Source of the DNA: Rhizobium sp. R635
GTDB taxonomy: Bacteria; Pseudomonadota; Alphaproteobacteria; Rhizobiales; Rhizobiaceae
Direction: 5' to 3'
Length of the DNA stretch: 64,000 nt
Assembly: GCF_002211285.1 (NCBI RefSeq)
Contig: NZ_LOKX01000034.1
Coordinates: forward strand, 1 to 64,000
Each line of letters opens with the position of its first letter. The stretch's first letter is position 1. The position numbers and the translations under genes were made by a program. The notes beneath the pieces were generated by a model. It made no database searches, was not told the origin of the DNA, and saw nothing but the letters and a program-made list of their open reading frames with translations. Shown in pieces: positions 1 to 64,000 of the stretch.

Positions 1-80
1 TGGTGCGCGCCAATCTCATGCACCGACGCAGGATCGACCGCCTGTTGCGACCCGCCGGAAATCCACCAGCCAATCCACAA
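1..80 (-). CDS. Possible 5' end of an unidentified gene, cut by the window edge
   Basis: On the minus strand a TTG codon at 80-78 follows a GGAGG ribosome-binding site (89-93) by 8 nt and opens a frame that stays open to the window edge, about 26 codons. The residues are hydrophobic at first (MWIGWWISGG...) and could begin a membrane protein. Too little is present to name a family, and a chance open frame is quite possible. Confidence 0.25.
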   Translation of the reverse strand, partial: MWIGWWISGGSQQAVDPASVHEIGAH

Positions 81-395
81 CAGATGAGCCTCCAATGGTG
101 ACCAAATTTAAACCGGACACCAGTGGCCTTGTGCCGAGGATCTACTGCCCTATCCAACGGAGGCAGATGCTCGGCACAAGGCCGAGCATGACGAAGGAGG
201 GGGTGGCGATTTTTTCGCGGTCTGAAAGTCGCGGGCAGCAGCTTCGCTCTTTCCTGATATCGGCCCCTCCATCTTCCAGAGTGAAGCGTTCCGAAAACAG
301 ACTTATTTTGGAATCTAAAATCCCCGATAACAAAGATTTATAAGAGTATATGCTACCCCTATCCTCGCCTACTCATGGGCCAGGGGAACGCATAC
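81..395. other. Intergenic region with an imperfect palindrome
   Basis: No convincing gene is seen. It holds a 19-bp inverted repeat (125-143 and 165-183, one mismatch, arms reading GGCCTTGTGCCGAG...), a rhizobial-style intergenic palindrome. It also holds an AT-rich stretch (about 300-350) that probably includes the promoter of the small secreted protein starting at 396. The motif TGACCAAATTTAAACCGGA (99-117) recurs almost unchanged at 49943-49962, upstream of another small secreted protein. Confidence 0.5.
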
Positions 396-737
396 ATGAA
401 ATCGAAAGTATTGGGATCTATCGCACTTGCGGCCGCGATCGTCTCTGCCTCCGCCGTATCGTCGCATGCCGAAGATCTGAAGTTCCAGCTCACCAACGGC
501 ACCAATTCCGTGCTGACCCGTTTCTACAGCTCGCCGGCGGGCGTCGACAGTTGGGAAGAAGACGTGTTCGGCGAGGATGTTCTCAATCCAGGCGAGACTA
601 TGAACATCACCATCGCCGACGGCCGCACCGTCTGCAAATACGATATGCGTTTCGAATTCGACGAAAACTCGAATCTCGACACCACCGAAGACACGCAGGA
701 CCTTTGCGAACTCGGCAGCTACACCATCCACGAATAA
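396..737 (+). CDS. Small secreted protein of unknown function
   Basis: A 113-residue protein. The ATG at 396 is preferred over the one at 375 because AGGGGAA lies just upstream and it places a textbook signal peptide at the N-terminus (MKSKVLGSIALAAAIVSASA, then cleavage near SSHA/ED). The mature part is acidic, about 90 residues, with two cysteines (in TVCKYD and DLCELG) that could form a disulfide in the periplasm. I do not recognise the family. A strong terminator follows directly, so it is probably monocistronic. Confidence 0.8.
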   Translation: MKSKVLGSIALAAAIVSASAVSSHAEDLKFQLTNGTNSVLTRFYSSPAGVDSWEEDVFGEDVLNPGETMNITIADGRTVCKYDMRFEFDENSNLDTTEDTQDLCELGSYTIHE

Positions 738-749
738 GCAGCCTTCTCC

Positions 750-788
750 AAAGCCTGCCTTCGCTTCGTCCGCGAAGGCGGGCTTTTC
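750..788 (+). terminator. Rho-independent terminator of the small secreted gene
   Basis: A 15-bp stem (750-764 with 772-786, one G-U pair) with a 7-nt loop ends in a TTTT run. It sits 12 nt after the stop codon at 737. Confidence 0.85.
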
Positions 789-888
789 ATTTCGCGTTAC
801 ATCGGCGCTTGTCACCCCGCCCGCCTCCGCGTATCAGCGGATGGAAGCGTCCTGTTGATCAGCGGCGCTCCGATATCGGGAGGATCAG

Positions 889-1812
889 GTGAGCGGAAGA
901 CGGTTTCTATCGATCGGTGAATGCATGGTGGAGCTCTCGCAGACAGGTGACGGCCTGCTGCGCAAAGGCTTCGCCGGCGATACGTTCAACACCGCCTGGT
1001 ATGCCCGCGCCTGCCTTGGCCCCGACTGGTCGGTCGATTATTTCACGGCTCTCGGCGACGACGCCATGTCGGACGAGATGGCGGCCTTCATTGCAAAGGC
1101 GGGGATCGGCACCAGCCTCATCCGCCGCATCAAGGGCAAGACCCCCGGCCTCTATATGATCAACCTGAAGAACGGCGAACGCTCCTTCAGCTACTGGCGC
1201 GACAGTTCCGCCGCCCGCAGCCTCGCCGCCGATCCCGACCGGCTGCGCGAGGCGGTGGAAAGCGCCGACCTCGTCTATTTCTCCGGCATCACCCTTGCCA
1301 TCTTGCCCCAGGAGGATGCCGCGACGCTGCTGGCGGAGGTCCGCCGCGCCAAGGCGGCCGGCAAGCTCGTGGTCTTCGATCCGAACATCCGTCCGCGCCT
1401 GTGGTCCAGCTACGATATAATGCATGCGACGATCAGCGAGGGCGCCCGCTCCTCCGTGCTCGTCATGCCGAGCTTCGACGACGAGGCCGCCCATTTCGGC
1501 GACGATTCGATCGAGGCGACGATCCAGCGCTATCTCGCGCTCGGCGCCATCCATGTCGTCGTCAAGAACGGCGCGGACGGCGTCAGATTGAATTTTGCTG
1601 GCGATGAGACCTTCGTTCCGGCCGAAAAGGTCGAGACGGTGGTCGATACGACAAGCGCCGGCGACAGTTTCAACGGCGCCTTCCTCGCCCACTATCTGGA
1701 AACCGGCGATGCACCCGACGCCGCCCGCTTTGCGGCACGCGTCGCAGCCCGTGTCGTCAGTGAACACGGCGCATTGGTCGTCAAGGAAAAGCTTGGTTTG
1801 AACGTCGGCTAG
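889..1812 (+). CDS. kdgK: 2-keto-3-deoxygluconate kinase (PfkB family)
   Basis: A 307-residue PfkB/ribokinase-family sugar kinase, predicted to phosphorylate 2-keto-3-deoxygluconate to KDPG in hexuronate/Entner-Doudoroff catabolism in the cytoplasm. The N-terminal substrate region (GDTFNTAWYARACLG) is typical of KdgK, and the C-terminal PfkB signature DTTSAGDSFNGAF contains the catalytic base (Asp259). The start is GTG, supported by GGGAGGATCAG upstream. No KdgA aldolase or uronate genes are adjacent. Other PfkB sugar kinases cannot be fully excluded, but this N-terminal region favours KDG kinase. Confidence 0.88.
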   Translation: MSGRRFLSIGECMVELSQTGDGLLRKGFAGDTFNTAWYARACLGPDWSVDYFTALGDDAMSDEMAAFIAKAGIGTSLIRRIKGKTPGLYMINLKNGERSFSYWRDSSAARSLAADPDRLREAVESADLVYFSGITLAILPQEDAATLLAEVRRAKAAGKLVVFDPNIRPRLWSSYDIMHATISEGARSSVLVMPSFDDEAAHFGDDSIEATIQRYLALGAIHVVVKNGADGVRLNFAGDETFVPAEKVETVVDTTSAGDSFNGAFLAHYLETGDAPDAARFAARVAARVVSEHGALVVKEKLGLNVG

Positions 1813-1818
1813 AACGCG

Positions 1819-1838
1819 GTGCGTCCTTTCGGACGCAC
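1819..1838. terminator. Stem-loop after kdgK
   Basis: A perfect 8-bp stem GTGCGTCC/GGACGCAC with a TTTC loop begins 6 nt after the kdgK stop. There is no U-run, so it may be a weak terminator or an mRNA-stabilising hairpin. Confidence 0.4.
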
Positions 1839-1941
1839 AAAGCCCGATGCGCTAGACTCGCGCATGACGCCATATTCAAACGCCATGCGGGGGCGCTCCC
1901 CGCCTTGTCGGCATTTCCGCCCTCGGGAGCGAAAGTAGAGA

Positions 1942-2133
1942 TCAGGACTTCGTCGGCCGATCGGTCTCGCGAACCGCCTCGTCATGATACCAGCAGCTGT
2001 CGAGCGCGGCATCGCAGACATCGGCTGCCTCGCGCTCCATCATCCGGGCGCGTTCGAACCGGCTCACAGCCCGCGGCGGCTTGACGGGAAACTGGTAGAT
2101 CGTTGCGGATTCACGATGGAAACCGGTGGGCAT
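1942..2133 (-). CDS. DUF2735 family protein, divergent from glnII
   Basis: A 63-residue protein beginning MPTGFHRESATIYQFPV and containing SCWYHDEAVRE, features I associate with the small rhizobial DUF2735 family often found beside glnII. The ATG at 2133 has a good GGAGG site 8 nt upstream. A longer in-frame ATG at 2166 lacks this. The function is unknown. Its conserved position head-to-head with glnII suggests a link to nitrogen control, but that is inferred from context only. Confidence 0.8.
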   Translation of the reverse strand: MPTGFHRESATIYQFPVKPPRAVSRFERARMMEREAADVCDAALDSCWYHDEAVRETDRPTKS

Positions 2134-2565
2134 GAGATCGCCTCCATTCAGCTCTCGCATCAACATTCAGCACCGAAACCATAGCACAATGCACATAGTT
2201 TATGCAAATTGCACAAATTATATGCATAACCATGGTTGTGATTGATCGATATGCTGTCTACGTGAGAAGCGTCCGCCTATTTGTTCAACACTTCATCAGT
2301 TTAAGCTAACGCCCAAATTTTCATCCGGTTCCAAAGCGGAAAATCTCCTTTCTTCTTGATGAATCAGCCCTCGGCCGCACCATCGGGCCGCTTTCAAAGA
2401 CAGAAAAACACACACGCCGACCGGCTGATTCGGGATTTTTCCTTAACTGGGCGTCAAACTGGCACGCTACATGCATTAATAGGTGCATCCCCTGGCGGTC
2501 GGGTGCGTGCATGCGCCGAGATCGTCTCCGGATTTGCTCACCTTCGTAGCATTGAGAGAGTCACG
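2134..2565. promoter_or_regulatory. Divergent regulatory region between DUF2735 and glnII
   Basis: This 430-bp AT-rich region holds no convincing gene. It contains repeated TGCA/ATGCA-type words around 2185-2230 that could be part of NtrC enhancer sites, and the sigma-54 promoter of glnII listed separately. The long distance between promoter and gene leaves about 90 nt of 5' leader. Confidence 0.5.
2460..2475 (+). promoter_or_regulatory. Sigma-54 (-24/-12) promoter of glnII
   Basis: TGGCACGCTACATGCA matches the RpoN consensus TGGCACG-N4-TTGCA with one mismatch and correct GG/GC spacing. It lies about 90 nt upstream of the glnII ATG. In rhizobia glnII is known to be activated by NtrC with RpoN under nitrogen limitation, which fits. 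Confidence 0.85.
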
Positions 2566-3606
2566 ATGACAAAATTTAAGCTCGAGTATATTTGGCTCGA
2601 TGGTTACACTCCGGTCCCGAACCTGCGCGGCAAGACGCAGATCAAGGAATTCGACGCATTCCCGACGCTGGAACAGCTTCCGCTCTGGGGCTTTGACGGC
2701 TCCTCGACGCAGCAGGCCGAAGGCCGCAGCTCCGATTGCGTGCTGAAGCCCGTCGCCATCTATCCCGATCCGGCCCGCACCAACGGCGCGCTCGTGATGT
2801 GCGAAGTCATGATGCCCGATGGCGTCACGCCGCACCCGAGCAACGCCCGCGCCACCATTCTCGACGACGAAGATGCATGGTTCGGCTTCGAGCAGGAATA
2901 TTTCTTCTATCAGAACGGCCGTCCGCTCGGCTTCCCCGAGCAGGGTTATCCGGCTCCGCAGGGCCCCTACTACACCGGCGTCGGCTATTCGAACGTTGGT
3001 GACGTCGCCCGCGAAATCGTCGAAGAGCATCTCGATCTCTGCCTTGCTGCCGGCATCAACCACGAAGGCATCAATGCCGAGGTGGCCAAGGGCCAGTGGG
3101 AATTCCAGATTTTCGGCAAGGGCTCCAAGAAGGCCGCCGACCAGATCTGGATGGCGCGCTACCTGCTGCAGCGCCTGACTGAAAAGTACGGCATCGACAT
3201 CGAGTACCACTGCAAGCCGCTCGGCGACACCGACTGGAACGGTTCGGGCATGCACTGCAACTTCTCGACCAAGTACATGCGCGAAGTCGGCGGCAAGGCC
3301 TATTTCGAAGCGCTGATGGCGCAGTTCGAAAAGAACCTGATGGACCACATCAACGTCTACGGCCCCGACAACGACAAGCGCCTGACCGGCAAGCACGAGA
3401 CGGCTCCGTGGAACAAGTTCTCCTACGGCGTTGCCGACCGTGGCGCTTCGATCCGCGTCCCGCATTCCTTCGTCAAGAACGACTACAAGGGCTATCTGGA
3501 AGATCGCCGCCCGAACTCGCAGGGCTGCCCCTACCAGATCGCTTCGCAGGTTCTGAAGACGATCTCGGAAGTTCCGCTCGCCGGTTCCGCTTCCGCTGCC
3601 GCCTAA
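2566..3606 (+). CDS. glnII: Glutamine synthetase type II (GSII)
   Basis: A 346-residue eukaryote-like glutamine synthetase, making glutamine from glutamate, ammonia and ATP in the cytoplasm. It starts MTKFKLEYIWLDGYTPVPNL, as expected for rhizobial GSII, and contains LWGFDGSST and NGSGMHCNFSTK, the active-site signatures of the family. GSII enzymes lack the adenylylation tyrosine loop of GSI, so control is mainly transcriptional, consistent with the sigma-54 promoter. An upstream-extended frame (from 2356) is not used because the GSII N-terminus and a GAGAGAG site fix the start at 2566. Confidence 0.97.
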   Translation: MTKFKLEYIWLDGYTPVPNLRGKTQIKEFDAFPTLEQLPLWGFDGSSTQQAEGRSSDCVLKPVAIYPDPARTNGALVMCEVMMPDGVTPHPSNARATILDDEDAWFGFEQEYFFYQNGRPLGFPEQGYPAPQGPYYTGVGYSNVGDVAREIVEEHLDLCLAAGINHEGINAEVAKGQWEFQIFGKGSKKAADQIWMARYLLQRLTEKYGIDIEYHCKPLGDTDWNGSGMHCNFSTKYMREVGGKAYFEALMAQFEKNLMDHINVYGPDNDKRLTGKHETAPWNKFSYGVADRGASIRVPHSFVKNDYKGYLEDRRPNSQGCPYQIASQVLKTISEVPLAGSASAAA

Positions 3607-3615
3607 CCTCCCAAG

Positions 3616-3650
3616 CGGCGCCGGTCCCCGACCGGCGCCGTCATTCTTTC
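3616..3650 (+). terminator. Terminator of glnII
   Basis: A perfect 11-bp GC-rich stem (3616-3626 with 3630-3640) with a CCC loop is followed by TCATTCTTTCT. It lies 10 nt beyond the glnII stop. Confidence 0.8.
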
Positions 3651-3844
3651 TGCTTGAAAACTGCGATCGGCCGCTGACATATTCGCGGCGATCGAGCCGC
3701 TAAAAGCCTGAAAACACTGGCAAGCGGCTGTAATATTTCCATCATGGTCATGCCTCAAAATAGGCAAGCGGGAATCGCCGTTCCGGAACCCCGCTTTGGG
3801 GTTGAGCGTTGCCATATCACTGCAACGCGGATGGAAATCGTGAC

Positions 3845-5026
3845 ATGCTGCAACGTCCGGCAAACACTTACAGCGGCGAGAGCTGGGCCAATGCCGCCTC
3901 CGCCGGCAAACTGCCCGAACGGCTGGTAATCGTTACCGACGCCTGGCATCCGCAGGTCAACGGCGTCGTGCGCTCGATCGAAAACACCAATCGCGAGCTG
4001 GCGAAGATGGGCGTCGAGGTGTCGATGGTGACGCCCGAGCGCTTCAACAGCATCCCCTGCCCGACCTATCCCGAAATCCGCCTGTCGATCGCCGGCTATC
4101 GCCGCATCGCCCGCGAGATCGAAAAGCACAATCCCTCCTACGTGCATATCGCCACCGAAGGCCCGCTCGGGCTGACCGCTCGCCGCTGGTGCCTGAAGAA
4201 CCGTATGCCGTTTTCGACGAGCTACCACACGCGTTTCCCGGAATATGTCGCGGCGCGCCTGCCGATCCCGAAGAGCTGGCTCTATTCCTTCGTTCGCTGG
4301 TTCCACAATGGCGGCGCCGGCTGCATGGTGGCGACGCCGAGCCTTGCGCGCGAACTGTCGGAAAAGGGCATCCGCAATCTCATGCCCTGGAGCCGCGGCA
4401 TCGACGCCACGCAGTTCCGCCCGATGGCGCTGGAGGAAAAACCCTTCGGCCTGCCGCGCCCGATCTTCATGACCGTCGGCCGCGTGGCGCTCGAAAAGAA
4501 CCTGCCGGCCTTCCTCGATCTCGATCTGCCGGGCTCGAAGGTCGTCGTCGGCGACGGCCCGGCGCGTGCCGAGCTCGAAAAGCAATATCCCCAAGTCTTC
4601 TTCGCCGGCGTGAAGTTCGGCGAGGAACTGGCGCAGGCCTATGCCCAGGCTGACGTCTTCGTCTTTCCCTCGCTCACCGACACTTTCGGCAACACCATCC
4701 TCGAAGCGCTGGCATCGGGCGTGCCGGTCGCCGCCTATCCGGTGACCGGCCCCCTCGACATCATCGGCGAAGACAGCGAGGTCGGCGCGCTCGACACGGA
4801 CCTTCGCGCCGCCTGCCTTGCCGCCCTCTCCGCTTCGCGCGAAAAGGCGCATGCGCTCGCCATGCAATATTCCTGGGAAGCGGCGACGCTGCAGTTCATC
4901 AACAACATCCGCGCCGCAAACGGCGTGATCACGCCGAAATGGAAGAAGGCCTGGCAATTCGCCAAGTCGCTTCCAAGAAGCAGAAAGCCCGGCGAAACCG
5001 CCGGGCCTGTCCCGTCTGGGGACTGA
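3845..5026 (+). CDS. GT4-family glycosyltransferase
   Basis: A 393-residue GT-B fold glycosyltransferase. It has the N-terminal DAWHPQVNGVVRS motif typical of the sulfoquinovosyl/mannosyl/glucuronosyl lipid-type GT4 enzymes and a C-terminal nucleotide-sugar site (MTVGRVALEKN, then FPSLTDTFGNTILEALASG with the E-x7-E pattern). It probably adds a sugar to a diacylglycerol or another lipid at the membrane. From memory it resembles the Agrobacterium glycolipid synthase Agt, but the donor and acceptor cannot be read from sequence. The ATG at 3845 has a GGAAA site, and the upstream TTG at 3809 is less likely. A hairpin (CCCGGCG/CGCCGGG, 4988-5005) lies in the last codons. Confidence 0.8.
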   Translation: MLQRPANTYSGESWANAASAGKLPERLVIVTDAWHPQVNGVVRSIENTNRELAKMGVEVSMVTPERFNSIPCPTYPEIRLSIAGYRRIAREIEKHNPSYVHIATEGPLGLTARRWCLKNRMPFSTSYHTRFPEYVAARLPIPKSWLYSFVRWFHNGGAGCMVATPSLARELSEKGIRNLMPWSRGIDATQFRPMALEEKPFGLPRPIFMTVGRVALEKNLPAFLDLDLPGSKVVVGDGPARAELEKQYPQVFFAGVKFGEELAQAYAQADVFVFPSLTDTFGNTILEALASGVPVAAYPVTGPLDIIGEDSEVGALDTDLRAACLAALSASREKAHALAMQYSWEAATLQFINNIRAANGVITPKWKKAWQFAKSLPRSRKPGETAGPVPSGD

Positions 5027-5088
5027 TTGCGCTTGCGAGATTTTCGCGGCTTAGCCGCTGAGATCACGATAAACGTGGCGGTGCTTGG

Positions 5089-5289
5089 CCCCCCTCTGCC
5101 CTGCCGGGCATCTCCCCCACAAGGGTGGAGATCGGCAAGAAGCCATGCCTCGCCCCAATTTTACGATCCACGTGACGGCCAGTTGTTTGGGGAAGCCATC
5201 ACGTCCAGCCAATCTCCCTCCTTGTGGGGGGTCCGAAGGACGGGTCGAGACCCGTGGCTCGACCCCGGGCCGGGCAGGGCAGAGGGGGG
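5089..5289. repeat. Mosaic palindromic intergenic element A
   Basis: A 200-bp element bounded by a perfect 17-bp inverted repeat (5089-5105 and 5273-5289; CCCCCCTCTGCCCTGCC). Inner arms pair partly (5111-5125 with 5213-5230). The right half (5226-5265, ...GTCCGAAGGACGGG...) is shared with the element at 9295-9506. It fills the intergenic stretch between two convergent genes (GT4 and der). It resembles the intergenic mosaic elements described in rhizobia, but assignment to a named class is inference. Confidence 0.75.
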
Positions 5290-5347
5290 TGGCCACACGA
5301 CGGCGCAACAATGCCGCGCAAGCCCCCCAACCAGCGCCCCTTAAACC

Positions 5348-6769
5348 CTACGTCCGCCTCTTCTTGCCTTCGAACGGATTATCCGGCGAGCGGAAATGGA
5401 TGCGGATCGGCACGCTCGGCATGTCGAAATCGTTGCGCAGCCCGTTGATCAGGTAGCGCGTATAGGATTCCGGCAGCGCGTCCGAGCGGGTGCAGGAGAT
5501 CATGAAGGCGGGCGGGCGGGCCTTGACCTGCGTCATGTATTTCAGCTTGATCCGGCGGCCGGAAACGGCCGGTGGCGGATGCTGGATCTGCTGTGTCTCC
5601 AGCCAGCGGTTGAGCCGCGCCGTCGAGATGCGCTTGTTCCAGACCCTGTCCGTGTCGATGATCGACTGCATCAGCTTGTCGAGGCCCCAGCCGGTCTGGC
5701 CGGAGATCGGCACGGCGCGGATGCCGCGCGCCTGCGGCAGCAGCCGGTCGGTCTTTTCGCGCAGATCCGCAAGCACCGCCTGCCGGTCTTCGATCATATC
5801 CCACTTGTTGAAGGCAAGAACGGCCGCGCGGCCCTCGCGCAGCACCAGGTCGACGATCTGCAGGTCCTGCTTCTCGAAAGGGATCGTCGCGTCGAAGACG
5901 ATCACGACGGTTTCGGCGAAGCGGATGGCGCGCAGCGCATCGGCGACGGAAAGCTTCTCCAGCTTCTCTGTCACCCGCGCCTTGCGGCGCATGCCCGCCG
6001 TATCGAACATCTTGATGGTGCGGCCGCGCCAATCCCATTCGACCGAGATGGAATCGCGGGTGATGCCCGCCTCCGGCCCGGTCAGCAGCCGGTCCTCGCC
6101 GAGGAAACGGTTGATCAGCGTCGACTTACCGGCATTAGGACGCCCGACGATCGCCACTCGGAGCGGCTTGGTCTCGTCATAGGCGGGCTCTTCATCCTCG
6201 TCCTCACCCTCACCAGCCGTATCGGAAACGTCGACGTCGGTGACGGCAACATCCTCCTTCGCATAGGCCCGGTCCTTGCCGATCGCCTCGACGATCGCGT
6301 CGCGCAGATCGAGCATGCCCTGCCCGTGCTCGGCCGAGATCGGCGTCGGCTCGCCGAGGCCGAGCGTATAGGCGTCGTAGAAGCCGCTGTCGGAGCCGCG
6401 CGCTTCGGATTTGTTGGCGACGAGCACCACCGGCTTGCCGCGCCGGCGCAGCATTTCGGCAAGCGCGGTGTCGACAGGCGTCAGGCCGTTCTTGGCATCG
6501 ACGACGAAGAGCGAAAGATCGGCCTCGTCGATCGCTGCTTCCGTCTGGGCGCGCATGCGGCCCTGCAGGCTTTCTTCATCGGCCTCTTCGAGACCGGCCG
6601 TGTCGATGATCGTGAAGGTCAGACCCATCAGCCGCGCATCGCCCGGCCGGCGGTCACGCGTCACCCCAGGCGTATCGTCGACCAGCGCCAGCTTCTTCCC
6701 GACAAGGCGGTTGAAAAGCGTCGACTTGCCGACATTCGGACGACCGACGATCGCGACCGTGAAACTCAT
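5348..6769 (-). CDS. der: Ribosome-associated GTPase Der (EngA)
   Basis: A 473-residue protein with two tandem Era-like GTPase domains and a C-terminal KH-like domain, needed for 50S ribosome assembly. Domain 1 has GRPNVGKST (residues 9-17), DTAGLEE and NKSE. Domain 2 has GRPNAGKST (about 208), DTAGMRRK and NKWD. An acidic linker (about 190-200) separates them. The length is usual. It lies 15 bp downstream of the YfgM-like TPR gene and is surely co-transcribed with it. The basic C-terminus (FEGKKRRT) is typical. Confidence 0.97.
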
Positions 6770-6784
6770 TCTATTTCCTTAAGC

Positions 6785-7468
6785 TTAACCCTGCGCGGCG
6801 GGCGCCTTGCCGGATGCGGTAATGAGATCAAGCATCATATGGGCGCGATTGGCAACATTGCGCGGGCTGTCGGCGTCATCGGCGATCGACTGGAACCACT
6901 GGCGCGCCTGCGCCATGTTGCCGGCCTTATAGGCGGCAAGGCCGAGCGCTTCACGCGCCGAATGGCGGAAGGCGTTGCCCGGCACGGCCATTTCCTCGAT
7001 CGCCGCCGAAACCTGCTCGTAGGAGCCGTTTTCGATCAACAGCCAGCCGGCACGCATCTTGGCGGCATCGCGCACGGCGGCGGGAACGCCCTTGTCCTTG
7101 CCGATCTCGTTGAAGGCGGCAATCGCGGCGGCAGCATCGCCCTTGTGCGCCTGGACGGTCGCGGCCCGCATGCGCGCCAGCACCGGATAGGCGCCATGGC
7201 CTTCCTTCTCCAGCTTGTCGAGCGCGGCCAGCGCCTCGTCGTTCTTGTTCTCGTCGGCAAGCTTCATCGCCGCCAGGAACTGATCACCGGCGCCGGAAGA
7301 GCGGTTGTCGTCCCAATATTCATAGAGAACCTTGCCGGCGGTGCCGACGACGATCAGGATGGCGACGACGATGATATAGCGGCCGAAGCGGCGCCATGCG
7401 CCCTTCATCTGGTCGGACCGCAGTTCTTCATTGACTTCACGGATGAAGCTGTCGTCGTTGAATGCCAT
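6785..7468 (-). CDS. YfgM-like tetratricopeptide membrane protein
   Basis: A 227-residue protein with a short cytosolic N-terminus, one transmembrane segment (about residues 30-48, YIIVVAILIVVGTAGKVLY) and a periplasmic helical TPR-type domain, the architecture of the YfgM/TPR_21 family that accompanies the SecYEG translocon and periplasmic chaperones. GGAGACGAGA precedes the ATG. It sits directly upstream of der. In E. coli the order is yfgM-bamB-der, so this is the same neighbourhood with bamB absent between the two. Confidence 0.85.
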   Translation of the reverse strand: MAFNDDSFIREVNEELRSDQMKGAWRRFGRYIIVVAILIVVGTAGKVLYEYWDDNRSSGAGDQFLAAMKLADENKNDEALAALDKLEKEGHGAYPVLARMRAATVQAHKGDAAAAIAAFNEIGKDKGVPAAVRDAAKMRAGWLLIENGSYEQVSAAIEEMAVPGNAFRHSAREALGLAAYKAGNMAQARQWFQSIADDADSPRNVANRAHMMLDLITASGKAPAAQG

Positions 7469-7572
7469 TCTCGTCTCCGGCCGCGGAAATACCCAAACAC
7501 TATGCAGAATGCATATTTGTCGGGCCTTCTACCCCATTTTGCAGCCGTTGTAAGGGGGATGTGAAAGATTCA

Positions 7573-8157
7573 CTACATAACGAGCGGGGAAACTCCGATC
7601 AACCATTCGTGCAGCTTCCAGATGATCAGCGCCCAGGCGACGATGCCGATGACGACGGCATAGAGATCGTATTTCGCCGAGACGAATGGCCGGAGCGTGA
7701 TCTCGCCCGCCCGCTGCCGCCGTTTGAGCGAAATGCGCACGATCACGCCCCAGGCGAGGAAGGCAGCAAACAGCAGCACCGACGACATCTCGCCATTGGC
7801 AAGCAGATGCGCCAGCGCCCAGATCTTCACCGACAGCACCATCGGATGTTTCGTCTTCGTCGCGATATGCCCCGCCGGCAGCAGCGAGGCGACGAGACAG
7901 ATCATCGCGATCAGCATCAGCGTGATCGCGATATGCGCCGTCCAGACCGGCGGATTGTAGAGCATGCCGGTCACGGCTCGCGCCTGCCCGAAACCGTAGA
8001 TCAACAGGATCAGCGTGAGGATGCTCGCGACCGAATAGCCGGCCCGCCAGCCATTGTCGCCGAGGCGCGCGATCATCGAGCGGCGGAAGCCCGGAGCCAC
8101 CACCCGCACCAGATGCACCCCGAGAAAAAGTATGATTCCGACGATAAGCAGTGCCAT
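7573..8157 (-). CDS. nnrU: NnrU family integral membrane protein
   Basis: A 194-residue protein with about five to six transmembrane segments, starting MALLIVGIILFLGVHLVRVV and carrying HIATKTKHPMVLSVKIWALAHLLANGE-type residues (split over 860-780 of the complement) that are characteristic of the NnrU family. NnrU proteins were named from denitrification clusters in Rhodobacter and are related to isoprenoid/phospholipid methyltransferase-like membrane proteins. No denitrification genes are near here, so the role is open. The start at 8157 follows GGAAGGG. Confidence 0.85.
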   Translation of the reverse strand: MALLIVGIILFLGVHLVRVVAPGFRRSMIARLGDNGWRAGYSVASILTLILLIYGFGQARAVTGMLYNPPVWTAHIAITLMLIAMICLVASLLPAGHIATKTKHPMVLSVKIWALAHLLANGEMSSVLLFAAFLAWGVIVRISLKRRQRAGEITLRPFVSAKYDLYAVVIGIVAWALIIWKLHEWLIGVSPLVM

Positions 8158-8278
8158 TGCGCATCCCTTCCGTGCCGTTTGTCATGACTTAGAGCCTAGC
8201 GGGAAAAAATGCCAGCAAGACCGCAGCTTCGCCGCAATTCTATTGGAGGGAAACCGCGAACAAATTGTCGCGGTGCCC

Positions 8279-9268
8279 ATGTCTCGTCTTCTCCTCGCCA
8301 CTTGTCTGGCTGCCTCGTTCGTTTTTCCTGTCATGGCAGAGGCGGACGACCGGCCGAAACAGCTCGTCATCATTTCCTTCGACGGCGCCCACGACAATGC
8401 GCTCTGGCTGAAGAGCCGCGAGATGGCCGCCAAGAATGGCGCCCACTTCACCTATTTCCTCTCCTGCACCTTCCTGATGAACGAGGCGACGAAAAAGGCC
8501 TACCAGGCGCCGCACCAGAAACGCGGAAAATCCAATGTCGGCTTCGCCCAGAGCGACGACGAGATCCGCGAGCGCCTCGGCAATATCTGGCATGCCCATC
8601 TCGAAGGCCACGACATATCGAGCCATGCCTGCGGCCATTTCGACGGCCGCCAATGGAGCGAGGCCGACTGGTCGGCCGAATATGCGACCTTTCACGCGAC
8701 GTTGAAAAACGCCTGGAAAAGCGTCGGCCTCGAAGAACCCACCGGCTGGCAGGATCTGGTCGATCACGGCATCAAGGGCTTTCGCGCTCCCTATCTCTCC
8801 GCCACGGCAGGCGCCGATATGATCACCGCCGAAAAGAAGGCGGGCTTCACCTATGATGCGAGCCTCGTCACCAAAGGCCCGGCCATGCCCGTCGAGGAAG
8901 ACGGCATCATCCGCTTCGGCTTGCCGCTGATCCCGGAAGGCCCGAACGAAAAGCCGATCATCGGCATGGACTACAACCTCTTCGTCCGCCATTCCAAGGG
9001 TGAGGAGGACAGCGCGGATTCGAAGGAATTCGAAGACCGCGCCTACGCCGCCTTCTCCCAGGCCTTCGGCCGCCAGTACAACGGCAACCGCATCCCCCTC
9101 CAGCTCGGCTTCCACTTCGTCGAAATGAACGGCGGCGCCTACTGGCGCGCGCTGAACCGCCTTGTCAGCGACGTCTGCCACCGGGCGGATGTGGCTTGCG
9201 TGAGCTATTCCGAGGCGATCCCGATGATCGAGGCACGCGGAAAATTGCAGCAGACGTCGGGGCTCTGA
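8279..9268 (+). CDS. Secreted polysaccharide deacetylase (NodB fold)
   Basis: A 329-residue protein with a signal peptide (MSRLLLATCLAASFVFPVMA, then EADD). The carbohydrate esterase 4 motifs are recognisable: ISFDGAHDN (motif 1), SHACGHFDG (metal-binding H-x3-H, motif 2) and GFRAPYLS (motif 3). It should remove acetyl groups from a periplasmic or extracellular polysaccharide or peptidoglycan, but the substrate is unknown. The SD-like GGAGGG (8246-8251) is 27 nt from the ATG. A hairpin CCGCGA/TCGCGG (8254-8273) lies between them and would bring the two within about 7 nt if folded. A GTG at 8273 is an alternative start. Confidence 0.85.
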   Translation: MSRLLLATCLAASFVFPVMAEADDRPKQLVIISFDGAHDNALWLKSREMAAKNGAHFTYFLSCTFLMNEATKKAYQAPHQKRGKSNVGFAQSDDEIRERLGNIWHAHLEGHDISSHACGHFDGRQWSEADWSAEYATFHATLKNAWKSVGLEEPTGWQDLVDHGIKGFRAPYLSATAGADMITAEKKAGFTYDASLVTKGPAMPVEEDGIIRFGLPLIPEGPNEKPIIGMDYNLFVRHSKGEEDSADSKEFEDRAYAAFSQAFGRQYNGNRIPLQLGFHFVEMNGGAYWRALNRLVSDVCHRADVACVSYSEAIPMIEARGKLQQTSGL

Positions 9269-9294
9269 CGAAAACGTTTTGAGAACGAGAGATG

Positions 9295-9506
9295 GTGCCG
9301 TGTGGCCCCCTCATCCGACCCTTCGGGCCACCTTCTCCCCGCTGGGGAGAAGAGGGAATCGCGAAGTCGGCGAACATGTTCTCAAGCGATGGATATACGC
9401 GAGGCGCTGCCACGAGTCCCTTCCCCCAGCGGGGGTCCGAAGGACGGGTGAGACCCGTGGCTCACCCAGGTCGGTGCCGGCAGGCGGATGAGGGGCCACA
9501 CGGCAC
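9295..9506. repeat. Mosaic palindromic intergenic element B
   Basis: A 212-bp element bounded by inverted repeats 9295-9317 and 9485-9506 (GTGCCGTGTGGCCCC...), one base longer on the left. Its left module (9307-9356, ...CATCCGACCCTTCGGGCCA...) is the same as the arms of the element at 24539-24732. Its right module (9433-9471) matches the element at 5089-5289. It is therefore a hybrid of two modules. Confidence 0.8.
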
Positions 9507-9536
9507 ACACCCCGTTCATCCACCCACGCTTACCCA

Positions 9537-10805
9537 TCAACCATCCACATGCACTACGCCCGCTTCCCGATCCAGATAGCGCTGGTCGATATCCGGCAGC
9601 GGTTCGTTATCGATGGCCGCCTCGAAGGCCCTGAGACGCTTGTGGATGGACAGAAGCTCGATGATCGTCGTCCAGGAATTGACGAGATACTGGAACGAGT
9701 TACTAACCTGTCCGAATGCAGTCAGAATCTGCTGATAAATGCCGAAGGTTATAGTGCCTGCTACGATTGTCGGGACCAGCATGAATGTGACGAAAAGCGC
9801 ATCCGCTTGGATATAGAAATATCGAGCCACATTGAAGTACAGGTAGTGAAAATACAGCCTGAAGTAGTTTCGACGCACATTTCCAAATAGATCTCTCACA
9901 ACGGAAGGAGATGCGCGCTCTTCATGATCCTCGCCATAAACAAGCTCTTTTCGATAGGCTGCTTCAACTCGCTGGTTCTTGAAATTTAGCCCGGGAAGTT
10001 TGATACCCGCGACCGCAAGAAGCACGGTTCCGAAGATGGACCAGAAAAGAGCCAGCCAGAACAAGCTGTCCGATACCTCTCCAATAACCGGCAGTTCCTT
10101 CACATAGCTTGATAGCGATAGAAGAATTGGAAGGAAGACGATCAGGGTCATCACGGAGTTGATCAAACTCACACCCAGACCTTCCAGGATATTCGCAAAT
10201 CGCATCGTATCTTCTTGCACACGCTGAGACGCGCCCTCGATGTGCCGAAGCTTTTTCCATTGCGACATATAGAAGTCGTTCATAGCCGTTCGCCAACGAA
10301 AGACGTAATGGCTGGTGAAGAAGTCCGCGAGAATGGACACGAACATGCTTAGAAAGGCAATTTGCGCAAATATCAGCATGAGACTGTAGAAGTTCCATAC
10401 TGTTATGCCCCCTGACTTATCGAGAGCATTTTGAAGCGTATCGCCGAAAGGACGACGCCAGTTGTTAATCGCCACCGAGATCTGAACGCCAAAATAGGTC
10501 GTCAGGATGATTAATGCGGAACCCCAGACCGACCAAATTTTCCAGGGATGGCTCGCCGCGATGACATGCCACGCACCACAGAAGAGCGCAACGCATATTA
10601 GGAAAAACGCATAAAAGAAAAGATTATCGGGAAGGAGAAAGAAGTCCAGACCGATTGGCGGTTGCTGGTCTGGGCCAAGGGGGCCGTAGCCAAATGACAC
10701 TCCAATACGTTCGCCAACGGTGTACCACAAGGCGATACATACGAGCGTCCATACTGCAAGTGAAGTGAAGAAAAGTTTCGGCTTAGGGAAGAAGGAATGA
10801 AACAC
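9537..10805 (-). CDS. bacA: BacA/SbmA peptide transporter
   Basis: A 422-residue inner-membrane protein of the SbmA/BacA family, with multiple transmembrane segments and the family stretches FHYLYFNVARYFYIQADALF and ITFGIYQQILTAFGQVS. BacA imports proline-rich and nodule-specific cysteine-rich peptides and affects very-long-chain fatty acid lipid A. It is needed for bacteroid survival in legumes that make NCR peptides. The start is GTG (10805-10803) with AGGAAAG upstream. The gene is clearly lower in GC and has more A/T third positions than its neighbours, and it is followed by a mosaic repeat, suggesting acquisition by transfer. Confidence 0.93.
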   Translation of the reverse strand: MFHSFFPKPKLFFTSLAVWTLVCIALWYTVGERIGVSFGYGPLGPDQQPPIGLDFFLLPDNLFFYAFFLICVALFCGAWHVIAASHPWKIWSVWGSALIILTTYFGVQISVAINNWRRPFGDTLQNALDKSGGITVWNFYSLMLIFAQIAFLSMFVSILADFFTSHYVFRWRTAMNDFYMSQWKKLRHIEGASQRVQEDTMRFANILEGLGVSLINSVMTLIVFLPILLSLSSYVKELPVIGEVSDSLFWLALFWSIFGTVLLAVAGIKLPGLNFKNQRVEAAYRKELVYGEDHEERASPSVVRDLFGNVRRNYFRLYFHYLYFNVARYFYIQADALFVTFMLVPTIVAGTITFGIYQQILTAFGQVSNSFQYLVNSWTTIIELLSIHKRLRAFEAAIDNEPLPDIDQRYLDREAGVVHVDG

Positions 10806-10926
10806 TAGGGAGCGCTTTCCTGGACTGGAATTTCGGGAGTATCAGCAGATGTTTGTTGCCCGGAAACTAAGGCAGTTCGAAGGAAGCAGCAATGGGTTTG
10901 GCCGATTGTTACGCAGATGTAACCGG

Positions 10927-12111
10927 TTAGGCGATTTTCCTGATGACCGGCATCACGAGCGCCGCGCAGACGAGAAGGGCGGCGGCGGCGATCACCGTCG
11001 GCACAGTGAAACTGCCTGAGCGTTCGGCGATCCAGCCGGCAACGACCGGTCCGACGATCTGGCCGGCGCCGAAGGCGGCCGTCATCATCGCCAGGATGCG
11101 CCGCGGGCTCTCGGGCGCAAGCTTGCGCCCGATCTGCAGCCCGTAAGCGGTGATCGCCAGAAACGTCGCCCCGAACAGCGCGCCGCCGATCAGCGGCGCG
11201 ACAGACGGCGGCAGCGCCACCGTCGCAAGCACTCCGGCAGCCTCGACCAGAAGGGCGGCGATATAGACGCCGCCAAGCCCGAGCGGCCGCACCAGCGGCT
11301 TCCAGGCAAAGAGCGCCACCGCCGCCGTCACTCCGGCGATGAACCAGCAGAGGAACTCGACGAAAGCCCCCGTTGCCGACAGGCGCGCGATGGTAACGAG
11401 GAAGGTTGCCGTGATGACATAGCCGAAACCGAACAGACCGTAGGACAGCGTCACCAGCACCATCGGCCGGCTCCAGACGAGCGCCGGCTCCTTGCCCCGG
11501 CTTGCCGATCGCGCCGGCTCCAAGGGCAGGAGCCGCCAGACGATGACGAGACTTGCCGCGCAGTAGAGCGCCCCGCCGATCCAGTCGGCGCGCCAGCCGT
11601 CCGGCCCGTCGTGAAAACCGAGACCGATCAGAAGCACCATGACGGAGGAAAGCGCGATCCCCGCCCCCGGCCCGCCGAAATGCGCCGCCTGCACATGGTC
11701 GTTGCCGGCGGCAGCGCCGTGACTGAGCACGATCGACGAGGTGAAGACCATCGCAAAGGCGCTGGCGAGGCCGGCAAGGAAGCGGATGACGGCAAAGACC
11801 GCAACGGAGTTGGTGGCCGCCATGGCCGCGAGCAGGATTGCGGTAGCAAACAGCGCCAGCAGCGCCACCAGCCGCTCCCGCCCCGCCGCCCAGCCATAGG
11901 CCGCCAGCACGGCGCCGACGAGATAACCGACGAAATTCGCCGAAGCGATGAAGCCGGCATCCGCCGCCGAAAGCGGCACGCCGCTCATCATGCCGGGCAG
12001 GATCGGCGTGTAGGAGAAGCGCCCGAAACCCATCGCCGCCGCCATGGCGACGGCGCCGGCGGCAGCGGTGGCAACGAGGTTCGGCGCGGAGCGAGGCGGA
12101 CGGGAAAGCAT
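10927..12111 (-). CDS. MFS transporter, YbfB/YjiJ-like
   Basis: A 394-residue, 12-helix major facilitator protein. The N-terminal AAAMGFGRFSYTPILPGMM and SAADAGFIASANFVGYLVGA resemble the YbfB/YjiJ group of MFS proteins (PF06779). The substrate is unknown. The ATG at 12111 was chosen, although an upstream in-frame GTG at 12144 would add 11 residues and neither has a clear ribosome-binding site. The gene stands alone between bacA and a mosaic repeat. Confidence 0.8.
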   Translation of the reverse strand: MLSRPPRSAPNLVATAAAGAVAMAAAMGFGRFSYTPILPGMMSGVPLSAADAGFIASANFVGYLVGAVLAAYGWAAGRERLVALLALFATAILLAAMAATNSVAVFAVIRFLAGLASAFAMVFTSSIVLSHGAAAGNDHVQAAHFGGPGAGIALSSVMVLLIGLGFHDGPDGWRADWIGGALYCAASLVIVWRLLPLEPARSASRGKEPALVWSRPMVLVTLSYGLFGFGYVITATFLVTIARLSATGAFVEFLCWFIAGVTAAVALFAWKPLVRPLGLGGVYIAALLVEAAGVLATVALPPSVAPLIGGALFGATFLAITAYGLQIGRKLAPESPRRILAMMTAAFGAGQIVGPVVAGWIAERSGSFTVPTVIAAAALLVCAALVMPVIRKIA

Positions 12112-12520
12112 GCTGCGCTTATCGCGCCGCAGCACGATCGCCACAAACGAGTATTTCTGATCGATCGATCAATTCTGCGAAAGACCCGGCTTTGCCGCCG
12201 CTTTTGAACCGCGATGTATCTAGGACGCAGGTCAAAAACACGGGTGAAGAGGAAAGCTGGCCGCCAAGCTCAGTGAGTTGACGAGCGCGCTAACGTTGCC
12301 TCCGTCATTCCTGTGCCTGTCACAGGAATCCAGGGCGCCCAAGTCCTTGGGCGCAAGAGACTCTTCCCTTAAGGTATTGATTCATTCACCGCGCAGACGC
12401 GTGGTGGCTGGATTCCTGTGACAGGCACAGGAATGAGGGAGGATAACTGAGCACTTCCCACGAAGCGTTCTGCGGATGCAAATCTCAAAGGGTGAGCCTC
12501 TCCCAACATGGAATCCAGCC
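12112..12520. other. Intergenic region carrying mosaic element C
   Basis: The 409 bp contain the promoter of the MFS gene (a GATCGATCGATC-like run near 12160-12175) and the palindromic element listed at 12299-12442. No gene is seen. Confidence 0.5.
12299..12442. repeat. Mosaic palindromic intergenic element C
   Basis: The outer arms 12299-12333 and 12408-12442 (core ATTCCTGTGCCTGTCACAGG and its complement) are near-perfect inverted repeats. The inner body begins with a hairpin GCGCCCAAG-TC-CTTGGGCGC (12335-12354) and ends with a GCGCAGACGCG motif. The element at 21550-21692 has the same arms and body, so this is a true repeat family of about 145 bp. Confidence 0.85.
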
Positions 12521-13279
12521 CTACACCTGCACATCCGGCAGCGTCAAAATCACCGGCCCATTCCGCGTCGCAACCACGGTATGCTCGAATTGCACGGTCG
12601 GCGCCTTCGGATCCGCATAGAGCGTCCAGGCATCGTCGCCGCCCTCGGCCCACGTCGCGCCGAGCGACAGGAAGGGTTCGACGGTGAAGACGAGGCCATC
12701 CGTCATGATGCGTTTTTCCGAAGGGTCCGGCCAGGTCGAGAGTTCGGCCGGCTCCTCATGCAGCGAGCGGCCGACGCCGTGGCTCGCGAGGTTTGCGACC
12801 AGCGTATAGCGGTTCTTCTGCGCGAAGGCGCCGACGGCAGTGCCGATCTTTGCCAGTGGTTCGCCCGATTTCACCTGGTTGAGCCCGACCCAGAGCGCCC
12901 GCTTGCCGTCGCGGCAGAGCCGTTCGATCTTCGGCTTGACCGGCGGCACCCCGAAGGAAGCGCCGGTATCGGCGAAGAAGCCGTCCTTTTCGGCCGAGAC
13001 GTCGATATTGATGAGATCGCCGGCGCGGATGACGCGCGGGCCGGGAATGCCGTGGGCAATTTCCTCGTTGATGCTGATGCAGGTCGCGCCCGGAAACTGG
13101 TAGCAGAACTCCGGCGCCGAGCGCGCGCCCGCATCTTCGAGCACCTTGCGGCCGATCTGGTCGAGCTCCAGCGTCGTCATGCCAGGCTCCATCGCCGCCG
13201 CCATCACCTGGATGGCATTGGCGCAGATGCGGCCGATCTCCTTGAGCTTCACCAGTTCGTCGTCGTTTGCGATAACCAT
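12521..13279 (-). CDS. map: Methionine aminopeptidase type I
   Basis: A 252-residue type Ia MetAP, removing the initiator methionine from nascent proteins. The five metal ligands are present in their motifs: the DVSAEKDGFFADTG aspartates, the histidine of HGVGRSLHEEP, and the glutamates of FTVEPF and QFEHTV. HGIPG supplies the substrate-binding histidine. The start has GGCGGAAGAGACG upstream. It is monocistronic or read with the flanking monooxygenase gene, which ends 42 bp before its start. A paralogue elsewhere is possible since rhizobia often carry more than one map. Confidence 0.94.
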   Translation of the reverse strand: MVIANDDELVKLKEIGRICANAIQVMAAAMEPGMTTLELDQIGRKVLEDAGARSAPEFCYQFPGATCISINEEIAHGIPGPRVIRAGDLINIDVSAEKDGFFADTGASFGVPPVKPKIERLCRDGKRALWVGLNQVKSGEPLAKIGTAVGAFAQKNRYTLVANLASHGVGRSLHEEPAELSTWPDPSEKRIMTDGLVFTVEPFLSLGATWAEGGDDAWTLYADPKAPTVQFEHTVVATRNGPVILTLPDVQV

Positions 13280-13320
13280 TCGTCTCTTCCGCCCATGGCC
13301 ACAGGGCGGCCGCGGCCGCC

Positions 13321-14391
13321 TCAGGCTGAGGCTTTCACCCCTTCGCCCTTTTCAGTCAACGCCTTTCTGACGATCGGCGCCACTTTCGTGCCGTAGAGCT
13401 CGATGCCGCGCATGATCTGATCATGCGGCATCAGGCCGATCGCCATCTGCAGCAGGAAGCGATCATTCTTGAACAGCGCGTGATGGGCGACGATCTTTTC
13501 GGCCACCGTCTCGGGATCGCCGACGAAGAGCGCGCCGTTCGGCCCACGCGACATGTCGAAATGCGCCCGGCTGGTCGGTCCCCAGCCACGCTCGCGGCCG
13601 ATGCGGTTCATCACTTCGGCCTGCGGCCCGTAGAACTGTTCGGCCGCCGCTTGCGTCGTGTCAGCGATGAAGCCGTGGACGTTGATGCTGGTCTTCAGCT
13701 TCGCCTGGTCCTGCCCTGCCCGGCGCGCCGCCTCGCGATAGAGATCGAAGAGCGGCGCGAAACGGCGGGGCTCGCCGCCGATGATGGCAAGCGCCACCGG
13801 CAGGCCAAGGGCGCCGGCGCGCGCCAACGACTGCGGCGTGCCGCCGACGGCGACCCAGAGCGGCAGCTGATCCTGCAGCGGCCGGGGATAGACGCCGCGC
13901 CCCTTGATCGGCGCGCGCAGCTCGCCCTTCCACTCCACGACCTCACTATCGCGCAACGCCAGCAGCAGATCGAGCTTCTCCTCGAAAAGCTGATCGTAAT
14001 CTTCGAGGTTATAGCCGAACAGCGGGAAGGACTCGATGAAGGAGCCGCGCCCCGCCATGATTTCGGCCCGGCCATTGGAAATCAGGTCGAGTGTCGAAAA
14101 CTGCTGAAAGACCCGCACCGGATCATCGGAAGAGAGCACGGTAACGGCGCTCGTCAGCCGGATGTTTTTCGTTTTCACGGCCGCCGCCGCCAACGCCACC
14201 GCGGGAGCGGACGCCGCATAATCCGGCCGGTGATGTTCTCCGAGCCCGAAGACATCGAGCCCCACCTGATCGGCAAGCTCGATCTCCTCGATCAGATGCT
14301 TCAGCCGCTCGGCCCCCTCCGCTCCCTTGCTGCGGGAGGGATTGGGATTGACGTCCGCAAAGGTATAAAGCCCCAGTTCCATTGTCGGCAT
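13321..14391 (-). CDS. Luciferase-like (LLM class) flavin-dependent oxidoreductase
   Basis: A 356-residue FMN-dependent monooxygenase of the bacterial luciferase superfamily, starting [18 protein letters not shown]. Landmarks include [37 protein letters not shown] and [10 protein letters not shown]. The substrate is unknown. The start at 14391 (or the ATG at 14382) was chosen because GGTGGAA lies just upstream and homologues begin at MELGLYTF. The longer frame to 14517 adds a sequence unlike the family. Confidence 0.85.
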
Positions 14392-14783
14392 CCCGTTGAA
14401 TTCCACCCGGAGATAAGGATCGCCAAAAGGGAACGCAAATACAAACTCTGGAACGGAATGTTCGAGAATCTTGATGGCGGCGGGATGCCTTGGGGCGATG
14501 GGCGTCTTCAGCCACATCTAATCGAGCGAACATCCTACGACGGCAAAGAGTCTCTGCGCCATAGACATGGCGCTGCTGGATTCCTGTGACAGGCACAGGA
14601 ATGAGGGAGCAAGTGGTGTGCACCTCGCCACCCATATCCCGTATCATTCAGAGCGCTCTTGTCAGATGCTGAACTGCGTAAACAGTTGTTGTTGAACTCC
14701 GCGAATGCCAAGAACTCCCTCATTCCTGTGCTCGTCACAGGAATCCAGCAGTCGCGCGTCCGCGCGACGAAGGACTCATCTCA
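14392..14783. other. Intergenic region carrying mosaic element D
   Basis: The 392 bp contain the palindromic element at 14574-14750 and the presumed promoter of the monooxygenase gene. No gene is seen. Confidence 0.5.
14574..14750. repeat. Mosaic palindromic intergenic element D
   Basis: Two 36-bp arms (14574-14609 and 14715-14750) are inverted copies with two mismatches. They are the same arms as in elements C and E (ATTCCTGTGACAGGCACAGG core), but the 105-bp interior differs and lacks the CCAAGTCCTTGG hairpin. Confidence 0.85.
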
Positions 14784-15074
14784 CTACAGACCAAGAAGGT
14801 GAAACGAAATATCCTCCCACTCAGGATTCTCCCGCTCGATCAGATTGAGCTTCCACTGCCGCGGCCATTTCTTGATCGTCTTCTCACGCGTGATCGCAGT
14901 CGTCAGCAAATCATACTCCTCGAACCAAACCAAAGTCTTGACCCCGTATTTCGACGTAAACCCCGGCGTCAGTTCGTTCTGATGCTCGTATAATCGACCT
15001 GCAAGGTCACGCGTCACGCCGGTATAGAGCGTGCCGTTGCGTGCGGATGCGAGGATGTAGACGTACCCTTTCAT
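14784..15074 (-). CDS. GIY-YIG domain protein
   Basis: A 96-residue single-domain GIY-YIG nuclease-family protein of the YhbQ/UPF0213 type. The motif reads GYVYILASARNGTLYTGVT with the conserved R (in RDLAGRLYEHQ) and E (in REKTIKKWPRQWK). Such small proteins are widespread and their targets are unknown. The ATG at 15074 fits the family N-terminus MKGYVYIL; an upstream GTG/ATG at 15116 does not. Confidence 0.88.
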   Translation of the reverse strand: MKGYVYILASARNGTLYTGVTRDLAGRLYEHQNELTPGFTSKYGVKTLVWFEEYDLLTTAITREKTIKKWPRQWKLNLIERENPEWEDISFHLLGL

Positions 15075-15262
15075 GCCGACAGATTGGCATAGAGTAGCGT
15101 GAAAAGCACAGGACAAAATTCAGCGCAAACGGCGCACCCCAATCACCAATTCGAATCCGAATTCAACGACTTCGAAGCCTCAGCGGAATCATCCTCAAAA
15201 CCGCCTCGCGCCACACTTGAAGCATAGGGACGGCACAGCCCTCGCAATGCCGTCCCTGCCGC

Positions 15263-15730
15263 TCACATCCTCGCCAGCAGTTCCGCCAGCTGATCCGCCG
15301 CCTTGCCCCATCCCTCATGGAAGCCCATCTTCTCATGCGCTTCCTTATCCTCGGCGCGCCAGTGCAGCGCCTTCGCCGTATATTTCGTCCTGCCGTTGCC
15401 GAGTTCTTCGAGCAGGATGATGCCCGTAAAGAACGGTTTTTCGGCAGGCACCCAGGCGCTGCTATAGGCATCGGTGAAGACGATCTTTTCGTTCTCGACG
15501 ATCTCGAGGTAGACCCCGCGGTTCGGGTACCGGTTGCCCTCGGGATCGGCCATGACGATGACGTTTGAGCCGCCGGGGCGGACGTCGAGCGTCGCTTCCG
15601 CCACGCTCCAGGGGCGCGGCACGAACCACTCTTTCAAGAGGTCGGGATCGGTCCAAGCCTTGTAGATCTTCTCGCGCGGGGCGTCGAATTCGCGAACGAG
15701 GACGAGTTCATGCTGCGTGCTGGCGGTCAT
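15263..15730 (-). CDS. SRPBCC (AHSA1-like) domain protein
   Basis: A 155-residue START-like hydrophobic-pocket protein. The N-terminal LVREFDAPREKIYKAWTDP and the C-terminal FHEGWGKAADQLAELL are typical of the AHSA1/polyketide-cyclase-like group. It binds an unknown small ligand. It lies 90 bp downstream of the ECF sigma/YciI pair, a common companion, and has its own possible operator (15755-15774). GGAGAGATGTAGAA precedes the ATG. Confidence 0.85.
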   Translation of the reverse strand: MTASTQHELVLVREFDAPREKIYKAWTDPDLLKEWFVPRPWSVAEATLDVRPGGSNVIVMADPEGNRYPNRGVYLEIVENEKIVFTDAYSSAWVPAEKPFFTGIILLEELGNGRTKYTAKALHWRAEDKEAHEKMGFHEGWGKAADQLAELLARM

Positions 15731-15754
15731 TTCTACATCTCTCCGTTTGAATGA

Positions 15755-15774
15755 AACCTGTTTCGTATCAGGTT
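15755..15774. promoter_or_regulatory. Inverted repeat upstream of the SRPBCC gene
   Basis: AACCTG-N8-CAGGTT lies 25 nt upstream of the SRPBCC start codon and just downstream of the sigma factor gene. It could be a regulator binding site. No protein is assigned. Confidence 0.3.
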
Positions 15775-15819
15775 GTTACAAGGACGTATCGACGTTCGGC
15801 GTTCCGACAGCAGACAAAA

Positions 15820-17079
15820 TTATTTTGCGACCGGCTGTGCGGCCTCTTCCTGCATCTTGTCGATCTGCCGGCGGATATGGGCTGCCTCCGCCGCCGAATG
15901 GGCGAGCGCAATGGCGCGATCGAAGGCCTCGCGCGCCTGGCCGTTGCGGCCGAGCTGCTTCAATAGATTGCCGCGCAGGCCGTGATAATAGAAATAGCCG
16001 TCGAGCTTCTCGCCGAGCGGATCGACGAGATCGAGCGCATCCTGCGGCCCCTGCAATTTCGAAATCACCACCGCCCGATTGAGCGTGACGACGGGCGACG
16101 GCTGGATGCGCTCCAATGCGCGGTAGAGCAGATCGATCTCGACCCAGTCGGTATCTTCAGCCCGTTTTGCCCGGGAATGGACCGCGGCGATGGCCGCCTG
16201 TATCTGATAGGGGCCGGGCCGGCGGTGACGCAGCGCCTTGTCGAGCAGCGCCAGGGCCTCGTTGATAAAGGGCTGGTTCCAGAGCGAGCGGTCCTGATCC
16301 TCGAGCAGCACGATCTCGCCCTCGGCGCTGAAGCGCGCCGGCCGGCGCGAGATCTGCAGAAGCATCAGCGCAAGCAGCCCCATCAGTTCCGGCTCGGACG
16401 CAAACATATGCAGCATCAGCCGCGCCAGCCGTATCGCCTCGTCGCTGAAGGCCACCGCCTCATGCTTTGGATCGGCCTGGCTGTAGCCCTCGTTGAAGAT
16501 CAGATAGATCATCGTGCTGACGATCGAAAGCCGCTCCGCCCTCTCCTCGGGGCTCGGCGTTTCGAAAGGCACACCCGCCTTGGCGACGCGCGCCTTGGCG
16601 CGGGTGATGCGCTGCTCCATGGCGCTTTCGGACACCAGGAAGGCGCGGGCGATCTGCGTCACCGAAAGGCCGGAAACGATGCGCAGCGCCAGCGCGATCT
16701 GCTGGGTCGCCGGCAGATCGGGATGGCAGCAGATGAAGAGAAGCCGCAGGATATCGTCGCGATAGTTGGAATCGTCGAGCCGCTCGACGATATCGCTTTC
16801 GGCGTCCTCGGTATCGGAAATCGTCTCCTCGTCCGGCAGGGCCTGCAGCTTCGAGCGCTTGCGCACGGCATCGATGCCGCTGTTGCGCCCGACGAAGATC
16901 AGCCAGGCCGTCGGATCGCGCGGCGGGCCTTTCTCCGGCCAGGTCCGGATCGCCCTCAGGCATGCCTCCTGGAACGCCTCTTCCGCGGTGTCGAGATCGC
17001 GGAAATAGCGCAGCAGCGCGCCGAGCGCCTTGGGGCGGGCAGAGGCAAGCGCGAGGTCGATCCAGGCAATGTCGGTCAT
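15820..17079 (-). CDS. ECF sigma factor of the SigJ/ECF42 type
   Basis: A 419-residue RNA polymerase sigma factor: sigma-70 region 2 (about 10-75), region 4 (about 110-165) and a long C-terminal extension (about 170-410) with TPR-like helices, e.g. NRAVVISKLQGPQDALDLVDPL. This extended form paired with a YciI/DGPF protein is the ECF42 group, which has no anti-sigma factor. The extension is thought to control activity. Its ATG overlaps the stop of the YciI gene (ATGA), indicating translational coupling. Target promoters are not evident. Confidence 0.9.
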   Translation of the reverse strand: MTDIAWIDLALASARPKALGALLRYFRDLDTAEEAFQEACLRAIRTWPEKGPPRDPTAWLIFVGRNSGIDAVRKRSKLQALPDEETISDTEDAESDIVERLDDSNYRDDILRLLFICCHPDLPATQQIALALRIVSGLSVTQIARAFLVSESAMEQRITRAKARVAKAGVPFETPSPEERAERLSIVSTMIYLIFNEGYSQADPKHEAVAFSDEAIRLARLMLHMFASEPELMGLLALMLLQISRRPARFSAEGEIVLLEDQDRSLWNQPFINEALALLDKALRHRRPGPYQIQAAIAAVHSRAKRAEDTDWVEIDLLYRALERIQPSPVVTLNRAVVISKLQGPQDALDLVDPLGEKLDGYFYYHGLRGNLLKQLGRNGQAREAFDRAIALAHSAAEAAHIRRQIDKMQEEAAQPVAK

Positions 17080-17450
17080 GATGCAGCATCTCCCGGCCTG
17101 AACACGTAGAAAGGCCGAATTTCGTAAGAGGTGGAGCCGGGATTGACCGCCGATAGCTGTTTCGAGAAGGCGACAGCCTCCTCCAGCGTCTCGAAGTCGA
17201 CCACGTAAAAGCCGAGAAGCGCCTCTTTCGTTTCCGCGAAAGGCCCGTCGATGACGAGAGCCTCGTCCTTGCCCTTGCGCACGGTGGTCGCGGCCGTCGT
17301 CGGCATCAGCCGGCCGACGGGCCCGAGCTTGCCGGCTTTGGCCAGCGGCTCCTGCACGGCGTAAAGCTTCTCCATGACGGCAGCCTCTTCCTCCTTGCTC
17401 CAGGCGAAGACGGTTTCCTCATGGGCGTAACAAAGGATTGCATAAAGCAT
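17076..17450 (-). CDS. YciI/DGPF family protein
   Basis: A 124-residue dimeric alpha/beta-barrel protein with the diagnostic DGPFAETKEALLGFYVVD and a conserved Asp-Gly-Pro-Phe. YciI-like proteins are genetically linked to ECF42 sigma factors, and the biochemical role is unresolved. It is the first gene of the operon and overlaps the sigma gene by 4 bp. Confidence 0.88.
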   Translation of the reverse strand: MLYAILCYAHEETVFAWSKEEEAAVMEKLYAVQEPLAKAGKLGPVGRLMPTTAATTVRKGKDEALVIDGPFAETKEALLGFYVVDFETLEEAVAFSKQLSAVNPGSTSYEIRPFYVFRPGDAAS

Positions 17451-17566
17451 CGGTCACTCCTCTTTCCGAATGACGAAGGAGTAACCGCTTACCCGACAGG
17501 CCGCATTAAAAAATTATAGACGGGCGGCCGTACACGTTCAGCTCAAAACTTGCCGTGGCGCTGCCC

Positions 17567-19060
<1,494 letters not shown>

Positions 19061-19217
19061 GAAGTTCCTCCCAAGCACGTTGATTATCGTGACAAATCAA
19101 TAGGACACGGATGCGGGCGAGAAAAGCGAATAAAGCGGAATTGCCAGCCTGCCGGCTTTGGGCATAACCTCGCCCGAAACGTTGCAACGCAGCATCGCGA
19201 TGTCAGGAGAAAACAGC

Positions 19218-19994
19218 ATGAGCAGATCAGTCGTCGTCACCGGCTCCACCAGCGGCATCGGCCTTGCGATCGCCACCGCCTTTGCCGAAACCGGCGACAA
19301 CGTCGTCATCAACGGCTTCGGAAATGCCGATGAAATCAAGGCGATCGTCGCGCGGCTTGAATCGGTATCGAAAGGCCGGGCGATCTACCATTCGGCAGAC
19401 ATGACCAAGCCCGCCGAGATCGCCGACCTGATCGAAACCGCCGCAAAGACTTTCGGCAGCGTCGATGTGCTGGTCAACAATGCCGGCATTCAGCATGTCG
19501 AGAAGATCGAGGATTTCCCGATCGAGAAGTGGGACCAGATCATCGCCATCAATCTGTCGAGCTCCTTTCACACCATGCGCGCGGCTATCCCGCTGATGAA
19601 GGCCAGGAAGCATGGCCGCATCATCAACATCGCCTCGGCCCACGGGCTCGTCGCCTCTCCTTTCAAATCCGCCTATGTGGCGGCGAAACATGGTATATTA
19701 GGCCTGACGAAGACAGCGGCGCTGGAACTTGCCGAATTCGGCGTGACGGTCAACGCCATCTGCCCCGGCTATGTGCTGACGCCGCTCGTCGAAAAGCAGA
19801 TACCCGATACCGCCAAAGCCCGCGGCATGACCGAGGAGCAGGTGAAGAGCGAGGTCATCCTCAAGGCGCAGCCGACGCGTGAATTCGTCAAGGCCGAGGA
19901 GATCGGCGCGCTGTCGCTCTATCTCGCAAGCGACGCCGCCCGCCAGGTGACGGGAACGCATATCTCGATTGACGGTGGCTGGACGGCAGCTTAA
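19218..19994 (+). CDS. bdhA: D-3-hydroxybutyrate dehydrogenase
   Basis: A 258-residue SDR enzyme converting 3-hydroxybutyrate to acetoacetate with NAD in PHB-cycle carbon use. It has the cofactor motif TGSTSGIG, NNAGIQHVEKIED, the catalytic S/Y-x3-K (SAHGL... YVAAKHG) and the family end ISIDGGWTAA. AGGAGAAAACAGC precedes the ATG at 19218, and the 258-residue length equals that of rhizobial BdhA. It is the first gene before xdhA and xdhB; in S. meliloti bdhA is reported to head a bdhA-xdhA2-xdhB2 operon, matching this order. Confidence 0.95.
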   Translation: MSRSVVVTGSTSGIGLAIATAFAETGDNVVINGFGNADEIKAIVARLESVSKGRAIYHSADMTKPAEIADLIETAAKTFGSVDVLVNNAGIQHVEKIEDFPIEKWDQIIAINLSSSFHTMRAAIPLMKARKHGRIINIASAHGLVASPFKSAYVAAKHGILGLTKTAALELAEFGVTVNAICPGYVLTPLVEKQIPDTAKARGMTEEQVKSEVILKAQPTREFVKAEEIGALSLYLASDAARQVTGTHISIDGGWTAA

Positions 19995-20022
19995 CCATTT
20001 GGAAAAAACAACCGGGAATATC

Positions 20023-21486
20023 ATGAACGACAGCATCCGCTTCATCCTGAATGGCGAGGACATCGCCCTCTCCGATGTCAGGCCGACCGAGACGCTTCTC
20101 GATTTTCTGCGGTTGAAGCGGCGCCTGACGGGCACCAAGGAAGGATGCGCCGAAGGCGATTGCGGCGCCTGCACCGTGCTCGTCGGCAGGCTCGCCGATG
20201 GCAAGCTCACCTATGAATCCGTCAATGCCTGCATCCGTTTCATGGGCTCGCTGCACGCCACCCATGTGGTGACGGTCGAGCATCTCGCCGGCCGGGACGG
20301 CGCCCTGCATCCGGTGCAGCAGGCGCTGGTCGATTGCCATGGCTCGCAATGCGGCTTCTGCACCCCGGGCTTCGTCATGTCGCTCTACGGGCTGTGGCTG
20401 ACGAAGGAGAAGCCGAGCCGCCGCGAGATCGAAAAGGCCCTGCAAGGCAATCTCTGTCGCTGCACCGGCTACGAACCCATCGTCAAGGCGGCCGAACAGG
20501 TGAGCCAGATGCGACCGAGCGCCCTCTTCGATCCACTGGAGCGGACGCGCTCGGAAATCGTCGCACGGCTCTGGGCCATGCAGGCGAGCGGCACCATCAG
20601 GATCGGGAGCGGCGAAGACAGTCTGATCGTGCCGGCTTCGGTCCAGGCACTGGCCGAAATCCTCTCGCAGGAGCCGGACGCGACCGTCGTCGCCGGCTCG
20701 ACCGATGTCGGCCTCTGGGTGACGAAGCAGATGCGGCGGCTGAGCCCGGTCGTGTTCATCAATCACCTGAGCGAATTGCAGTCGATCATCGAAAACGACG
20801 ACGGCATCATCATCGGCGCCGGCGTCAGCTATACCGGCGCCTTTGCCGCGATCTCGAAAAAGATCCCGGCGTTCGGGCGGCTGATCGACCGCATCGGCGG
20901 CGAACAGGTGCGCAACATGGGCACGATCGGCGGCAACATCGCCAACGGCTCGCCGATCGGCGACAGCCCGCCGCCGCTGATCGCCCTCGGCGCGACGCTG
21001 ACGCTGCGCTCCCTCGAAGGTCAGCGCAAAATACCGCTCGAAGACTTTTTCATCGCCTATGGCAGGCAGGACCGGAAACCCGGCGAGTTCGTCGAAAGCG
21101 TCTTCGTGCCCTACCCCAAGGCCAGCCGCTTTGCCGCCTACAAGATCACCAAACGCCGCGACGAGGACATCACCGCCGTGCTCGGCGCCTTCCTGCTGAC
21201 GCTCGACGATGCCGAGACGATCACCGACATCCGCATCGCTTTCGGCGGCATGGCCGCAACGCCGAAACGCGCTCGCACGGTGGAGGCCGAACTGATCGGC
21301 AAGCCCTGGACGGAAGCCACCATCGAAGCCGCCCGCCCCGCCTTCGACGCCGATTTCCAGCCACTCACCGACTGGCGCGCCACGGCGGAATACCGGCAAT
21401 TGACGGCGAAGAACCTGTTGACGCGGTTCTATCTGGAAACGGTAGGGGCGCCGGCGGAGCTCAAGCGGTTCGAGGAGGTGGCGTGA
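20023..21486 (+). CDS. xdhA: Xanthine dehydrogenase small subunit (2Fe-2S and FAD)
   Basis: A 487-residue subunit of the molybdenum xanthine dehydrogenase, oxidising hypoxanthine/xanthine to urate. Two [2Fe-2S] centres are visible: plant-type Cys42, 47, 50, 70 (GCAEGDCGACT) and Cys110, 113, 145, 147 (CGFCTPGF, CRCTGY). The FAD domain follows from about 190, with VVAGSTDVGLWVTK and NMGTIGGNIANGSPIGDSPP. The ATG at 20023 lies 28 bp after bdhA. A palindromic element separates it from xdhB. Confidence 0.95.
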   Translation: MNDSIRFILNGEDIALSDVRPTETLLDFLRLKRRLTGTKEGCAEGDCGACTVLVGRLADGKLTYESVNACIRFMGSLHATHVVTVEHLAGRDGALHPVQQALVDCHGSQCGFCTPGFVMSLYGLWLTKEKPSRREIEKALQGNLCRCTGYEPIVKAAEQVSQMRPSALFDPLERTRSEIVARLWAMQASGTIRIGSGEDSLIVPASVQALAEILSQEPDATVVAGSTDVGLWVTKQMRRLSPVVFINHLSELQSIIENDDGIIIGAGVSYTGAFAAISKKIPAFGRLIDRIGGEQVRNMGTIGGNIANGSPIGDSPPPLIALGATLTLRSLEGQRKIPLEDFFIAYGRQDRKPGEFVESVFVPYPKASRFAAYKITKRRDEDITAVLGAFLLTLDDAETITDIRIAFGGMAATPKRARTVEAELIGKPWTEATIEAARPAFDADFQPLTDWRATAEYRQLTAKNLLTRFYLETVGAPAELKRFEEVA

Positions 21487-21549
21487 TGGAGACATTGATC
21501 AGAACGCCCGGAATGCAAGCATTGATGGGAATAGTCGCGGCCTCCTCCT

Positions 21550-21692
21550 CTCCCTCATTCCTGTGCTTGTCACAGGAATCCAGCGCGCCCAAGTCCTTGG
21601 GCGCAGGAAACCCTTCTCCGTCAGCATATGAATCATTCACGGCGCAGACGCGCCGTGGCTGGATTCCTGTGACAAGCACAGGAATGAGGGAG
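21550..21692. repeat. Mosaic palindromic element E between xdhA and xdhB
   Basis: Perfect 34-bp inverted arms (21550-21583 and 21659-21692) flank a body with the CGCCCAAG-TC-CTTGGGCG hairpin and a GCGCAGACGCGCC motif, the same as element C. It lies inside a likely operon, so the transcript would carry a very stable stem between the two subunit genes. Confidence 0.9.
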
Positions 21693-21739
21693 TGCGAAGT
21701 AGCCGCATTCCCTAACTCCCTTCGCGGAGGACTGATCTA

Positions 21740-24079
21740 ATGGACAAGTCCACCTTCGAAGACCCCAAAGTCGTCATCTCAGGCCCCATGCACGGCTCGC
21801 TGCGCCATGATTCCGCGCACAAACACGTCACGGGAACCGCCGACTACATCGACGACATCCCCGAACCCGCGGGCCTGCTGCACGGCGCACTCGGCCTCTC
21901 CGACCGGGCGCATGCCGAAATCCTCAGCATCGACCTTTCCGAGGTCGCCGCCCATCCCGGCGTCGTCTGGGTCTTCACCGGCAAGGACGTGCCCGGCATC
22001 AACGACACCAGCTCCAACGGCAGCCATGACGAGCCGCTGCTTGCCGAAACTCTGGTGCAGTTCCACGGCCAGCCGATCTTTGCCGTCATCGCCGAGACGC
22101 GCGACGCCGCCCGTCGCGCTGCGCGGCTCGCGAAGATCGAATATCGCGACCTCCCGCATTGGAGCGATATCGACGGCGCGCTCGCCAACGGCAGCCCTCT
22201 CGTCATTACCCCGATGACGCTCCATCGCGGCGAGCCCGAAACGGAAATGCCGAACGCCGCCATGCGCCTGAAAGGCCAGATGCGCATCGGCGGACAGGAG
22301 CATTTCTACCTCGAAGGCCATATCGCCGTGGCGATCCCCGGCGAGGACGACGAGGTGACCGTCTGGTCCTCGACGCAGCATCCGAGCGAGATCCAGCATA
22401 TCGTCGGCCATGTGCTCGATATCCCCTCCAACGCCGTGACCGTCAACGTGCGCCGCATGGGCGGCGGCTTCGGCGGCAAGGAAACGCAGGGCAGCCAGTT
22501 CGCCGCTCTTGCCGCCCTCGCCGCCAAGAAGCTCGGCCGCGCCATCAAATTCCGCCCCGACCGTGACGAGGATATGAGCGCCACCGGCAAGCGCCACGAT
22601 TTCCTCGTCGATTACGAAGTGGGCTTCGATGCAGAAGGCCGCATCCACGCGGTCGACGCGACTTACGCGGCGCGCTGCGGCTTCTCCTCCGACCTCTCGG
22701 GACCAGTCACCGACCGCGCTCTCTTTCATGCCGATTCCAGCTATTTCTACCCACATGTGAACCTGGTCTCGAAGCCCTTGAAGACGCACACCGTCTCCAA
22801 CACCGCCTTCCGCGGCTTCGGTGGGCCGCAGGGCATGCTCGGCGCAGAGCGCGTCATCGAGGAGATCGCCTATGCCCTCGGCAAGGACCCGCTCGATATC
22901 CGCAAGCTGAATTTCTACGGACAGCCGGGTTCCGGGCGCACGCTGACGCCCTACCATCAGGAGGTCGAGGACAACATCATCGCCCGGGTCGTCGAGGAGC
23001 TGGAGGAAACGGCCGAATACCGGGCGCGGCGCAACGCCATCATCGGCTTCAACCGCGACAGCCGCTACATCAGGAAAGGCATCGCGCTGACGCCGGTCAA
23101 ATTCGGCATCTCCTTCACCATGACCGCTTTCAACCAGGCCGGCGCCCTCGTCCATATCTATCAGGATGGCTCGATCCACCTGAACCACGGCGGCACCGAA
23201 ATGGGCCAGGGCCTCTATACCAAGGTGGCGCAGGTACTGGCCGACAGTTTCCAGGTCGATATCGACAGAGTGAAAATCACCGCGACGACGACTGCCAAGG
23301 TGCCGAACACCTCGGCCACCGCCGCCTCCTCCGGCTCGGACCTGAACGGCATGGCGGCCTATGATGCCGCCCGCCAGATCAAGGAACGGCTGGTGGCCTT
23401 TGCCACGGAAAAATGGAATGTGGCCCCCTCCGACGTCGTCTTCCTGCCGAACCGGGTGCGCGTCGGCGAGAACGAGATCGCTTTCCCCGATTTCATCAAG
23501 CAGGCCTATTTCGCCCGCGTCCAGCTTTCCGCCGCCGGCTTCTACAAGACGCCGAAGATCCACTGGGACCGCAAGGCCGGCCGCGGCACGCCTTTCTATT
23601 ATTTCGCCTATGGCGCCGCCTGCACCGAGGTCTCGATCGACACCCTGACCGGCGAATATCTGATCGACCGAACAGACATCCTCCATGACGTCGGCCGCTC
23701 GCTGAACCCGGCGATCGACCTCGGCCAGGTCGAAGGCGCCTTCGTCCAGGGCCTGGGCTGGCTGACGACGGAAGAGCTATGGTGGGACGACAAGGGCCGC
23801 CTGCGCACCCACGCACCATCCACCTACAAGATCCCCCTCGCCTCCGACCGGCCGAAGATCTTCAACGTCCGGCTCGCCGAATGGTCGGAAAATGCCGAAG
23901 CGACGATCGGCCGCTCCAAGGCCGTCGGCGAACCGCCCTTCATGCTGGCGATCTCGGTGCTGGAAGCACTGTCGATGGCGGTGGCGAGCGTGGCGGACTA
24001 CAAGGTCTGCCCGAGGCTCGATGCACCGGCGACGCCGGAACGCGTGCTGATGGCGGTGGAGCGGATGAAGCGGGTGTAG
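21740..24079 (+). CDS. xdhB: Xanthine dehydrogenase molybdenum-binding subunit
   Basis: A 779-residue large subunit that binds the molybdopterin cofactor and purine. Signatures include RRMGGGFGGKETQ (about 238-250), TAFRGFGGPQG and GGTEMGQGLYTKVAQV (about 483), with the C-terminal GRSKAVGEPPFMLA motif carrying the catalytic glutamate. CGGAGGACTGATCT precedes the ATG. It acts with XdhA in the cytoplasm and needs XdhC for sulfurated cofactor insertion. Confidence 0.96.
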   Translation: MDKSTFEDPKVVISGPMHGSLRHDSAHKHVTGTADYIDDIPEPAGLLHGALGLSDRAHAEILSIDLSEVAAHPGVVWVFTGKDVPGINDTSSNGSHDEPLLAETLVQFHGQPIFAVIAETRDAARRAARLAKIEYRDLPHWSDIDGALANGSPLVITPMTLHRGEPETEMPNAAMRLKGQMRIGGQEHFYLEGHIAVAIPGEDDEVTVWSSTQHPSEIQHIVGHVLDIPSNAVTVNVRRMGGGFGGKETQGSQFAALAALAAKKLGRAIKFRPDRDEDMSATGKRHDFLVDYEVGFDAEGRIHAVDATYAARCGFSSDLSGPVTDRALFHADSSYFYPHVNLVSKPLKTHTVSNTAFRGFGGPQGMLGAERVIEEIAYALGKDPLDIRKLNFYGQPGSGRTLTPYHQEVEDNIIARVVEELEETAEYRARRNAIIGFNRDSRYIRKGIALTPVKFGISFTMTAFNQAGALVHIYQDGSIHLNHGGTEMGQGLYTKVAQVLADSFQVDIDRVKITATTTAKVPNTSATAASSGSDLNGMAAYDAARQIKERLVAFATEKWNVAPSDVVFLPNRVRVGENEIAFPDFIKQAYFARVQLSAAGFYKTPKIHWDRKAGRGTPFYYFAYGAACTEVSIDTLTGEYLIDRTDILHDVGRSLNPAIDLGQVEGAFVQGLGWLTTEELWWDDKGRLRTHAPSTYKIPLASDRPKIFNVRLAEWSENAEATIGRSKAVGEPPFMLAISVLEALSMAVASVADYKVCPRLDAPATPERVLMAVERMKRV

Positions 24080-24523
24080 ATGACCGCTGAGATGTCCGAT
24101 CCCGAAGACACTAGGAAGAGACGTCCAGGCAAAACTCGTCAGGCCCGTAAACTACGCCAAACCGAAACTGAAGAGGAGCATCGGCTTTGGGGCGATCTGC
24201 GAAATCGACGGCTGAATGGATATAAGTTTACGCGACAAGCTCCCCTCGGGACCTACATCGCCGATTTTCTATGTCGCGAAGAGCGACTGATTATCGAAAT
24301 CGATGGATTTCAACATGCCGACAATATGTCTGACATAGCTCGGACCTTGTGGCTAAATCAGGCTGGATATTCGATTCTCCGATTTTGGAATCACGAAATA
24401 ACCCGAGAGCGAAGAGTAGTCCTCGAGACGATCCTTTCGGCACTTGAAGGGCGAATATTCCAGCGAGATGATATCCTTCGCTTCTATCCTGCGATCGTTC
24501 GTTCCGAGGGTGTGAAAACGTAA
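24080..24523 (+). CDS. DUF559 family putative endonuclease-fold protein
   Basis: A 147-residue protein with the DUF559 (Vsr-like, restriction-endonuclease fold) pattern: LRQTETEEEHRLWGDLRNRRLNGYKFTRQ, then YIADFLCREERLIIEIDGFQH, where the D and E-x-D residues are the expected metal ligands, and RFWNHEI. Its ATG abuts the xdhB stop with no gap, so it is translated from the xdh message. Its GC content is lower than that of the xdh genes, and a long palindrome follows, suggesting insertion into the operon together with the repeat. Confidence 0.8.
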   Translation: MTAEMSDPEDTRKRRPGKTRQARKLRQTETEEEHRLWGDLRNRRLNGYKFTRQAPLGTYIADFLCREERLIIEIDGFQHADNMSDIARTLWLNQAGYSILRFWNHEITRERRVVLETILSALEGRIFQRDDILRFYPAIVRSEGVKT

Positions 24524-24538
24524 TGTACTTGAACCAGG

Positions 24539-24732
24539 CCCCCTCATCCGACCCTTCGGGCCACCTTCTCCCCGCTGGGGAGAAGAGGGAGCAAGACCCT
24601 CTCGTACTGCCTGTCCGAACTGTTGCACCGGAGAGCGCCCTTTTAGAACGGATGATGGGATCAACGGCGAAGCGGCGATCTCCCTCTTCTCCCCAGCGGG
24701 GAGAAGGTGGCCCGAAGGGTCGGATGAGGGGG
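24539..24732. repeat. Mosaic palindromic element F between xdhB and xdhC
   Basis: Two perfect 52-bp inverted arms (24539-24590 and 24681-24732, with ATCCGACCCTTCGGGCCACC in the left arm) flank a 90-bp interior. The arm equals the left module of element B. Transcribed RNA would form a very long hairpin ahead of xdhC. Confidence 0.9.
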
Positions 24733-24769
24733 TCTTCGCGGCATACTCCCAAGGTAGCGAGGTCCATCA

Positions 24770-25588
24770 GTGCTGACTGACCTCCCGACCTTCCTCGCCG
24801 CCCACCCGGACAGCATCCTCGTCGACATCACCGGCACGCAAGGCTCCACCCCGCGCGAGGCCGGCGCCTTCATGCTCGTTTCGGCGAACGCCCTCTGGGG
24901 CACGATCGGCGGCGGACAGTTCGAGTTCATGGCAATCCACAACGCGCGGGAGATATTGGCCGGAACCGGCGGCATACCCACCATGGACATCCCGCTCGGC
25001 CCCGAGATCGGCCAATGCTGCGGCGGACGCACTGAGTTGCGGTTTCGGCGGCTGACACAGGCGCTGAAAGAGGAGCTTGAAGCCAGGCTCGCCGGCGAAA
25101 TCGAGCATTTGCCCGAGGTGCTGCTCTTCGGAGCCGGCCATGTCGGCCGGGCGCTGGCGGCAGCCCTTGCGCCGCTGCCTCTGTCGGTGACGGTCGTCGA
25201 AACCAGGCAAGAGGAACTCGCCAACCTGCCGGATGGAACCCAGACCCGGCTCGTTCCGATGCCGGAAGCGCTGGTGAAGGATATTCCCTCAGGCGGCGCG
25301 GTCGTCATCCTGACCCATGACCACGCGCTTGATTTCCTCATCGCCCGCGAGGCGCTTGAGAGAACCGACCTCGCCTATACCGGCATGATCGGCTCGGCGA
25401 CCAAGCGCGCCACCTTCGCAAGCTGGCTTTCCCGCGAAGGCGGCGGCGAGCGTGGCTGGATCGAGCGGTTGACGCTGCCGATCGGCGGCTCCGCGGTCAG
25501 GGACAAACGACCCGAAGTGATCGCCGCCATGACCGCGGCCGAGATCCTGACGGCGCTTGCGGCCTACCGCATGCGCTCGTCCTCGTAA
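24770..25588 (+). CDS. xdhC: Xanthine dehydrogenase accessory protein XdhC
   Basis: A 272-residue XdhC/CoxI-family chaperone that binds molybdopterin cofactor, promotes its sulfuration and inserts it into XdhB. Motifs: ITGTQGSTPREAGAFMLV and GTIGGGQFE at the N-terminus, then a Rossmann part with LLFGAGHVGRALAAAL and YTGMIGSATKRATF. The start is GTG at 24770 with GCGAGGTCC upstream. The last 25 bp overlap a convergent small gene. Confidence 0.92.
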   Translation: MLTDLPTFLAAHPDSILVDITGTQGSTPREAGAFMLVSANALWGTIGGGQFEFMAIHNAREILAGTGGIPTMDIPLGPEIGQCCGGRTELRFRRLTQALKEELEARLAGEIEHLPEVLLFGAGHVGRALAAALAPLPLSVTVVETRQEELANLPDGTQTRLVPMPEALVKDIPSGGAVVILTHDHALDFLIAREALERTDLAYTGMIGSATKRATFASWLSREGGGERGWIERLTLPIGGSAVRDKRPEVIAAMTAAEILTALAAYRMRSSS

Positions 25589-25767
25589 TAGGGATCGCGC
25601 CCGTCGAGGAAACCGAGATCGCGCTTGACGCGGTCCGGCGTCGCGTTGAGATCGAGCCGGGGCAGACGGCAGAAACGATCAACGCCTCCCGCCAGCCAGC
25701 CGGCAAGGCGCCGGAAAGCGCCGATTTCCTGCCGCGGCCGGCTCTCTTCGATAGCTTGGCAATCCAT
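25564..25767 (-). CDS. Small protein of unknown function, divergent from the LysR gene
   Basis: A 67-residue protein with a good start (GAGGTGATGTC before the ATG at 25767) and a C-terminal segment, DRVKRDLGFLDGRDPYYEDE, that recalls the end of DUF1127-like small rhizobial proteins. The similarity is weak. It faces the LysR-type regulator across about 100 bp, the usual place for a regulated target, and overlaps the xdhC 3' end by 25 bp. Confidence 0.55.
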   Translation of the reverse strand: MDCQAIEESRPRQEIGAFRRLAGWLAGGVDRFCRLPRLDLNATPDRVKRDLGFLDGRDPYYEDERMR

Positions 25768-25797
25768 GACATCACCTCATCCGTTTAATGGTATGAG

Positions 25798-25825
25798 TTG
25801 CAGTTTGCCGCCAAAAATGCTGCAA
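25798..25825. promoter_or_regulatory. Candidate LysR-type operator
   Basis: TTGCAG-N16-CTGCAA lies in the divergent region between the small 25564-25767 gene and the LysR gene, where LysR regulators usually bind. The assignment rests on position and symmetry only. Confidence 0.35.
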
Positions 25826-25868
25826 TTCCAATCGAACGACCGTCTGCATGCATCAAGAGAACTTATCC

Positions 25869-26765
25869 ATGAAACTGTCGAAACAATTCCCGCTGAATGC
25901 GCTGCGCGTCTTCGAGGCCGCCGCCCGGCTCGGCAGTTTCACCAAGGCGGGCGACGAGCTCGGCATGACGCAGACGGCCGTCAGCTACCAGATCAAATTG
26001 CTGGAGGAGAATGTCGGCGAGCCGCTCTTCCTGCGCCGCCCCCGCCAGATCGCGCTGACGGAGACCGGCGAACGGCTGGCGCCGAAAGTGACGGAAGCCT
26101 TCGCCATGCTGCACGATGCGATGGCGACGGCGCGCGACAGCGTCGAAGGCACGCTCGCCATCAGCTCGACCCACACCTTTGCTTCGAAATGGCTGGCGCC
26201 GCGCCTCGGCTCCTTTCATCTGAAGCATCCGGCGATCGCGGTGCGCTTTCAGGCGACCTCCGACATCATCGACTTCGGCCGCGAACAGATCGACGTCGGC
26301 ATCCGCTGGGGCGACGGCAATTGGCCGGGGCTGGCGCTGCACCGGCTGATGGGCCTGGAGTTCACGCCGATGCTGAGCCCGAAGCTGGCGGAATCGGCAG
26401 GCGGCATCAGGGAGCCCCGCGATCTCCTGAAATTCGATCTCTTCGATGCCGGCGATGTCTGGTGGAAACAATGGTTCGAGGCGGCCGGGGTCACGGAGAC
26501 GGATCTCGACCGGCGCCCGCGCAACCAGCTCGGCTCCCAGGCGGTGGAAGCCGATGCGGCGATGGCCGGCCACGGCGTCGCCATCCTCAATCCGGCTTTC
26601 TATGCCGCCGAGATTGCGCTCGGTCGGCTCTACCAGCCTTTCGAACTGACCCGCAGCGACGGCAAGGCCTACTGGCTCGTCTATCCCGAAAACCGCCGCA
26701 ACGTGCCGAAAATCAAGGCTTTCCGCAACTGGATCCTCGAAGAGATGAAAACGGCCGCAGTTTAA
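25869..26765 (+). CDS. LysR-family (GcvA-like) transcriptional regulator
   Basis: A 298-residue regulator with an N-terminal winged HTH (LNALRVFEAAARLGSFTKAG, then MTQTAVSYQIKLLEENVG) of the GcvA-like subgroup and a C-terminal effector domain. GAGAACTTATCC supports the ATG at 25869. Its place between the xdh genes and puuD/guaD suggests, but does not prove, that it controls purine genes or its divergent small neighbour. The effector is unknown. Confidence 0.88.
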   Translation: MKLSKQFPLNALRVFEAAARLGSFTKAGDELGMTQTAVSYQIKLLEENVGEPLFLRRPRQIALTETGERLAPKVTEAFAMLHDAMATARDSVEGTLAISSTHTFASKWLAPRLGSFHLKHPAIAVRFQATSDIIDFGREQIDVGIRWGDGNWPGLALHRLMGLEFTPMLSPKLAESAGGIREPRDLLKFDLFDAGDVWWKQWFEAAGVTETDLDRRPRNQLGSQAVEADAAMAGHGVAILNPAFYAAEIALGRLYQPFELTRSDGKAYWLVYPENRRNVPKIKAFRNWILEEMKTAAV

Positions 26766-26832
26766 AGCATCCCGCGCCCGGCAACCTCACCAGGAAAAAG
26801 CCGTCATCCAGATCGGCTGTGCCGGTTTGGCT

Positions 26833-27165
26833 TCAAAATCCCATTTCCGGCGCGTAGAAGCAGCGCGGCGTGTTCTCGTTGGGGAACAGACAGAGGTGGT
26901 AATCGCCGTCGCCGGACTGCATCGCCTTCGTCATCGGCAGCAGAAAGACGTGAGCATGCGTGACAAGCCGGTGGTCGCCCGGCAGCAGCGTCACACGATA
27001 TCCATTTGGCGTCACCGCCACGCTTTTCGACGGAATCATCTGGCAATCGCCATTATGACTGTCGCCGTTGCAACAATAGGGGTCATAACTCCACCCCGAA
27101 GGTGCGTCGTGAGCCATCGCCAACGATGCGTATGCCATCATCACACACGTCAGAATGCTGCGCAT
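26833..27165 (-). CDS. Small secreted cysteine-containing protein
   Basis: A 110-residue protein with a signal peptide (MRSILTCVMMAYASLAMAHD) and a mature domain with five cysteines (CCNGDSHNGDC, HLCLFPNENTPRCF) and a conserved-looking RVTLLPGDHRLVTHAHVFLL. It is of the kind annotated as hypothetical periplasmic in rhizobia. GGAGAG lies 8 nt before the ATG at 27165 and only 2 nt before the ATG at 27171, so the former is preferred. Function unknown. Confidence 0.75.
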   Translation of the reverse strand: MRSILTCVMMAYASLAMAHDAPSGWSYDPYCCNGDSHNGDCQMIPSKSVAVTPNGYRVTLLPGDHRLVTHAHVFLLPMTKAMQSGDGDYHLCLFPNENTPRCFYAPEMGF

Positions 27166-27497
27166 GGGCATCTCTCCGTCGATGAATGCGCCGCCGATAT
27201 CTAACGGTTCTTATTATTTCATTCCGGCGGCCCGCAAACCTAACTGTATCCGCTCATCATAGTTTCAAGATCGGCTAATTTAGCAGATCCAGTATGAAAC
27301 AGTAATAATGCACGGCTTCTCGGCAGCTTTTAGGCACGGGGCGGCAGATCGGCGGCGCGTTCCGTTGATCATTCCATTGTTCCCTTGGGCTGCCACCGTC
27401 GCGAAAACCGACGGGCATGTGCGGTTCTTCAATCTCCTCTTCCCTCCCCGCCAAAATTTCCGCAATGTCACGAGTCGGAGGAAGATAGGGGAACTCG
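27166..27497. other. Intergenic region before puuD
   Basis: These 332 bp are less GC-rich than their surroundings and hold no convincing gene. They should contain the promoters of the small secreted gene (leftward) and of the puuD-guaD operon (rightward). I see no clear box. An antisense frame over 27275-27514 was judged unlikely. Confidence 0.4.
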
Positions 27498-28736
27498 ATG
27501 TATGAATATGCCATAGCATGGGAATGGCTGGCCTTCGCGGCGCGCTGGTTCCATGTCGTCACCGCGATCGCCTGGATCGGCTCGTCCTTCTATTTCATCG
27601 CGCTCGACCTCGGACTGGTGAAACGCCCGCATCTGCCGCCCGGCGCCTATGGCGAGGAATGGCAGGTTCATGGCGGCGGCTTCTATCATATCCAGAAATA
27701 TCTGGTGGCGCCGGCCCAGATGCCGGAACATCTGACCTGGTTCAAATATGAGAGCTATTTCACCTGGATCTCCGGCTTCCTGATGCTCTGCATCGTCTAT
27801 TACGGCGGCGCCGACCTCTTCCTGATCGACAGGCATGTGCTCGATATCAGCCCGTCCGTCGCCATCGCGATCTCGTTGGCGTCGCTCGCCTTCGGCTGGA
27901 TCGTCTACGACCTCTTGTGCAAATCGCCGCTTGGGCGCAACACCTGGGGACTGATGGCGGTGCTCTATGTCGTGCTCGTCTTCATGGCCTGGGGCTACAC
28001 GCAGCTTTTCACCGGCCGCGCCGCCTTCCTGCATCTCGGCGCTTTCACCGCGACGATCATGTCGGCCAACGTCTTCATGATCATCATCCCGAACCAGAAG
28101 ATCGTCGTCGCCGATCTCATTGCCGGGCGCACGCCCGATCCAAAATACGGGCAGATCGCCAAGCAGCGCTCGCTGCACAACAACTACCTGACGCTGCCCG
28201 TCATCTTCTTCATGCTGTCGAACCATTATCCGCTGGCCTTCGGCACGGCGTTCAACTGGGTGATCGCGGCGCTGGTCTTCCTGATGGGCGTCACCATCCG
28301 CCACTGGTTCAACACCACCCATGCGAGGAAGGGCCGGCCGACCTGGACCTGGATCGTCACCGTCATCCTCTTCATCCTGATCATGTGGCTTTCGACCGTG
28401 CCGAAGCAGCTGACGGGCGAGACGGATGCGGCCGCAGTAGCGCCCGCCTTCCAGCAATTCGCCGGAAATCCGCATTTTCCGGCCGTCAAGCAACTGGTCT
28501 CGACGCGCTGTTCCATGTGCCATGCCGCCGAGCCCGCCTATGAAGGCGTCGTGCGGCCGCCGAAGGGCGTGATGCTCGAAAACGACGCGGAAATTGCCGC
28601 CCATGCCCGAGAAATCTATATACAGGCAGGCCGCAGCCATGCCATGCCGCCCGGCAACGTGACCGATATTACGCCGGACGAACGCAGGCTGCTCGTCGCC
28701 TGGTTCGAAAGCGCAGTGGAAGGCAAGAAACAATGA
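27498..28736 (+). CDS. puuD: Membrane urate oxidase/hydroxylase with cytochrome c domain
   Basis: A 412-residue protein of the PuuD (DUF989) family: about eight transmembrane helices in residues 1-305 (ARWFHVVTAIAWIGSSFYFI at the start) and a C-terminal cytochrome c domain with the heme motif CSMCH (about 339-343). It oxidises urate to 5-hydroxyisourate and passes electrons to the respiratory chain instead of making peroxide, as shown for an Agrobacterium homologue. It is translated with guaD (ATGA overlap). AAGATAGGGGAACTCG precedes the ATG. Confidence 0.94.
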   Translation: MYEYAIAWEWLAFAARWFHVVTAIAWIGSSFYFIALDLGLVKRPHLPPGAYGEEWQVHGGGFYHIQKYLVAPAQMPEHLTWFKYESYFTWISGFLMLCIVYYGGADLFLIDRHVLDISPSVAIAISLASLAFGWIVYDLLCKSPLGRNTWGLMAVLYVVLVFMAWGYTQLFTGRAAFLHLGAFTATIMSANVFMIIIPNQKIVVADLIAGRTPDPKYGQIAKQRSLHNNYLTLPVIFFMLSNHYPLAFGTAFNWVIAALVFLMGVTIRHWFNTTHARKGRPTWTWIVTVILFILIMWLSTVPKQLTGETDAAAVAPAFQQFAGNPHFPAVKQLVSTRCSMCHAAEPAYEGVVRPPKGVMLENDAEIAAHAREIYIQAGRSHAMPPGNVTDITPDERRLLVAWFESAVEGKKQ

Positions 28737-30040
28737 CGACGACACTTCTCCGCGGCCGCCTCCTCTCTTTCCATCGCGCGCCGCTGAGTCTTGCCGACAG
28801 CCAGAGTTATCTCTACGAGGAGGATGGCGGCCTTTTGATCGAGGACGGGCTGATCGCCGCGGTCGGCCCCTATGCCGACGTCAAGGCGAAAGCCGCCGAA
28901 GGCACGGCCGAGATTGACCACCGCCCGCATCTGATCATGCCCGGCTTCATCGACATGCACCTGCATTTTCCGCAGATGCAGGTGATCGCCTCCTATGCCG
29001 CCAACCTGCTCGAATGGCTGAACACCTACACTTTCCCCGAGGAATGCCGCTTCGTCGAAAGCGCGCATGCTGAAAGGATCGCCACGCATTTCTACGACGA
29101 ACTGATCCGTCACGGCACGACGACGGCGGTCGCCTACTGCTCCGTGCACAAGACCTCGGCCGACGCCTTCTTCGCCGAGGCGATGAAGCGCAACATGCGC
29201 ATGGTCGGCGGCAAGGTGATGATGGACCGCAACGCCCCGCAGGGCCTGCTCGACACGCCCGAAATGGGCTATGACGAGACCCGCCAGGTGATAGCGGACT
29301 GGCACGGCAAGGGCCGCAACCATGTCGCCATCACCCCGCGCTTCGCCATCACCTCGACGCCGGCGCAGATGGAGGCGACATCGGCGCTGGCCCGCGAGTT
29401 TCCCGACCTGCACATCCAGACGCATCTTTCGGAAAACCACGACGAGATCAAATTCACCTGCGAGCTCTATCCCGACGCGATCGACTATACCGACATCTAT
29501 GCCCGCTACGGCCTGCTCGGGCCGAAAAGCCTCTTCGGCCATGCCATCCATCTCTCGGAGCGCGAAGCCGATGTCATGAGCGAGACCGGCTCCGTCGCCA
29601 TCCACTGCCCGACCTCGAACCTCTTCCTCGGCTCCGGCCTGTTTCCGCTGAAGGCGCTGGCGCGCCGCGAAAAGCCGGTCCGCATCGGCGTCGCCACCGA
29701 TATCGGCGGCGGCTCCAGCTATTCGATGCTGAAGACCATGGACGAGGCCTACAAGATCCAGCAGCTGCTCGGCGAACGGCTGAACCCGCTGGAAAGCTAT
29801 TACCTGATGACCCGCGGCAATGCCGAGGCGCTGTCGCTCGCCGACCGGATCGGCACGCTGGAACCCGGCACCGAAGCCGACGTCGTCGTCCTCGATGCAG
29901 CCGCGACCCCGGCCATGGCGCTTAAGATGGAAACGGTGAAGACCCTGCCCGAGGAACTCTTCCTGATGCAGACGATGGGCGACGACCGGTCGATCGCGGA
30001 GACTTACGTGGCTGGCGTCGCTTTGAAAAAGGCCCTTTAG
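28733..30040 (+). CDS. guaD: Guanine deaminase
   Basis: A 435-residue amidohydrolase that deaminates guanine to xanthine. Zinc ligand motifs: GFIDMHLHFPQMQ, the histidine of IQTHLSENHDEI, GHAIHLSEREADVM and the aspartate of GVATDIGGGSSYSM. The usual length for the family. It overlaps puuD by 4 bp (ATGA), so guanine deamination and urate oxidation are co-expressed. Confidence 0.95.
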   Translation: MTTTLLRGRLLSFHRAPLSLADSQSYLYEEDGGLLIEDGLIAAVGPYADVKAKAAEGTAEIDHRPHLIMPGFIDMHLHFPQMQVIASYAANLLEWLNTYTFPEECRFVESAHAERIATHFYDELIRHGTTTAVAYCSVHKTSADAFFAEAMKRNMRMVGGKVMMDRNAPQGLLDTPEMGYDETRQVIADWHGKGRNHVAITPRFAITSTPAQMEATSALAREFPDLHIQTHLSENHDEIKFTCELYPDAIDYTDIYARYGLLGPKSLFGHAIHLSEREADVMSETGSVAIHCPTSNLFLGSGLFPLKALARREKPVRIGVATDIGGGSSYSMLKTMDEAYKIQQLLGERLNPLESYYLMTRGNAEALSLADRIGTLEPGTEADVVVLDAAATPAMALKMETVKTLPEELFLMQTMGDDRSIAETYVAGVALKKAL

Positions 30041-30093
30041 GCAAACTTGCAAAAATCGATCATTCTTCCCATAGTTCCATGAGGAGAAAAGCT

Positions 30094-30354
30094 ATGGATC
30101 TGACCGTTTCATTGCCGGATGAACTGGCGAGCTACATCAAGAGAAAGATCGATTCCGGCGGTTACAGCTCTTCGAGCGACGTCGTGAGCGAAGCCCTGCG
30201 GCTGCTTGAAGAGCGCGACGATGCAAAAATTCGCGAGGTCGAACGGCTGCGGGATGCATGGCATGAAGGAATTCAGAGCGGAGATTTCGCTCCTTTGGAT
30301 ATCGATGCTGTAAAGGCCGAAGGGCGCCGGCGGTTTGGCGCATCCAAAGCCTGA
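30094..30354 (+). CDS. parD: ParD-like antitoxin
   Basis: An 86-residue ribbon-helix-helix antitoxin of the CopG/ParD family: LTVSLPDELASYIKRKIDSG, GYSSSSDVVSEALRLLEERD, then a C-terminal toxin-binding tail. The ATG at 30094 follows AGGAGAAAAGCT. It lies 3 bp before the ParE gene and would repress its own promoter. Confidence 0.9.
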   Translation: MDLTVSLPDELASYIKRKIDSGGYSSSSDVVSEALRLLEERDDAKIREVERLRDAWHEGIQSGDFAPLDIDAVKAEGRRRFGASKA

Positions 30355-30357
30355 TCG

Positions 30358-30657
30358 ATGGCCGCAGTTTTTTATTCGAGCCGAGCCCGCTCGGACATGC
30401 TGGACATTTGGTTGTGGATCGCCGGCAGCAGCGGCCAGACAATGGCCGATACCATCATCGCCCGTATCGAACAGCGCATTTCCTCTTTGAGCCGGCACCC
30501 GCAAATGGGTCCAAAACGACCGGAGATTGCTGAGGACGCCCGGGTGCTGGTGGTCGAAAGGTGGCTCGTGCTCTACTCTTTTGATAGCGAAGACGTTCGC
30601 ATCGTGCGCATCATGGATGGAGCGAGTGACCTGCGCGATATACCTTGGGAAAAGTAA
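30358..30657 (+). CDS. parE: ParE-like toxin
   Basis: A 99-residue RelE/ParE-superfamily toxin with the N-terminal YSSRARSDMLDIWLWIA helix-turn, SLSRHPQMGPKRPEI and the C-terminal YSFDSEDVRIVRIMDGASDL. ParE toxins inhibit DNA gyrase, though for chromosomal homologues the target should be checked. It is translated directly after parD and appears intact. Confidence 0.9.
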   Translation: MAAVFYSSRARSDMLDIWLWIAGSSGQTMADTIIARIEQRISSLSRHPQMGPKRPEIAEDARVLVVERWLVLYSFDSEDVRIVRIMDGASDLRDIPWEK

Positions 30658-30759
30658 CGACTCCATTGTTGTCGACGGGCGCCTTCGAAATTTCTCATAA
30701 CGTCCTTCCTGATTTATGTTACGCCGGGGTAGCCACGTTCAGATGTGAAGGTTCCATTC

Positions 30760-31902
30760 ATGGCTACTCCGCTCACCATCGCCGATCTGAAAAAACTCGC
30801 GCGGCGCCGCGTGCCGAAAATGTTCTTCGACTATGCGGATTCGGGCGCCTGGACGGAATCCACCTATCAGGCGAATGAGAGCGATTTCGGTGAGATCAAG
30901 CTGCGCCAGCGCGTGCTGGTGGACATGACCGACCGCACGCTGGAAACGACGATGATCGGCCAGAAAGTGTCCATGCCCGTGGCGCTGGCGCCGACCGGCC
31001 TGACCGGTATGCAGCATGCCGACGGCGAGATGCTGGCGGCGCGCGCGGCGGAAGAATTCGGCGTTCCCTTCACGCTCTCGACGATGAGCATCTGCTCGAT
31101 CGAGGACGTCGCCTCGGTGACGACGCGCCCCTTCTGGTTCCAGCTCTATGTGATGAGGGACAAGGATTTCGTCCTCGGGCTGATCAACCGCGCCAAGGCC
31201 GCCAGATGCTCGGCGCTGGTGCTGACGGCCGATCTGCAGATCCTCGGCCAGCGCCACAAGGACCTGCGCAACGGCCTGTCGGCGCCGCCGAGATTCACCC
31301 CGAAACATCTCTGGCAGATGGCGACCCGGCCCTTCTGGTGCCTGGATATGCTGCAGACCAAGCGCCGCACCTTCGGCAATATCATCGGTCATGCGAAAAA
31401 TGTCTCCAGTATCACTTCGCTCGCCGCATGGACGCACGCGCAGTTCGACCCGCGGCTCTCCTGGGCCGATGTCGCCTGGATCAAGGAGCAATGGGGCGGA
31501 CCGCTGATCATCAAGGGCATCCTCGATCCGGAAGACGCAAGGGCCGCCGCCGACACCGGCGCCGATGCAATCGTCGTCTCCAATCATGGCGGCCGCCAGC
31601 TCGACGGCGCCCCCTCCTCGATCAGTATGCTGCCTTCAATCGTCGACGCCGTCGGCGACCGCATCGAAGTCCATCTCGACGGCGGCATCCGCTCCGGCCA
31701 GGACGTCTTGAAGGCCGTGGCGCTCGGCGCCAAGGGCACCTATATCGGCCGCCCCTTCCTCTATGGCCTCGGCGCGATGGGCAAGGACGGCGTCACACTG
31801 GCGCTCGACATCATCCGCAAGGAGATGGACATCACCATGGCGCTTTGCGGCAAGCGCGACATCAACGACGTGAACGCCTCGATCATATCAGGGCGAGGCT
31901 GA
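30760..31902 (+). CDS. lldD: FMN-dependent alpha-hydroxy acid (L-lactate) dehydrogenase
   Basis: A 380-residue FMN TIM-barrel enzyme of the LldD/glycolate oxidase family, oxidising L-lactate (or a related 2-hydroxy acid) to the keto acid at the membrane. Signatures are LAPTGLTGMQHADGE, FQLYVMRD, LILKG-like PLIIKGILDPEDA, and the active-site SNHGGRQLDG (His and Arg). The ATG at 30760 follows GAAGG. Its 3' end overlaps a convergent gene by 20 bp. Exact substrate inferred. Confidence 0.87.
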   Translation: MATPLTIADLKKLARRRVPKMFFDYADSGAWTESTYQANESDFGEIKLRQRVLVDMTDRTLETTMIGQKVSMPVALAPTGLTGMQHADGEMLAARAAEEFGVPFTLSTMSICSIEDVASVTTRPFWFQLYVMRDKDFVLGLINRAKAARCSALVLTADLQILGQRHKDLRNGLSAPPRFTPKHLWQMATRPFWCLDMLQTKRRTFGNIIGHAKNVSSITSLAAWTHAQFDPRLSWADVAWIKEQWGGPLIIKGILDPEDARAAADTGADAIVVSNHGGRQLDGAPSSISMLPSIVDAVGDRIEVHLDGGIRSGQDVLKAVALGAKGTYIGRPFLYGLGAMGKDGVTLALDIIRKEMDITMALCGKRDINDVNASIISGRG

Positions 31903-32347
31903 GAGAAGTCGGCAGCGCCCGGCCGTCGCTCGCAGTGAACAGAAGGATCGCGAAAATCACGAGACTGATGGCAAGCGCAAAACGCTGCCACCAGACGATG
32001 CGGCGCGATCCGGCAATTCGTCTTTCGAGGCCAGGCGGTGTCCCGTCAGGCTTGCGAAGCTGCATCCGGGAGAGCAGGTCGTCGACGGCGGCAAGACCGG
32101 CGGCCTCTGTCTCATGGCTCGACGCGAGGCGGAACAGCAGCGCATCGAAGAGGAGATGGATCGCCAGCGCAAGGACGATCCCGCAGAAAACCAGCATCAA
32201 GAGCCAGCCGAGCGCTGGAGCGAAGCCTCGATATCCCTGGGTGATCGGGCCGATAATCAGCGGCAACAGCGCCGTCAGCCCGCAGACGATTGAATTGCGG
32301 CCGAGATTTCGCGCAGCCGCCGAGGCCGTGGCATTCCACTGCGTCAT
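31883..32347 (-). CDS. Membrane protein of unknown function in the ynb-like cluster
   Basis: A 154-residue protein with predicted transmembrane segments at about 17-35 (SIVCGLTALLPLIIGPI), 45-68 (LGWLLMLVFCGIVLALAIHLLF) and 120-138. The ATG at 32347 has a perfect GGAGGG site and overlaps the stop of the phosphatase gene upstream (ATGA), so it is the last gene of that operon. I do not recognise the family. E. coli ynbABCD has no counterpart in this position. Confidence 0.7.
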   Translation of the reverse strand: MTQWNATASAAARNLGRNSIVCGLTALLPLIIGPITQGYRGFAPALGWLLMLVFCGIVLALAIHLLFDALLFRLASSHETEAAGLAAVDDLLSRMQLRKPDGTPPGLERRIAGSRRIVWWQRFALAISLVIFAILLFTASDGRALPTSLSLALI

Positions 32348-33672
32348 TGCAAGCCCTCCGTCACGGCATGGATGCTTTCCTCGGGCAGATGAACCCGCCG
32401 CCCCGCCCGCTCGATCAGCCGCAGCGCTTCGGCCGGAGTTTCGCAGCGCCGGCTGATGAGCAGCCAACGCACGATGACGCCGGCGCTGCGCTGGAAACCG
32501 AGCGCACAGCAGACGAGGATCGGTCCCTGGTGGCGCGCAGCCTCGATGAGGTTCGCCGCGGCGAGCGTCTGGATCTTGTCGAGACCTGTCAGATCAAGGG
32601 TCGGAAAGCTGCACCAGCGCGTTGATGTCCCGCTCGGGCACTGAAACTCGCCGGTGAGGTCGATCACCGTGGCAAAACGGTCGGCCTCGTGGCGACGCGG
32701 AAAACGGCCGAGATGGACGCCGTCAGCGATCGCCACGGATGACGGCATTTTCCGGGTCCAGAGCCAAACGTTGATGAGAGCGCCGAGCCGATAGGGTGCC
32801 AGCAGCCAGCGGCTGGCAAGCGCCGCCCGGCCATCGGCGCGTTTCAGGAATATCTGCGGGCCGGCGCCGAAATATCCGACTGCGACGATCGCCAGCGCAA
32901 CGGCCGGCCAGAGCAACAGAAGCGCTGCGGCCGATAGAGGAGTAAAGAGCGCTGCAAGGCCGAGAAATGCGAGGGCGCCGCATAGATAATAGATACCGAG
33001 ACGGCGCGACTTCGCATCGTCGCTCAGAGCAAAATTCGCAAGAGGCGAACCGGCATCGCGCGGGAAAAGCCAGGCGGCAAACAGGCCGAGCAGCACGCCG
33101 GTCGGTATGTCCATGACGTGATGCTGCCACGTCGTCAGCACGGAGGCGCCGATGAGGAAGCACCAGAAATGCCAGAGAAGCCGTATCCTCCCCGGCAGCC
33201 GGCCGCGCAGATGGTCCCAGATCACCACCAGCAGCGCGATATGCAGCGACGGCGCCTGGTTGAACGGCTTGTCGAAGCCGCCGAGGACGGCAAACATGAA
33301 ACCGGGCAGGCCGCTCGTTGCCGGCCGCACGAAGATTGCTTCGAGAGGAAACGCGATAAAGCAGGCAACCGCGATCAACTGGATCGTCAGATAACGCCTC
33401 GCGAGCCTATCCACGTCGCGCGGCGTGGTGTTGATGAACAGGCAGAGCCCGTAGAACAGGTTGATCGACCAGTATGGAATGATCGTCCATCCCAAGAACG
33501 GAATGGCGCCTTCCCATGCGAAGGCGATGTTCGGCACATGCGCGCGTTGCGACGCCAGCCAGTTGGCGCCGCCATAGGTCAGGTAGAAGAACGGCGCCAG
33601 GAAGGCGAGCCAGAGTGCGGCCCGCTTCAGGACCGGCGCTGTCCGGGAAAGAGGAGAATGTGCCTGCCCCAA
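32344..33672 (-). CDS. PAP2 lipid phosphatase fused to a dual-specificity phosphatase domain (YnbD-like)
   Basis: A 442-residue membrane protein. The first 290 residues hold about eight transmembrane helices and the PAP2 motifs (FDKPFNQAPSLH, then TWQHHVMDIPTG). The C-terminal 140 residues form a tyrosine/dual-specificity phosphatase with the loop VCCALGFQRSA, C-x5-R intact but the usual histidine before the cysteine replaced by Cys. The same fusion is E. coli YnbD. It probably removes phosphate from a lipid intermediate. TTG start with GAGGG, 10 bp after the upstream gene. Confidence 0.85.
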   Translation of the reverse strand: MGQAHSPLSRTAPVLKRAALWLAFLAPFFYLTYGGANWLASQRAHVPNIAFAWEGAIPFLGWTIIPYWSINLFYGLCLFINTTPRDVDRLARRYLTIQLIAVACFIAFPLEAIFVRPATSGLPGFMFAVLGGFDKPFNQAPSLHIALLVVIWDHLRGRLPGRIRLLWHFWCFLIGASVLTTWQHHVMDIPTGVLLGLFAAWLFPRDAGSPLANFALSDDAKSRRLGIYYLCGALAFLGLAALFTPLSAAALLLLWPAVALAIVAVGYFGAGPQIFLKRADGRAALASRWLLAPYRLGALINVWLWTRKMPSSVAIADGVHLGRFPRRHEADRFATVIDLTGEFQCPSGTSTRWCSFPTLDLTGLDKIQTLAAANLIEAARHQGPILVCCALGFQRSAGVIVRWLLISRRCETPAEALRLIERAGRRVHLPEESIHAVTEGLQ

Positions 33673-33682
33673 GGCTTTGCCC

Positions 33683-35467
33683 TCAAACTCTCTCCGCCAG
33701 CGAGACGGTGAAAATGCCCCACTGGTCGATGCGCTGTTCGATCTTGCGGAAACCGGCCGCGGCGATGAGTTGATCCATTTCTTCTTGCGTGCGCCGCCGC
33801 ATCACCCATGCCTGACCGCCACGGTGGGAAGTGAGCGCGCGGGCGATCATCTCCAGTTGCGGATGCCATGGCTGGTTGGTGTAGACGAGCAGACCACCGG
33901 GCTGCATCGCGCGGGCGATCCCGTCGAGCGAGGCGGCGATCATCGCATTGTCGGAAAACAGCTCGTAAAGGCCGGAGACGATCGCCAGATCCGGAGCCGG
34001 CGTGATCGCAGCCAGCCCCTCGCCGTCAAAGGCATCCTGCTGACGGAAGCTCACGAAATCACCCAGTCCACGCGCGGCGATGCTGTTGCGGCCGGCCTCG
34101 ACGTTGATCGGGGAATAATCCTGCAGCCGCGCGCTATCGGGACGCACGGCAGCCGTTTCGATCGCATCGAGGACATAACGGCCGTGCCCGGCCGCGATGT
34201 CGAGCATATGGGTGCTGCGGCCGGCTGCCTTCAGGCGTTGAAGCCCGTGGTCGATCAGTTCCTGCAGATGCAGCTTGCGTTGCCTGATGCCGCGCCAGCC
34301 GATCGCCTCGAGGAACACCTTGTCGATCAACCGCCCACCGGGACCGAGCCCCCGCGGTTCATTCTCGTAGACGTAATCGAGCGTCGAGCCGGAATCGAAA
34401 CCGGTCTTGACGCCGGTCTTTATGCCTTCGGACACCAGCGCGCCGAGCCTGATGTTGAGACGGCTGAGCGCCCAGTAGATGCCGCGCGGGGATGCGGCGT
34501 CCAGAGGGCTTGCGAGGCGGTCGGCCTCGTCCTTGGTATAGCCCTGGACATGGGCGGTGCGAAGGTCGGCAGGCGCCCGGGGTTCGGCGAAACGCGCTTC
34601 GATGAAACGGCGAACCTCGGCCAGCGCAATCGCCCGGTCCCTTTCGCCAAGCGTGTCGTGGTAGAAGCCGGCGAGCACATGCCGTTCCTTGATGCGGCTG
34701 CCGAGGTTTTCGTAAAACCGGTGCTGCGGCGCATGCCGCACCACCCAGTCGCTGCCGGAGATCAGCAACTGGGTCGGAACGGTGATGGCGCGGGCGTCGC
34801 TGACGACGCGGGCTGCCGCCTCATAGAGCTGCAACAGAATGTTGGAGGCGATCGGCCTAGATATCAAAGGGTCGGCTTCAAAGGAGGCGATGCGCTCCGG
34901 ATCATGCGTCAGAAACCTCGCCTTGACATAGGAATTGACGAAGAACGTTCCCTTGAGCTTTTCCCAGAGCGCAATGCCTTCCCTGGCAAAAGGCACATAG
35001 AGCTTGACGCTGAAGGCGGGTGAGGCCAGCACGAACGCACGGATCGGCGGCGCATAGTCGTGCACCCAGGTGCTGGCAAGAACCGCGCCGACGCTCTGCG
35101 CAATGACGGCGATGTCTTCGACCGCAGTACCGCTTGTCTCGCTGACATGGCGGACGAAGCAATCGAGATCACGCGCCGAGGCGGCAAAGGATGGCGAATA
35201 GCCGCGCTCTCCCGGCGAACGCCCGTGGCCGCGCGCGTCCCAGGCGTAGAAGGCAAAATCATCGAGGCCGAGCTCGGCGGGAAGATGGGCGACGCGGCCG
35301 CTGTGCTCATGGCCGCGATGGAGAAGAATGATCGCGCCCTTGGCTGCAGCGCCGGTCGCAGGCCAGGTCCGATAAAACAGTCGAGTGCCGTCATGCGAGA
35401 CAAATTCGGATTCACGCACTGGTCTGGCCGTCGAGGACGGTTGCACGCTATCGGTAGTCTGCAGCAC
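33683..35467 (-). CDS. Alpha/beta hydrolase fused to a SAM-dependent methyltransferase (YnbC-like)
   Basis: A 594-residue bifunctional protein. Residues about 30-290 are a serine hydrolase of the monoacylglycerol-lipase type (LLHRGHEHSGR, AWDARGHGRSPG, nucleophile elbow IAQSVGAV, C-terminal HDTLGE histidine). Residues about 360-590 are a class I methyltransferase with MLDIAAGHGRYVLDAI. This is the YnbC architecture. The GTG at 35467 has an ideal GGAGAAGACC site, so the upstream TTG at 35503 was not used. It starts the leftward operon and is divergent from the CDP-alcohol transferase. Confidence 0.85.
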   Translation of the reverse strand: MLQTTDSVQPSSTARPVRESEFVSHDGTRLFYRTWPATGAAAKGAIILLHRGHEHSGRVAHLPAELGLDDFAFYAWDARGHGRSPGERGYSPSFAASARDLDCFVRHVSETSGTAVEDIAVIAQSVGAVLASTWVHDYAPPIRAFVLASPAFSVKLYVPFAREGIALWEKLKGTFFVNSYVKARFLTHDPERIASFEADPLISRPIASNILLQLYEAAARVVSDARAITVPTQLLISGSDWVVRHAPQHRFYENLGSRIKERHVLAGFYHDTLGERDRAIALAEVRRFIEARFAEPRAPADLRTAHVQGYTKDEADRLASPLDAASPRGIYWALSRLNIRLGALVSEGIKTGVKTGFDSGSTLDYVYENEPRGLGPGGRLIDKVFLEAIGWRGIRQRKLHLQELIDHGLQRLKAAGRSTHMLDIAAGHGRYVLDAIETAAVRPDSARLQDYSPINVEAGRNSIAARGLGDFVSFRQQDAFDGEGLAAITPAPDLAIVSGLYELFSDNAMIAASLDGIARAMQPGGLLVYTNQPWHPQLEMIARALTSHRGGQAWVMRRRTQEEMDQLIAAAGFRKIEQRIDQWGIFTVSLAERV

Positions 35468-35664
35468 GGTCTTCTCCAATTCTGATTGATGGATGAGTTG
35501 CAACCATTGGCGGCAACAGTGATTTGCTTTTATTGCAAAAGTCTAGCTGCAAATGTAAGTCCTTGAGAAGACCGACATGAGATGGGACTTTCCTCACAAG
35601 TACGACGATCCGCACGTCCGAGCCGATAGACTATGATCATGCCACGAAACTCCACTGAGGTAGC
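35468..35664. promoter_or_regulatory. Divergent promoter region of the ynb-like cluster
   Basis: This AT-rich 197-bp stretch lies between the divergent hydrolase/methyltransferase and CDP-alcohol transferase genes and must carry both promoters. TTGCAAAAGTCTAGCTGCAA (35534-35553) is a small imperfect inverted repeat and a possible operator. Confidence 0.4.
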
Positions 35665-36276
35665 ATGTCCGTTTACCAATTGAAGTCCCGATTTCAGGAT
35701 ATTCTCCGCCCTCTGGTGCGCGCCCTGGCGGCGCGAGGCGTTACCGCCAATCAGGTGACTTCGGTTGCTGCCGCCGTCTCGGTTGCACTTGGCCTTTTTC
35801 TGAGCGTCGCCCCGCTGCCGCATTGGTTTTTCTTGGTGCCTGTATGGTTTCTCCTGCGCATGGGCCTCAATGCCATTGACGGCATGCTCGCGCGCGAACA
35901 TGGGCAGAAGAGCATTTTAGGCGCCTATCTCAACGAGATCGGTGACGTCATATCGGATGCTGCCCTTTATTTGCCGTTTGCGTTCATCGATCCGAACGAT
36001 CTGATGCCGGTCATAACAGTCATATTCCTCTCGGCGCTGACGGAATTTGCCGGCGTCCTGGGTCAAACGGTCGGTGCAAGCCGGCGTTACGACGGGCCGC
36101 TGGGCAAGAGCGACCGTGCAGTGCTGTTCGGCGCGCTCGGCCTCTTTATCGCCGTTGGCGGTACGTTTGCAGCGTGGACCTCATGGCTTTGGGCCGCGGT
36201 GGCTCTGCTTCTCGCATGGACCACCGTCAACCGTATCCGCGCCGGTATTCGTGAGGCGCAAACGGCCGCCGGATAG
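35665..36276 (+). CDS. CDP-alcohol phosphatidyltransferase (YnbA-like)
   Basis: A 203-residue membrane enzyme with about six helices that should move a phosphatidyl or similar group from a CDP-alcohol to an acceptor. The family motif reads N-x2-D-G-x2-A-R-x8-G-x3-N-x3-D (NAIDGMLAREHG, then LGAYLNEIGDVISD). The usual first and third aspartates are Asn. As I recall E. coli YnbA shares this feature, along with GPLGKSDRA-like residues. The product lipid is unknown. ATG start, with GAGGTAG upstream. Confidence 0.85.
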   Translation: MSVYQLKSRFQDILRPLVRALAARGVTANQVTSVAAAVSVALGLFLSVAPLPHWFFLVPVWFLLRMGLNAIDGMLAREHGQKSILGAYLNEIGDVISDAALYLPFAFIDPNDLMPVITVIFLSALTEFAGVLGQTVGASRRYDGPLGKSDRAVLFGALGLFIAVGGTFAAWTSWLWAAVALLLAWTTVNRIRAGIREAQTAAG

Positions 36277-36424
36277 GAAGCGGAGCCGATCGGGCGCCGG
36301 TTCTTCCATCGGCATTGTATTCCGGAAACTATGTCGAACGCCGTTTCTTTCGAGTTGCTTGGCAAGTGTTCCTTCCGGGCCGCTCTCCTTTAAAACCGGG
36401 TTGTATTTTTAGCGCCACCTCTTG

Positions 36425-36445
36425 AAAGCACAAAAGCGGTGCTTT
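36425..36445 (+). other. Hairpin directly before the TnpB-like frame
   Basis: AAAGCAC-N7-GTGCTTT forms a 7-bp stem whose last base abuts the ATG at 36446. It could affect translation or be a fragment of a transposon right-end structure. No assignment is possible from sequence alone. Confidence 0.4.
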
Positions 36446-36946
36446 ATGTTTTATACTATGGCGAACATAGGTAAGACATCTCACCCATCGCTGCTGCGCT
36501 ACACGCTCGCGCCGGATGATCAGGCCCGGCAGGCGCTTGACGACACCATTGTCGCCTATCGCAGGATGATCGACATCCTCACTGAGATCATCGACGACAA
36601 GGCGGGCGCCAATCTCGTCGTCCTGCATGAGCTTGCCTATGAAACCGTTCGCGAACAGACGGGCCTGCCGGCGCGGCTGGTCACACTCGGCCTTCGTGAT
36701 TTCGCCGCCAATCGCGGCGTGATCGCCGATCCGCCGCAGCTGCCGCTCGATGACAAGCTCTTCGCCATCAAAGGCCCCTCGGACCTGACGATCGCCACGG
36801 TGCACGGGCGCGTTGCCGTGCCCTTCGACGTCGCCGGTTATTCCAGGGGATGGGAGAGCATTTTTCCGGCCTATCTTGTCGCCGGCCACAATCATTACGA
36901 GATTCACATCGGCGTCACGCCGAATTCCGCTCGGATGGAGGAAAAC
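36446..36946 (+). pseudogene. TnpB-like N-terminal (REC/WED) module without nuclease domain, in frame with the PspA gene
   Basis: About 167 codons with no stop, starting at ATG 36446 (or 36458). The protein reads LVVLHELAYETVREQTGLPA..., then LPLDDKLFAIKGPSDLTIAT, HGRVAVPFDV and HYEIHIGV. This matches, from memory, the pattern in TnpB proteins of IS200/IS605 elements (Y-x2-R-x3-LPA-x-L helix, then the WED-domain strands), ending just where RuvC would begin. No RuvC or zinc-finger part follows. Codon use is high-GC like the host. It may be a remnant, a domesticated protein, or the N-terminus of a fusion with PspA (total about 383 residues). Confidence 0.55.
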
Positions 36947-37597
36947 ATGACGAACGAAGGCATTCTTTCACGCATGGGTCGCCTGATCGCGGGCATCGCG
37001 AATGCGGCGGTCGACAAGGCGGAAGGCGTCAACAAGATCGCCGTCATCGAACAGGCGATCCGCGAGATCGATGCGGCAGCGGACGAGGCCCGCACCGATA
37101 TCGGCAAGGCGCGCGCCGAGGAATACCGCATCCAGAGCCGCAGGGACGAAATCGTCGAGGACATGAACGCACTCGACGAAAAGATCCGCCTTGCCGTCTC
37201 CTCCGGGCGCGACGACCTCGCAAAGGCCGGCGTCGCCCGCCAGATCGATCTCGAATCCCAGATCGCCGCGCTCGACAAGGCGCTGGCCGATGCCAAAGAG
37301 CAGGTGGACGAGGGCCAGAAAGCCCTGCAGGCCGTGCTTGCAACGCGCCGCGAGGCCGACGCCCGCCTTGCCGATTTCAAGCGCAGCATCGCCCAGCATC
37401 CCGAACAGGTGGCAGCCGGCCACGCCAGGCCCGCGCCGGGCGCCGGTGCGGCCCGCGCGGCCGCCGCGGTCTCGCGGCTGACCGGCGTTCCATCAGACGA
37501 GCATATCCATAGTTCCGAACTGGACGAACTCGACCGGCTGCACCGCGAACAGGCGATCGAGGCGCGCCTCGCTCGCTTCAAGGCGGATAACCGGTAA
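36947..37597 (+). CDS. pspA: PspA/IM30 (ESCRT-III-like) membrane-stress protein
   Basis: A 216-residue, mostly coiled-coil helical protein of the PspA/Vipp1 family: an N-terminal amphipathic helix (MTNEGILSRMGRLIAGIANA), long charged heptads to about 150, an Ala/Pro-rich linker and a C-terminal helix (LDELDRLHREQAIEARLARF). It should bind and protect the inner membrane. The ATG at 36947 has a strong GGAGGAAAAC site, so it can be made alone even though the frame is open upstream. It is followed by yqiJ- and yqiK-like genes at 5 bp and 4-bp overlap. No pspBC or pspF is present. Confidence 0.88.
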   Translation: MTNEGILSRMGRLIAGIANAAVDKAEGVNKIAVIEQAIREIDAAADEARTDIGKARAEEYRIQSRRDEIVEDMNALDEKIRLAVSSGRDDLAKAGVARQIDLESQIAALDKALADAKEQVDEGQKALQAVLATRREADARLADFKRSIAQHPEQVAAGHARPAPGAGAARAAAAVSRLTGVPSDEHIHSSELDELDRLHREQAIEARLARFKADNR

Positions 37598-37602
37598 CGC
37601 CG

Positions 37603-38250
37603 ATGGCACTTCTCTTCGCCCCCGAATGTGCTCCCTTCGCCATCGCCGCCGCCGTGCTCGCAGGCCTGACCGCAATCGAAATGCTTGCGACCGTCATGGG
37701 TTTTTCGATCATGGAATTTCTGGGAAAACCGGATTTCCATGGCCATGACGGCCTCTCGGGCTACCTATCCTGGCTCAATGTCGGTGGCGTTCCCCTGCTC
37801 ATCCTCATCATGCTGGCGCTCGGCTTCTTCGCCATGACCGGCTTTGCCATACAGGCCGTCGCCAACGCCTTCTGGGCGCCGCTTCCCGCCATCGTCGCCG
37901 CCATTCCCGCCATCCTGGTCACGGTTCCCATGGTCAGGGCGTCGAGCCGGACCGTGGCGCGGATCGTGCCGCACGACGAGACCTATGCCGTCGATCTCGA
38001 CGCGCTGATCGGCCGGACCGCCGAAGTGTCGCTCGGTCCGCTCGACCAGGGACTGCCCGGGCGCGTCCGCGTCAAGGACCAGCATGGAAACTGGCACGTG
38101 CTGAGAGCCAAGGCCGCCAGAGACCAGGGCCCTCTCAAGGTCGGCACCGAGGTTCTCCTCGTCGATCGCAAGGCAGATGTATTTATCGCCATTCCCGCGC
38201 TGGCGGATCCCGCCGCAGCGGACAATCAATCTTTCAGGGAGCAGCCATGA
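37603..38250 (+). CDS. yqiJ: YqiJ-like membrane protein with OB-fold domain
   Basis: A 215-residue protein with three to four transmembrane helices (about 10-35, 60-85, 90-112) and a C-terminal NfeD-like OB-fold (about 125-200: LIGRTAEVSLGPLDQGLPGR, HVLRAKAA). NfeD/YqiJ proteins act with flotillins in membrane microdomains. It lies between pspA and the flotillin gene and overlaps the latter by 4 bp. Confidence 0.88.
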   Translation: MALLFAPECAPFAIAAAVLAGLTAIEMLATVMGFSIMEFLGKPDFHGHDGLSGYLSWLNVGGVPLLILIMLALGFFAMTGFAIQAVANAFWAPLPAIVAAIPAILVTVPMVRASSRTVARIVPHDETYAVDLDALIGRTAEVSLGPLDQGLPGRVRVKDQHGNWHVLRAKAARDQGPLKVGTEVLLVDRKADVFIAIPALADPAAADNQSFREQP

Positions 38251-40013
38251 TGTATGACATTATTCTACCGGCCGGCATCGGCATCGTTCTGATCTTCGGC
38301 ATCGGCTTTGTCCTCGCCTCTCTCTATACGCGCTCCAGCCGCGACGAGGCCTATGTGCGCACCGGCCTCGGCGGCCAGAAGGTCGTGCTCGACGGCGGTT
38401 CCGTCGTCCTGCCGATTTTTCACTCAACCGCCAGGGTGAACCTGAAAACCCTGCGGCTCGAGGTTCGCCGCGGCGAGGGCGATGCGCTGATCACCAAGGA
38501 CCGTATGCGCGTCGATATCGGCGCCGAGTTCTACGTGCGGGTCAAACCCGATGCCTCGTCGATTGCCCTTGCCGCCCAGACGCTCGGCAACCGCACCAAC
38601 GACGCCGAGGCGCTCCGCATCCTGATCGAAGCGAAATTCGTCGACGGCCTCCGCTCGGTGGCGGCGACCATGAACCTCGACGCGCTGCAGGAACAGCGCA
38701 TGGATTTCGTCAAGGCCGTGCAGGAAGCCGTCGGCGCAGACCTCCAGTCCAACGGTCTCGAGCTCGAATCCGTGTCGCTCACCCGTCTCGACCAGACCGA
38801 CATCAAGCATTTCAACGCCAACAACTTCTTCGACGCCCAGGGTCTTGCGGCACTGACCCGCATCACCGAGGGCCGCAAGAAGGAGCGAAACGAAATCGTC
38901 CGCGACACCGAAGTCGCCATCGCCCAGAAGGATCTGGAAGCCCGCCAGCAGTCGCTGGCGATCGAGCGGACGAAGCGCGAAGCCGAACTCAACCAGGAAC
39001 GCGACATCGCCAACAAATCCGCCGCGACGCGCGCCGAAACCGCGCAGCAGGAACAGGCGGCCAAGCGCGCCGAGGAGGAGGCCCGCATCGCCTCCGAACA
39101 GGCGATCGCCGAGCGAGAGGCAGCCGCCAAGCAGGCCCGCGAAAGCGCCAACATCGATGCCGCCCGCGCCGTCCAGCAGCGCGATACCGAAGCCAAGCGC
39201 GACCTTCAGATCGTCGCCCAGGAAAGCGCCATCGCCGTCGCCAACAAGAGCCGCGAAGAATCCGAGGCGAAGGCGACTGCCGAAATGGCCCGCGCCCGCG
39301 CAATCGCGGCGGAGGAAAAGGTCGGCACCGCCAAGGCCATCGAAATTGCCGAGCGCGAAAAGCAGATCGCCGTGATCGATGCGCGCAAGACCGCCGAAAC
39401 CGAAGCCACCGCCGTCACCGTCGGCGCGGAGGCCGAGAAGCAGGCTGCGATCGACCAGGCGGAAGCCATCAAGACGCTTGCGACCGCCGAAGCGGATGCG
39501 GCGATCATCAAGGCCAAGGGCATCCTCGAAACCGGCCGGGCTCAGGCTGAAAGCGAAGCGCTTCTCAACGAAGCCCGCAACAAGCTCAGCCAGACCATCA
39601 TCGAGTTCGAGATCACCCGCGAGCGTATCCGCATCATTCCCGAGGCGCTCGCCGAGGCGGTCAAGCCGATCGAGAAGATCTCCGATATCAGGATCTTCGA
39701 CACCGGCGGCATGCTCGGCCGCGGAAACGGCGCGAACGGAGAAGGCGGCATCGGCATGGGCGAAGGACTGGCTGGCCAGTTGCTCGCCTACCAGGCCAAT
39801 AAGCCGATCCTCGACAAGCTGTTGCAGGAAGCGGGCTTCGACGGCGATAACGCCATTTCGGCCCTCCTTGGAAATCTCGATGGCGCAAAACCGGCAAAGC
39901 CGGCCGCCCCTCCGGCAAGGCCTGCAATCCCGGCCACGGCTCCGGCAAAGCCGGCAGCACCGGCCGCAGCCCCGGCAACGCCGATCGCCCCTCAGGCGCC
40001 GAAGAAGGAATAG
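38247..40013 (+). CDS. yqiK: Flotillin-like protein (YqiK)
   Basis: A 588-residue SPFH/flotillin protein: one N-terminal membrane segment (IILPAGIGIVLIFGIGFVLA), an SPFH/band-7 domain (about 30-200), a long Ala/Glu/Lys coiled coil (about 210-450) and a Pro/Ala-rich tail (about 550-588, repeats of AKPAAP). It forms oligomeric membrane scaffolds. With PspA and YqiJ it makes a three-gene membrane-stress operon. The ATG at 38247 overlaps the yqiJ stop (ATGA type), and the next codon is also ATG. Confidence 0.92.
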   Translation: MMYDIILPAGIGIVLIFGIGFVLASLYTRSSRDEAYVRTGLGGQKVVLDGGSVVLPIFHSTARVNLKTLRLEVRRGEGDALITKDRMRVDIGAEFYVRVKPDASSIALAAQTLGNRTNDAEALRILIEAKFVDGLRSVAATMNLDALQEQRMDFVKAVQEAVGADLQSNGLELESVSLTRLDQTDIKHFNANNFFDAQGLAALTRITEGRKKERNEIVRDTEVAIAQKDLEARQQSLAIERTKREAELNQERDIANKSAATRAETAQQEQAAKRAEEEARIASEQAIAEREAAAKQARESANIDAARAVQQRDTEAKRDLQIVAQESAIAVANKSREESEAKATAEMARARAIAAEEKVGTAKAIEIAEREKQIAVIDARKTAETEATAVTVGAEAEKQAAIDQAEAIKTLATAEADAAIIKAKGILETGRAQAESEALLNEARNKLSQTIIEFEITRERIRIIPEALAEAVKPIEKISDIRIFDTGGMLGRGNGANGEGGIGMGEGLAGQLLAYQANKPILDKLLQEAGFDGDNAISALLGNLDGAKPAKPAAPPARPAIPATAPAKPAAPAAAPATPIAPQAPKKE

Positions 40014-40033
40014 TCCGGCGCAGGCAGGTCCAG

Positions 40034-40774
40034 TTAGCGCACCCAGCCTGTCGCCAGCGCGCTCGCCCAGTCGGCACGGCCCCTTTCGGCGGCCAGTGCC
40101 GACATTGCCATATGGTCATAGGCAACGGTTCGGAATTGCCATATCCAGCCCGCCGCCGTCTTTTCCAGGATGGCATAGCTCGCCAGCGGATGGCCCGCTT
40201 CGACCTTGTGATAGTAGGGCAGAACATCGTCATAGGCGGGGCAACCGACGCTGCCGGGATTGACGATCAGGCGGCCGTCGGAAAGGCGGACGGCGCGCGG
40301 GAGATGGCTGTGGCCGCAGAGGATCAACGGCAGGTCGATGCCCTCCGCCAGCGCCTTGATCGCTTCGATCGGCTTCGGAAAGACGTAGCCCTCCGGCGAG
40401 ACGGACTCCAGCCAATAGAGATTGTCGTCCTTCGGCGTCGCGTGGCAGAGATAGGCCTCGCCGCGATAGACGGTATCGAACGGCAGGCCCCGCAGCCAAT
40501 CGAGATGGGACGGCGTCAGTTGCCGGTAAGCGACGGCATCCGAAGCATGCATCAAGGCCGGGTCCTGCTCGATGAGATAGCGGTCGTGATTGCCGCGCAC
40601 CGAGGTCAGGCCGAGCGGCATCAGCATGTCGGCCGTCCGGCCGGCCTCCAGCGGGCCACTGAAGAAATCACCGAGATTGACGATCTCCTCGATGCCCTGC
40701 GCCCGGATATCCGCAAGCACCGCCTCGAGCGCCAGATGGTTGCCGTGAATGTCGGCGATCGCGGCAAACCTCAT
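40034..40774 (-). CDS. Calcineurin-like metallophosphoesterase
   Basis: A 246-residue YfcE/MJ0936-type phosphoesterase with all metal motifs: AAIADIHGN, NLGDFFSGP, RGNHDRY, LCGHSHLPRAV and the C-terminal NPGSVGCPA. The substrate is unknown (phosphodiester or nucleotide). Its ATG follows the uraH stop with no gap, so it is transcribed with the purine operon, and a role there is possible but not shown. Confidence 0.87.
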   Translation of the reverse strand: MRFAAIADIHGNHLALEAVLADIRAQGIEEIVNLGDFFSGPLEAGRTADMLMPLGLTSVRGNHDRYLIEQDPALMHASDAVAYRQLTPSHLDWLRGLPFDTVYRGEAYLCHATPKDDNLYWLESVSPEGYVFPKPIEAIKALAEGIDLPLILCGHSHLPRAVRLSDGRLIVNPGSVGCPAYDDVLPYYHKVEAGHPLASYAILEKTAAGWIWQFRTVAYDHMAMSALAAERGRADWASALATGWVR

Positions 40775-41131
40775 TCAGCTTCCTCTATAAGTGGAATAGC
40801 CATAGGGCGAAAGCAGCAGGGGCACGTGGTAATGCGCCGTGACATCGGCGACGCCGAAGCGGATCGGCACGAGGTCGAGGAAGGCCGGATGCGGCAGCGG
40901 CGTACCGATGCACCTGAGATAATCGCCGGCGTGAAAGACCAGTTCATAGGTCCCGACGTGGAAATTTTCACCGGCGAGGATGGGGCCGCCATCGACCCGG
41001 CCGTCGGCATTGGTCTCTACCGTCGTCAGATGCCTGCGCATTTCGCCGTCGATCCGGAAAAGATCGATCCTGAGGCCTTCGGCCGGCTTGCCGAGAGCGG
41101 TGTCGAGAACATGCGTGGTCAGTCCACTCAT
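40775..41131 (-). CDS. uraH: 5-hydroxyisourate hydrolase
   Basis: A 118-residue transthyretin-related HIU hydrolase that opens 5-hydroxyisourate to OHCU. N-terminal [15 protein letters not shown] and C-terminal [19 protein letters not shown], with the diagnostic YRGS end and the active-site His residues. The length is normal, no signal peptide, so it is cytoplasmic. It overlaps allA by 4 bp. Confidence 0.96.
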
Positions 41132-41628
41132 AGGGTTGGCTCTCTGATGATGAAGGGGGTCTCGAAGAAGAATTCCTCCAGATTATTGCCCGGCCCGTCG
41201 CGGTCGACGACCAGGAAATCCGAGGGCTCGCCGAGCGCCATCAGCGGATGATGCCAGACGTTGCGGCGGTAGTTCACGCCCTGATCCCCGCGCGCCAGAA
41301 ACACTTGCGGCCGGCCGGGACGTCCGTTCTCGTCCTCGGAGACGACGATGAGGAAAGGGCGGCCCGAAACCGGCGAGAAACTCTGGCTGCCGAAGGGATG
41401 GCGCTCCATCATGTCGACCGCATAGGGAAAACTGCGCGGCTGGCCACGGAAGAGATTGATGATGACGCGCGCGCCCTCACCCCTCGCTTCGGCTGCGGCG
41501 AGCGCATGGAAGCGCTCCGTCGTGCCGCCATTGATGAACCGCATCGAGGCCGGATCGGCCTCGATCACTTCGCCGAAGGGCGCGAAGGCGGAGCGGGTGA
41601 GCGGGCGGATGTCGAGAAATTCGGACAT
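41128..41628 (-). CDS. allA: Ureidoglycolate lyase
   Basis: A 166-residue AllA-family enzyme splitting ureidoglycolate to glyoxylate and urea. It begins [23 protein letters not shown] and has [25 protein letters not shown] and the catalytic-site residues of the family. GGTGAGTGAAGCC precedes the ATG at 41628. The gene sits between the DUF86 gene (4 bp upstream) and uraH. Confidence 0.94.
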
Positions 41629-41632
41629 GGCT

Positions 41633-41995
41633 TCACTCACCCTGGGCATGCCAGTTGCGGATGGCATCGATCGCGGAAAGAAGCTCCGGCAGCGTGCGAT
41701 AGGTCGCCTCCCACATGTCGACGGGATCGAGGTCGAAGACGTCTTCCAGAATACGATTGCCCGTGCCGCAGATCTTCGTCCACGGCAGGTCGGGGTGCTC
41801 GGTCGCAAATTCCGGATGCGTCACCAGCAGGCGGGAGGCCGCGGCGCCGATGGTGAAGTGGCAGAAGGCCACCGCCTTGAAGGTGAGCTTGTCCCCGGCG
41901 AAGGCCGCCCCATCCATTCCGCCGACGAAAGACAGCGCTTCGGACGCCGCCTCATACATCTCATTGAGATAGTCGATCGCGCGCCGCTCTTTCAT
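41633..41995 (-). CDS. DUF86/HepT-like protein with a degenerate active site
   Basis: A 120-residue helical HepT/MNT-antitoxin-partner-fold protein. The usual RNase-like motif R-x4-H-x-Y is not present: the aligned stretch reads [14 protein letters not shown], with Glu for His and Val for Tyr. No MNT nucleotidyltransferase partner is near. It overlaps the uraD stop by 4 bp and is embedded in the purine operon, so it is more likely a domesticated member than a live toxin. Function unknown. Confidence 0.7.
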
Positions 41996-42492
41996 TCGGC
42001 CTCCGGCAGCATCGATGTCAGGCGCAGCAGTGCGATCCGCTCGACCTGGGCGGCCGCGGTCGCCAATTCCTCATCCCGGCCATTGCCGATCCGCGCCTCG
42101 AAGGCCGCGAGGATATCGCCCTTATCCAGTCCCTTGACGGCGATGATGAAGGGAAAGCCGAATTTTTCGACATAGGCCGAATTGAGTTCGGTGAAGCGGG
42201 CATGTTCGGCCGGGCTCAGGCGGTCGAGGCCGGCGCCGGCCTGTTCCTTGCGGCTGTCCTCGGTGAGCTCGCCTGAAATGGCGAGGCGCCCGGCAAGATC
42301 GGGATGGGCGCAGAGCACACCGAGACGCTCCTCGCCGCTCGCCGCGCGGAAGACGGCGGCAAGGGCCGCATGCACACGCGATGCCGTCAACGGCTCCTTC
42401 ACGCCGCCGGCGTCATAGGCCCGCTCGGCGATGAAAGGCGAATGCTCGAAGACGCCGCCGAAGCGGGAAACGAAATCCTGGCGCGACTGCAT
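41992..42492 (-). CDS. uraD: OHCU decarboxylase
   Basis: A 166-residue enzyme turning 2-oxo-4-hydroxy-4-carboxy-5-ureidoimidazoline into (S)-allantoin. Family landmarks: FVSRFGGVFEHSPFIAERAY, the catalytic histidine in LCAHPDLAGRLA, and YVEKFGFPFIIAVKGL. The start at 42492 overlaps the puuE stop (TGATG), and the longer frame to 42636 is not used. Confidence 0.95.
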   Translation of the reverse strand: MQSRQDFVSRFGGVFEHSPFIAERAYDAGGVKEPLTASRVHAALAAVFRAASGEERLGVLCAHPDLAGRLAISGELTEDSRKEQAGAGLDRLSPAEHARFTELNSAYVEKFGFPFIIAVKGLDKGDILAAFEARIGNGRDEELATAAAQVERIALLRLTSMLPEAE

Positions 42493-43415
42493 CAGAGCGC
42501 ATCCGGCTGATGGTGCTTGTGCCAGTGCTCCGCGATCTCGATGCGGCGCGGAATCCAGACCTTGTCGTGCTTCTGCACATATTCGATGAAGCGTTTCAGC
42601 GCGGCCGCGCGGCCGGGGCGCCCGACGAGGCGGCAATGCAAGCCGATCGACATCATCTTCGGGCTGCCGTCCTTGCCTTCCTCATAAAGCGTGTCGAACG
42701 CATCCTTGAGATAAGTGAAAAACTGGTCGCCCGAGTTGAAGCCCTGCGGCGTCGCGAAGCGCATGTCGTTGGTTTCGAGCGTGTAGGGGATGATCAGGAA
42801 GGGTTTCCCGTCGACGCCCTTCACCCAATAAGGGAGGTCGTCGGCGTAGGAATCGGAGGAATAGAGGAAACCGCCCTCTTCCTGCACCAGCCGCAGCGTA
42901 TTGTCTGATGGTTTGCCCTGATACATGCCGTAGGGCCGCTCGCCGGTGAGTTCGGTGTGAAGGCGCACGGCTTCGAGAATATGCTTGCGCTCCAGATCCT
43001 CGGGAAAATCCTTGTATTCCAGCCAGCGATAGCCGTGGCTGGCGATCTCCCAGCCGGCTTCCTTCATCGCCGCGACGGCCTCGGGATTGCGGGCCATGGC
43101 CAGCGTCACGCCATAGACGGTCGCCTGCACCTTGAGACCGGTGAACATCCGCCAGAGCCGCCAGAAACCGGCGCGCGAACCATATTCGTAGATCGATTCC
43201 ATGTTGAGGTTGCGCTGCCCCGGCCAGGCGGCCGCGCCGACGATTTCCGACAGCAGGTTTTCGGAGGCCGTGTCGCCTTCGAGGATGCAGCTTTCGCCGC
43301 CCTCCTCGTAATTGATGACGAATTGCACGGCTATGCGTGCCTCGCCCGGCCATTTCGGATCGGGCGTCTGACGCCCGTAGCCGACGAGATTGCGCGGATA
43401 GGTCTCGGATACCAT
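42492..43415 (-). CDS. puuE: PuuE-type allantoinase (NodB-fold)
   Basis: A 307-residue metal-dependent polysaccharide-deacetylase-fold enzyme that hydrolyses allantoin to allantoate, in place of the amidohydrolase type. Typical start MVSETYPRNLVGYGRQTPDP, then RIAVQFVINYEEGGE, EIASHGYRW and LYSSDSYADDLPYWV. The ATG at 43415 follows AGAAGGTGATTTA. It is the first gene of the uraD-DUF86-allA-uraH block. Confidence 0.95.
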   Translation of the reverse strand: MVSETYPRNLVGYGRQTPDPKWPGEARIAVQFVINYEEGGESCILEGDTASENLLSEIVGAAAWPGQRNLNMESIYEYGSRAGFWRLWRMFTGLKVQATVYGVTLAMARNPEAVAAMKEAGWEIASHGYRWLEYKDFPEDLERKHILEAVRLHTELTGERPYGMYQGKPSDNTLRLVQEEGGFLYSSDSYADDLPYWVKGVDGKPFLIIPYTLETNDMRFATPQGFNSGDQFFTYLKDAFDTLYEEGKDGSPKMMSIGLHCRLVGRPGRAAALKRFIEYVQKHDKVWIPRRIEIAEHWHKHHQPDAL

Positions 43416-43530
43416 TAAATCACCTTCTGAAAAGACGGGGAACGGTATCATCCGCAGCCGGAATGTCGAGACGGAAACTGCGCGACGGATTTTTCCCGTT
43501 ATGGAACAAATCCTTAGCGCGTCCGTATGC

Positions 43531-44238
43531 TCAGGCGATCTTGCGCGCGCTGACCTTGCCCATCGGGTGAAGCGAGTGAACCCGGAACGGGCCGCCCGTG
43601 CCCTCTTCGATCATCAGCGCCACATTGGAGATCAGCACCGGTTCGCCGAGCACAGGCCCGAAGATCGTCCGCAGCGCCGGCTCGATGCGCGGCATGTCCA
43701 CGACATTGACCGGCCCCGTCACCGGCATATGGAAGCGGAACTCCTCCATCACATAAGGGTTGCCCCAGCGGTGGAGATTGGCGAACTGCGCGGCCGACAG
43801 ACCGTCCGGGTCGCTCCGCTCGATCTCGGCCTCGCTCAGCGGCGCGCGGAAACGGTCGAATTCCTGCACGATCGCCGAGGCGAGATACTGGATCTGCTCG
43901 CAGGGAGTGTTCGGCAGCAGGCTGTAGAAATTGCCGAGCCGGGCGATTTCGAGACGCGGCAGCCGGAAGGGAAGCATGGTTCCGGAGAAGCGCATCAGAT
44001 CGCGCAGGAGTTGCGACTCCGATATGTCGGGAGACAGGTGGAACGGCGCTTTCAAAACACCGTGAAAACCATAGCGCCGCGGCACGGCCGTATGAAAGGC
44101 GATTTCGTGAATACCGAGGCCGCGAACGGCCGGCGGCTCCACCATCTCGCCAGAAAACACGTTTCGGCCAAGCCAATTGGCGGCCACGAGCGACAGCGGG
44201 TCACTCGCCGGGGGCGTGAAGCAAATGGCATAGCGCAT
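43531..44238 (-). CDS. DUF1045 (2H phosphoesterase-like) protein
   Basis: A 235-residue protein of the DUF1045 family, distantly related to 2H phosphoesterases, with H-x-V/P elements (YGFHGVLKAPFHL and EEFRFHMPVTGPV) as the paired His motifs. DUF1045 genes are best known from phosphonate (phn) operons, but none is nearby. GATGGAGGAAATTGC precedes the ATG. A 17-bp palindrome lies 108 bp upstream. Confidence 0.82.
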   Translation of the reverse strand: MRYAICFTPPASDPLSLVAANWLGRNVFSGEMVEPPAVRGLGIHEIAFHTAVPRRYGFHGVLKAPFHLSPDISESQLLRDLMRFSGTMLPFRLPRLEIARLGNFYSLLPNTPCEQIQYLASAIVQEFDRFRAPLSEAEIERSDPDGLSAAQFANLHRWGNPYVMEEFRFHMPVTGPVNVVDMPRIEPALRTIFGPVLGEPVLISNVALMIEEGTGGPFRVHSLHPMGKVSARKIA

Positions 44239-44345
44239 GCAATTTCCTCCATCAAGGAAGTGAGCGCCGGTGACTTCAGGCGCTGCCGATGCGCAAGCAG
44301 ATAGGTGATTTGCATGACAGAATAACGAAACGAAGTTGCATCCAG

Positions 44346-44362
44346 TTCACGTTTAACGTGAA
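44346..44362. promoter_or_regulatory. Perfect palindrome TTCACGTT-T-AACGTGAA
   Basis: Two 8-bp arms around a single T. It spans the stop codon of the FAD oxidase gene (44353) and lies upstream of the DUF1045 gene, so it may be an operator of that gene. Confidence 0.4.
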
Positions 44363-45531
44363 GCGACAGCGATATGGCTTGCAATCGCAAAGCTCTCCGG
44401 CAGCGAAAATCCGCAATCTGTATCGCCTGCGATACAGATTGCCGCCTCCGCCAGCCGGTGGGCGAGCCCGAAGCTGACCTTGAAGCCGCCGGTCAGTGCG
44501 ATCAGGCGGGGATGGTCAGGATGGCGGCCGATCATCGGATCGCGGTCGATCGCCTTCGGCCGAAGCCCCGCCCAGCGCTCGACGACGGGCGCATCGCGAA
44601 GCGCCGGCACGATCGCCCGCGCCGCCGCGATCAGCGCGTCGAGCTGGGCATCGGTCGAGAAGGGATCTTCGAAACGGTTCTCGCTGGTGCTGCCGATCGC
44701 CGCATGCCCGCCCTCATGCGCGACGACATAGAGCCCATCGAGAAAGATCGTCGGCAGCGCCGGGTCGACATCCGCCTTCAACAGCGCCGCCTGCCCTTTG
44801 ACCGGCTGGCCGAGCGGCTGCTTCAAGCCTGGCGTCAGCCCATCGAGCAGAAGAAAGGACTGGTGGCCGGCGGCCAGGATGCAGCGGCCGAAAGTGATGG
44901 TTTCGCCGCCCATCTCGGCCGTACCGCGATCCGGATCGAGATCGGCGATAACAGCATGTTCCTTGATGCGCACATGTTTTGCCCGCCGCAGGAAGGCGAT
45001 CAGTGCCGCGATCAAAGAGCGCGGCGCGACGCGGCCGGCAAGCGTGTCATGCACGAAACCGCTCTCGCCGGCGGAGGCCTCGACCCAGCCTTCCCTTAGC
45101 GGCCGGTCAAGCACGTGCCAGTGGAAGCGGCGCTCGCCTGCCCGCCAATGGCGTTCGGCATCCTCGGAGTGGCCGCGCGCGATGCGGTTGAGATGCGGTT
45201 TCGGCAGCGGGATCAGCCGCCCGGACCTGCTGTAACCGGCCGAAAGCCCGGTTGCTGCTTCAAGCGCCGTGATTTCGGCTTCGAGCGAGACCAGCGCGTC
45301 GAACTGAAACTGCTTCTTCTGCGACCACCGGTCCGGCATATGCGGCATCAGCGCGCCGAGCAACCCGCCGCTCGCCCCTGCCCCCAGGCTGCCGGCATCG
45401 GCAAGGACGGTGCTGATTCCCCGGCGTTCGGCATGAACGGCCGCCCAGAGCCCCATGATGCCGCCGCCGACGATGAGCAAATCGCAAGAAGATTGACCGG
45501 ACGCCTGCTGAGGACTATCGGCTTTTTCCAT
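44353..45531 (-). CDS. FAD-dependent oxidoreductase, likely the oxidase half of split MnmC
   Basis: A 392-residue DAO-family flavoprotein with the FAD-binding LLIVGGGIMGLWAAVHAERRG near the N-terminus and the C-terminal GLRPKAIDRDPMIGRHPDHP and LIALTGGFKVSFGLAHRLAE. It is divergent from mnmD with start codons sharing two bases. In E. coli the oxidase and the methyltransferase are fused as MnmC, which removes carboxymethyl from cmnm5U34 of tRNA. The pairing suggests the same role here, but other D-amino acid oxidase-like roles are possible. No ribosome-binding site is seen. Confidence 0.75.
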   Translation of the reverse strand: MEKADSPQQASGQSSCDLLIVGGGIMGLWAAVHAERRGISTVLADAGSLGAGASGGLLGALMPHMPDRWSQKKQFQFDALVSLEAEITALEAATGLSAGYSRSGRLIPLPKPHLNRIARGHSEDAERHWRAGERRFHWHVLDRPLREGWVEASAGESGFVHDTLAGRVAPRSLIAALIAFLRRAKHVRIKEHAVIADLDPDRGTAEMGGETITFGRCILAAGHQSFLLLDGLTPGLKQPLGQPVKGQAALLKADVDPALPTIFLDGLYVVAHEGGHAAIGSTSENRFEDPFSTDAQLDALIAAARAIVPALRDAPVVERWAGLRPKAIDRDPMIGRHPDHPRLIALTGGFKVSFGLAHRLAEAAICIAGDTDCGFSLPESFAIASHIAVASR

Positions 45532-46258
45532 GACAGAGGTGAACCCAGATCAGATTGGCGCGGGCGCGCCGCAGCCGCTTGAATGGCGCGACGGCGATAT
45601 GCCTTATTCCACCGCCTTTGGCGATCATTTTTATTGCCAGACCGATGGCCGGCTGGAATGCGGCCATGTCTTCCTCGCCGGCAACGGCCTGCCGGAGCGC
45701 TGGAACGGGCGGCAGGAATTCGTGATCGGCGAGCTCGGCTTCGGCACCGGCCTGAACTTCGCCGAGACCTGGCGGCAATGGAAGCTTCACCGCGCCGACG
45801 GCCAGCGCCTGCATTTCATCTCCTTCGAACTCCACCCGATGCGCGGCGAAGAGATCGGCCGGGCGCTGTCGCACTGGCCGGAAATCGATGCGGAACGCGA
45901 GGCGCTGACGGCGGCCTGGCCGCAAACGCCTGCCGGCACCGTCTCGCTCGATCTCGATGCCCAGACGCGGCTCAGCGTCATCTGCGGCGCGGCACTCGAC
46001 GGCGTCGCCGCGGCAAAGCCCGGCTTCGACGCCTGGTATCTCGATGGCTTCGCGCCCTCGCGCAACGGCGACATGTGGTCGGAAGAGCTGATGCGCGAGG
46101 TCGCCGAAAAGACCGCCGCCGACGGCACCTTCGCAACTTACGCAGCAGCCGGCTTCGTGCGCCGCAACCTCATCGCCGCCGGCTTTGCCGTCGAACGCCG
46201 CAAAGGCTTCGCCGGCAAGCGCGAAATGCTTTGCGGCGTCAAGGCACCCGGCCGGTAA
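45530..46258 (+). CDS. mnmD: tRNA (5-methylaminomethyl-2-thiouridine34) methyltransferase MnmD
   Basis: A 242-residue SAM methyltransferase corresponding to the MnmC1/MnmD domain, which makes mnm5s2U at tRNA wobble position 34. It has PYSTAFGDHFYCQTDG, the SAM motif IGELGFGTGLNFAETW and the DAWYLDGFAPSRNGDMWSEE signature. It starts at ATG 45530, which overlaps the divergent FAD oxidase start (CATG). There is no evident SD, and a GTG at 45539 is an alternative. Confidence 0.92.
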   Translation: MTEVNPDQIGAGAPQPLEWRDGDMPYSTAFGDHFYCQTDGRLECGHVFLAGNGLPERWNGRQEFVIGELGFGTGLNFAETWRQWKLHRADGQRLHFISFELHPMRGEEIGRALSHWPEIDAEREALTAAWPQTPAGTVSLDLDAQTRLSVICGAALDGVAAAKPGFDAWYLDGFAPSRNGDMWSEELMREVAEKTAADGTFATYAAAGFVRRNLIAAGFAVERRKGFAGKREMLCGVKAPGR

Positions 46259-46284
46259 GCCCTACGACTGCCATTCGATGGGGA

Positions 46285-49200
46285 TCAGTAACTCGTGCGC
46301 TCCGGCTGCAGCTCATCCTTGCCGAGCCATTGCCGGATCTTCTCCTCCAGCAGTTCGGGGCTGATCGGCTTCGACATGTAATCGTCCATGCCGGCGTCGA
46401 GGCAGGCCTCGCGGTCGCTTTCGAGCGCATGGGCGGTGACGCCGATGATCGGTACCCGATGGCCCTGCCCCTTTTCCCTTTCGCGGATCGTCCGGGTCGC
46501 TTCATGGCCGTTCATGACGGGCATCGAGACGTCCATCATGATGATGCGCGGCGTGTGGCTCTCCCAGGCGGCGACCGCCTCCTGGCCGTTGTTGACGACC
46601 AGGAAGGAAAGCCCCGTTCCCTGCAGGATCTGGGTAAAGACGATCTGGTTGACCTCATTGTCTTCGGCAACCAGCACGTCGACGAATTCGGCCGCCCGCT
46701 TCTGCGGCTCGGGTGCAGGCACTGGCGCCTGCGCTGGCACGGCCGCTTCCGCCTGCAGCCGGGCGATCTCGGCTTCCGAAGCCTGCTTGACGCGCCGGGC
46801 GCGCACCACTTCGACCACGGTATTGCGCAGCACGTTGGCGCGCGCCGGCTTCATCAGATGCGCATGGCCGTTCAGCGCCGCGAATTCCTTTTCCGTGCCC
46901 GAAATATCCATCGAGGTGAGGAAAATGATCGGCAGCTCGACGAAGCGGGGATCGGCGCGCAGCCGGCGGGCGACATCGGCGCCGTTCATATCGGGCATGT
47001 GGTAGTCGAGCACGACGGCATCGACGGTAACGCCGAGATTGGCCGCCGCTTCCAGGATCGCGAGACCCGTGCCGCCGCCCTCGGCGGCCACGCCGTCGAA
47101 GCCCCAGAGCGAAAGCTGCTCGGTGAGGATGCGGCGGTTCACCTCATTGTCGTCGACGACGAGGATGCGCGCGCCCTGCACGTTGATCGGCAGCGGCTTC
47201 GGCTCGAGGCGGGCAGCCGCCACCGCAAAGGGCAGATTGACCGTGAAGACCGAGCCCTTGCCCCATTCGCTCTCGACATTGATATAGCCGCCGAAGAGGT
47301 CGACGAGGCCGGCGGTGATCGCAAGGCCGAGCCCGGTTCCCTCATGCCGCCGGGTCGAGGAGGCGTCGACCTGCGAAAATTTGTCGAAGACCGATTCGAG
47401 CTTTTCCCTCGGAATGCCGATCCCCGTGTCCTCGATGCGGATCGTCGCCAGGATCTCGCCGCCGGCGGCCGGCTGGAAGCCGACATCGACGAAAACATGG
47501 CCGCGCTCGGTGAACTTGACGGCATTGCCGACGAGATTGGTGACGATCTGGCGGAAGCGCCCGGCGTCTCCGATCACCGCGGCCGGCAGGTCGGGTGCAG
47601 CCCGCACCAAAAGCTCGATGTTCTTCTCGGCGGCATGCGAGGAGAGGAGCGTCGCCACATCCTCCACCGCTTCGATGATGTCGAAGGCGGCTCGGCGCAG
47701 TTTCATCTGCCCGGCATCGATCTTCGAGAAGTCGAGGATGTCGTTGATAATGGTCAGCAGCGCATTGCCCGACTTGACGATGATGTCGATGAAGGTCTTC
47801 TGGCGCGTGTCGAGATTGGTCTTGGCAAGCAGTTCCGCCATCCCGAGCACGCCGTTCATCGGCGTGCGGATCTCGTGGCTCATATTGGCGAGGAATTCGG
47901 ATTTGGCGCGGTCGGCGGCTTCGGCGCGCGACAGGAGTTCGCGCAGTTCCTCCTCGCGGCTCTTGAGGTCGGTGACGTCGGTGAACAGCGCCACCCAATG
48001 CTGTCCCCGGCTGACGGTCGCATCCATGTTCACCCAGCGCTCGCCGCCGACATGGAAGACGGTGGAAATCGGCTGCCTGGCGGCGATATTGGCGCGCCAC
48101 TCCTGCAGGATCTCATCCGCCGCATCGTGGAAATCGCCGCGCGCCGCGCAGAATTCGAACATGCCGAGCCAGCCCTGGCCGGCCTCGATATAGTGCGGCG
48201 GGATCTGCAGGATATCGGCCATCGCCTCATTGGACATCTTGATGATGCCGTCCTGGACGATCGCAAGCCCCTGCGACATGGCATGCGTCGCATCCCGCAT
48301 CATCTCGCCGAGCCGCTCGAGGGCGGCGCGCGTCTCGTGGATTTCCTTTTCCCGCTCGCGCACTGCCGAGATATCGGCATAGGTCAGCAGGATGCGGTCG
48401 TTGGAGATGCGGCGGCTGTCGAAGATCACGGATTTGGCGCCCGCCCAGCCGAGCTCGATCGGCTCCGGCTCTTCGGCCTCGAACAGGTGCTTGCGGAAGG
48501 CGTAGATCTCTTCCGGCGTCTGTGTTCCGTCGTAGCGGCCGAGCTCGTAATTCCGGCGGATGACGTCGATGAACGGACGGCCGTCGAAAGGATCGTCGAG
48601 CGGCAGTTCCCAGATGCTGTAGAATTCGTCGTTGACGTAGAGAATCCGGTGGTCGTTATCGAGGATCAGCACGCCGACCGGCAGCGAACGCAGGATGCTC
48701 TCAATATCCCGATGCAGCACTTCTTCCTGCTTGCGCGACGCGATCAGCGCCTTCTCGCGCTCCTTGAGCGGCGAAATATCGGAAAAGGAGCCGACGACAT
48801 AGGTTCGCCCATCCGCCGTCATGACGCGGCTGACGCGAGAGATGACGGGATAGACATGGCCGCTGCTGCTCGGCATCCAGCTCTCGAGCTCTACCGAAAT
48901 GCCCTCCCTGAGCGCCAGCAGGTTTTCCTGGTAGATCGGCTCAGCACCCTCCGGCCCGAACATTTCGTGTTCGGTCATTCCCAGATACTCCGAGCGGGAG
49001 CGGCCGCTGAAGGTCTCATAATATTTGTTGGCATAGACCAGGCGATGCTTGTCGTCGCGGACGAAGACCGCCACCGGCAGGTCCTCCAGGACGGTGCGCA
49101 GAACGTCGAGTTCGTTGACGCTCTCTCCCCAGGCCGAGTCGCCGGCGGGCGCAGGGCTCGCACCGTCGCGATAGGCGGCATTGACGACCAGCGGCCGGCC

Positions 49201-49722
49201 GTCTGCCGCAAAGATGCCGACCGGATGGTCCAGCTTTTCCAGCGCCGCGCGCACCTCAGCGAAATCGGCGGCAATCCCAGGGTCGCCCGCAATCCCGAGA
49301 TCCTTTGCCGTCCCGGAATCGTTTACAGCCCGAGCGCTGCCGACGATCTCCCTATTGGCAGCGGCGCGGCGCTCGCGGGCTTCAAAGATGCCGAGCACAT
49401 AGATCCGCTCCGGCGACGGCGAGAAGCTTTCGATCTGGATTCGCTCGTGGCCAAGGCCCGCGGCATCGAAGCAGATGGCGTTTTCTTCGGTGCCGAACAC
49501 CAGCGCGCGGCGTTCCTTGTCCTCGCGATCCTCTTCCTCGGGGCGGTCGAAGAGCTCGCGGCTGCGTCTGCCGATGAAATCGGAAATCTCCCGGCCCAGG
49601 AAATCGGCATAGGCCTCGTTGACGGCGACATAGCGCAGCTCGCTGTTCTTGACATAGGCCGGGGTGTCCAGATCGGCGATCCGGCGGCAAGCCAATTCCA
49701 GAATGTCCCTGGCTGATTTCAA
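46285..49722 (-). CDS. Hybrid sensor histidine kinase with multiple PAS domains and two receivers
   Basis: A 1145-residue cytoplasmic kinase (no transmembrane segments). About four to five PAS domains occupy residues 5-590. HisKA has FLANMSHEIRTPMNG with phosphorylatable His616, followed by HATPase_c (N box VTNLVGNAVKFTERG, G boxes EDTGIGIP and GTGLGL). Two receivers follow: REC1 with Asp906 (AVVLDYHMPDMNG) and REC2 with Asp1064 (IIMMDVSMPVMNG). A proline-rich linker separates them. The start is TTG with GGGAGCG upstream. There is no adjacent response regulator gene, so the output is unknown. It ends 26 bp from mnmD, convergent. Confidence 0.92.
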   Translation of the reverse strand: MKSARDILELACRRIADLDTPAYVKNSELRYVAVNEAYADFLGREISDFIGRRSRELFDRPEEEDREDKERRALVFGTEENAICFDAAGLGHERIQIESFSPSPERIYVLGIFEARERRAAANREIVGSARAVNDSGTAKDLGIAGDPGIAADFAEVRAALEKLDHPVGIFAADGRPLVVNAAYRDGASPAPAGDSAWGESVNELDVLRTVLEDLPVAVFVRDDKHRLVYANKYYETFSGRSRSEYLGMTEHEMFGPEGAEPIYQENLLALREGISVELESWMPSSSGHVYPVISRVSRVMTADGRTYVVGSFSDISPLKEREKALIASRKQEEVLHRDIESILRSLPVGVLILDNDHRILYVNDEFYSIWELPLDDPFDGRPFIDVIRRNYELGRYDGTQTPEEIYAFRKHLFEAEEPEPIELGWAGAKSVIFDSRRISNDRILLTYADISAVREREKEIHETRAALERLGEMMRDATHAMSQGLAIVQDGIIKMSNEAMADILQIPPHYIEAGQGWLGMFEFCAARGDFHDAADEILQEWRANIAARQPISTVFHVGGERWVNMDATVSRGQHWVALFTDVTDLKSREEELRELLSRAEAADRAKSEFLANMSHEIRTPMNGVLGMAELLAKTNLDTRQKTFIDIIVKSGNALLTIINDILDFSKIDAGQMKLRRAAFDIIEAVEDVATLLSSHAAEKNIELLVRAAPDLPAAVIGDAGRFRQIVTNLVGNAVKFTERGHVFVDVGFQPAAGGEILATIRIEDTGIGIPREKLESVFDKFSQVDASSTRRHEGTGLGLAITAGLVDLFGGYINVESEWGKGSVFTVNLPFAVAAARLEPKPLPINVQGARILVVDDNEVNRRILTEQLSLWGFDGVAAEGGGTGLAILEAAANLGVTVDAVVLDYHMPDMNGADVARRLRADPRFVELPIIFLTSMDISGTEKEFAALNGHAHLMKPARANVLRNTVVEVVRARRVKQASEAEIARLQAEAAVPAQAPVPAPEPQKRAAEFVDVLVAEDNEVNQIVFTQILQGTGLSFLVVNNGQEAVAAWESHTPRIIMMDVSMPVMNGHEATRTIREREKGQGHRVPIIGVTAHALESDREACLDAGMDDYMSKPISPELLEEKIRQWLGKDELQPERTSY

Positions 49723-50050
49723 GAAATCGTCGCTCCCGCAATGAATGAAATATCAACTACAAAGACTATAACGCCAAGGCTTTTAACAAGGTTTTAACCA
49801 TAAATTTCGAGGGCGGAATTTTACACGCCGGATTATCGGGCTGAAGAGGCCGCATTTTCTGCGCGAAACCCGAAGCATGCCATCATCGCCGGAAAATCCG
49901 GCCGGCCGCGATCCGTTTTACTCTCGGCGGCCGTTGAAATCATGACCAAAATTTAATCCGGAGTGCCCTTGTGCGGCCATCGCTCCGCCGCGATTCGGGC
50001 GGAGTCTGGCCATGGCTTTATAGAAGCCAGTCCAAATCAAGGAAAATACC
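49723..50050. other. Intergenic region between the kinase and a small secreted gene
   Basis: The 328 bp include an AT-rich kinase promoter side (49740-49810) and, at 49943-49962, TGACCAAAATTTAATCCGGA, nearly the same as 99-117. Both lie upstream of a small secreted protein gene. A pair of complementary runs (GCTCCGCCGCGATTCGGGCGGAG, 49982-50004) may form a hairpin. No gene is seen. Confidence 0.45.
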
Positions 50051-50359
50051 ATGTCCGTTTTTCATAAGACCATGGCGACGGGCCTGATCGCGCTGACCTT
50101 TGCCGGCGCCTCGCTCGCCACTGCCACCACTGCCGATGCCCATCCGCGCGATGCCTTCTGGGGCGGCCTTGCCGCCGGCGTCGTCGGCGGCGCCCTGCTG
50201 TCGCAAGCAGCCCGCCCCGCCTACCCCGTTTATCCCGCCTACCCTGTCTATCGTCCCTATCCAGTCTACCGGACCTATTACCGGCCGTCCTATTGCCATA
50301 TCGAATGGCGCCACGACCGCTGGGGCGAGCCCTACCGCGTCAAAGTCTGCCCTGAATAG
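50051..50359 (+). CDS. Small secreted Tyr/Pro-repeat protein
   Basis: A 102-residue protein with a signal peptide (MSVFHKTMATGLIALTFAGA, cut near ADA/HP), a Gly/Ala-rich hydrophobic stretch (FWGGLAAGVVGGALLSQAA) and a Pro-Tyr repeat region (AYPVYPAYPVYRPYPVYR) ending in a short cysteine pair region (SYCHIEWR, VKVCPE). Such proteins occur widely in rhizobia with unknown function, probably at the cell surface. AAGGAAAATACC precedes the ATG. Confidence 0.8.
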   Translation: MSVFHKTMATGLIALTFAGASLATATTADAHPRDAFWGGLAAGVVGGALLSQAARPAYPVYPAYPVYRPYPVYRTYYRPSYCHIEWRHDRWGEPYRVKVCPE

Positions 50360-50430
50360 AAAACCCGAATGCGGCGCCGCTTGACCTCCCGGCGGCGCCG
50401 GTCCAATCCTCCTCCATTCAGGGAGGACAA

Positions 50431-51534
50431 ATGCCGGAACCGCTCAAGAACCTGCTGCACGAGGGGCTGGTCGGCGACATGGCCGATCGCATCGCCGCAA
50501 ATGCGCCTTCCTTCGATAGGGAGCACTTCGTAAGCCTCGCGACCGGCGGCCTTGCAGCCCTGGAACTGATGGAACGTTCGGCGCTGATCCGCGATGCGCT
50601 GTTTGCCACCCTTCCCGGCGATTTCCCCGAAGCGGCCGCCATCCTGAAGGCGAGCCTGCCTGCAGCGGGCAGGCTCGGATTGTCCGGCTGGATGCTACTG
50701 CCGGTCAACCAGTTCATCGCCGCCCGCGGCCTTGATCATTTCGATCTCGGCCTTGATCTCCTCAAGGCGCTGACACCGCATTTCACCGCCGAGTTCGGCA
50801 TCCGGCAATTCATCCATCGCGACCAGCAGCGCGCGCTCGCCATCATTTCCGGCTGGGTCGCTGATCCCGACCATCATGTGCGCCGGCTGGCGAGCGAGGG
50901 AACGCGGCCGCGCCTGCCCTGGGCCATGCGCCTGCCGCAGCTCGTGAAAGACCCTGGCCCGATCCTGCCTATCCTGACCGCGCTGACGGATGACCCGGAG
51001 GATTACGTGCGCCGCTCCGTCGCCAACAGCCTGAACGACATCGCCAAGGATCACCCGGATCTGGTCGCCGCCTTCATCGCCGGCCACATCGAGGGCGCAT
51101 CAGCCGAGCGGCGTCGGCTGCTGAAACATGCCTCTCGCACGCTGCTCAAGAAAGGCCACGCGCGAGCGCTTGCCAATTTCGGTTTCGGCGCGGCTGCCGC
51201 GCTGACATGCGAGCTGCGGCTTCTGAACTGCGAGGTGATGTTCGGCGAAGGGCTGGATTTCGAAATCCGTTTGACCAATTCAGGCGAAACCGCGCACTCG
51301 CTGATGATCGACTACGCCATTCACCACATGAAGGCCGACGGCTCGCTCTCGCCCAAGGTCTTCAAATGCAAGACGATCACGCTCGCCCCCGGCCAAAGCC
51401 ACGCGATCGAACGCCGCCATGCCATGCGGCCGATCACGACACGGCGCTATTATCCCGGCGAGCATCGCATCGCCATCCTCGTCAACGGCACCGAAAGCGC
51501 GTCGGAAAGCTTTATCTTGAGAATGCCGTCGTAG
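50431..51534 (+). CDS. AlkD-like DNA alkylation repair protein (HEAT-repeat)
   Basis: A 367-residue protein whose first 240 residues are HEAT-like helices of the AlkD/AlkC-like DNA glycosylase superfamily (ALTPHFTAEFGIRQFI, then WVADPDHHVRRLASEGTRPR with basic DNA-facing residues). The C-terminal 110 residues are a beta-rich domain (EIRLTNSGETAHSLMIDYAI). AlkC/D proteins remove N-alkylated purines. The extended C-terminus is as in the AlkC group. GGAGGACAA precedes the ATG. Confidence 0.82.
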   Translation: MPEPLKNLLHEGLVGDMADRIAANAPSFDREHFVSLATGGLAALELMERSALIRDALFATLPGDFPEAAAILKASLPAAGRLGLSGWMLLPVNQFIAARGLDHFDLGLDLLKALTPHFTAEFGIRQFIHRDQQRALAIISGWVADPDHHVRRLASEGTRPRLPWAMRLPQLVKDPGPILPILTALTDDPEDYVRRSVANSLNDIAKDHPDLVAAFIAGHIEGASAERRRLLKHASRTLLKKGHARALANFGFGAAAALTCELRLLNCEVMFGEGLDFEIRLTNSGETAHSLMIDYAIHHMKADGSLSPKVFKCKTITLAPGQSHAIERRHAMRPITTRRYYPGEHRIAILVNGTESASESFILRMPS

Positions 51535-51841
51535 GATCCGGGTTAACGCTTTTTGTGCACTGCACTTGACTTTTCCCGCGAAGTGGCCCAAATGCGGCTC
51601 AGCTTTCACCCTTCCGGCCGCCGCGTGAGCGTGCCCCTGCTAGAAAATACGAAACGCAGGAAGAAGGGACAAAAGCGCATTTCGATAAAGCGCCGCACTC
51701 CCAATGAGCGGCCAGAAGCGCTGGAAAGCTTTTTCCAACTTGCAAGTTCCCACTTCACGCGGGGTTCTTGACGCCAGAATGAAACCGGATCGCATGGTGC
51801 GTTCCGGCGCTAGTCGTTGTGGCGCCCCGAAAGGTTATGCC
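51535..51841. promoter_or_regulatory. Upstream region of the DEAD-box helicase gene
   Basis: These 307 bp hold a TTGAC at 51566-51570 with only a weak -10 word, and a long leader to the helicase start. A long 5' leader is common for cold-inducible helicases. An in-frame upstream ATG at 51704 or 51779 exists but lacks an SD and family similarity. Confidence 0.4.
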
Positions 51842-53542
51842 TTGACTAATTTTGAATCGCTTGGTGTCTCCAAGCCGATCGTCGCCACCTTGTTCCAGCT
51901 CGGCATCGAAACGCCGACGCCGATCCAGGAACAGTCCATTCCTCTCCTCATATCGGGCCGCGATCTGATCGGCCTTGCCCAGACCGGCACCGGCAAGACC
52001 GCCGCCTTCGGCCTGCCGCTCATCGAAAAGCTGCTCGCCGACGAGCGCCGCCCCGACAACCGCACGACGCGGACGCTGATCCTGGCGCCGACCCGCGAGC
52101 TGGTGAACCAGATCGCCGAGAACCTGAAGAAATTCATCCGCAAGTCGCCGCTGCGCATCAATGTCGTCGTCGGCGGCGTGTCGATCAACAAGCAGCAGCT
52201 GCAGCTCGAAAAGGGCACCGACATCCTGGTCGCCACCCCCGGCCGCCTGCTCGATCTCGTCAACCGCCGCGCCATCACACTGACGACGGTGCGTTATCTC
52301 GTGCTCGACGAGGCCGACCAGATGCTCGACCTCGGCTTCGTGCACGATCTGCGCAAGATCGCCAAGCTGGTGCCGAAGAAGCGCCAGACCATGCTGTTTT
52401 CGGCCACCATGCCGAAGGCGATCGCCGATCTCGCCGGCGAATATCTCGTCGATCCCGTCAAGGTCGAAGTCACGCCTCCGGGCAAGGCTGCCGACAAGGT
52501 CGAGCAGTATGTCCATTTCGTCGGCGGCAAGAACGACAAGACCGAACTGCTGCGCAAGTCGCTGACCGAAAATCCGGACGGCCGCGCCATCGTCTTCCTG
52601 CGCACCAAGCATGGTGCGGAGAAGCTGATGAAGCACCTCGACAATATCGGCTATTCCGTCGCCTCGATCCACGGCAACAAGAGCCAGGGCCAGCGCGAGC
52701 GGGCGCTGAAAGCCTTCCGCGACGGCAGCATCAAGACACTGATCGCCACCGACGTCGCCGCCCGCGGCATCGATATCCCGGCCGTCAGCCACGTCTACAA
52801 TTACGACCTGCCCGAAGTGCCGGACGCCTATGTCCATCGCATCGGCCGCACGGCGCGCGCCGGCCGCGACGGCATCGCGATTGCCTTCTGCGCTCCCGAT
52901 GAAGCCAAGCTGCTGCGCGATATCGAGCGCCTGATGGGCATCGACATCACGGTCGCAAGCGGCGAACCGCCGGCACATATCAGCGCCAGCGGCCCGCGCC
53001 GCGGCAACGGCAATGGCAACAACCGCAATCGCGGTGGCGGCCAAGGTCGCGAAAGTCAGGGTCGCGGCGAAGGCCGTGGCGATCAGAACCGCTCGGAGCA
53101 TCGCGGCAGCCGCCCGGAACGCCGCCCGCGCCGTGAAGGCGAAGGCAGCGAAGTCCGCGCCAACGGCGGCGAAGAACGCCGCGAGCGCCGTCCGCGGCCC
53201 GAACGCCCCGGCCGCAACGAGGACTTCCGCGGCCAGCGCCGCGGCGAAGCGGCCCCGGATTTCGGCCCCGACAACGATCTGGCCTCAACTTCCGATTTCC
53301 GCCCGGCAAAGCCGCAGCGTCCCGCGCATAACGGCCCCAATGGTCATCACGCCAACGGCGAGCCGAGCGGCCATCACCGCGGCAACGGCCGCCACGCCCA
53401 CGGCCGCCCGGCCCGCAAGCACGGCGAAGACCGCGGTCCCCAGCAGGCCCAGGGCGGCGAACAACGCCGCGACGGCAACGGCGGCAACCGCCGCGGCGGC
53501 TCCGGCTCCCGCAACGGTGGCCAGCGCCGCGAACGCGCCTGA
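51842..53542 (+). CDS. DEAD-box RNA helicase with Arg/Gly-rich tail
   Basis: A 566-residue RhlE/DeaD-like helicase that remodels RNA in ribosome assembly and cold adaptation. Motifs: Q motif (GIETPTPIQEQ), AQTGTGKTAAF, PTRELVNQ, VLDEADQMLDLGF, FSATMPK, RGIDIPAVSHVYNYDLP, HRIGRTARAGRDG. The last 160 residues are a low-complexity Arg/Gly/Asn/Glu-rich tail that binds RNA. The TTG at 51842 gives the usual N-terminus TNFESLGVSKPIV with GAAAGG upstream. A terminator follows. Confidence 0.93.
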   Translation: MTNFESLGVSKPIVATLFQLGIETPTPIQEQSIPLLISGRDLIGLAQTGTGKTAAFGLPLIEKLLADERRPDNRTTRTLILAPTRELVNQIAENLKKFIRKSPLRINVVVGGVSINKQQLQLEKGTDILVATPGRLLDLVNRRAITLTTVRYLVLDEADQMLDLGFVHDLRKIAKLVPKKRQTMLFSATMPKAIADLAGEYLVDPVKVEVTPPGKAADKVEQYVHFVGGKNDKTELLRKSLTENPDGRAIVFLRTKHGAEKLMKHLDNIGYSVASIHGNKSQGQRERALKAFRDGSIKTLIATDVAARGIDIPAVSHVYNYDLPEVPDAYVHRIGRTARAGRDGIAIAFCAPDEAKLLRDIERLMGIDITVASGEPPAHISASGPRRGNGNGNNRNRGGGQGRESQGRGEGRGDQNRSEHRGSRPERRPRREGEGSEVRANGGEERRERRPRPERPGRNEDFRGQRRGEAAPDFGPDNDLASTSDFRPAKPQRPAHNGPNGHHANGEPSGHHRGNGRHAHGRPARKHGEDRGPQQAQGGEQRRDGNGGNRRGGSGSRNGGQRRERA

Positions 53543-53595
53543 GGGCCGATTGATTTAAAGGAGAAAAGGCCGAACTTTCGGTCTTGAATATTGGG

Positions 53596-53630
53596 AGGCC
53601 GGAGCATCTGACAGGATGCCCGGCCTTTTT
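53596..53630 (+). terminator. Terminator of the helicase gene
   Basis: The stem AGGCCGG plus GCATC pairs with GATGC plus CCGGCCT (one bulged base) around a 6-nt loop and ends in TTTTT. Confidence 0.88.
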
Positions 53631-53799
53631 CTCATTGTGGCGGCAACATCGCAACGGCAGTCCGAACCGAGTCGGTCCTTCGCTCTTACATTGAGATGGG
53701 CGCGCTGACGGTCGTGCTCAACGATTGGGCTTTGATGGGCACCGGGTTTCACGCATGCCGGTCCTTGAATGCCGGACGCTTGAGACCTAAATTGGTTCT

Positions 53800-54789
53800 A
53801 TGCTTGACCATCCGTCCCGACCGTTGTCGCCGTCAACTATCCCAATGGATGCCCTGAGCGAAGTCCTGCAGGACTTTCGCTTGAGCGGAGTCAACTATGG
53901 ACGCTGCGAGCTCAGGCATCCATGGAGCATCGCCTTTCCGCAACAACAGCTGCTTCGTTTTCACTTCGTCAGCCAAGGTCCGTGCTGGATCCATACCGAA
54001 GTCCAAGGATGGCAGGAGTTGAACGATGGCGATCTGGTGCTGCTGCCGCAAGGCATCGCACATCGATTGGCGAGCGCGCCGGACGTTGAGGGCGACTCGC
54101 TTAAAAGCTGCCAGATAACGAAATTGGGCAGCAACGTCTGCGACGTCTTGCGCGAAGGAACGGGGGCCACCAGCACCCTCTTCTGCGGCTCCATGACTTT
54201 GGGCGCCCATGCGCTTAACCCTTTGATCGCCCTGATGCCGCCGATCATCAAGGGCTGCGATGTCGCCGGCAATGACTCGATCGTAGGCCCCCTGCTGGCC
54301 GCCATGTCGGCGGAAGCGACACAGCCCCGGATGGGAAGCGCAACGGTCTTGTCGCGTATGGCGGATTTGCTCGCGGCGCGGCTTATCCGCTGCTGGGTCA
54401 ACTGCAGCGGAGCCTCGACCACCGGCTGGCTCGCCGCCATCCGCGATCCGCACATCGGTCGTGTGCTGGCAGCCATGCACAGGGACCCCGGCCATAACTG
54501 GACCCTCGAAAGCCTCGCTGGTGTGGCAGGCCAGTCGCGCTCGATCTTCGCCGAGCGCTTCAGCGCTATCTTGGGAGAAGGCGCGGCGCATTACCTCGCC
54601 CGTCTGCGCATGCAGCTTGCCCGCGATTTGTTGGCGCAAGGCGGCATGTCGGTTGCCGAGGTTGCTTCCCGGCTGGGCTATGAGTCCGAGGCGTCTTTCG
54701 CGCGCGCCTTCAAGCGCGTCACCAACGTTTCACCGGGGATTGTGCGCCGCACAAGTTCCGGACGAATGGATATGGATTTCGGATTTTAA
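53800..54789 (+). CDS. AraC-family transcriptional regulator with cupin domain
   Basis: A 329-residue regulator: an N-terminal cupin-like sensor (LRFHFVSQGPCWIHTEVQGW, GDLVLLPQGIAHRLAS) of the AraC cupin_6 type and a C-terminal double HTH (LESLAGVAGQSRSIFAERFS, then VAEVASRLGYESEASFARAF). It is 61 bp from the MFS pump gene in the same direction and probably controls it. The ATG at 53800 is used, with one at 53845 as alternative. Confidence 0.88.
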   Translation: MLDHPSRPLSPSTIPMDALSEVLQDFRLSGVNYGRCELRHPWSIAFPQQQLLRFHFVSQGPCWIHTEVQGWQELNDGDLVLLPQGIAHRLASAPDVEGDSLKSCQITKLGSNVCDVLREGTGATSTLFCGSMTLGAHALNPLIALMPPIIKGCDVAGNDSIVGPLLAAMSAEATQPRMGSATVLSRMADLLAARLIRCWVNCSGASTTGWLAAIRDPHIGRVLAAMHRDPGHNWTLESLAGVAGQSRSIFAERFSAILGEGAAHYLARLRMQLARDLLAQGGMSVAEVASRLGYESEASFARAFKRVTNVSPGIVRRTSSGRMDMDFGF

Positions 54790-54850
54790 GACACATATCA
54801 TCCTGAAAACTTCGCCTATGAAGTGTCTCCGAACATAGGAGATGCTTCAA

Positions 54851-56059
54851 ATGACGGACACAACATCGCAGTTCGACGGAACCACAATTGGCCTGGAGGC
54901 GGCTGAACCATCCGCGTGGAACGCGGCGACCTGGTTTGCCGTTGTTTCGATGGCGGCCACCAGCTTTGCGCTGGTATCCGCTGAGTTCCTGCCGGCGGGC
55001 CTGTTGACGCCCATGGCGCGCGATCTCGGCATTTCCGAGGGAACGGCCGGACAGGTCGTCACCGCCACCGCTTCCGTCGGCGCCGTGGCCGCCCTGTTGA
55101 GCAATGTTCTCATCGGCAGACTGAATCGCAAGGCGGTGCTGGTCGGTCTCAGTGCGTTGGCGGTCGGCTCCAATATTCTTGCATCGTTGGCGACCGATTT
55201 TTGGCTGTTGTTGTTGGGCCGGGCCGGGTTGGGCATCGCGCTGAGCGGCTTTTGGGCGCTTTCAGTGGCCATCGTGGCGAGGCTGGTCGGCGCCAATGCG
55301 ACAGGTCGGGGCATGGCTATCGTCACCCTCGGCGTTTCGCTCGCCACGATCGCTGCACCGTCGATGGGCGCTTTGATCAGCGACTGGCTGGGATGGCGCA
55401 GCGCCATGGCGATGACAGCCGGGCTTGCCGCGCTTGCCATGCTGCTGCAGGTGCTGAGCTTGCCGACGCTCCCTGCAAACACAAGCAACAGTCTCGCCGA
55501 TGTCTTCCGGCTGACGCGACGGGGCGGCATTCAACTGGGAATGCTTGCCATCCTTTTGCTGATGACCGGGCATTTTGCCGGGTCGGTTTATGTGCGCCCC
55601 TTCCTCGAACGAGTGACGCTCATTGAAACCAGATCGATCGCCCTGGCGCTGCTCGGGTTCGGCATCGCCTCGGTGATCGGCAATGTTGCCGGCGGCCGGA
55701 TGGCCGACGCGAGCATCCGCATAGCGCTCGCTGTCACGGCGGTATTGATGGCGTTTGCCGCACTCGCTCTGGTGCTTTGGGGCGCTCATACCGGCGTCGC
55801 CTTCGCGCTCGTTGCGCTTTGGGGTTTTGCCTTCGGCATGGCGCCGGTCGTGCTGCCGACCAATCTTTCCCGCGCGGCCCCCGACGCTCTGGAGGCGGCG
55901 GGCAGCCTGATGGTCGTCTCTTTTCAGGTGGCCATCAGTATCGGCGCGGTTTTTGGCGGCTATATCGTCGACCACTACGGCGCTGTGGGACCGTTGACTG
56001 TTACGGCGCTCCTGGCTGCGTCGACGGTTGTCTTGGCGCTGCTGCAGCCCCGCAACTGA
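54851..56059 (+). CDS. MFS transporter (drug/sugar efflux type)
   Basis: A 402-residue 12-helix MFS protein of the AraJ/YdhP/SotB arabinose-or-drug efflux type: SAEFLPAGLLTPMARDLGIS, ASVGAVAALLSNVLIGRLNR and LGRAGLGIALSGFWALS. The ATG at 54851 lies 10 nt after AGGAG; the one at 54842 would be too close. With the AraC gene just upstream it forms a likely regulator-efflux unit. Confidence 0.87.
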   Translation: MTDTTSQFDGTTIGLEAAEPSAWNAATWFAVVSMAATSFALVSAEFLPAGLLTPMARDLGISEGTAGQVVTATASVGAVAALLSNVLIGRLNRKAVLVGLSALAVGSNILASLATDFWLLLLGRAGLGIALSGFWALSVAIVARLVGANATGRGMAIVTLGVSLATIAAPSMGALISDWLGWRSAMAMTAGLAALAMLLQVLSLPTLPANTSNSLADVFRLTRRGGIQLGMLAILLLMTGHFAGSVYVRPFLERVTLIETRSIALALLGFGIASVIGNVAGGRMADASIRIALAVTAVLMAFAALALVLWGAHTGVAFALVALWGFAFGMAPVVLPTNLSRAAPDALEAAGSLMVVSFQVAISIGAVFGGYIVDHYGAVGPLTVTALLAASTVVLALLQPRN

Positions 56060-56227
56060 TCGTTGCTTCCTGAGAGACCTAGCGCTCGGGATATGAGGTC
56101 GTCGGCAATCGCCGGCGACCCGAATGCTTCAGTCTGTAATAACCTACTTGCCTTTCACCCTCAGGCTGAAAGAAGCCTGAAAGTTCAGGCCATCCGGTTG
56201 TTCGACGACCTTGGCGCAGCCATCCGC

Positions 56228-57127
56228 CTATGCGCTCGCCTGTGCCTGCTGACCAACCCTGCGGTTCGTCAGGTAGACGCCGGTCACGACAACAACGGTG
56301 CCCAGAATCAACGGCAGCGTCAGCGGCTCCCCGAAAGCGATGAAGGCTTCAAGCGCGACGGCGGGCGGCATCAAGTAGATGAGAGAGGCGGCGCGCGAGA
56401 CCTGCCCTCGGCGGATCAGATAAAGCAGCAGCCCGACACCGCCCATCGACAGGCCGAAAACCGACCAGATGAGTGCGCCGTAGGCTTGAGCCGAAGCGTC
56501 GAAATGCTGGTGTTCGAAGATCAGCGACAGCGGCAGTGTGAGGATCAGAGCGCCGACATATTGCAGCGTCGCAATGCTCCTGAGGTCGCCGGACTGCAGG
56601 TGTTTCTTCTGGTAGAGCGTGCCGTAGGTGACGGAGCCCATGGCGATGAGGTTGATCGCCAGCGGTAGAGCGGCATGGCTGAGATCGGCCGCCGCCGGAT
56701 CGAAAAGCTTCGGCGAAATGGCGATGGCAATGCCGACGAAGCCGAGCCCGAGGCCGAGCTTCTGTGTCTGTTGCAACCGCTCGCCGACGAGAAAGGGAGC
56801 CGCCATCGCCGTCAGCAGCGGCTGCAGCGCCGCGATGATGCCGGAGATGCCGGCCGGCACGCCATTGGCGATCGCCCACCACAGGCCGGCGAGGTAAAAG
56901 CCGTGCAGGAAGAAGCCGGAATAGATGGCGCGCAGCCACGTCGCCCGGCTCTTCGGCCATTGCGCCCGCATCACCAGGCAGAGCGCCAGGAAGGCAAGAG
57001 CCGACAGCGCGTAGCGTATTGAAAGAAAGGTGAAGGGCTCGGAATGCAGCGCCGCATATTTCGCAACCACCCAGCCCGTGGACCAGAGGAAAACGAAGAC
57101 GGCAGGGGCGAGGCGGTCGAGGGACAT
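56228..57127 (-). CDS. EamA/DMT family transporter
   Basis: A 299-residue protein with ten transmembrane helices in two EamA repeats (VFLWSTGWVVAKYAALHSEP; SGIIAALQPLLTAMAAPFLV; SLIYLMPPAVALEAFIAFGE). It exports an unknown metabolite or amino acid. The ATG at 57127 follows the family N-terminus MSLDRLAPAVFVFLW. Convergent with the MFS gene. Confidence 0.87.
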   Translation of the reverse strand: MSLDRLAPAVFVFLWSTGWVVAKYAALHSEPFTFLSIRYALSALAFLALCLVMRAQWPKSRATWLRAIYSGFFLHGFYLAGLWWAIANGVPAGISGIIAALQPLLTAMAAPFLVGERLQQTQKLGLGLGFVGIAIAISPKLFDPAAADLSHAALPLAINLIAMGSVTYGTLYQKKHLQSGDLRSIATLQYVGALILTLPLSLIFEHQHFDASAQAYGALIWSVFGLSMGGVGLLLYLIRRGQVSRAASLIYLMPPAVALEAFIAFGEPLTLPLILGTVVVVTGVYLTNRRVGQQAQASA

Positions 57128-57604
57128 GGGCGGCTCGGAAGACTGAGAGTTGCGGTGCTGATAGCCGCACCCTGCGGCCGCAGTCAAAGGCGAAGCATTG
57201 ATGCTTATTTGAAATTTCGTTGATGGGTGGGACAACCAACGAGCCGGAAGATGATATTTTCAATATGACGAACGAGCCCGTCGGAAACTCGCAGTATGCT
57301 ACCGCAGCGAGGATTCGCAGGCGCTACCCCATACTCTCCCTCATTCCTGTGCCCGTCACAGGAATCCAGTGCGCCTAAGTCCTTGGGCGCGGGAAGGCCG
57401 TGCTCCCCTGGGCGAAAACCCATCACCTGCTCATATTTTACGCAATCCCGGGCGAGCGACCATCCGCCAACCGTACCGTCTCCCTTCAAACGCCCGAAAT
57501 TCCGCCCCTTTCCCGCACCGCAAAATCTTTTCCTCGAAATGCGCATGGTTCTTGCATTGCAATTTGCGTTGTATTCAAATGAACAAAAAAGGGGAGCCGC
57601 ACCT
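57128..57604. other. Intergenic region with a half mosaic element
   Basis: The 477 bp hold a single copy of the C/E-type element arm with its CCTAAGTCCTTGGGCGC body (57335-57390) but no matching right arm. The rest (57390-57604) is likely the promoter and leader of the ATP-grasp operon, with AT-rich words near 57540-57590. No gene is seen. Confidence 0.5.
57335..57390. repeat. Half copy of mosaic element (family of C and E)
   Basis: The left arm (CTCCCTCATTCCTGTGCCCG...) and inner hairpin of elements C/E are present, but the complementary right arm is missing, so this is a truncated copy. Confidence 0.75.
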
Positions 57605-59014
57605 TTGGCATTTGATGAAATGATCACTGGGGACGAGAGTCCTCGCCCGCCTTATGAAAAATATTTCGAGTGGTACAACAGCCAAGACCGGTCGCATCTG
57701 ATTGCCAAGTCCCGCGATGCGGAAAACATTTTCCGGAAGACCGGCATCACCTTCGCGGTCTACGGCCACGCCGACAGTTCCGAAAAACTCATCCCCTTCG
57801 ACATCATTCCCCGCATCATCTCCGCCCGCGAATGGCGCAAGCTCGCCCAGGGCATCGAGCAGCGGGTGATCGCGCTCAATGCCTTCCTGGATGATATCTA
57901 TCATAAGCAGGAGATCATCCGCGCCGGCCGCGTCCCGCGCGAGCTGATCGAGAACAACGTCGCCTTCCTGTCCGAGATGATCGGCTTCCGCCCGCCCGGC
58001 GGCGTCTACACCCATATCGTCGGCACCGACATCGTACGAACGGGCGAGGACCAGTTCTACGTGCTGGAGGACAATGCCCGCACGCCTTCCGGCGTCAGCT
58101 ACATGCTGGAAAACCGGGAAACCATGATGCAGATGTTCCCGGAACTCTTCCATGAGAACAAGGTGCAGCGCGTCGAGGACTATCCCTATCTGCTTCGCCA
58201 GAGCCTCGCCTCGCTCGCCCCTCCCGGCTGCACCGGCAAGCCGCGCGTCGCGGTGCTGACGCCCGGCATCTACAATTCGGCCTATTACGAGCATTCCTTC
58301 CTCGCCGACATGATGGGCGTCGAGCTGGTCGAAGGCTCGGATCTGCGCGTCATCGACGGCAAGGTGAAGATGCGCACGACCCGCGGCTATGAGGCGATCG
58401 ACGTGCTTTACCGCCGCGTCGACGACGACTTCCTCGATCCGCTGACCTTCCGGGCCGATTCCGCGCTCGGCATTCCCGGCATCATGGATGTCTATCGCTC
58501 CGGCAACATCACCATCGCCAATGCGCCCGGCACCGGCATTTGCGATGACAAGGCGATCTATTCCTACATGCCGGAGATCGTCGAATTCTACACCGGCAGC
58601 AAGGCGCTGCTCGAGAACGTGCCGACCTGGCGCTGTTCGGAAGCATCGAGCCTGAAATACGTGCTGGAGCACCTCGAAGAGCTCGTCGTCAAGGAAGTGC
58701 ACGGCTCCGGCGGTTACGGCATGCTTGTGGGACCGACGGCATCGAAGAAGGAGCGCGCCGATTTCGCCGAAAAGCTGAAGGCCAAGCCGAACAACTACAT
58801 CGCCCAGCCGACGCTGTCGCTCTCCACCGTGCCGATCCTCGTCAACAAGGGGATCGCGCCGCGCCATGTGGACCTTCGCCCCTATGTGCTCGTCTCCGAC
58901 AAGGTGCAGATCATTCCGGGCGGGTTGACCCGCGTGGCGCTGAAGCAGGGCTCGCTGGTGGTCAATTCCAGCCAGGGCGGCGGCACCAAAGACACCTGGG
59001 TACTGGAGGACTGA
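57605..59014 (+). CDS. Circularly permuted ATP-grasp protein
   Basis: A 469-residue protein of the DUF404/DUF407 type-2 circularly permuted ATP-grasp family (YEKYFEWYNSQDRSHLIAKS, VLEDNARTPSGVSYMLENRE, VVKEVHGSGGYGMLVG). It should join a carboxylate to an amine with ATP, building an unknown peptide. TTG start at 57605 has GGGGAG 8 nt upstream and gives the usual length. It is translated with the alpha-E gene (TGATG). Confidence 0.9.
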   Translation: MAFDEMITGDESPRPPYEKYFEWYNSQDRSHLIAKSRDAENIFRKTGITFAVYGHADSSEKLIPFDIIPRIISAREWRKLAQGIEQRVIALNAFLDDIYHKQEIIRAGRVPRELIENNVAFLSEMIGFRPPGGVYTHIVGTDIVRTGEDQFYVLEDNARTPSGVSYMLENRETMMQMFPELFHENKVQRVEDYPYLLRQSLASLAPPGCTGKPRVAVLTPGIYNSAYYEHSFLADMMGVELVEGSDLRVIDGKVKMRTTRGYEAIDVLYRRVDDDFLDPLTFRADSALGIPGIMDVYRSGNITIANAPGTGICDDKAIYSYMPEIVEFYTGSKALLENVPTWRCSEASSLKYVLEHLEELVVKEVHGSGGYGMLVGPTASKKERADFAEKLKAKPNNYIAQPTLSLSTVPILVNKGIAPRHVDLRPYVLVSDKVQIIPGGLTRVALKQGSLVVNSSQGGGTKDTWVLED

Positions 59015-59955
59015 TGCTCGGAAGAACTGCAAACGGCCTCTACTGGATGTTTCGTTACATCGAGCGCGCCGAAAATATCGCCCGACTGGTCGATGCCGGG
59101 CTGCGCATGTCGCTCACCCGCAGCAGCGCCGGCGACGACAACTGGGACGGCGTGCTGCAAAGTGCCGGCGTGCGCGAGGCCTATGACGAGGGCCACGCGA
59201 AGCTCACCAATGCCGACGCGATCGATTATCTCCTGCGCGATCGTTCCAATCCGTCGAGCGTCATGTCCTGCATCGACTTCGGCCGCAACAATGCCCGCAT
59301 GGTGCGCACCGCGCTGACGCGCGAAACCTGGGAAGCGACCAACGAATGCTGGATCGAGCTGAAGACGCTGCTCGAAAAGCGCGTCAAGGCCGCCGACCTG
59401 CCTGAGGTGATCGACGTCATCAAGCGCCGCGCCGGCCTCATCCGCGGCGCCTTCCATGGCTCGACACTGCGCAACGAGCTCTATAACTTCGCCCGCATCG
59501 GCACCTTCATCGAGCGGGCGGACAATACGAGCCGCATCCTCGACGTGAAATATTACGTGCTGCTGCCCTCGGTTTCGGCGGTCGGCTCCTCGCTCGACAA
59601 CGTCCAGTGGGAATCGATCCTGCGCTCGGTCTCGGCGCACCGCGCCTATAGCTGGGCCTATGACGGCGAGTACCGGGCGATGAACATTGCCGACTTCCTG
59701 ACGCTCAATGTGCAGATGCCGCGCTCGCTCGCCTATTGCTACGAAAAAATCGTCAGCAACCTCGGCTACCTCGCCCAGGATTACGAAGCGCGGCTACCCG
59801 CCCACGATACGGCCGAGGCGATCCGCACCACGCTGCAGACGCGGGCGATCCGCGATATCATGGATCAGGGCCTGCATGAGTTCCTGGAGGATTTCGTCTC
59901 GCGCAACAACCAGCTCGGCATGGAAATTTCCGATGGCTACCGGTTCTACGTTTAA
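59014..59955 (+). CDS. Alpha-E (DUF403) protein
   Basis: A 313-residue all-helical protein of the alpha-E/DUF403 family (MLGRTANGLYWMFRYIERAE, RRAGLIRGAFHGSTLRNELY, GTFIERADNTSRILDVKYYV). It always accompanies the permuted ATP-grasp and a transglutaminase-like protein, and its role is unknown. Its start shares a base with the ATP-grasp stop. Confidence 0.92.
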   Translation: MLGRTANGLYWMFRYIERAENIARLVDAGLRMSLTRSSAGDDNWDGVLQSAGVREAYDEGHAKLTNADAIDYLLRDRSNPSSVMSCIDFGRNNARMVRTALTRETWEATNECWIELKTLLEKRVKAADLPEVIDVIKRRAGLIRGAFHGSTLRNELYNFARIGTFIERADNTSRILDVKYYVLLPSVSAVGSSLDNVQWESILRSVSAHRAYSWAYDGEYRAMNIADFLTLNVQMPRSLAYCYEKIVSNLGYLAQDYEARLPAHDTAEAIRTTLQTRAIRDIMDQGLHEFLEDFVSRNNQLGMEISDGYRFYV

Positions 59956-59967
59956 GCGGATCACGAT

Positions 59968-60792
59968 ATGAGACTGAAGATCAGCCACCTCACCGAATAC
60001 CGCTACGACGAACCGGCGAAATTCTCCCTGCAACGGCTGAGGCTGACGCCGCCGGCCACATCAGGCCAGAAGGTGCTCGCCTGGTCGCTGAAGGTCGAGG
60101 GCGCCACGCCCGAAGTGGAGTATGACGACCAGTACGGCAACCACGTCAACCTGGTCTCGCTGGAAGGCGAGCAGCAGGTGACGCGCATTCTCGCCGAAGG
60201 CGAGGTCGAAACCGCGGATCTCAACGGCGTCACCGGCCCGCATACCGGCTTCTGCCCGCTCTGGCTCTTCCTGCGCGAGACGCCGCTCACCAAGGGCGGC
60301 AAGCTGGTGAAGGAACTGATCAAAGGCGTCAGCGGCGACAACGAACTCGGCCGCATGCATGCGCTGATGGCCGCAATCCACGAGACGGTCGATTACAAGC
60401 CCGGCACCAGCGACACTGCGACCACGGCGGAACAGGCGCTGGAGAAGAAGAGCGGAGTCTGCCAGGACCATGCGCACATCTTCGTTGCCGCCGCCCGCGC
60501 CCTGCAGGTGCCGGCGCGTTATGTCTCCGGCTACCTGATGATGGAAGAGAAGGTCGAACAGGCGGCGACCCATGCCTGGGCCGAAGCCCATATTCCCGGC
60601 CTCGGTTGGGTCGGCTTCGACCCGGCCAATGAAATCTGCCCGGATGAACGATATGTCCGCGTCGCCTCCGGCCTCTGCTACCGCGACGCCGCCCCGATCT
60701 CAGGCATGCGCATCGGCACTCCGGGCGAAACGCTGTCGGTCACCGTGAAGGTAGAGGACAGCGGCCAGATGCAAAGCCAGAGCCAGAGCTGA
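59968..60792 (+). CDS. Transglutaminase-like cysteine peptidase-fold protein
   Basis: A 274-residue protein with the N-terminal beta domain (LKISHLTEYRYDEPAKFSLQ) and the transglutaminase core: catalytic Cys in SGVCQDHAHIFVAAARALQV, His in THAWAEAHIPGLGWVGFDPA with the Asp of FDPAN. It may hydrolyse or crosslink the peptide made by the ATP-grasp enzyme. It lies 12 bp after the alpha-E gene. No Anbu peptidase gene follows in this window. Confidence 0.92.
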   Translation: MRLKISHLTEYRYDEPAKFSLQRLRLTPPATSGQKVLAWSLKVEGATPEVEYDDQYGNHVNLVSLEGEQQVTRILAEGEVETADLNGVTGPHTGFCPLWLFLRETPLTKGGKLVKELIKGVSGDNELGRMHALMAAIHETVDYKPGTSDTATTAEQALEKKSGVCQDHAHIFVAAARALQVPARYVSGYLMMEEKVEQAATHAWAEAHIPGLGWVGFDPANEICPDERYVRVASGLCYRDAAPISGMRIGTPGETLSVTVKVEDSGQMQSQSQS

Positions 60793-60812
60793 GCGACGCC
60801 GGGAAGCCATGT

Positions 60813-61223
60813 CTATCCAGCCGCAACGACCTGGAGGTGACCCCGCGCTCCATAGCTGAGGATTGCCTGATCCGCCGTCAGCAAAGGTATGCGATGAAAC
60901 CGGGCTGTGGCGGCGATGATGCGGTCCGCGGGGTCGGCGTGAAACTCGCCGGGCAGCCGAACGCTGTCTACCGCGATGGAAGGCTCGATCGGCGCGAGTT
61001 GAAGCCCCGGCAGCGACAGAGCGGTGTCGATCCATCGCCCGACATCGTCGCCCAGCGCCAAGCGCCCCTTCTGCACGAGCATCGCGATTTCCCAAGGTGT
61101 GATCGCCGAAATCAGAATCCGGCTTTTCCCGGCCATCTCGTCGATGATACGCCGGGCCTGTGAACCGAGCCGAGCGTCGTCCTGCATTGCCCAGACGAGG
61201 ATATGCGTATCGATGACGATCAA
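60813..61223 (-). CDS. vapC: VapC-like PIN-domain toxin
   Basis: A 136-residue PIN-domain ribonuclease: IVIDTHILVW (first Asp), TPWEIAMLVQKG (Glu) and HADPADRIIAATARFHRIPL, TADQAIL (Asp residues). The TTG at 61223 overlaps the antitoxin stop (TTGA), giving translational coupling; a longer TTG at 61238 is possible. Cleaves RNA, target unknown. Confidence 0.87.
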   Translation of the reverse strand: MIVIDTHILVWAMQDDARLGSQARRIIDEMAGKSRILISAITPWEIAMLVQKGRLALGDDVGRWIDTALSLPGLQLAPIEPSIAVDSVRLPGEFHADPADRIIAATARFHRIPLLTADQAILSYGARGHLQVVAAG

Positions 61224-61462
61224 CGGAGCGCGTCCCAATCCTCCGGCTCAACGACCGGGGAGAGAGGATCGTCATAGCGCAACACGCTGCCCTTCATCGC
61301 GCCGATGATGCTCTTGCGTTCGCCTGTGTTTCGCGCCGGGGAAAGCACGGCAACCGGCTTGCCGCGCTTGGTGATGACGATGGATTCATCGTCACTGCGC
61401 ATCTGATCGATAAGATTCAGACATTTCGCCTTGAATTCGGCTGCGCCGACCACCTTCGACAT
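61220..61462 (-). CDS. vapB: Phd/YefM-like antitoxin
   Basis: An 80-residue Phd-fold antitoxin: MSKVVGAAEFKAKCLNLIDQ, VITKRGKPVAVLSP (DNA-binding dimer part), then an unstructured tail that would block the toxin. AGGAG is 8 nt from the ATG at 61462. A palindromic operator TGTACA-CT-TGTACA lies just upstream. Confidence 0.87.
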   Translation of the reverse strand: MSKVVGAAEFKAKCLNLIDQMRSDDESIVITKRGKPVAVLSPARNTGERKSIIGAMKGSVLRYDDPLSPVVEPEDWDALR

Positions 61463-61474
61463 GACCATATCTCC

Positions 61475-61488
61475 TGTACACTTGTACA
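61475..61488. promoter_or_regulatory. Operator of the VapBC-type pair
   Basis: TGTACACTTGTACA (two TGTACA halves, 2-nt spacer) lies 12 nt before the antitoxin start, next to its SD, the usual autorepression site. Confidence 0.6.
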
Positions 61489-61525
61489 GAATATAGCGTC
61501 ATTTCCTCGTTGAACAAGTGCAACA

Positions 61526-61553
61526 AAAAGGCGGGGCTCTCGCCCCGCCTTTT
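61526..61553 (-). terminator. Terminator of the arabinonate dehydratase gene
   Basis: A perfect 12-bp stem AAAAGGCGGGGC/GCCCCGCCTTTT with a TCTC loop, U-rich on both strands. It lies 30 bp after the dehydratase stop and separates it from the toxin-antitoxin unit. Confidence 0.88.
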
Positions 61554-61582
61554 CAAACCATCCCAATCTCGAATACGTCCGC

Positions 61583-63322
61583 TCAGTGGCTGTCCTTGCC
61601 GACTGCGTTTCCGCGACATCCCTTGAGGAAGTCGAGGTCGGCGCCGGTATCCGCACCTTCGACATGCTGCTGGTGCAGGAAGGCATAGCCTGATTTGGGC
61701 AGATCATGGTTCGGCTGCCATTCGGCGAGACGGCGCGCCAGCTCCTCGTCTGATATGTCGAGATGCAGGCGGCGGTTCGGCACGTCGAGCTCGATCATGT
61801 CGCCATTCTTGACGACCGCCAGCGGTCCGCCGACCGCGGCTTCCGGCGAGGTGTGCAGCACGACGGTGCCGTAGGCCGTTCCCGACATGCGCGCGTCCGA
61901 TATACGCACCATGTCGAGGATGCCCTTCTTCAGCACCTTCGGCGGCAGGCCCATGTTGCCGACCTCGGCCATGCCGGGATAACCCTTCGGGCCGCAGTTC
62001 TTCATGACCATGACGCAGGTCTCGTCGATGTCGAGATTGTCGTCGTTGATCTTGGCCTTGTAGTCGTCGATATCCTCGAACACGACGGCCCTGCCCCGGT
62101 GCACCAGGAGATGCGGCGAAGCGGCCGAAGGCTTCAGCACCGCGCCCTTCGGCGCGAGGTTGCCGCGCAGCACGACGATGCCGCCCGAAGAAGTCAGCGC
62201 CTTTTCAGCAGGCAGGATGACGTCTTCGTTCCAGTTGATGACCTCCTTGACCTCATCCCAGACGGTTTCGCCGGAGACCGTCAGCGCATCCTTGTGCAGG
62301 AGGCCGGCCTCGCCGAGGCGCTTCAGCACGACGGGCAGGCCGCCGGCATAGAAGAACTCTTCCATCAGGTACTTGCCCGACGGCATCAGGTTGACGATCG
62401 TCGGAACGTCGCGGCCACAGCGGTCCCAATCGTCGAGCGTCAGATCGATGCCGACGCGGCCGGCGATCGCCAGCAGGTGGATGACGGCGTTGGTCGATCC
62501 GCCGATCGCCGCATTGGTGCGGATGGCGTTCTCGAAGGCCTGCTTCGTCATGATCTCCGAAGGCTTCAGGTCGTCCTTGACCATCTGTACGATACGGCGG
62601 CCGGTGAGCTGCGCCATGACCTTGCGGCGGGAATCGACGCCCGGGATCGCGGCATTGCCCGACAGCGCCATGCCGAGCGCTTCGGCCATGGACGCCATCG
62701 TCGAGGCCGTGCCCATCGTATTGCAGGTGCCCGACGACCGGCTCATCGAAGCTTCCGCCTCGAGGAATTCGGCCTGCGTCATCTCGCCGGCCTTCACCAT
62801 TTCGGAGAACTTCCACAGATGCGTGCCGGAGCCGACGCGCTCGCCGCGGAAATAGCCGTTCAGCATCGGACCGCCGGTGACGACGATCGACGGCAGGTCG
62901 CAGGAGGCCGCACCCATCAAGAGCGACGGCGTGGTCTTGTCGCAGCCGACGAGCAGCACGCAGCCGTCCATCGGCTGGCCGCGGATCGCTTCCTCAACGG
63001 CGAGCGCCGCAAGGTTGCGGTACATCATCGCGGTCGGGCGGAAGGTGTTTTCGGATGCCGAGAACACCGGCACTTCGAGCGGGAAGCCGCCGGCCTCCCA
63101 GACACCCGCCTTCACCTTCTCGGCGAGTTCTCTCAGATGACCGTTGCACGGGGTCATATCCGACCAGGTGTTGAGGATGCCGATGACAGGCCGTCCGTCG
63201 AACAGGTCGTGCGGATAACCCTGGTTCTTGAGCCAGCCGCGATGATAAATCACGTCGCGGCTCGTGCCGCCGTACCATTCCTGCGACCTCAGCCTGCGCG
63301 GCCATTCCGCTTTCTTTTTCAT
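61583..63322 (-). CDS. L-arabinonate dehydratase (IlvD/Edd family)
   Basis: A 579-residue Fe-S dehydratase converting L-arabinonate to 2-keto-3-deoxy-L-arabinonate. IlvD/Edd landmarks: NTWSDMTPCNGH, VGCDKTTPSLLMGAASCDLP, SRSSGTCNTMGTASTMASMA and MKNCGPKGYPGMAEVGNMG. Cys in CNGH, GCDKT and GTCNTMG should bind the [2Fe-2S] cluster. From memory it is nearly identical to the structurally studied R. leguminosarum enzyme. It is upstream of the aldehyde dehydrogenase only in opposite gene order: the dehydrogenase (63384-) lies before it on the minus strand. Confidence 0.93.
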   Translation of the reverse strand: MKKKAEWPRRLRSQEWYGGTSRDVIYHRGWLKNQGYPHDLFDGRPVIGILNTWSDMTPCNGHLRELAEKVKAGVWEAGGFPLEVPVFSASENTFRPTAMMYRNLAALAVEEAIRGQPMDGCVLLVGCDKTTPSLLMGAASCDLPSIVVTGGPMLNGYFRGERVGSGTHLWKFSEMVKAGEMTQAEFLEAEASMSRSSGTCNTMGTASTMASMAEALGMALSGNAAIPGVDSRRKVMAQLTGRRIVQMVKDDLKPSEIMTKQAFENAIRTNAAIGGSTNAVIHLLAIAGRVGIDLTLDDWDRCGRDVPTIVNLMPSGKYLMEEFFYAGGLPVVLKRLGEAGLLHKDALTVSGETVWDEVKEVINWNEDVILPAEKALTSSGGIVVLRGNLAPKGAVLKPSAASPHLLVHRGRAVVFEDIDDYKAKINDDNLDIDETCVMVMKNCGPKGYPGMAEVGNMGLPPKVLKKGILDMVRISDARMSGTAYGTVVLHTSPEAAVGGPLAVVKNGDMIELDVPNRRLHLDISDEELARRLAEWQPNHDLPKSGYAFLHQQHVEGADTGADLDFLKGCRGNAVGKDSH

Positions 63323-63383
63323 AATCTCTGTCCTTCAGCATATTCCCGGACCGCCTCGTACGGTCCGGGTCATCGCGCTTGTC

Positions 63384-64000
63384 TCAAGCCAGCGTGTAGG
63401 CGGTCTTGACGGTTGTGTAGAACTCGGCGGCATACTTGCCCTGCTCGCGCGGGCCATAGGACGACCCCTTGCGGCCGCCGAACGGAACGTGGAAATCGAC
63501 GCCTGCCGTCGGCAGGTTGACCATCACCATGCCGGCTTCGGAATTGCGCTTGAAGTGCGTCGCATGTTTCAGGCTGGTCGTGGCGATGCCGGCCGAAAGG
63601 CCGAACGGCGTGTCGTTGGCGATGGCAAGCGCCTCGTCGTAATCCTTGGCGCGGATAACCGAGACCACCGGTCCGAAGATCTCTTCACGCGAAATGCGCA
63701 TCTGGTTGGTCGCTTCGGTGAACAGCGTCGGCTGCAGATAGAAGCCGGGCGTCTCGCGGGAAATGACCTCGCCGCCGAAGGCAAGCTTGGCGCCTTCCTT
63801 TTTGCCGATCTCGATATAGTCGGTATCGGTCTTCAACTGCCGCTCGTCGACGACCGGACCGATATGGGTGCCGGCCTTGAGCGCGTTGTCGACAACAAGC
63901 GTCTTCAGCTTGTCGGTGAGCGCTGCGACGAACTTGTCGTGGATGCCTTCGGTGACGATCAGCCGCGAGGATGCGGTGCAGCGCTGGCCGGTGGAGAAGA
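63384..64000 (-). CDS. Aldehyde dehydrogenase, 3' part (likely alpha-ketoglutaric semialdehyde dehydrogenase)
   Basis: About 204 C-terminal residues of an NAD(P) aldehyde dehydrogenase, cut by the window edge. The catalytic Cys is in FSTGQRCTASSRLIV, followed by ISREEIFGPVVSVI (Glu), TPFGLSAGIATTSL and VPFGGRKGSSYGPREQG. Its place directly upstream of L-arabinonate dehydratase suggests oxidation of 2-oxoglutarate semialdehyde in the non-phosphorylated L-arabinose path. Gap of 61 bp to the dehydratase, so probably one operon. Confidence 0.9.
   Translation of the reverse strand, partial: FSTGQRCTASSRLIVTEGIHDKFVAALTDKLKTLVVDNALKAGTHIGPVVDERQLKTDTDYIEIGKKEGAKLAFGGEVISRETPGFYLQPTLFTEATNQMRISREEIFGPVVSVIRAKDYDEALAIANDTPFGLSAGIATTSLKHATHFKRNSEAGMVMVNLPTAGVDFHVPFGGRKGSSYGPREQGKYAAEFYTTVKTAYTLA

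What the first reader, a model, noticed from the sequence alone, without database searches (positions are those of the whole stretch)
36446..37597. TnpB-like REC/WED module without nuclease domain, in one open frame with PspA
The 167 codons before pspA look like the N-terminal half of an IS200/IS605 TnpB protein (AYETVREQTGLPARLV; HGRVAVPF; HYEIHIGV) ending where RuvC should start. There is no stop before pspA, so a 383-residue TnpB-PspA protein could be made, while a strong SD allows PspA alone. Codon use is host-like, so this is not a fresh insertion. A nuclease-less TnpB part fixed in a membrane-stress operon would be new.
Basis: partly seen in the sequence, partly recalled or inferred. Interest (0 to 1): 0.78.

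Follow-up and report, generated by a model that had tools for sequence, protein, structure and literature searches.

The report
Half of TnpB fused to PspA
In many soil alphaproteobacteria the front half of a transposon's RNA-guided DNA cutter has become a lasting extra domain on the membrane-stress protein PspA, possibly as a protein-only switch for its own operon.

Summary
Codons 36458-36946 encode a TnpB-type WED-REC-WED half without nuclease, in frame with PspA; the start is most likely ATG 36458 (379 residues). Homology rests on profile comparison (hhalign 99.5%; shuffled controls under 2%), predicted structure (TnpB/Cas12f fill the top matches) and direct tblastn hits to TnpB. The fusion is fixed: frames are open in 30 of 30 relatives that carry it, module dN/dS is 0.126, and 28 of 28 modules group together. 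A conserved internal Shine-Dalgarno (at least 5 nt in 104 of 111 loci; 16 of 429 other in-frame ATGs) predicts two products.

New here: a palindrome in the inferred promoter, AAAGCAC-N7-GTGCTTT, nearly private to this operon and changing symmetrically between lineages. Some operons without the module have a ribbon-helix-helix-like gene in its slot. I favour an RNA-free autoregulator: the TnpB half reads the operator, PspA senses the membrane. DNA binding is inferred, not shown. Against it: the domain is acidic, has lost REC-helix basic residues, and the residue-73/operator match rests on three tree changes, with two PspA columns matching as well.

The parts
36422..36450 (+). Inferred promoter: TTGAAA (36422-36427), 17 nt, TATGTT (36445-36450); ATG 36458 follows so closely that a leaderless transcript is predicted
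   Evidence: Read; in 87 of 109 loci the first in-frame start lies 8-13 nt after the palindrome, in the other 22 an ATG or GTG also occurs 0-2 nt after it. No transcript data.
36425..36445 (.). Palindrome AAAGCAC-AAAAGCG-GTGCTTT, candidate operator
   Evidence: Only exact copy in the genome; exact copy in 25 of 30 module genomes and 2 of 70 others; arms change together
36458..36946 (+). TnpB-derived WED-REC-WED module, residues 1-163 of the fusion
   Evidence: hhalign 99.5% to TnpB N-halves; Foldseek and VIA-align to TnpB/Cas12f; tblastn
36674..36676 (+). Codon of R73, which tracks operator type
   Evidence: R in 97 loci with a GTG half-site, Q in 12 with GTC or GTA; two PspA columns separate as well
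36937..36941 (+). GGAGG Shine-Dalgarno for the internal PspA start
   Evidence: SD of at least 5 nt in 104 of 111 loci against 16 of 429 other in-frame ATGs
36947..37597 (+). PspA (PF04012), in frame with the module; also the predicted short product
   Evidence: Pfam E 1.5e-15; helices 169-187, 193-248, 252-313 in the model
37603..38250 (+). yqiJ (membrane protein with OB fold)
   Evidence: PF21001, PF07290; follows the fusion in 80 of 80 loci
38247..40013 (+). Flotillin-type gene
   Evidence: PF15975, PF01145; present in 80 of 80 loci

Best explanation
Shown by computation: the front half (WED-REC-WED) of one TnpB subfamily became the N-terminal domain of PspA in a PspA-YqiJ-flotillin operon of Alphaproteobacteria, without nuclease or zinc ribbon, and has been kept by selection. 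Well supported: the operon makes two PspA forms, a long TnpB-PspA from an SD-less, near-leaderless start and PspA alone from a strong internal start. Inferred: the long form is an RNA-free autoregulator. Its TnpB half binds the palindrome in the operon's promoter; its PspA part is drawn to stressed membrane, which takes the regulator off the DNA and lets PspA, YqiJ and flotillin be made. Odds by step: TnpB descent 0.95, two products 0.8, operator binding by this domain 0.45, release by membrane recruitment 0.3.
For: Descent: hhalign 99.5%, structure, tblastn. Selection: 30 of 30 open frames, dN/dS 0.126, modules on one side of a branch at 100/100. Two starts: 104 of 111 internal SDs; 3 of 109 SDs at the first start. 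Operator: 25 of 30 module genomes against 2 of 70 others, symmetric changes. No regulator gene is shared by the 80 loci besides the three operon genes; the next ORF family on the same strand reaches 27 of 80. Five of nine TnpB-basic columns stay basic. Residue 73 is R with GTG half-sites and Q without, 109 of 109 rows, and 21 of 21 loci not identical to earlier rows fit. Three kinds of module-less operon (five loci) have a ribbon-helix-helix-like gene in the same slot.
Against: No binding or expression data. The module is acidic, mean charge -3.8 against +6.0 in related TnpB halves. Four of nine TnpB-basic columns are lost, two of them now invariant L77 and D81 in the last REC helix. Residue 73 changes only three times on the tree, 2 independent pairs on well-supported branches, and PspA columns 182 and 359 separate the groups too. 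L018 keeps the fusion but has lost the palindrome; L090 has no palindrome. The ribbon-helix-helix reading is by eye; 1 of 64 homologues is so named and searches gave no support. On two of five measures did not exceed the shuffles (102 and 52 of 500).
Confidence: 0.43

Rival explanations
1. The TnpB half is an exapted fold that no longer binds nucleic acid. It works as a protein-interaction or capping domain: long TnpB-PspA subunits co-polymerise with short PspA and limit its assembly or dock it to YqiJ/flotillin. The palindrome is read by a regulator encoded elsewhere.
For: Acidic module; loss of REC-helix basic residues with invariant L77 and D81; strict linkage with yqiJ and flotillin; a dual start fits a mix of subunits.
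Against: A host regulator would be expected to have other sites, yet the exact palindrome occurs once per genome in the 27 of 100 that have it, and its arms have changed in step with lineage.
Confidence: 0.38
2. The palindrome is an RNA hairpin in a leader that controls translation of the fusion in cis; the module has nothing to do with it.
For: Private to the operon and with compensating arm changes.
Against: Promoter-like boxes overlap both arms, and the start codon follows at 10-12 nt in most loci, so the hairpin would not be transcribed from that promoter. In L092 an exact copy lies after the -10-like box.
Confidence: 0.08
3. The module still carries a guide RNA and is an RNA-guided regulator like TldR.
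For: It keeps the WED-REC fold of TnpB.
Against: No RuvC, no Rfam hit within 35500-40100, no TnpB in the genome to share a guide with, and lower charge than TnpB halves.
Confidence: 0.04
4. It is not TnpB-derived; an unrelated domain has a similar fold.
For: Foldseek gives no match with E below 1e-3; sequence searches of the PDB find no TnpB.
Against: Profile match over 162 columns far above shuffled and reversed controls; direct tblastn E-values down to 1e-3 for annotated TnpB.
Confidence: 0.03
5. It is a decaying leftover of a transposon read through by chance into PspA.
For: Transposon ancestry; L037 shows that the locus can be lost.
Against: dN/dS 0.126, close to PspA at 0.103; 30 of 30 open frames; spread over the class.
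Confidence: 0.02

Closest known systems
TnpB of IS200/IS605 elements, TIGR01765 (tspaseT_teng_N) type
   Same: WED-REC-WED half, about 23% identical in hhalign over 162 columns
   Different: No RuvC, no zinc ribbon, no guide RNA seen; acidic; fused to PspA
TldR, TnpB-like nuclease-dead repressors (PMC13418256, passages seen)
   Same: Domesticated TnpB relative linked to a host gene, possibly a repressor
   Different: TldRs keep an inactivated RuvC and a guide RNA; here the RuvC half is gone and DNA reading, if any, would be by protein alone
PspA/IM30 (ESCRT-III-like) proteins
   Same: PF04012 and the long helical hairpin
   Different: Extra N-terminal TnpB domain. Fusions named in PMC11237479 (section 14 read) are tandem PspA, NlpC/P60 and PspAA
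CesT/Tir-PspA-YqiJ-flotillin operons (PMC11237479, section 19 read)
   Same: PspA with YqiJ and a band-7/flotillin protein
   Different: A separate CesT/Tir-like gene there, the fused TnpB module here
E. coli PspA-PspF switch (recalled, no call)
   Same: PspA as both membrane effector and negative regulator
   Different: There PspA inhibits a separate activator; here the DNA-binding part would sit on PspA itself

Membership tests
TnpB (RNA-guided nuclease) | WED-REC-WED N-terminal half | tested here: met
TnpB (RNA-guided nuclease) | RuvC nuclease with its acidic residues | tested here: not met
   Frame passes from WED into PF04012 PspA
TnpB (RNA-guided nuclease) | Zinc ribbon | tested here: not met
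   No CxxC pairs in the 379 residues; no Pfam match
TnpB (RNA-guided nuclease) | reRNA/omegaRNA encoded at the locus | tested here: inconclusive
   No Rfam match in 35500-40100; undescribed RNAs not excluded
TnpB (RNA-guided nuclease) | Transposon context (TnpA, element ends) | not tested
   TnpA was not searched; no full TnpB in the genome
TldR | RuvC present but inactivated | tested here: not met
   RuvC absent altogether
TldR | Guide RNA with target match | tested here: inconclusive
   Nothing in Rfam; no guide search made
PspA/IM30 | PspA_IM30 domain | tested here: met
   PF04012 E 1.5e-15
PspA/IM30 | Long helical hairpin with a preceding N-terminal helix | tested here: met
   H169-187, H193-248, H252-313 in a model of pLDDT 74, pTM 0.42
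Autoregulatory transcription factor | A symmetric site in the promoter of its own operon | tested here: met
   the promoter itself is inferred
Autoregulatory transcription factor | Protein specificity changes with the site | tested here: inconclusive
   Residue 73 and operator agree, three changes on the tree, PspA columns agree too
Autoregulatory transcription factor | Protein binds that site | not testable with these tools
   Needs a binding experiment

The most novel reading that the evidence does not exclude
A protein-only transcription regulator made from half of an RNA-guided nuclease: the WED-REC half of TnpB, freed of guide RNA and nuclease, reads a palindromic operator through its last REC helix and, by fusion to PspA, reports membrane stress straight to the operon's promoter. 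It fills the slot that a ribbon-helix-helix-like regulator gene has in related operons.
Probability: 0.35. Interest if true: 0.88.

Novelty: new variant of a known kind. Interest (0 to 1): 0.76.

Why it matters
Known exaptations of TnpB (Cas12, TldR) keep RNA guidance. A fixed TnpB half without RuvC shows another route, and if it binds DNA it would be an RNA-guided nuclease turned into an ordinary DNA-binding protein. It would also suggest how phage-shock operons of this type are controlled without the E. coli PspF route (that contrast is recalled; PspF was not searched for here). The claim can be tested directly with a gel-shift and an R73Q exchange.

Tried and rejected
Libraries do not name the module. 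Pfam: none. PDB by phmmer and by profile: only unrelated weak rows. NCBIfam: TIGR01765 at E 0.1, reached in 3 of 40 family members. Weak hits among relatives (L032-L035) read by eye as alpha/beta hydrolases and L036 as a receptor-like protein. The 19 usable other alphaproteobacterial TnpB halves gave no profile match (score 1.8). The 11 TnpBs of the matching profile came from plasmid hits: L069 was fetched as a hit of the module itself, the other ten as hits of L068, so the set was chosen with the question in mind; shuffled and reversed controls used the same set.

Residue 73 looked decisive until PspA columns were used as a control. I first took L176 and L187/L188/L192 (one genus code) for a switch within a genus; the tree puts them on different branches. 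The full-length model has pTM 0.42, so the placing of its domains is not used. The ribbon-helix-helix reading had no support from Pfam, PDB, PHROGs or NCBIfam.

Literature: PspA+YqiJ+YqiK 0 papers; TnpB+PspA 5, none on this by title and abstract; TnpB+exaptation+nuclease-dead 0; PspA domain architecture 10, 9 listed; TnpB+domesticat+RuvC+WED 1; TnpB+TldR+transcription 2; TnpB+domain fusion and others 0; exaptation terms 116, 20 listed; Rhizobium+PspA+flotillin 0. PMC10691335 and PMC11702177 (TnpB diversity, TldR discovery) are not held, so mention there is not excluded.

Overlaps and dropped rows: loci share genomes, so the 111-, 109- and 110-row sets are not all separate species. One search skipped L163 (motif not matched); L090 was left out of the operator test, L018 was not in it, L172 and L173 were left out as repeats. 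One search scored 111 of 115 loci. One search used 77 of 80, 76 of 80 thinned to 29. One search used 30 distinct 21-mers that I chose; loci without a palindrome were not in it, and for L092 the weaker first copy was used.

Full report
What is there. The window lies in a 5.82 Mb genome of 37 contigs that is Rhizobium by its closest named proteins (module 87-90% identical to Rhizobium entries). One open frame enters pspA without a stop. The PspA part is PF04012; yqiJ and a flotillin gene follow. Pfam has no name for the first 163 codons; NCBIfam offers TIGR01765, the N-terminal domain of a TnpB type, at E 0.1.

Is it fixed. Of 100 relatives (own genome included) 30 carry the module, and from the ATG matching 36458 the frame is open through PspA in 30 of 30. 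G044 keeps only a scrap joined to the flotillin end (L037). A class-wide sample has it in 6 of 385; an order-wide sample has 24 whole fusions and 9 PspA-only matches among 397 genomes. A scan of named genomes found 132 relatives, of which 80 were kept, among them Rhizobium, Neorhizobium, Ensifer, Shinella, Bradyrhizobium, Microvirga, Enterovirga, Hyphomicrobiaceae, Dongia and Rhodospirillales. Median dN/dS is 0.126 for the module and 0.103 for the PspA part over 437 pairs. In a tree with 11 TnpB halves and two plasmid-borne halves, 28 of 28 modules lie on one side of a branch at 100/100. yqiJ occurs in 31 of the 100 relatives: the same 30 and G082.

Two products. As no stop separates the parts, a ribosome starting at 36458 makes the fusion. 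Before the internal PspA ATG there is an SD of at least 5 nt in 104 of 111 loci and of 4 nt in the other 7, against 16 of 429 other in-frame ATGs with at least 5 nt. The peptides encoded there take 42 forms, with in-frame indels, yet the first Glu codon of the SD showed no synonymous variation. At the first in-frame start after the palindrome an SD of at least 5 nt occurs in 3 of 109 loci.

A palindrome in the promoter. Upstream lies TTGAAA-N17-TATGTT, with AAAGCAC-N7-GTGCTTT at 36425-36445 spanning the spacer. It is the only exact copy in the genome; one more site has one mismatch. Among the 100 relatives the exact palindrome occurs in 27, once each: in 25 of the 30 with the module, upstream of it, and in 2 (G018, G066) of the 70 without. 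G002, G009, G010, G025 and G047 have the module but no exact copy. In other lineages both arms differ together: AAGTGAC/GTCACTT in Microvirga, AAAGGA/TCCTTT, AAAGTA/TACTTT, AATGAC/GTCATT. Over 30 distinct sequences 97.1% of cells pair (shuffles 88.8%) and 14 cells have both sides changed (shuffles 3.0), 0 of 500 shuffles reaching either; the number of pairs changed on both sides (3; 102 of 500 reach it) and of pair types (8; 52 of 500) do not stand out, and related sequences can exceed such shuffles without structure. In L092 (Rhodospirillales) an exact copy lies downstream of a -10-like box. L018 and L090 have none. Around the 80 loci only fusion, yqiJ and flotillin are shared by all on the same strand (a fourth group is antisense frames); the next ORF family reaches 27. 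So no regulator gene travels along.

Who reads it. I infer the fusion. Five of nine columns that are basic in TnpB stay basic in the module (R14, R65, K100, K105, R118); of the four lost, two in the last REC helix are now invariant L77 and D81. Residue 73 is R in the 97 loci with at least one GTG half-site and Q in the 12 with GTC or GTA. The idea came; of the later loci 21 are not identical to earlier rows and 21 of 21 fit, one of them a Q. But residue 73 changes only three times on the tree and just two independent pairs lie on well-supported branches, both agreeing, too few for significance; and PspA columns 182 and 359 separate the two groups equally well. It is a lead, not proof. A second lead: six loci with PspA but no module were read; five of them (three kinds) have pspA, yqiJ and flotillin in a row and, just before pspA, a separate gene of 158-169 codons whose start looks like a ribbon-helix-helix by eye. 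One of 64 homologues of one of these proteins is named an Arc/MetJ-type regulator; five library searches gave no support.

Against. The module is acidic: mean charge -3.8 over 70 rows, against +6.0 for 11 related TnpB halves (two halophile ones are negative) and +18.3 for 19 others. A domain that only binds proteins, with an unlinked regulator for the palindrome, remains nearly as likely. An RNA hairpin is less likely because promoter-like boxes overlap the arms and the start codon follows at once.

Known and new. PMC11237479 (sections 14 and 19 and passages read) lists tandem, NlpC/P60 and PspAA fusions and a CesT/Tir-PspA-YqiJ-flotillin group; passages of PMC9239133 name no such fusion either. 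TldRs are TnpBs with an inactivated RuvC that keep guide RNA (PMC13418256, passages). The present protein has no RuvC, and no guide RNA was found. The fusion itself is in databases under a PspA name; new, as far as my searches go, are the descent of its N-terminal half, its fixation, the two starts and the palindrome.

Noticed in passing
L068:2501-3031 and L083:2489-3031: Two Paenibacillaceae plasmids carry separate 176-180 codon proteins that are TnpB front halves without nuclease, 53.5% identical to each other over 88%. They group together beside TnpB: perhaps a second, independent case.
   Followed up: partly
L195-L199: Alphaproteobacterial PspA-YqiJ-flotillin operons without the module have a separate ribbon-helix-helix-like gene just before pspA; L199 also has a short palindrome between its -35-like and -10-like boxes, seen by eye.
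   Followed up: partly
L037 (G044:C1) about 3727-4145: Deletion remnant: about 19-23 residues of the module run in frame into the flotillin C-terminal part.
   Followed up: partly
Fusion residue 182 (window 37001-37003): A position in the first PspA helix is N or S in most GTG-type loci and H in all 12 others, as clean a split as residue 73.
   Followed up: no
L092:3922-3985: This Rhodospirillales locus seems to have two operator-like copies, a weak one in the promoter spacer and an exact one next to the start codon.
   Followed up: no
P0141 (Rhizobium etli CFN 42): Database protein of 343 residues, shorter than the usual 379, so its annotated start is probably too far downstream.
   Followed up: no
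window 32344-36276: Just upstream lie genes that read as a PAP2-plus-phosphatase fusion, a hydrolase-plus-methyltransferase fusion (both by eye) and a CDP-alcohol phosphatidyltransferase (PF01066), recalling E. coli ynbABCD (recall only).
   Followed up: no
G082:C301 (L199): The one relative with yqiJ but no module has a yqiJ match with a TAA and a PspA match with a TGA inside, so this copy may be decaying or misassembled.
   Followed up: no
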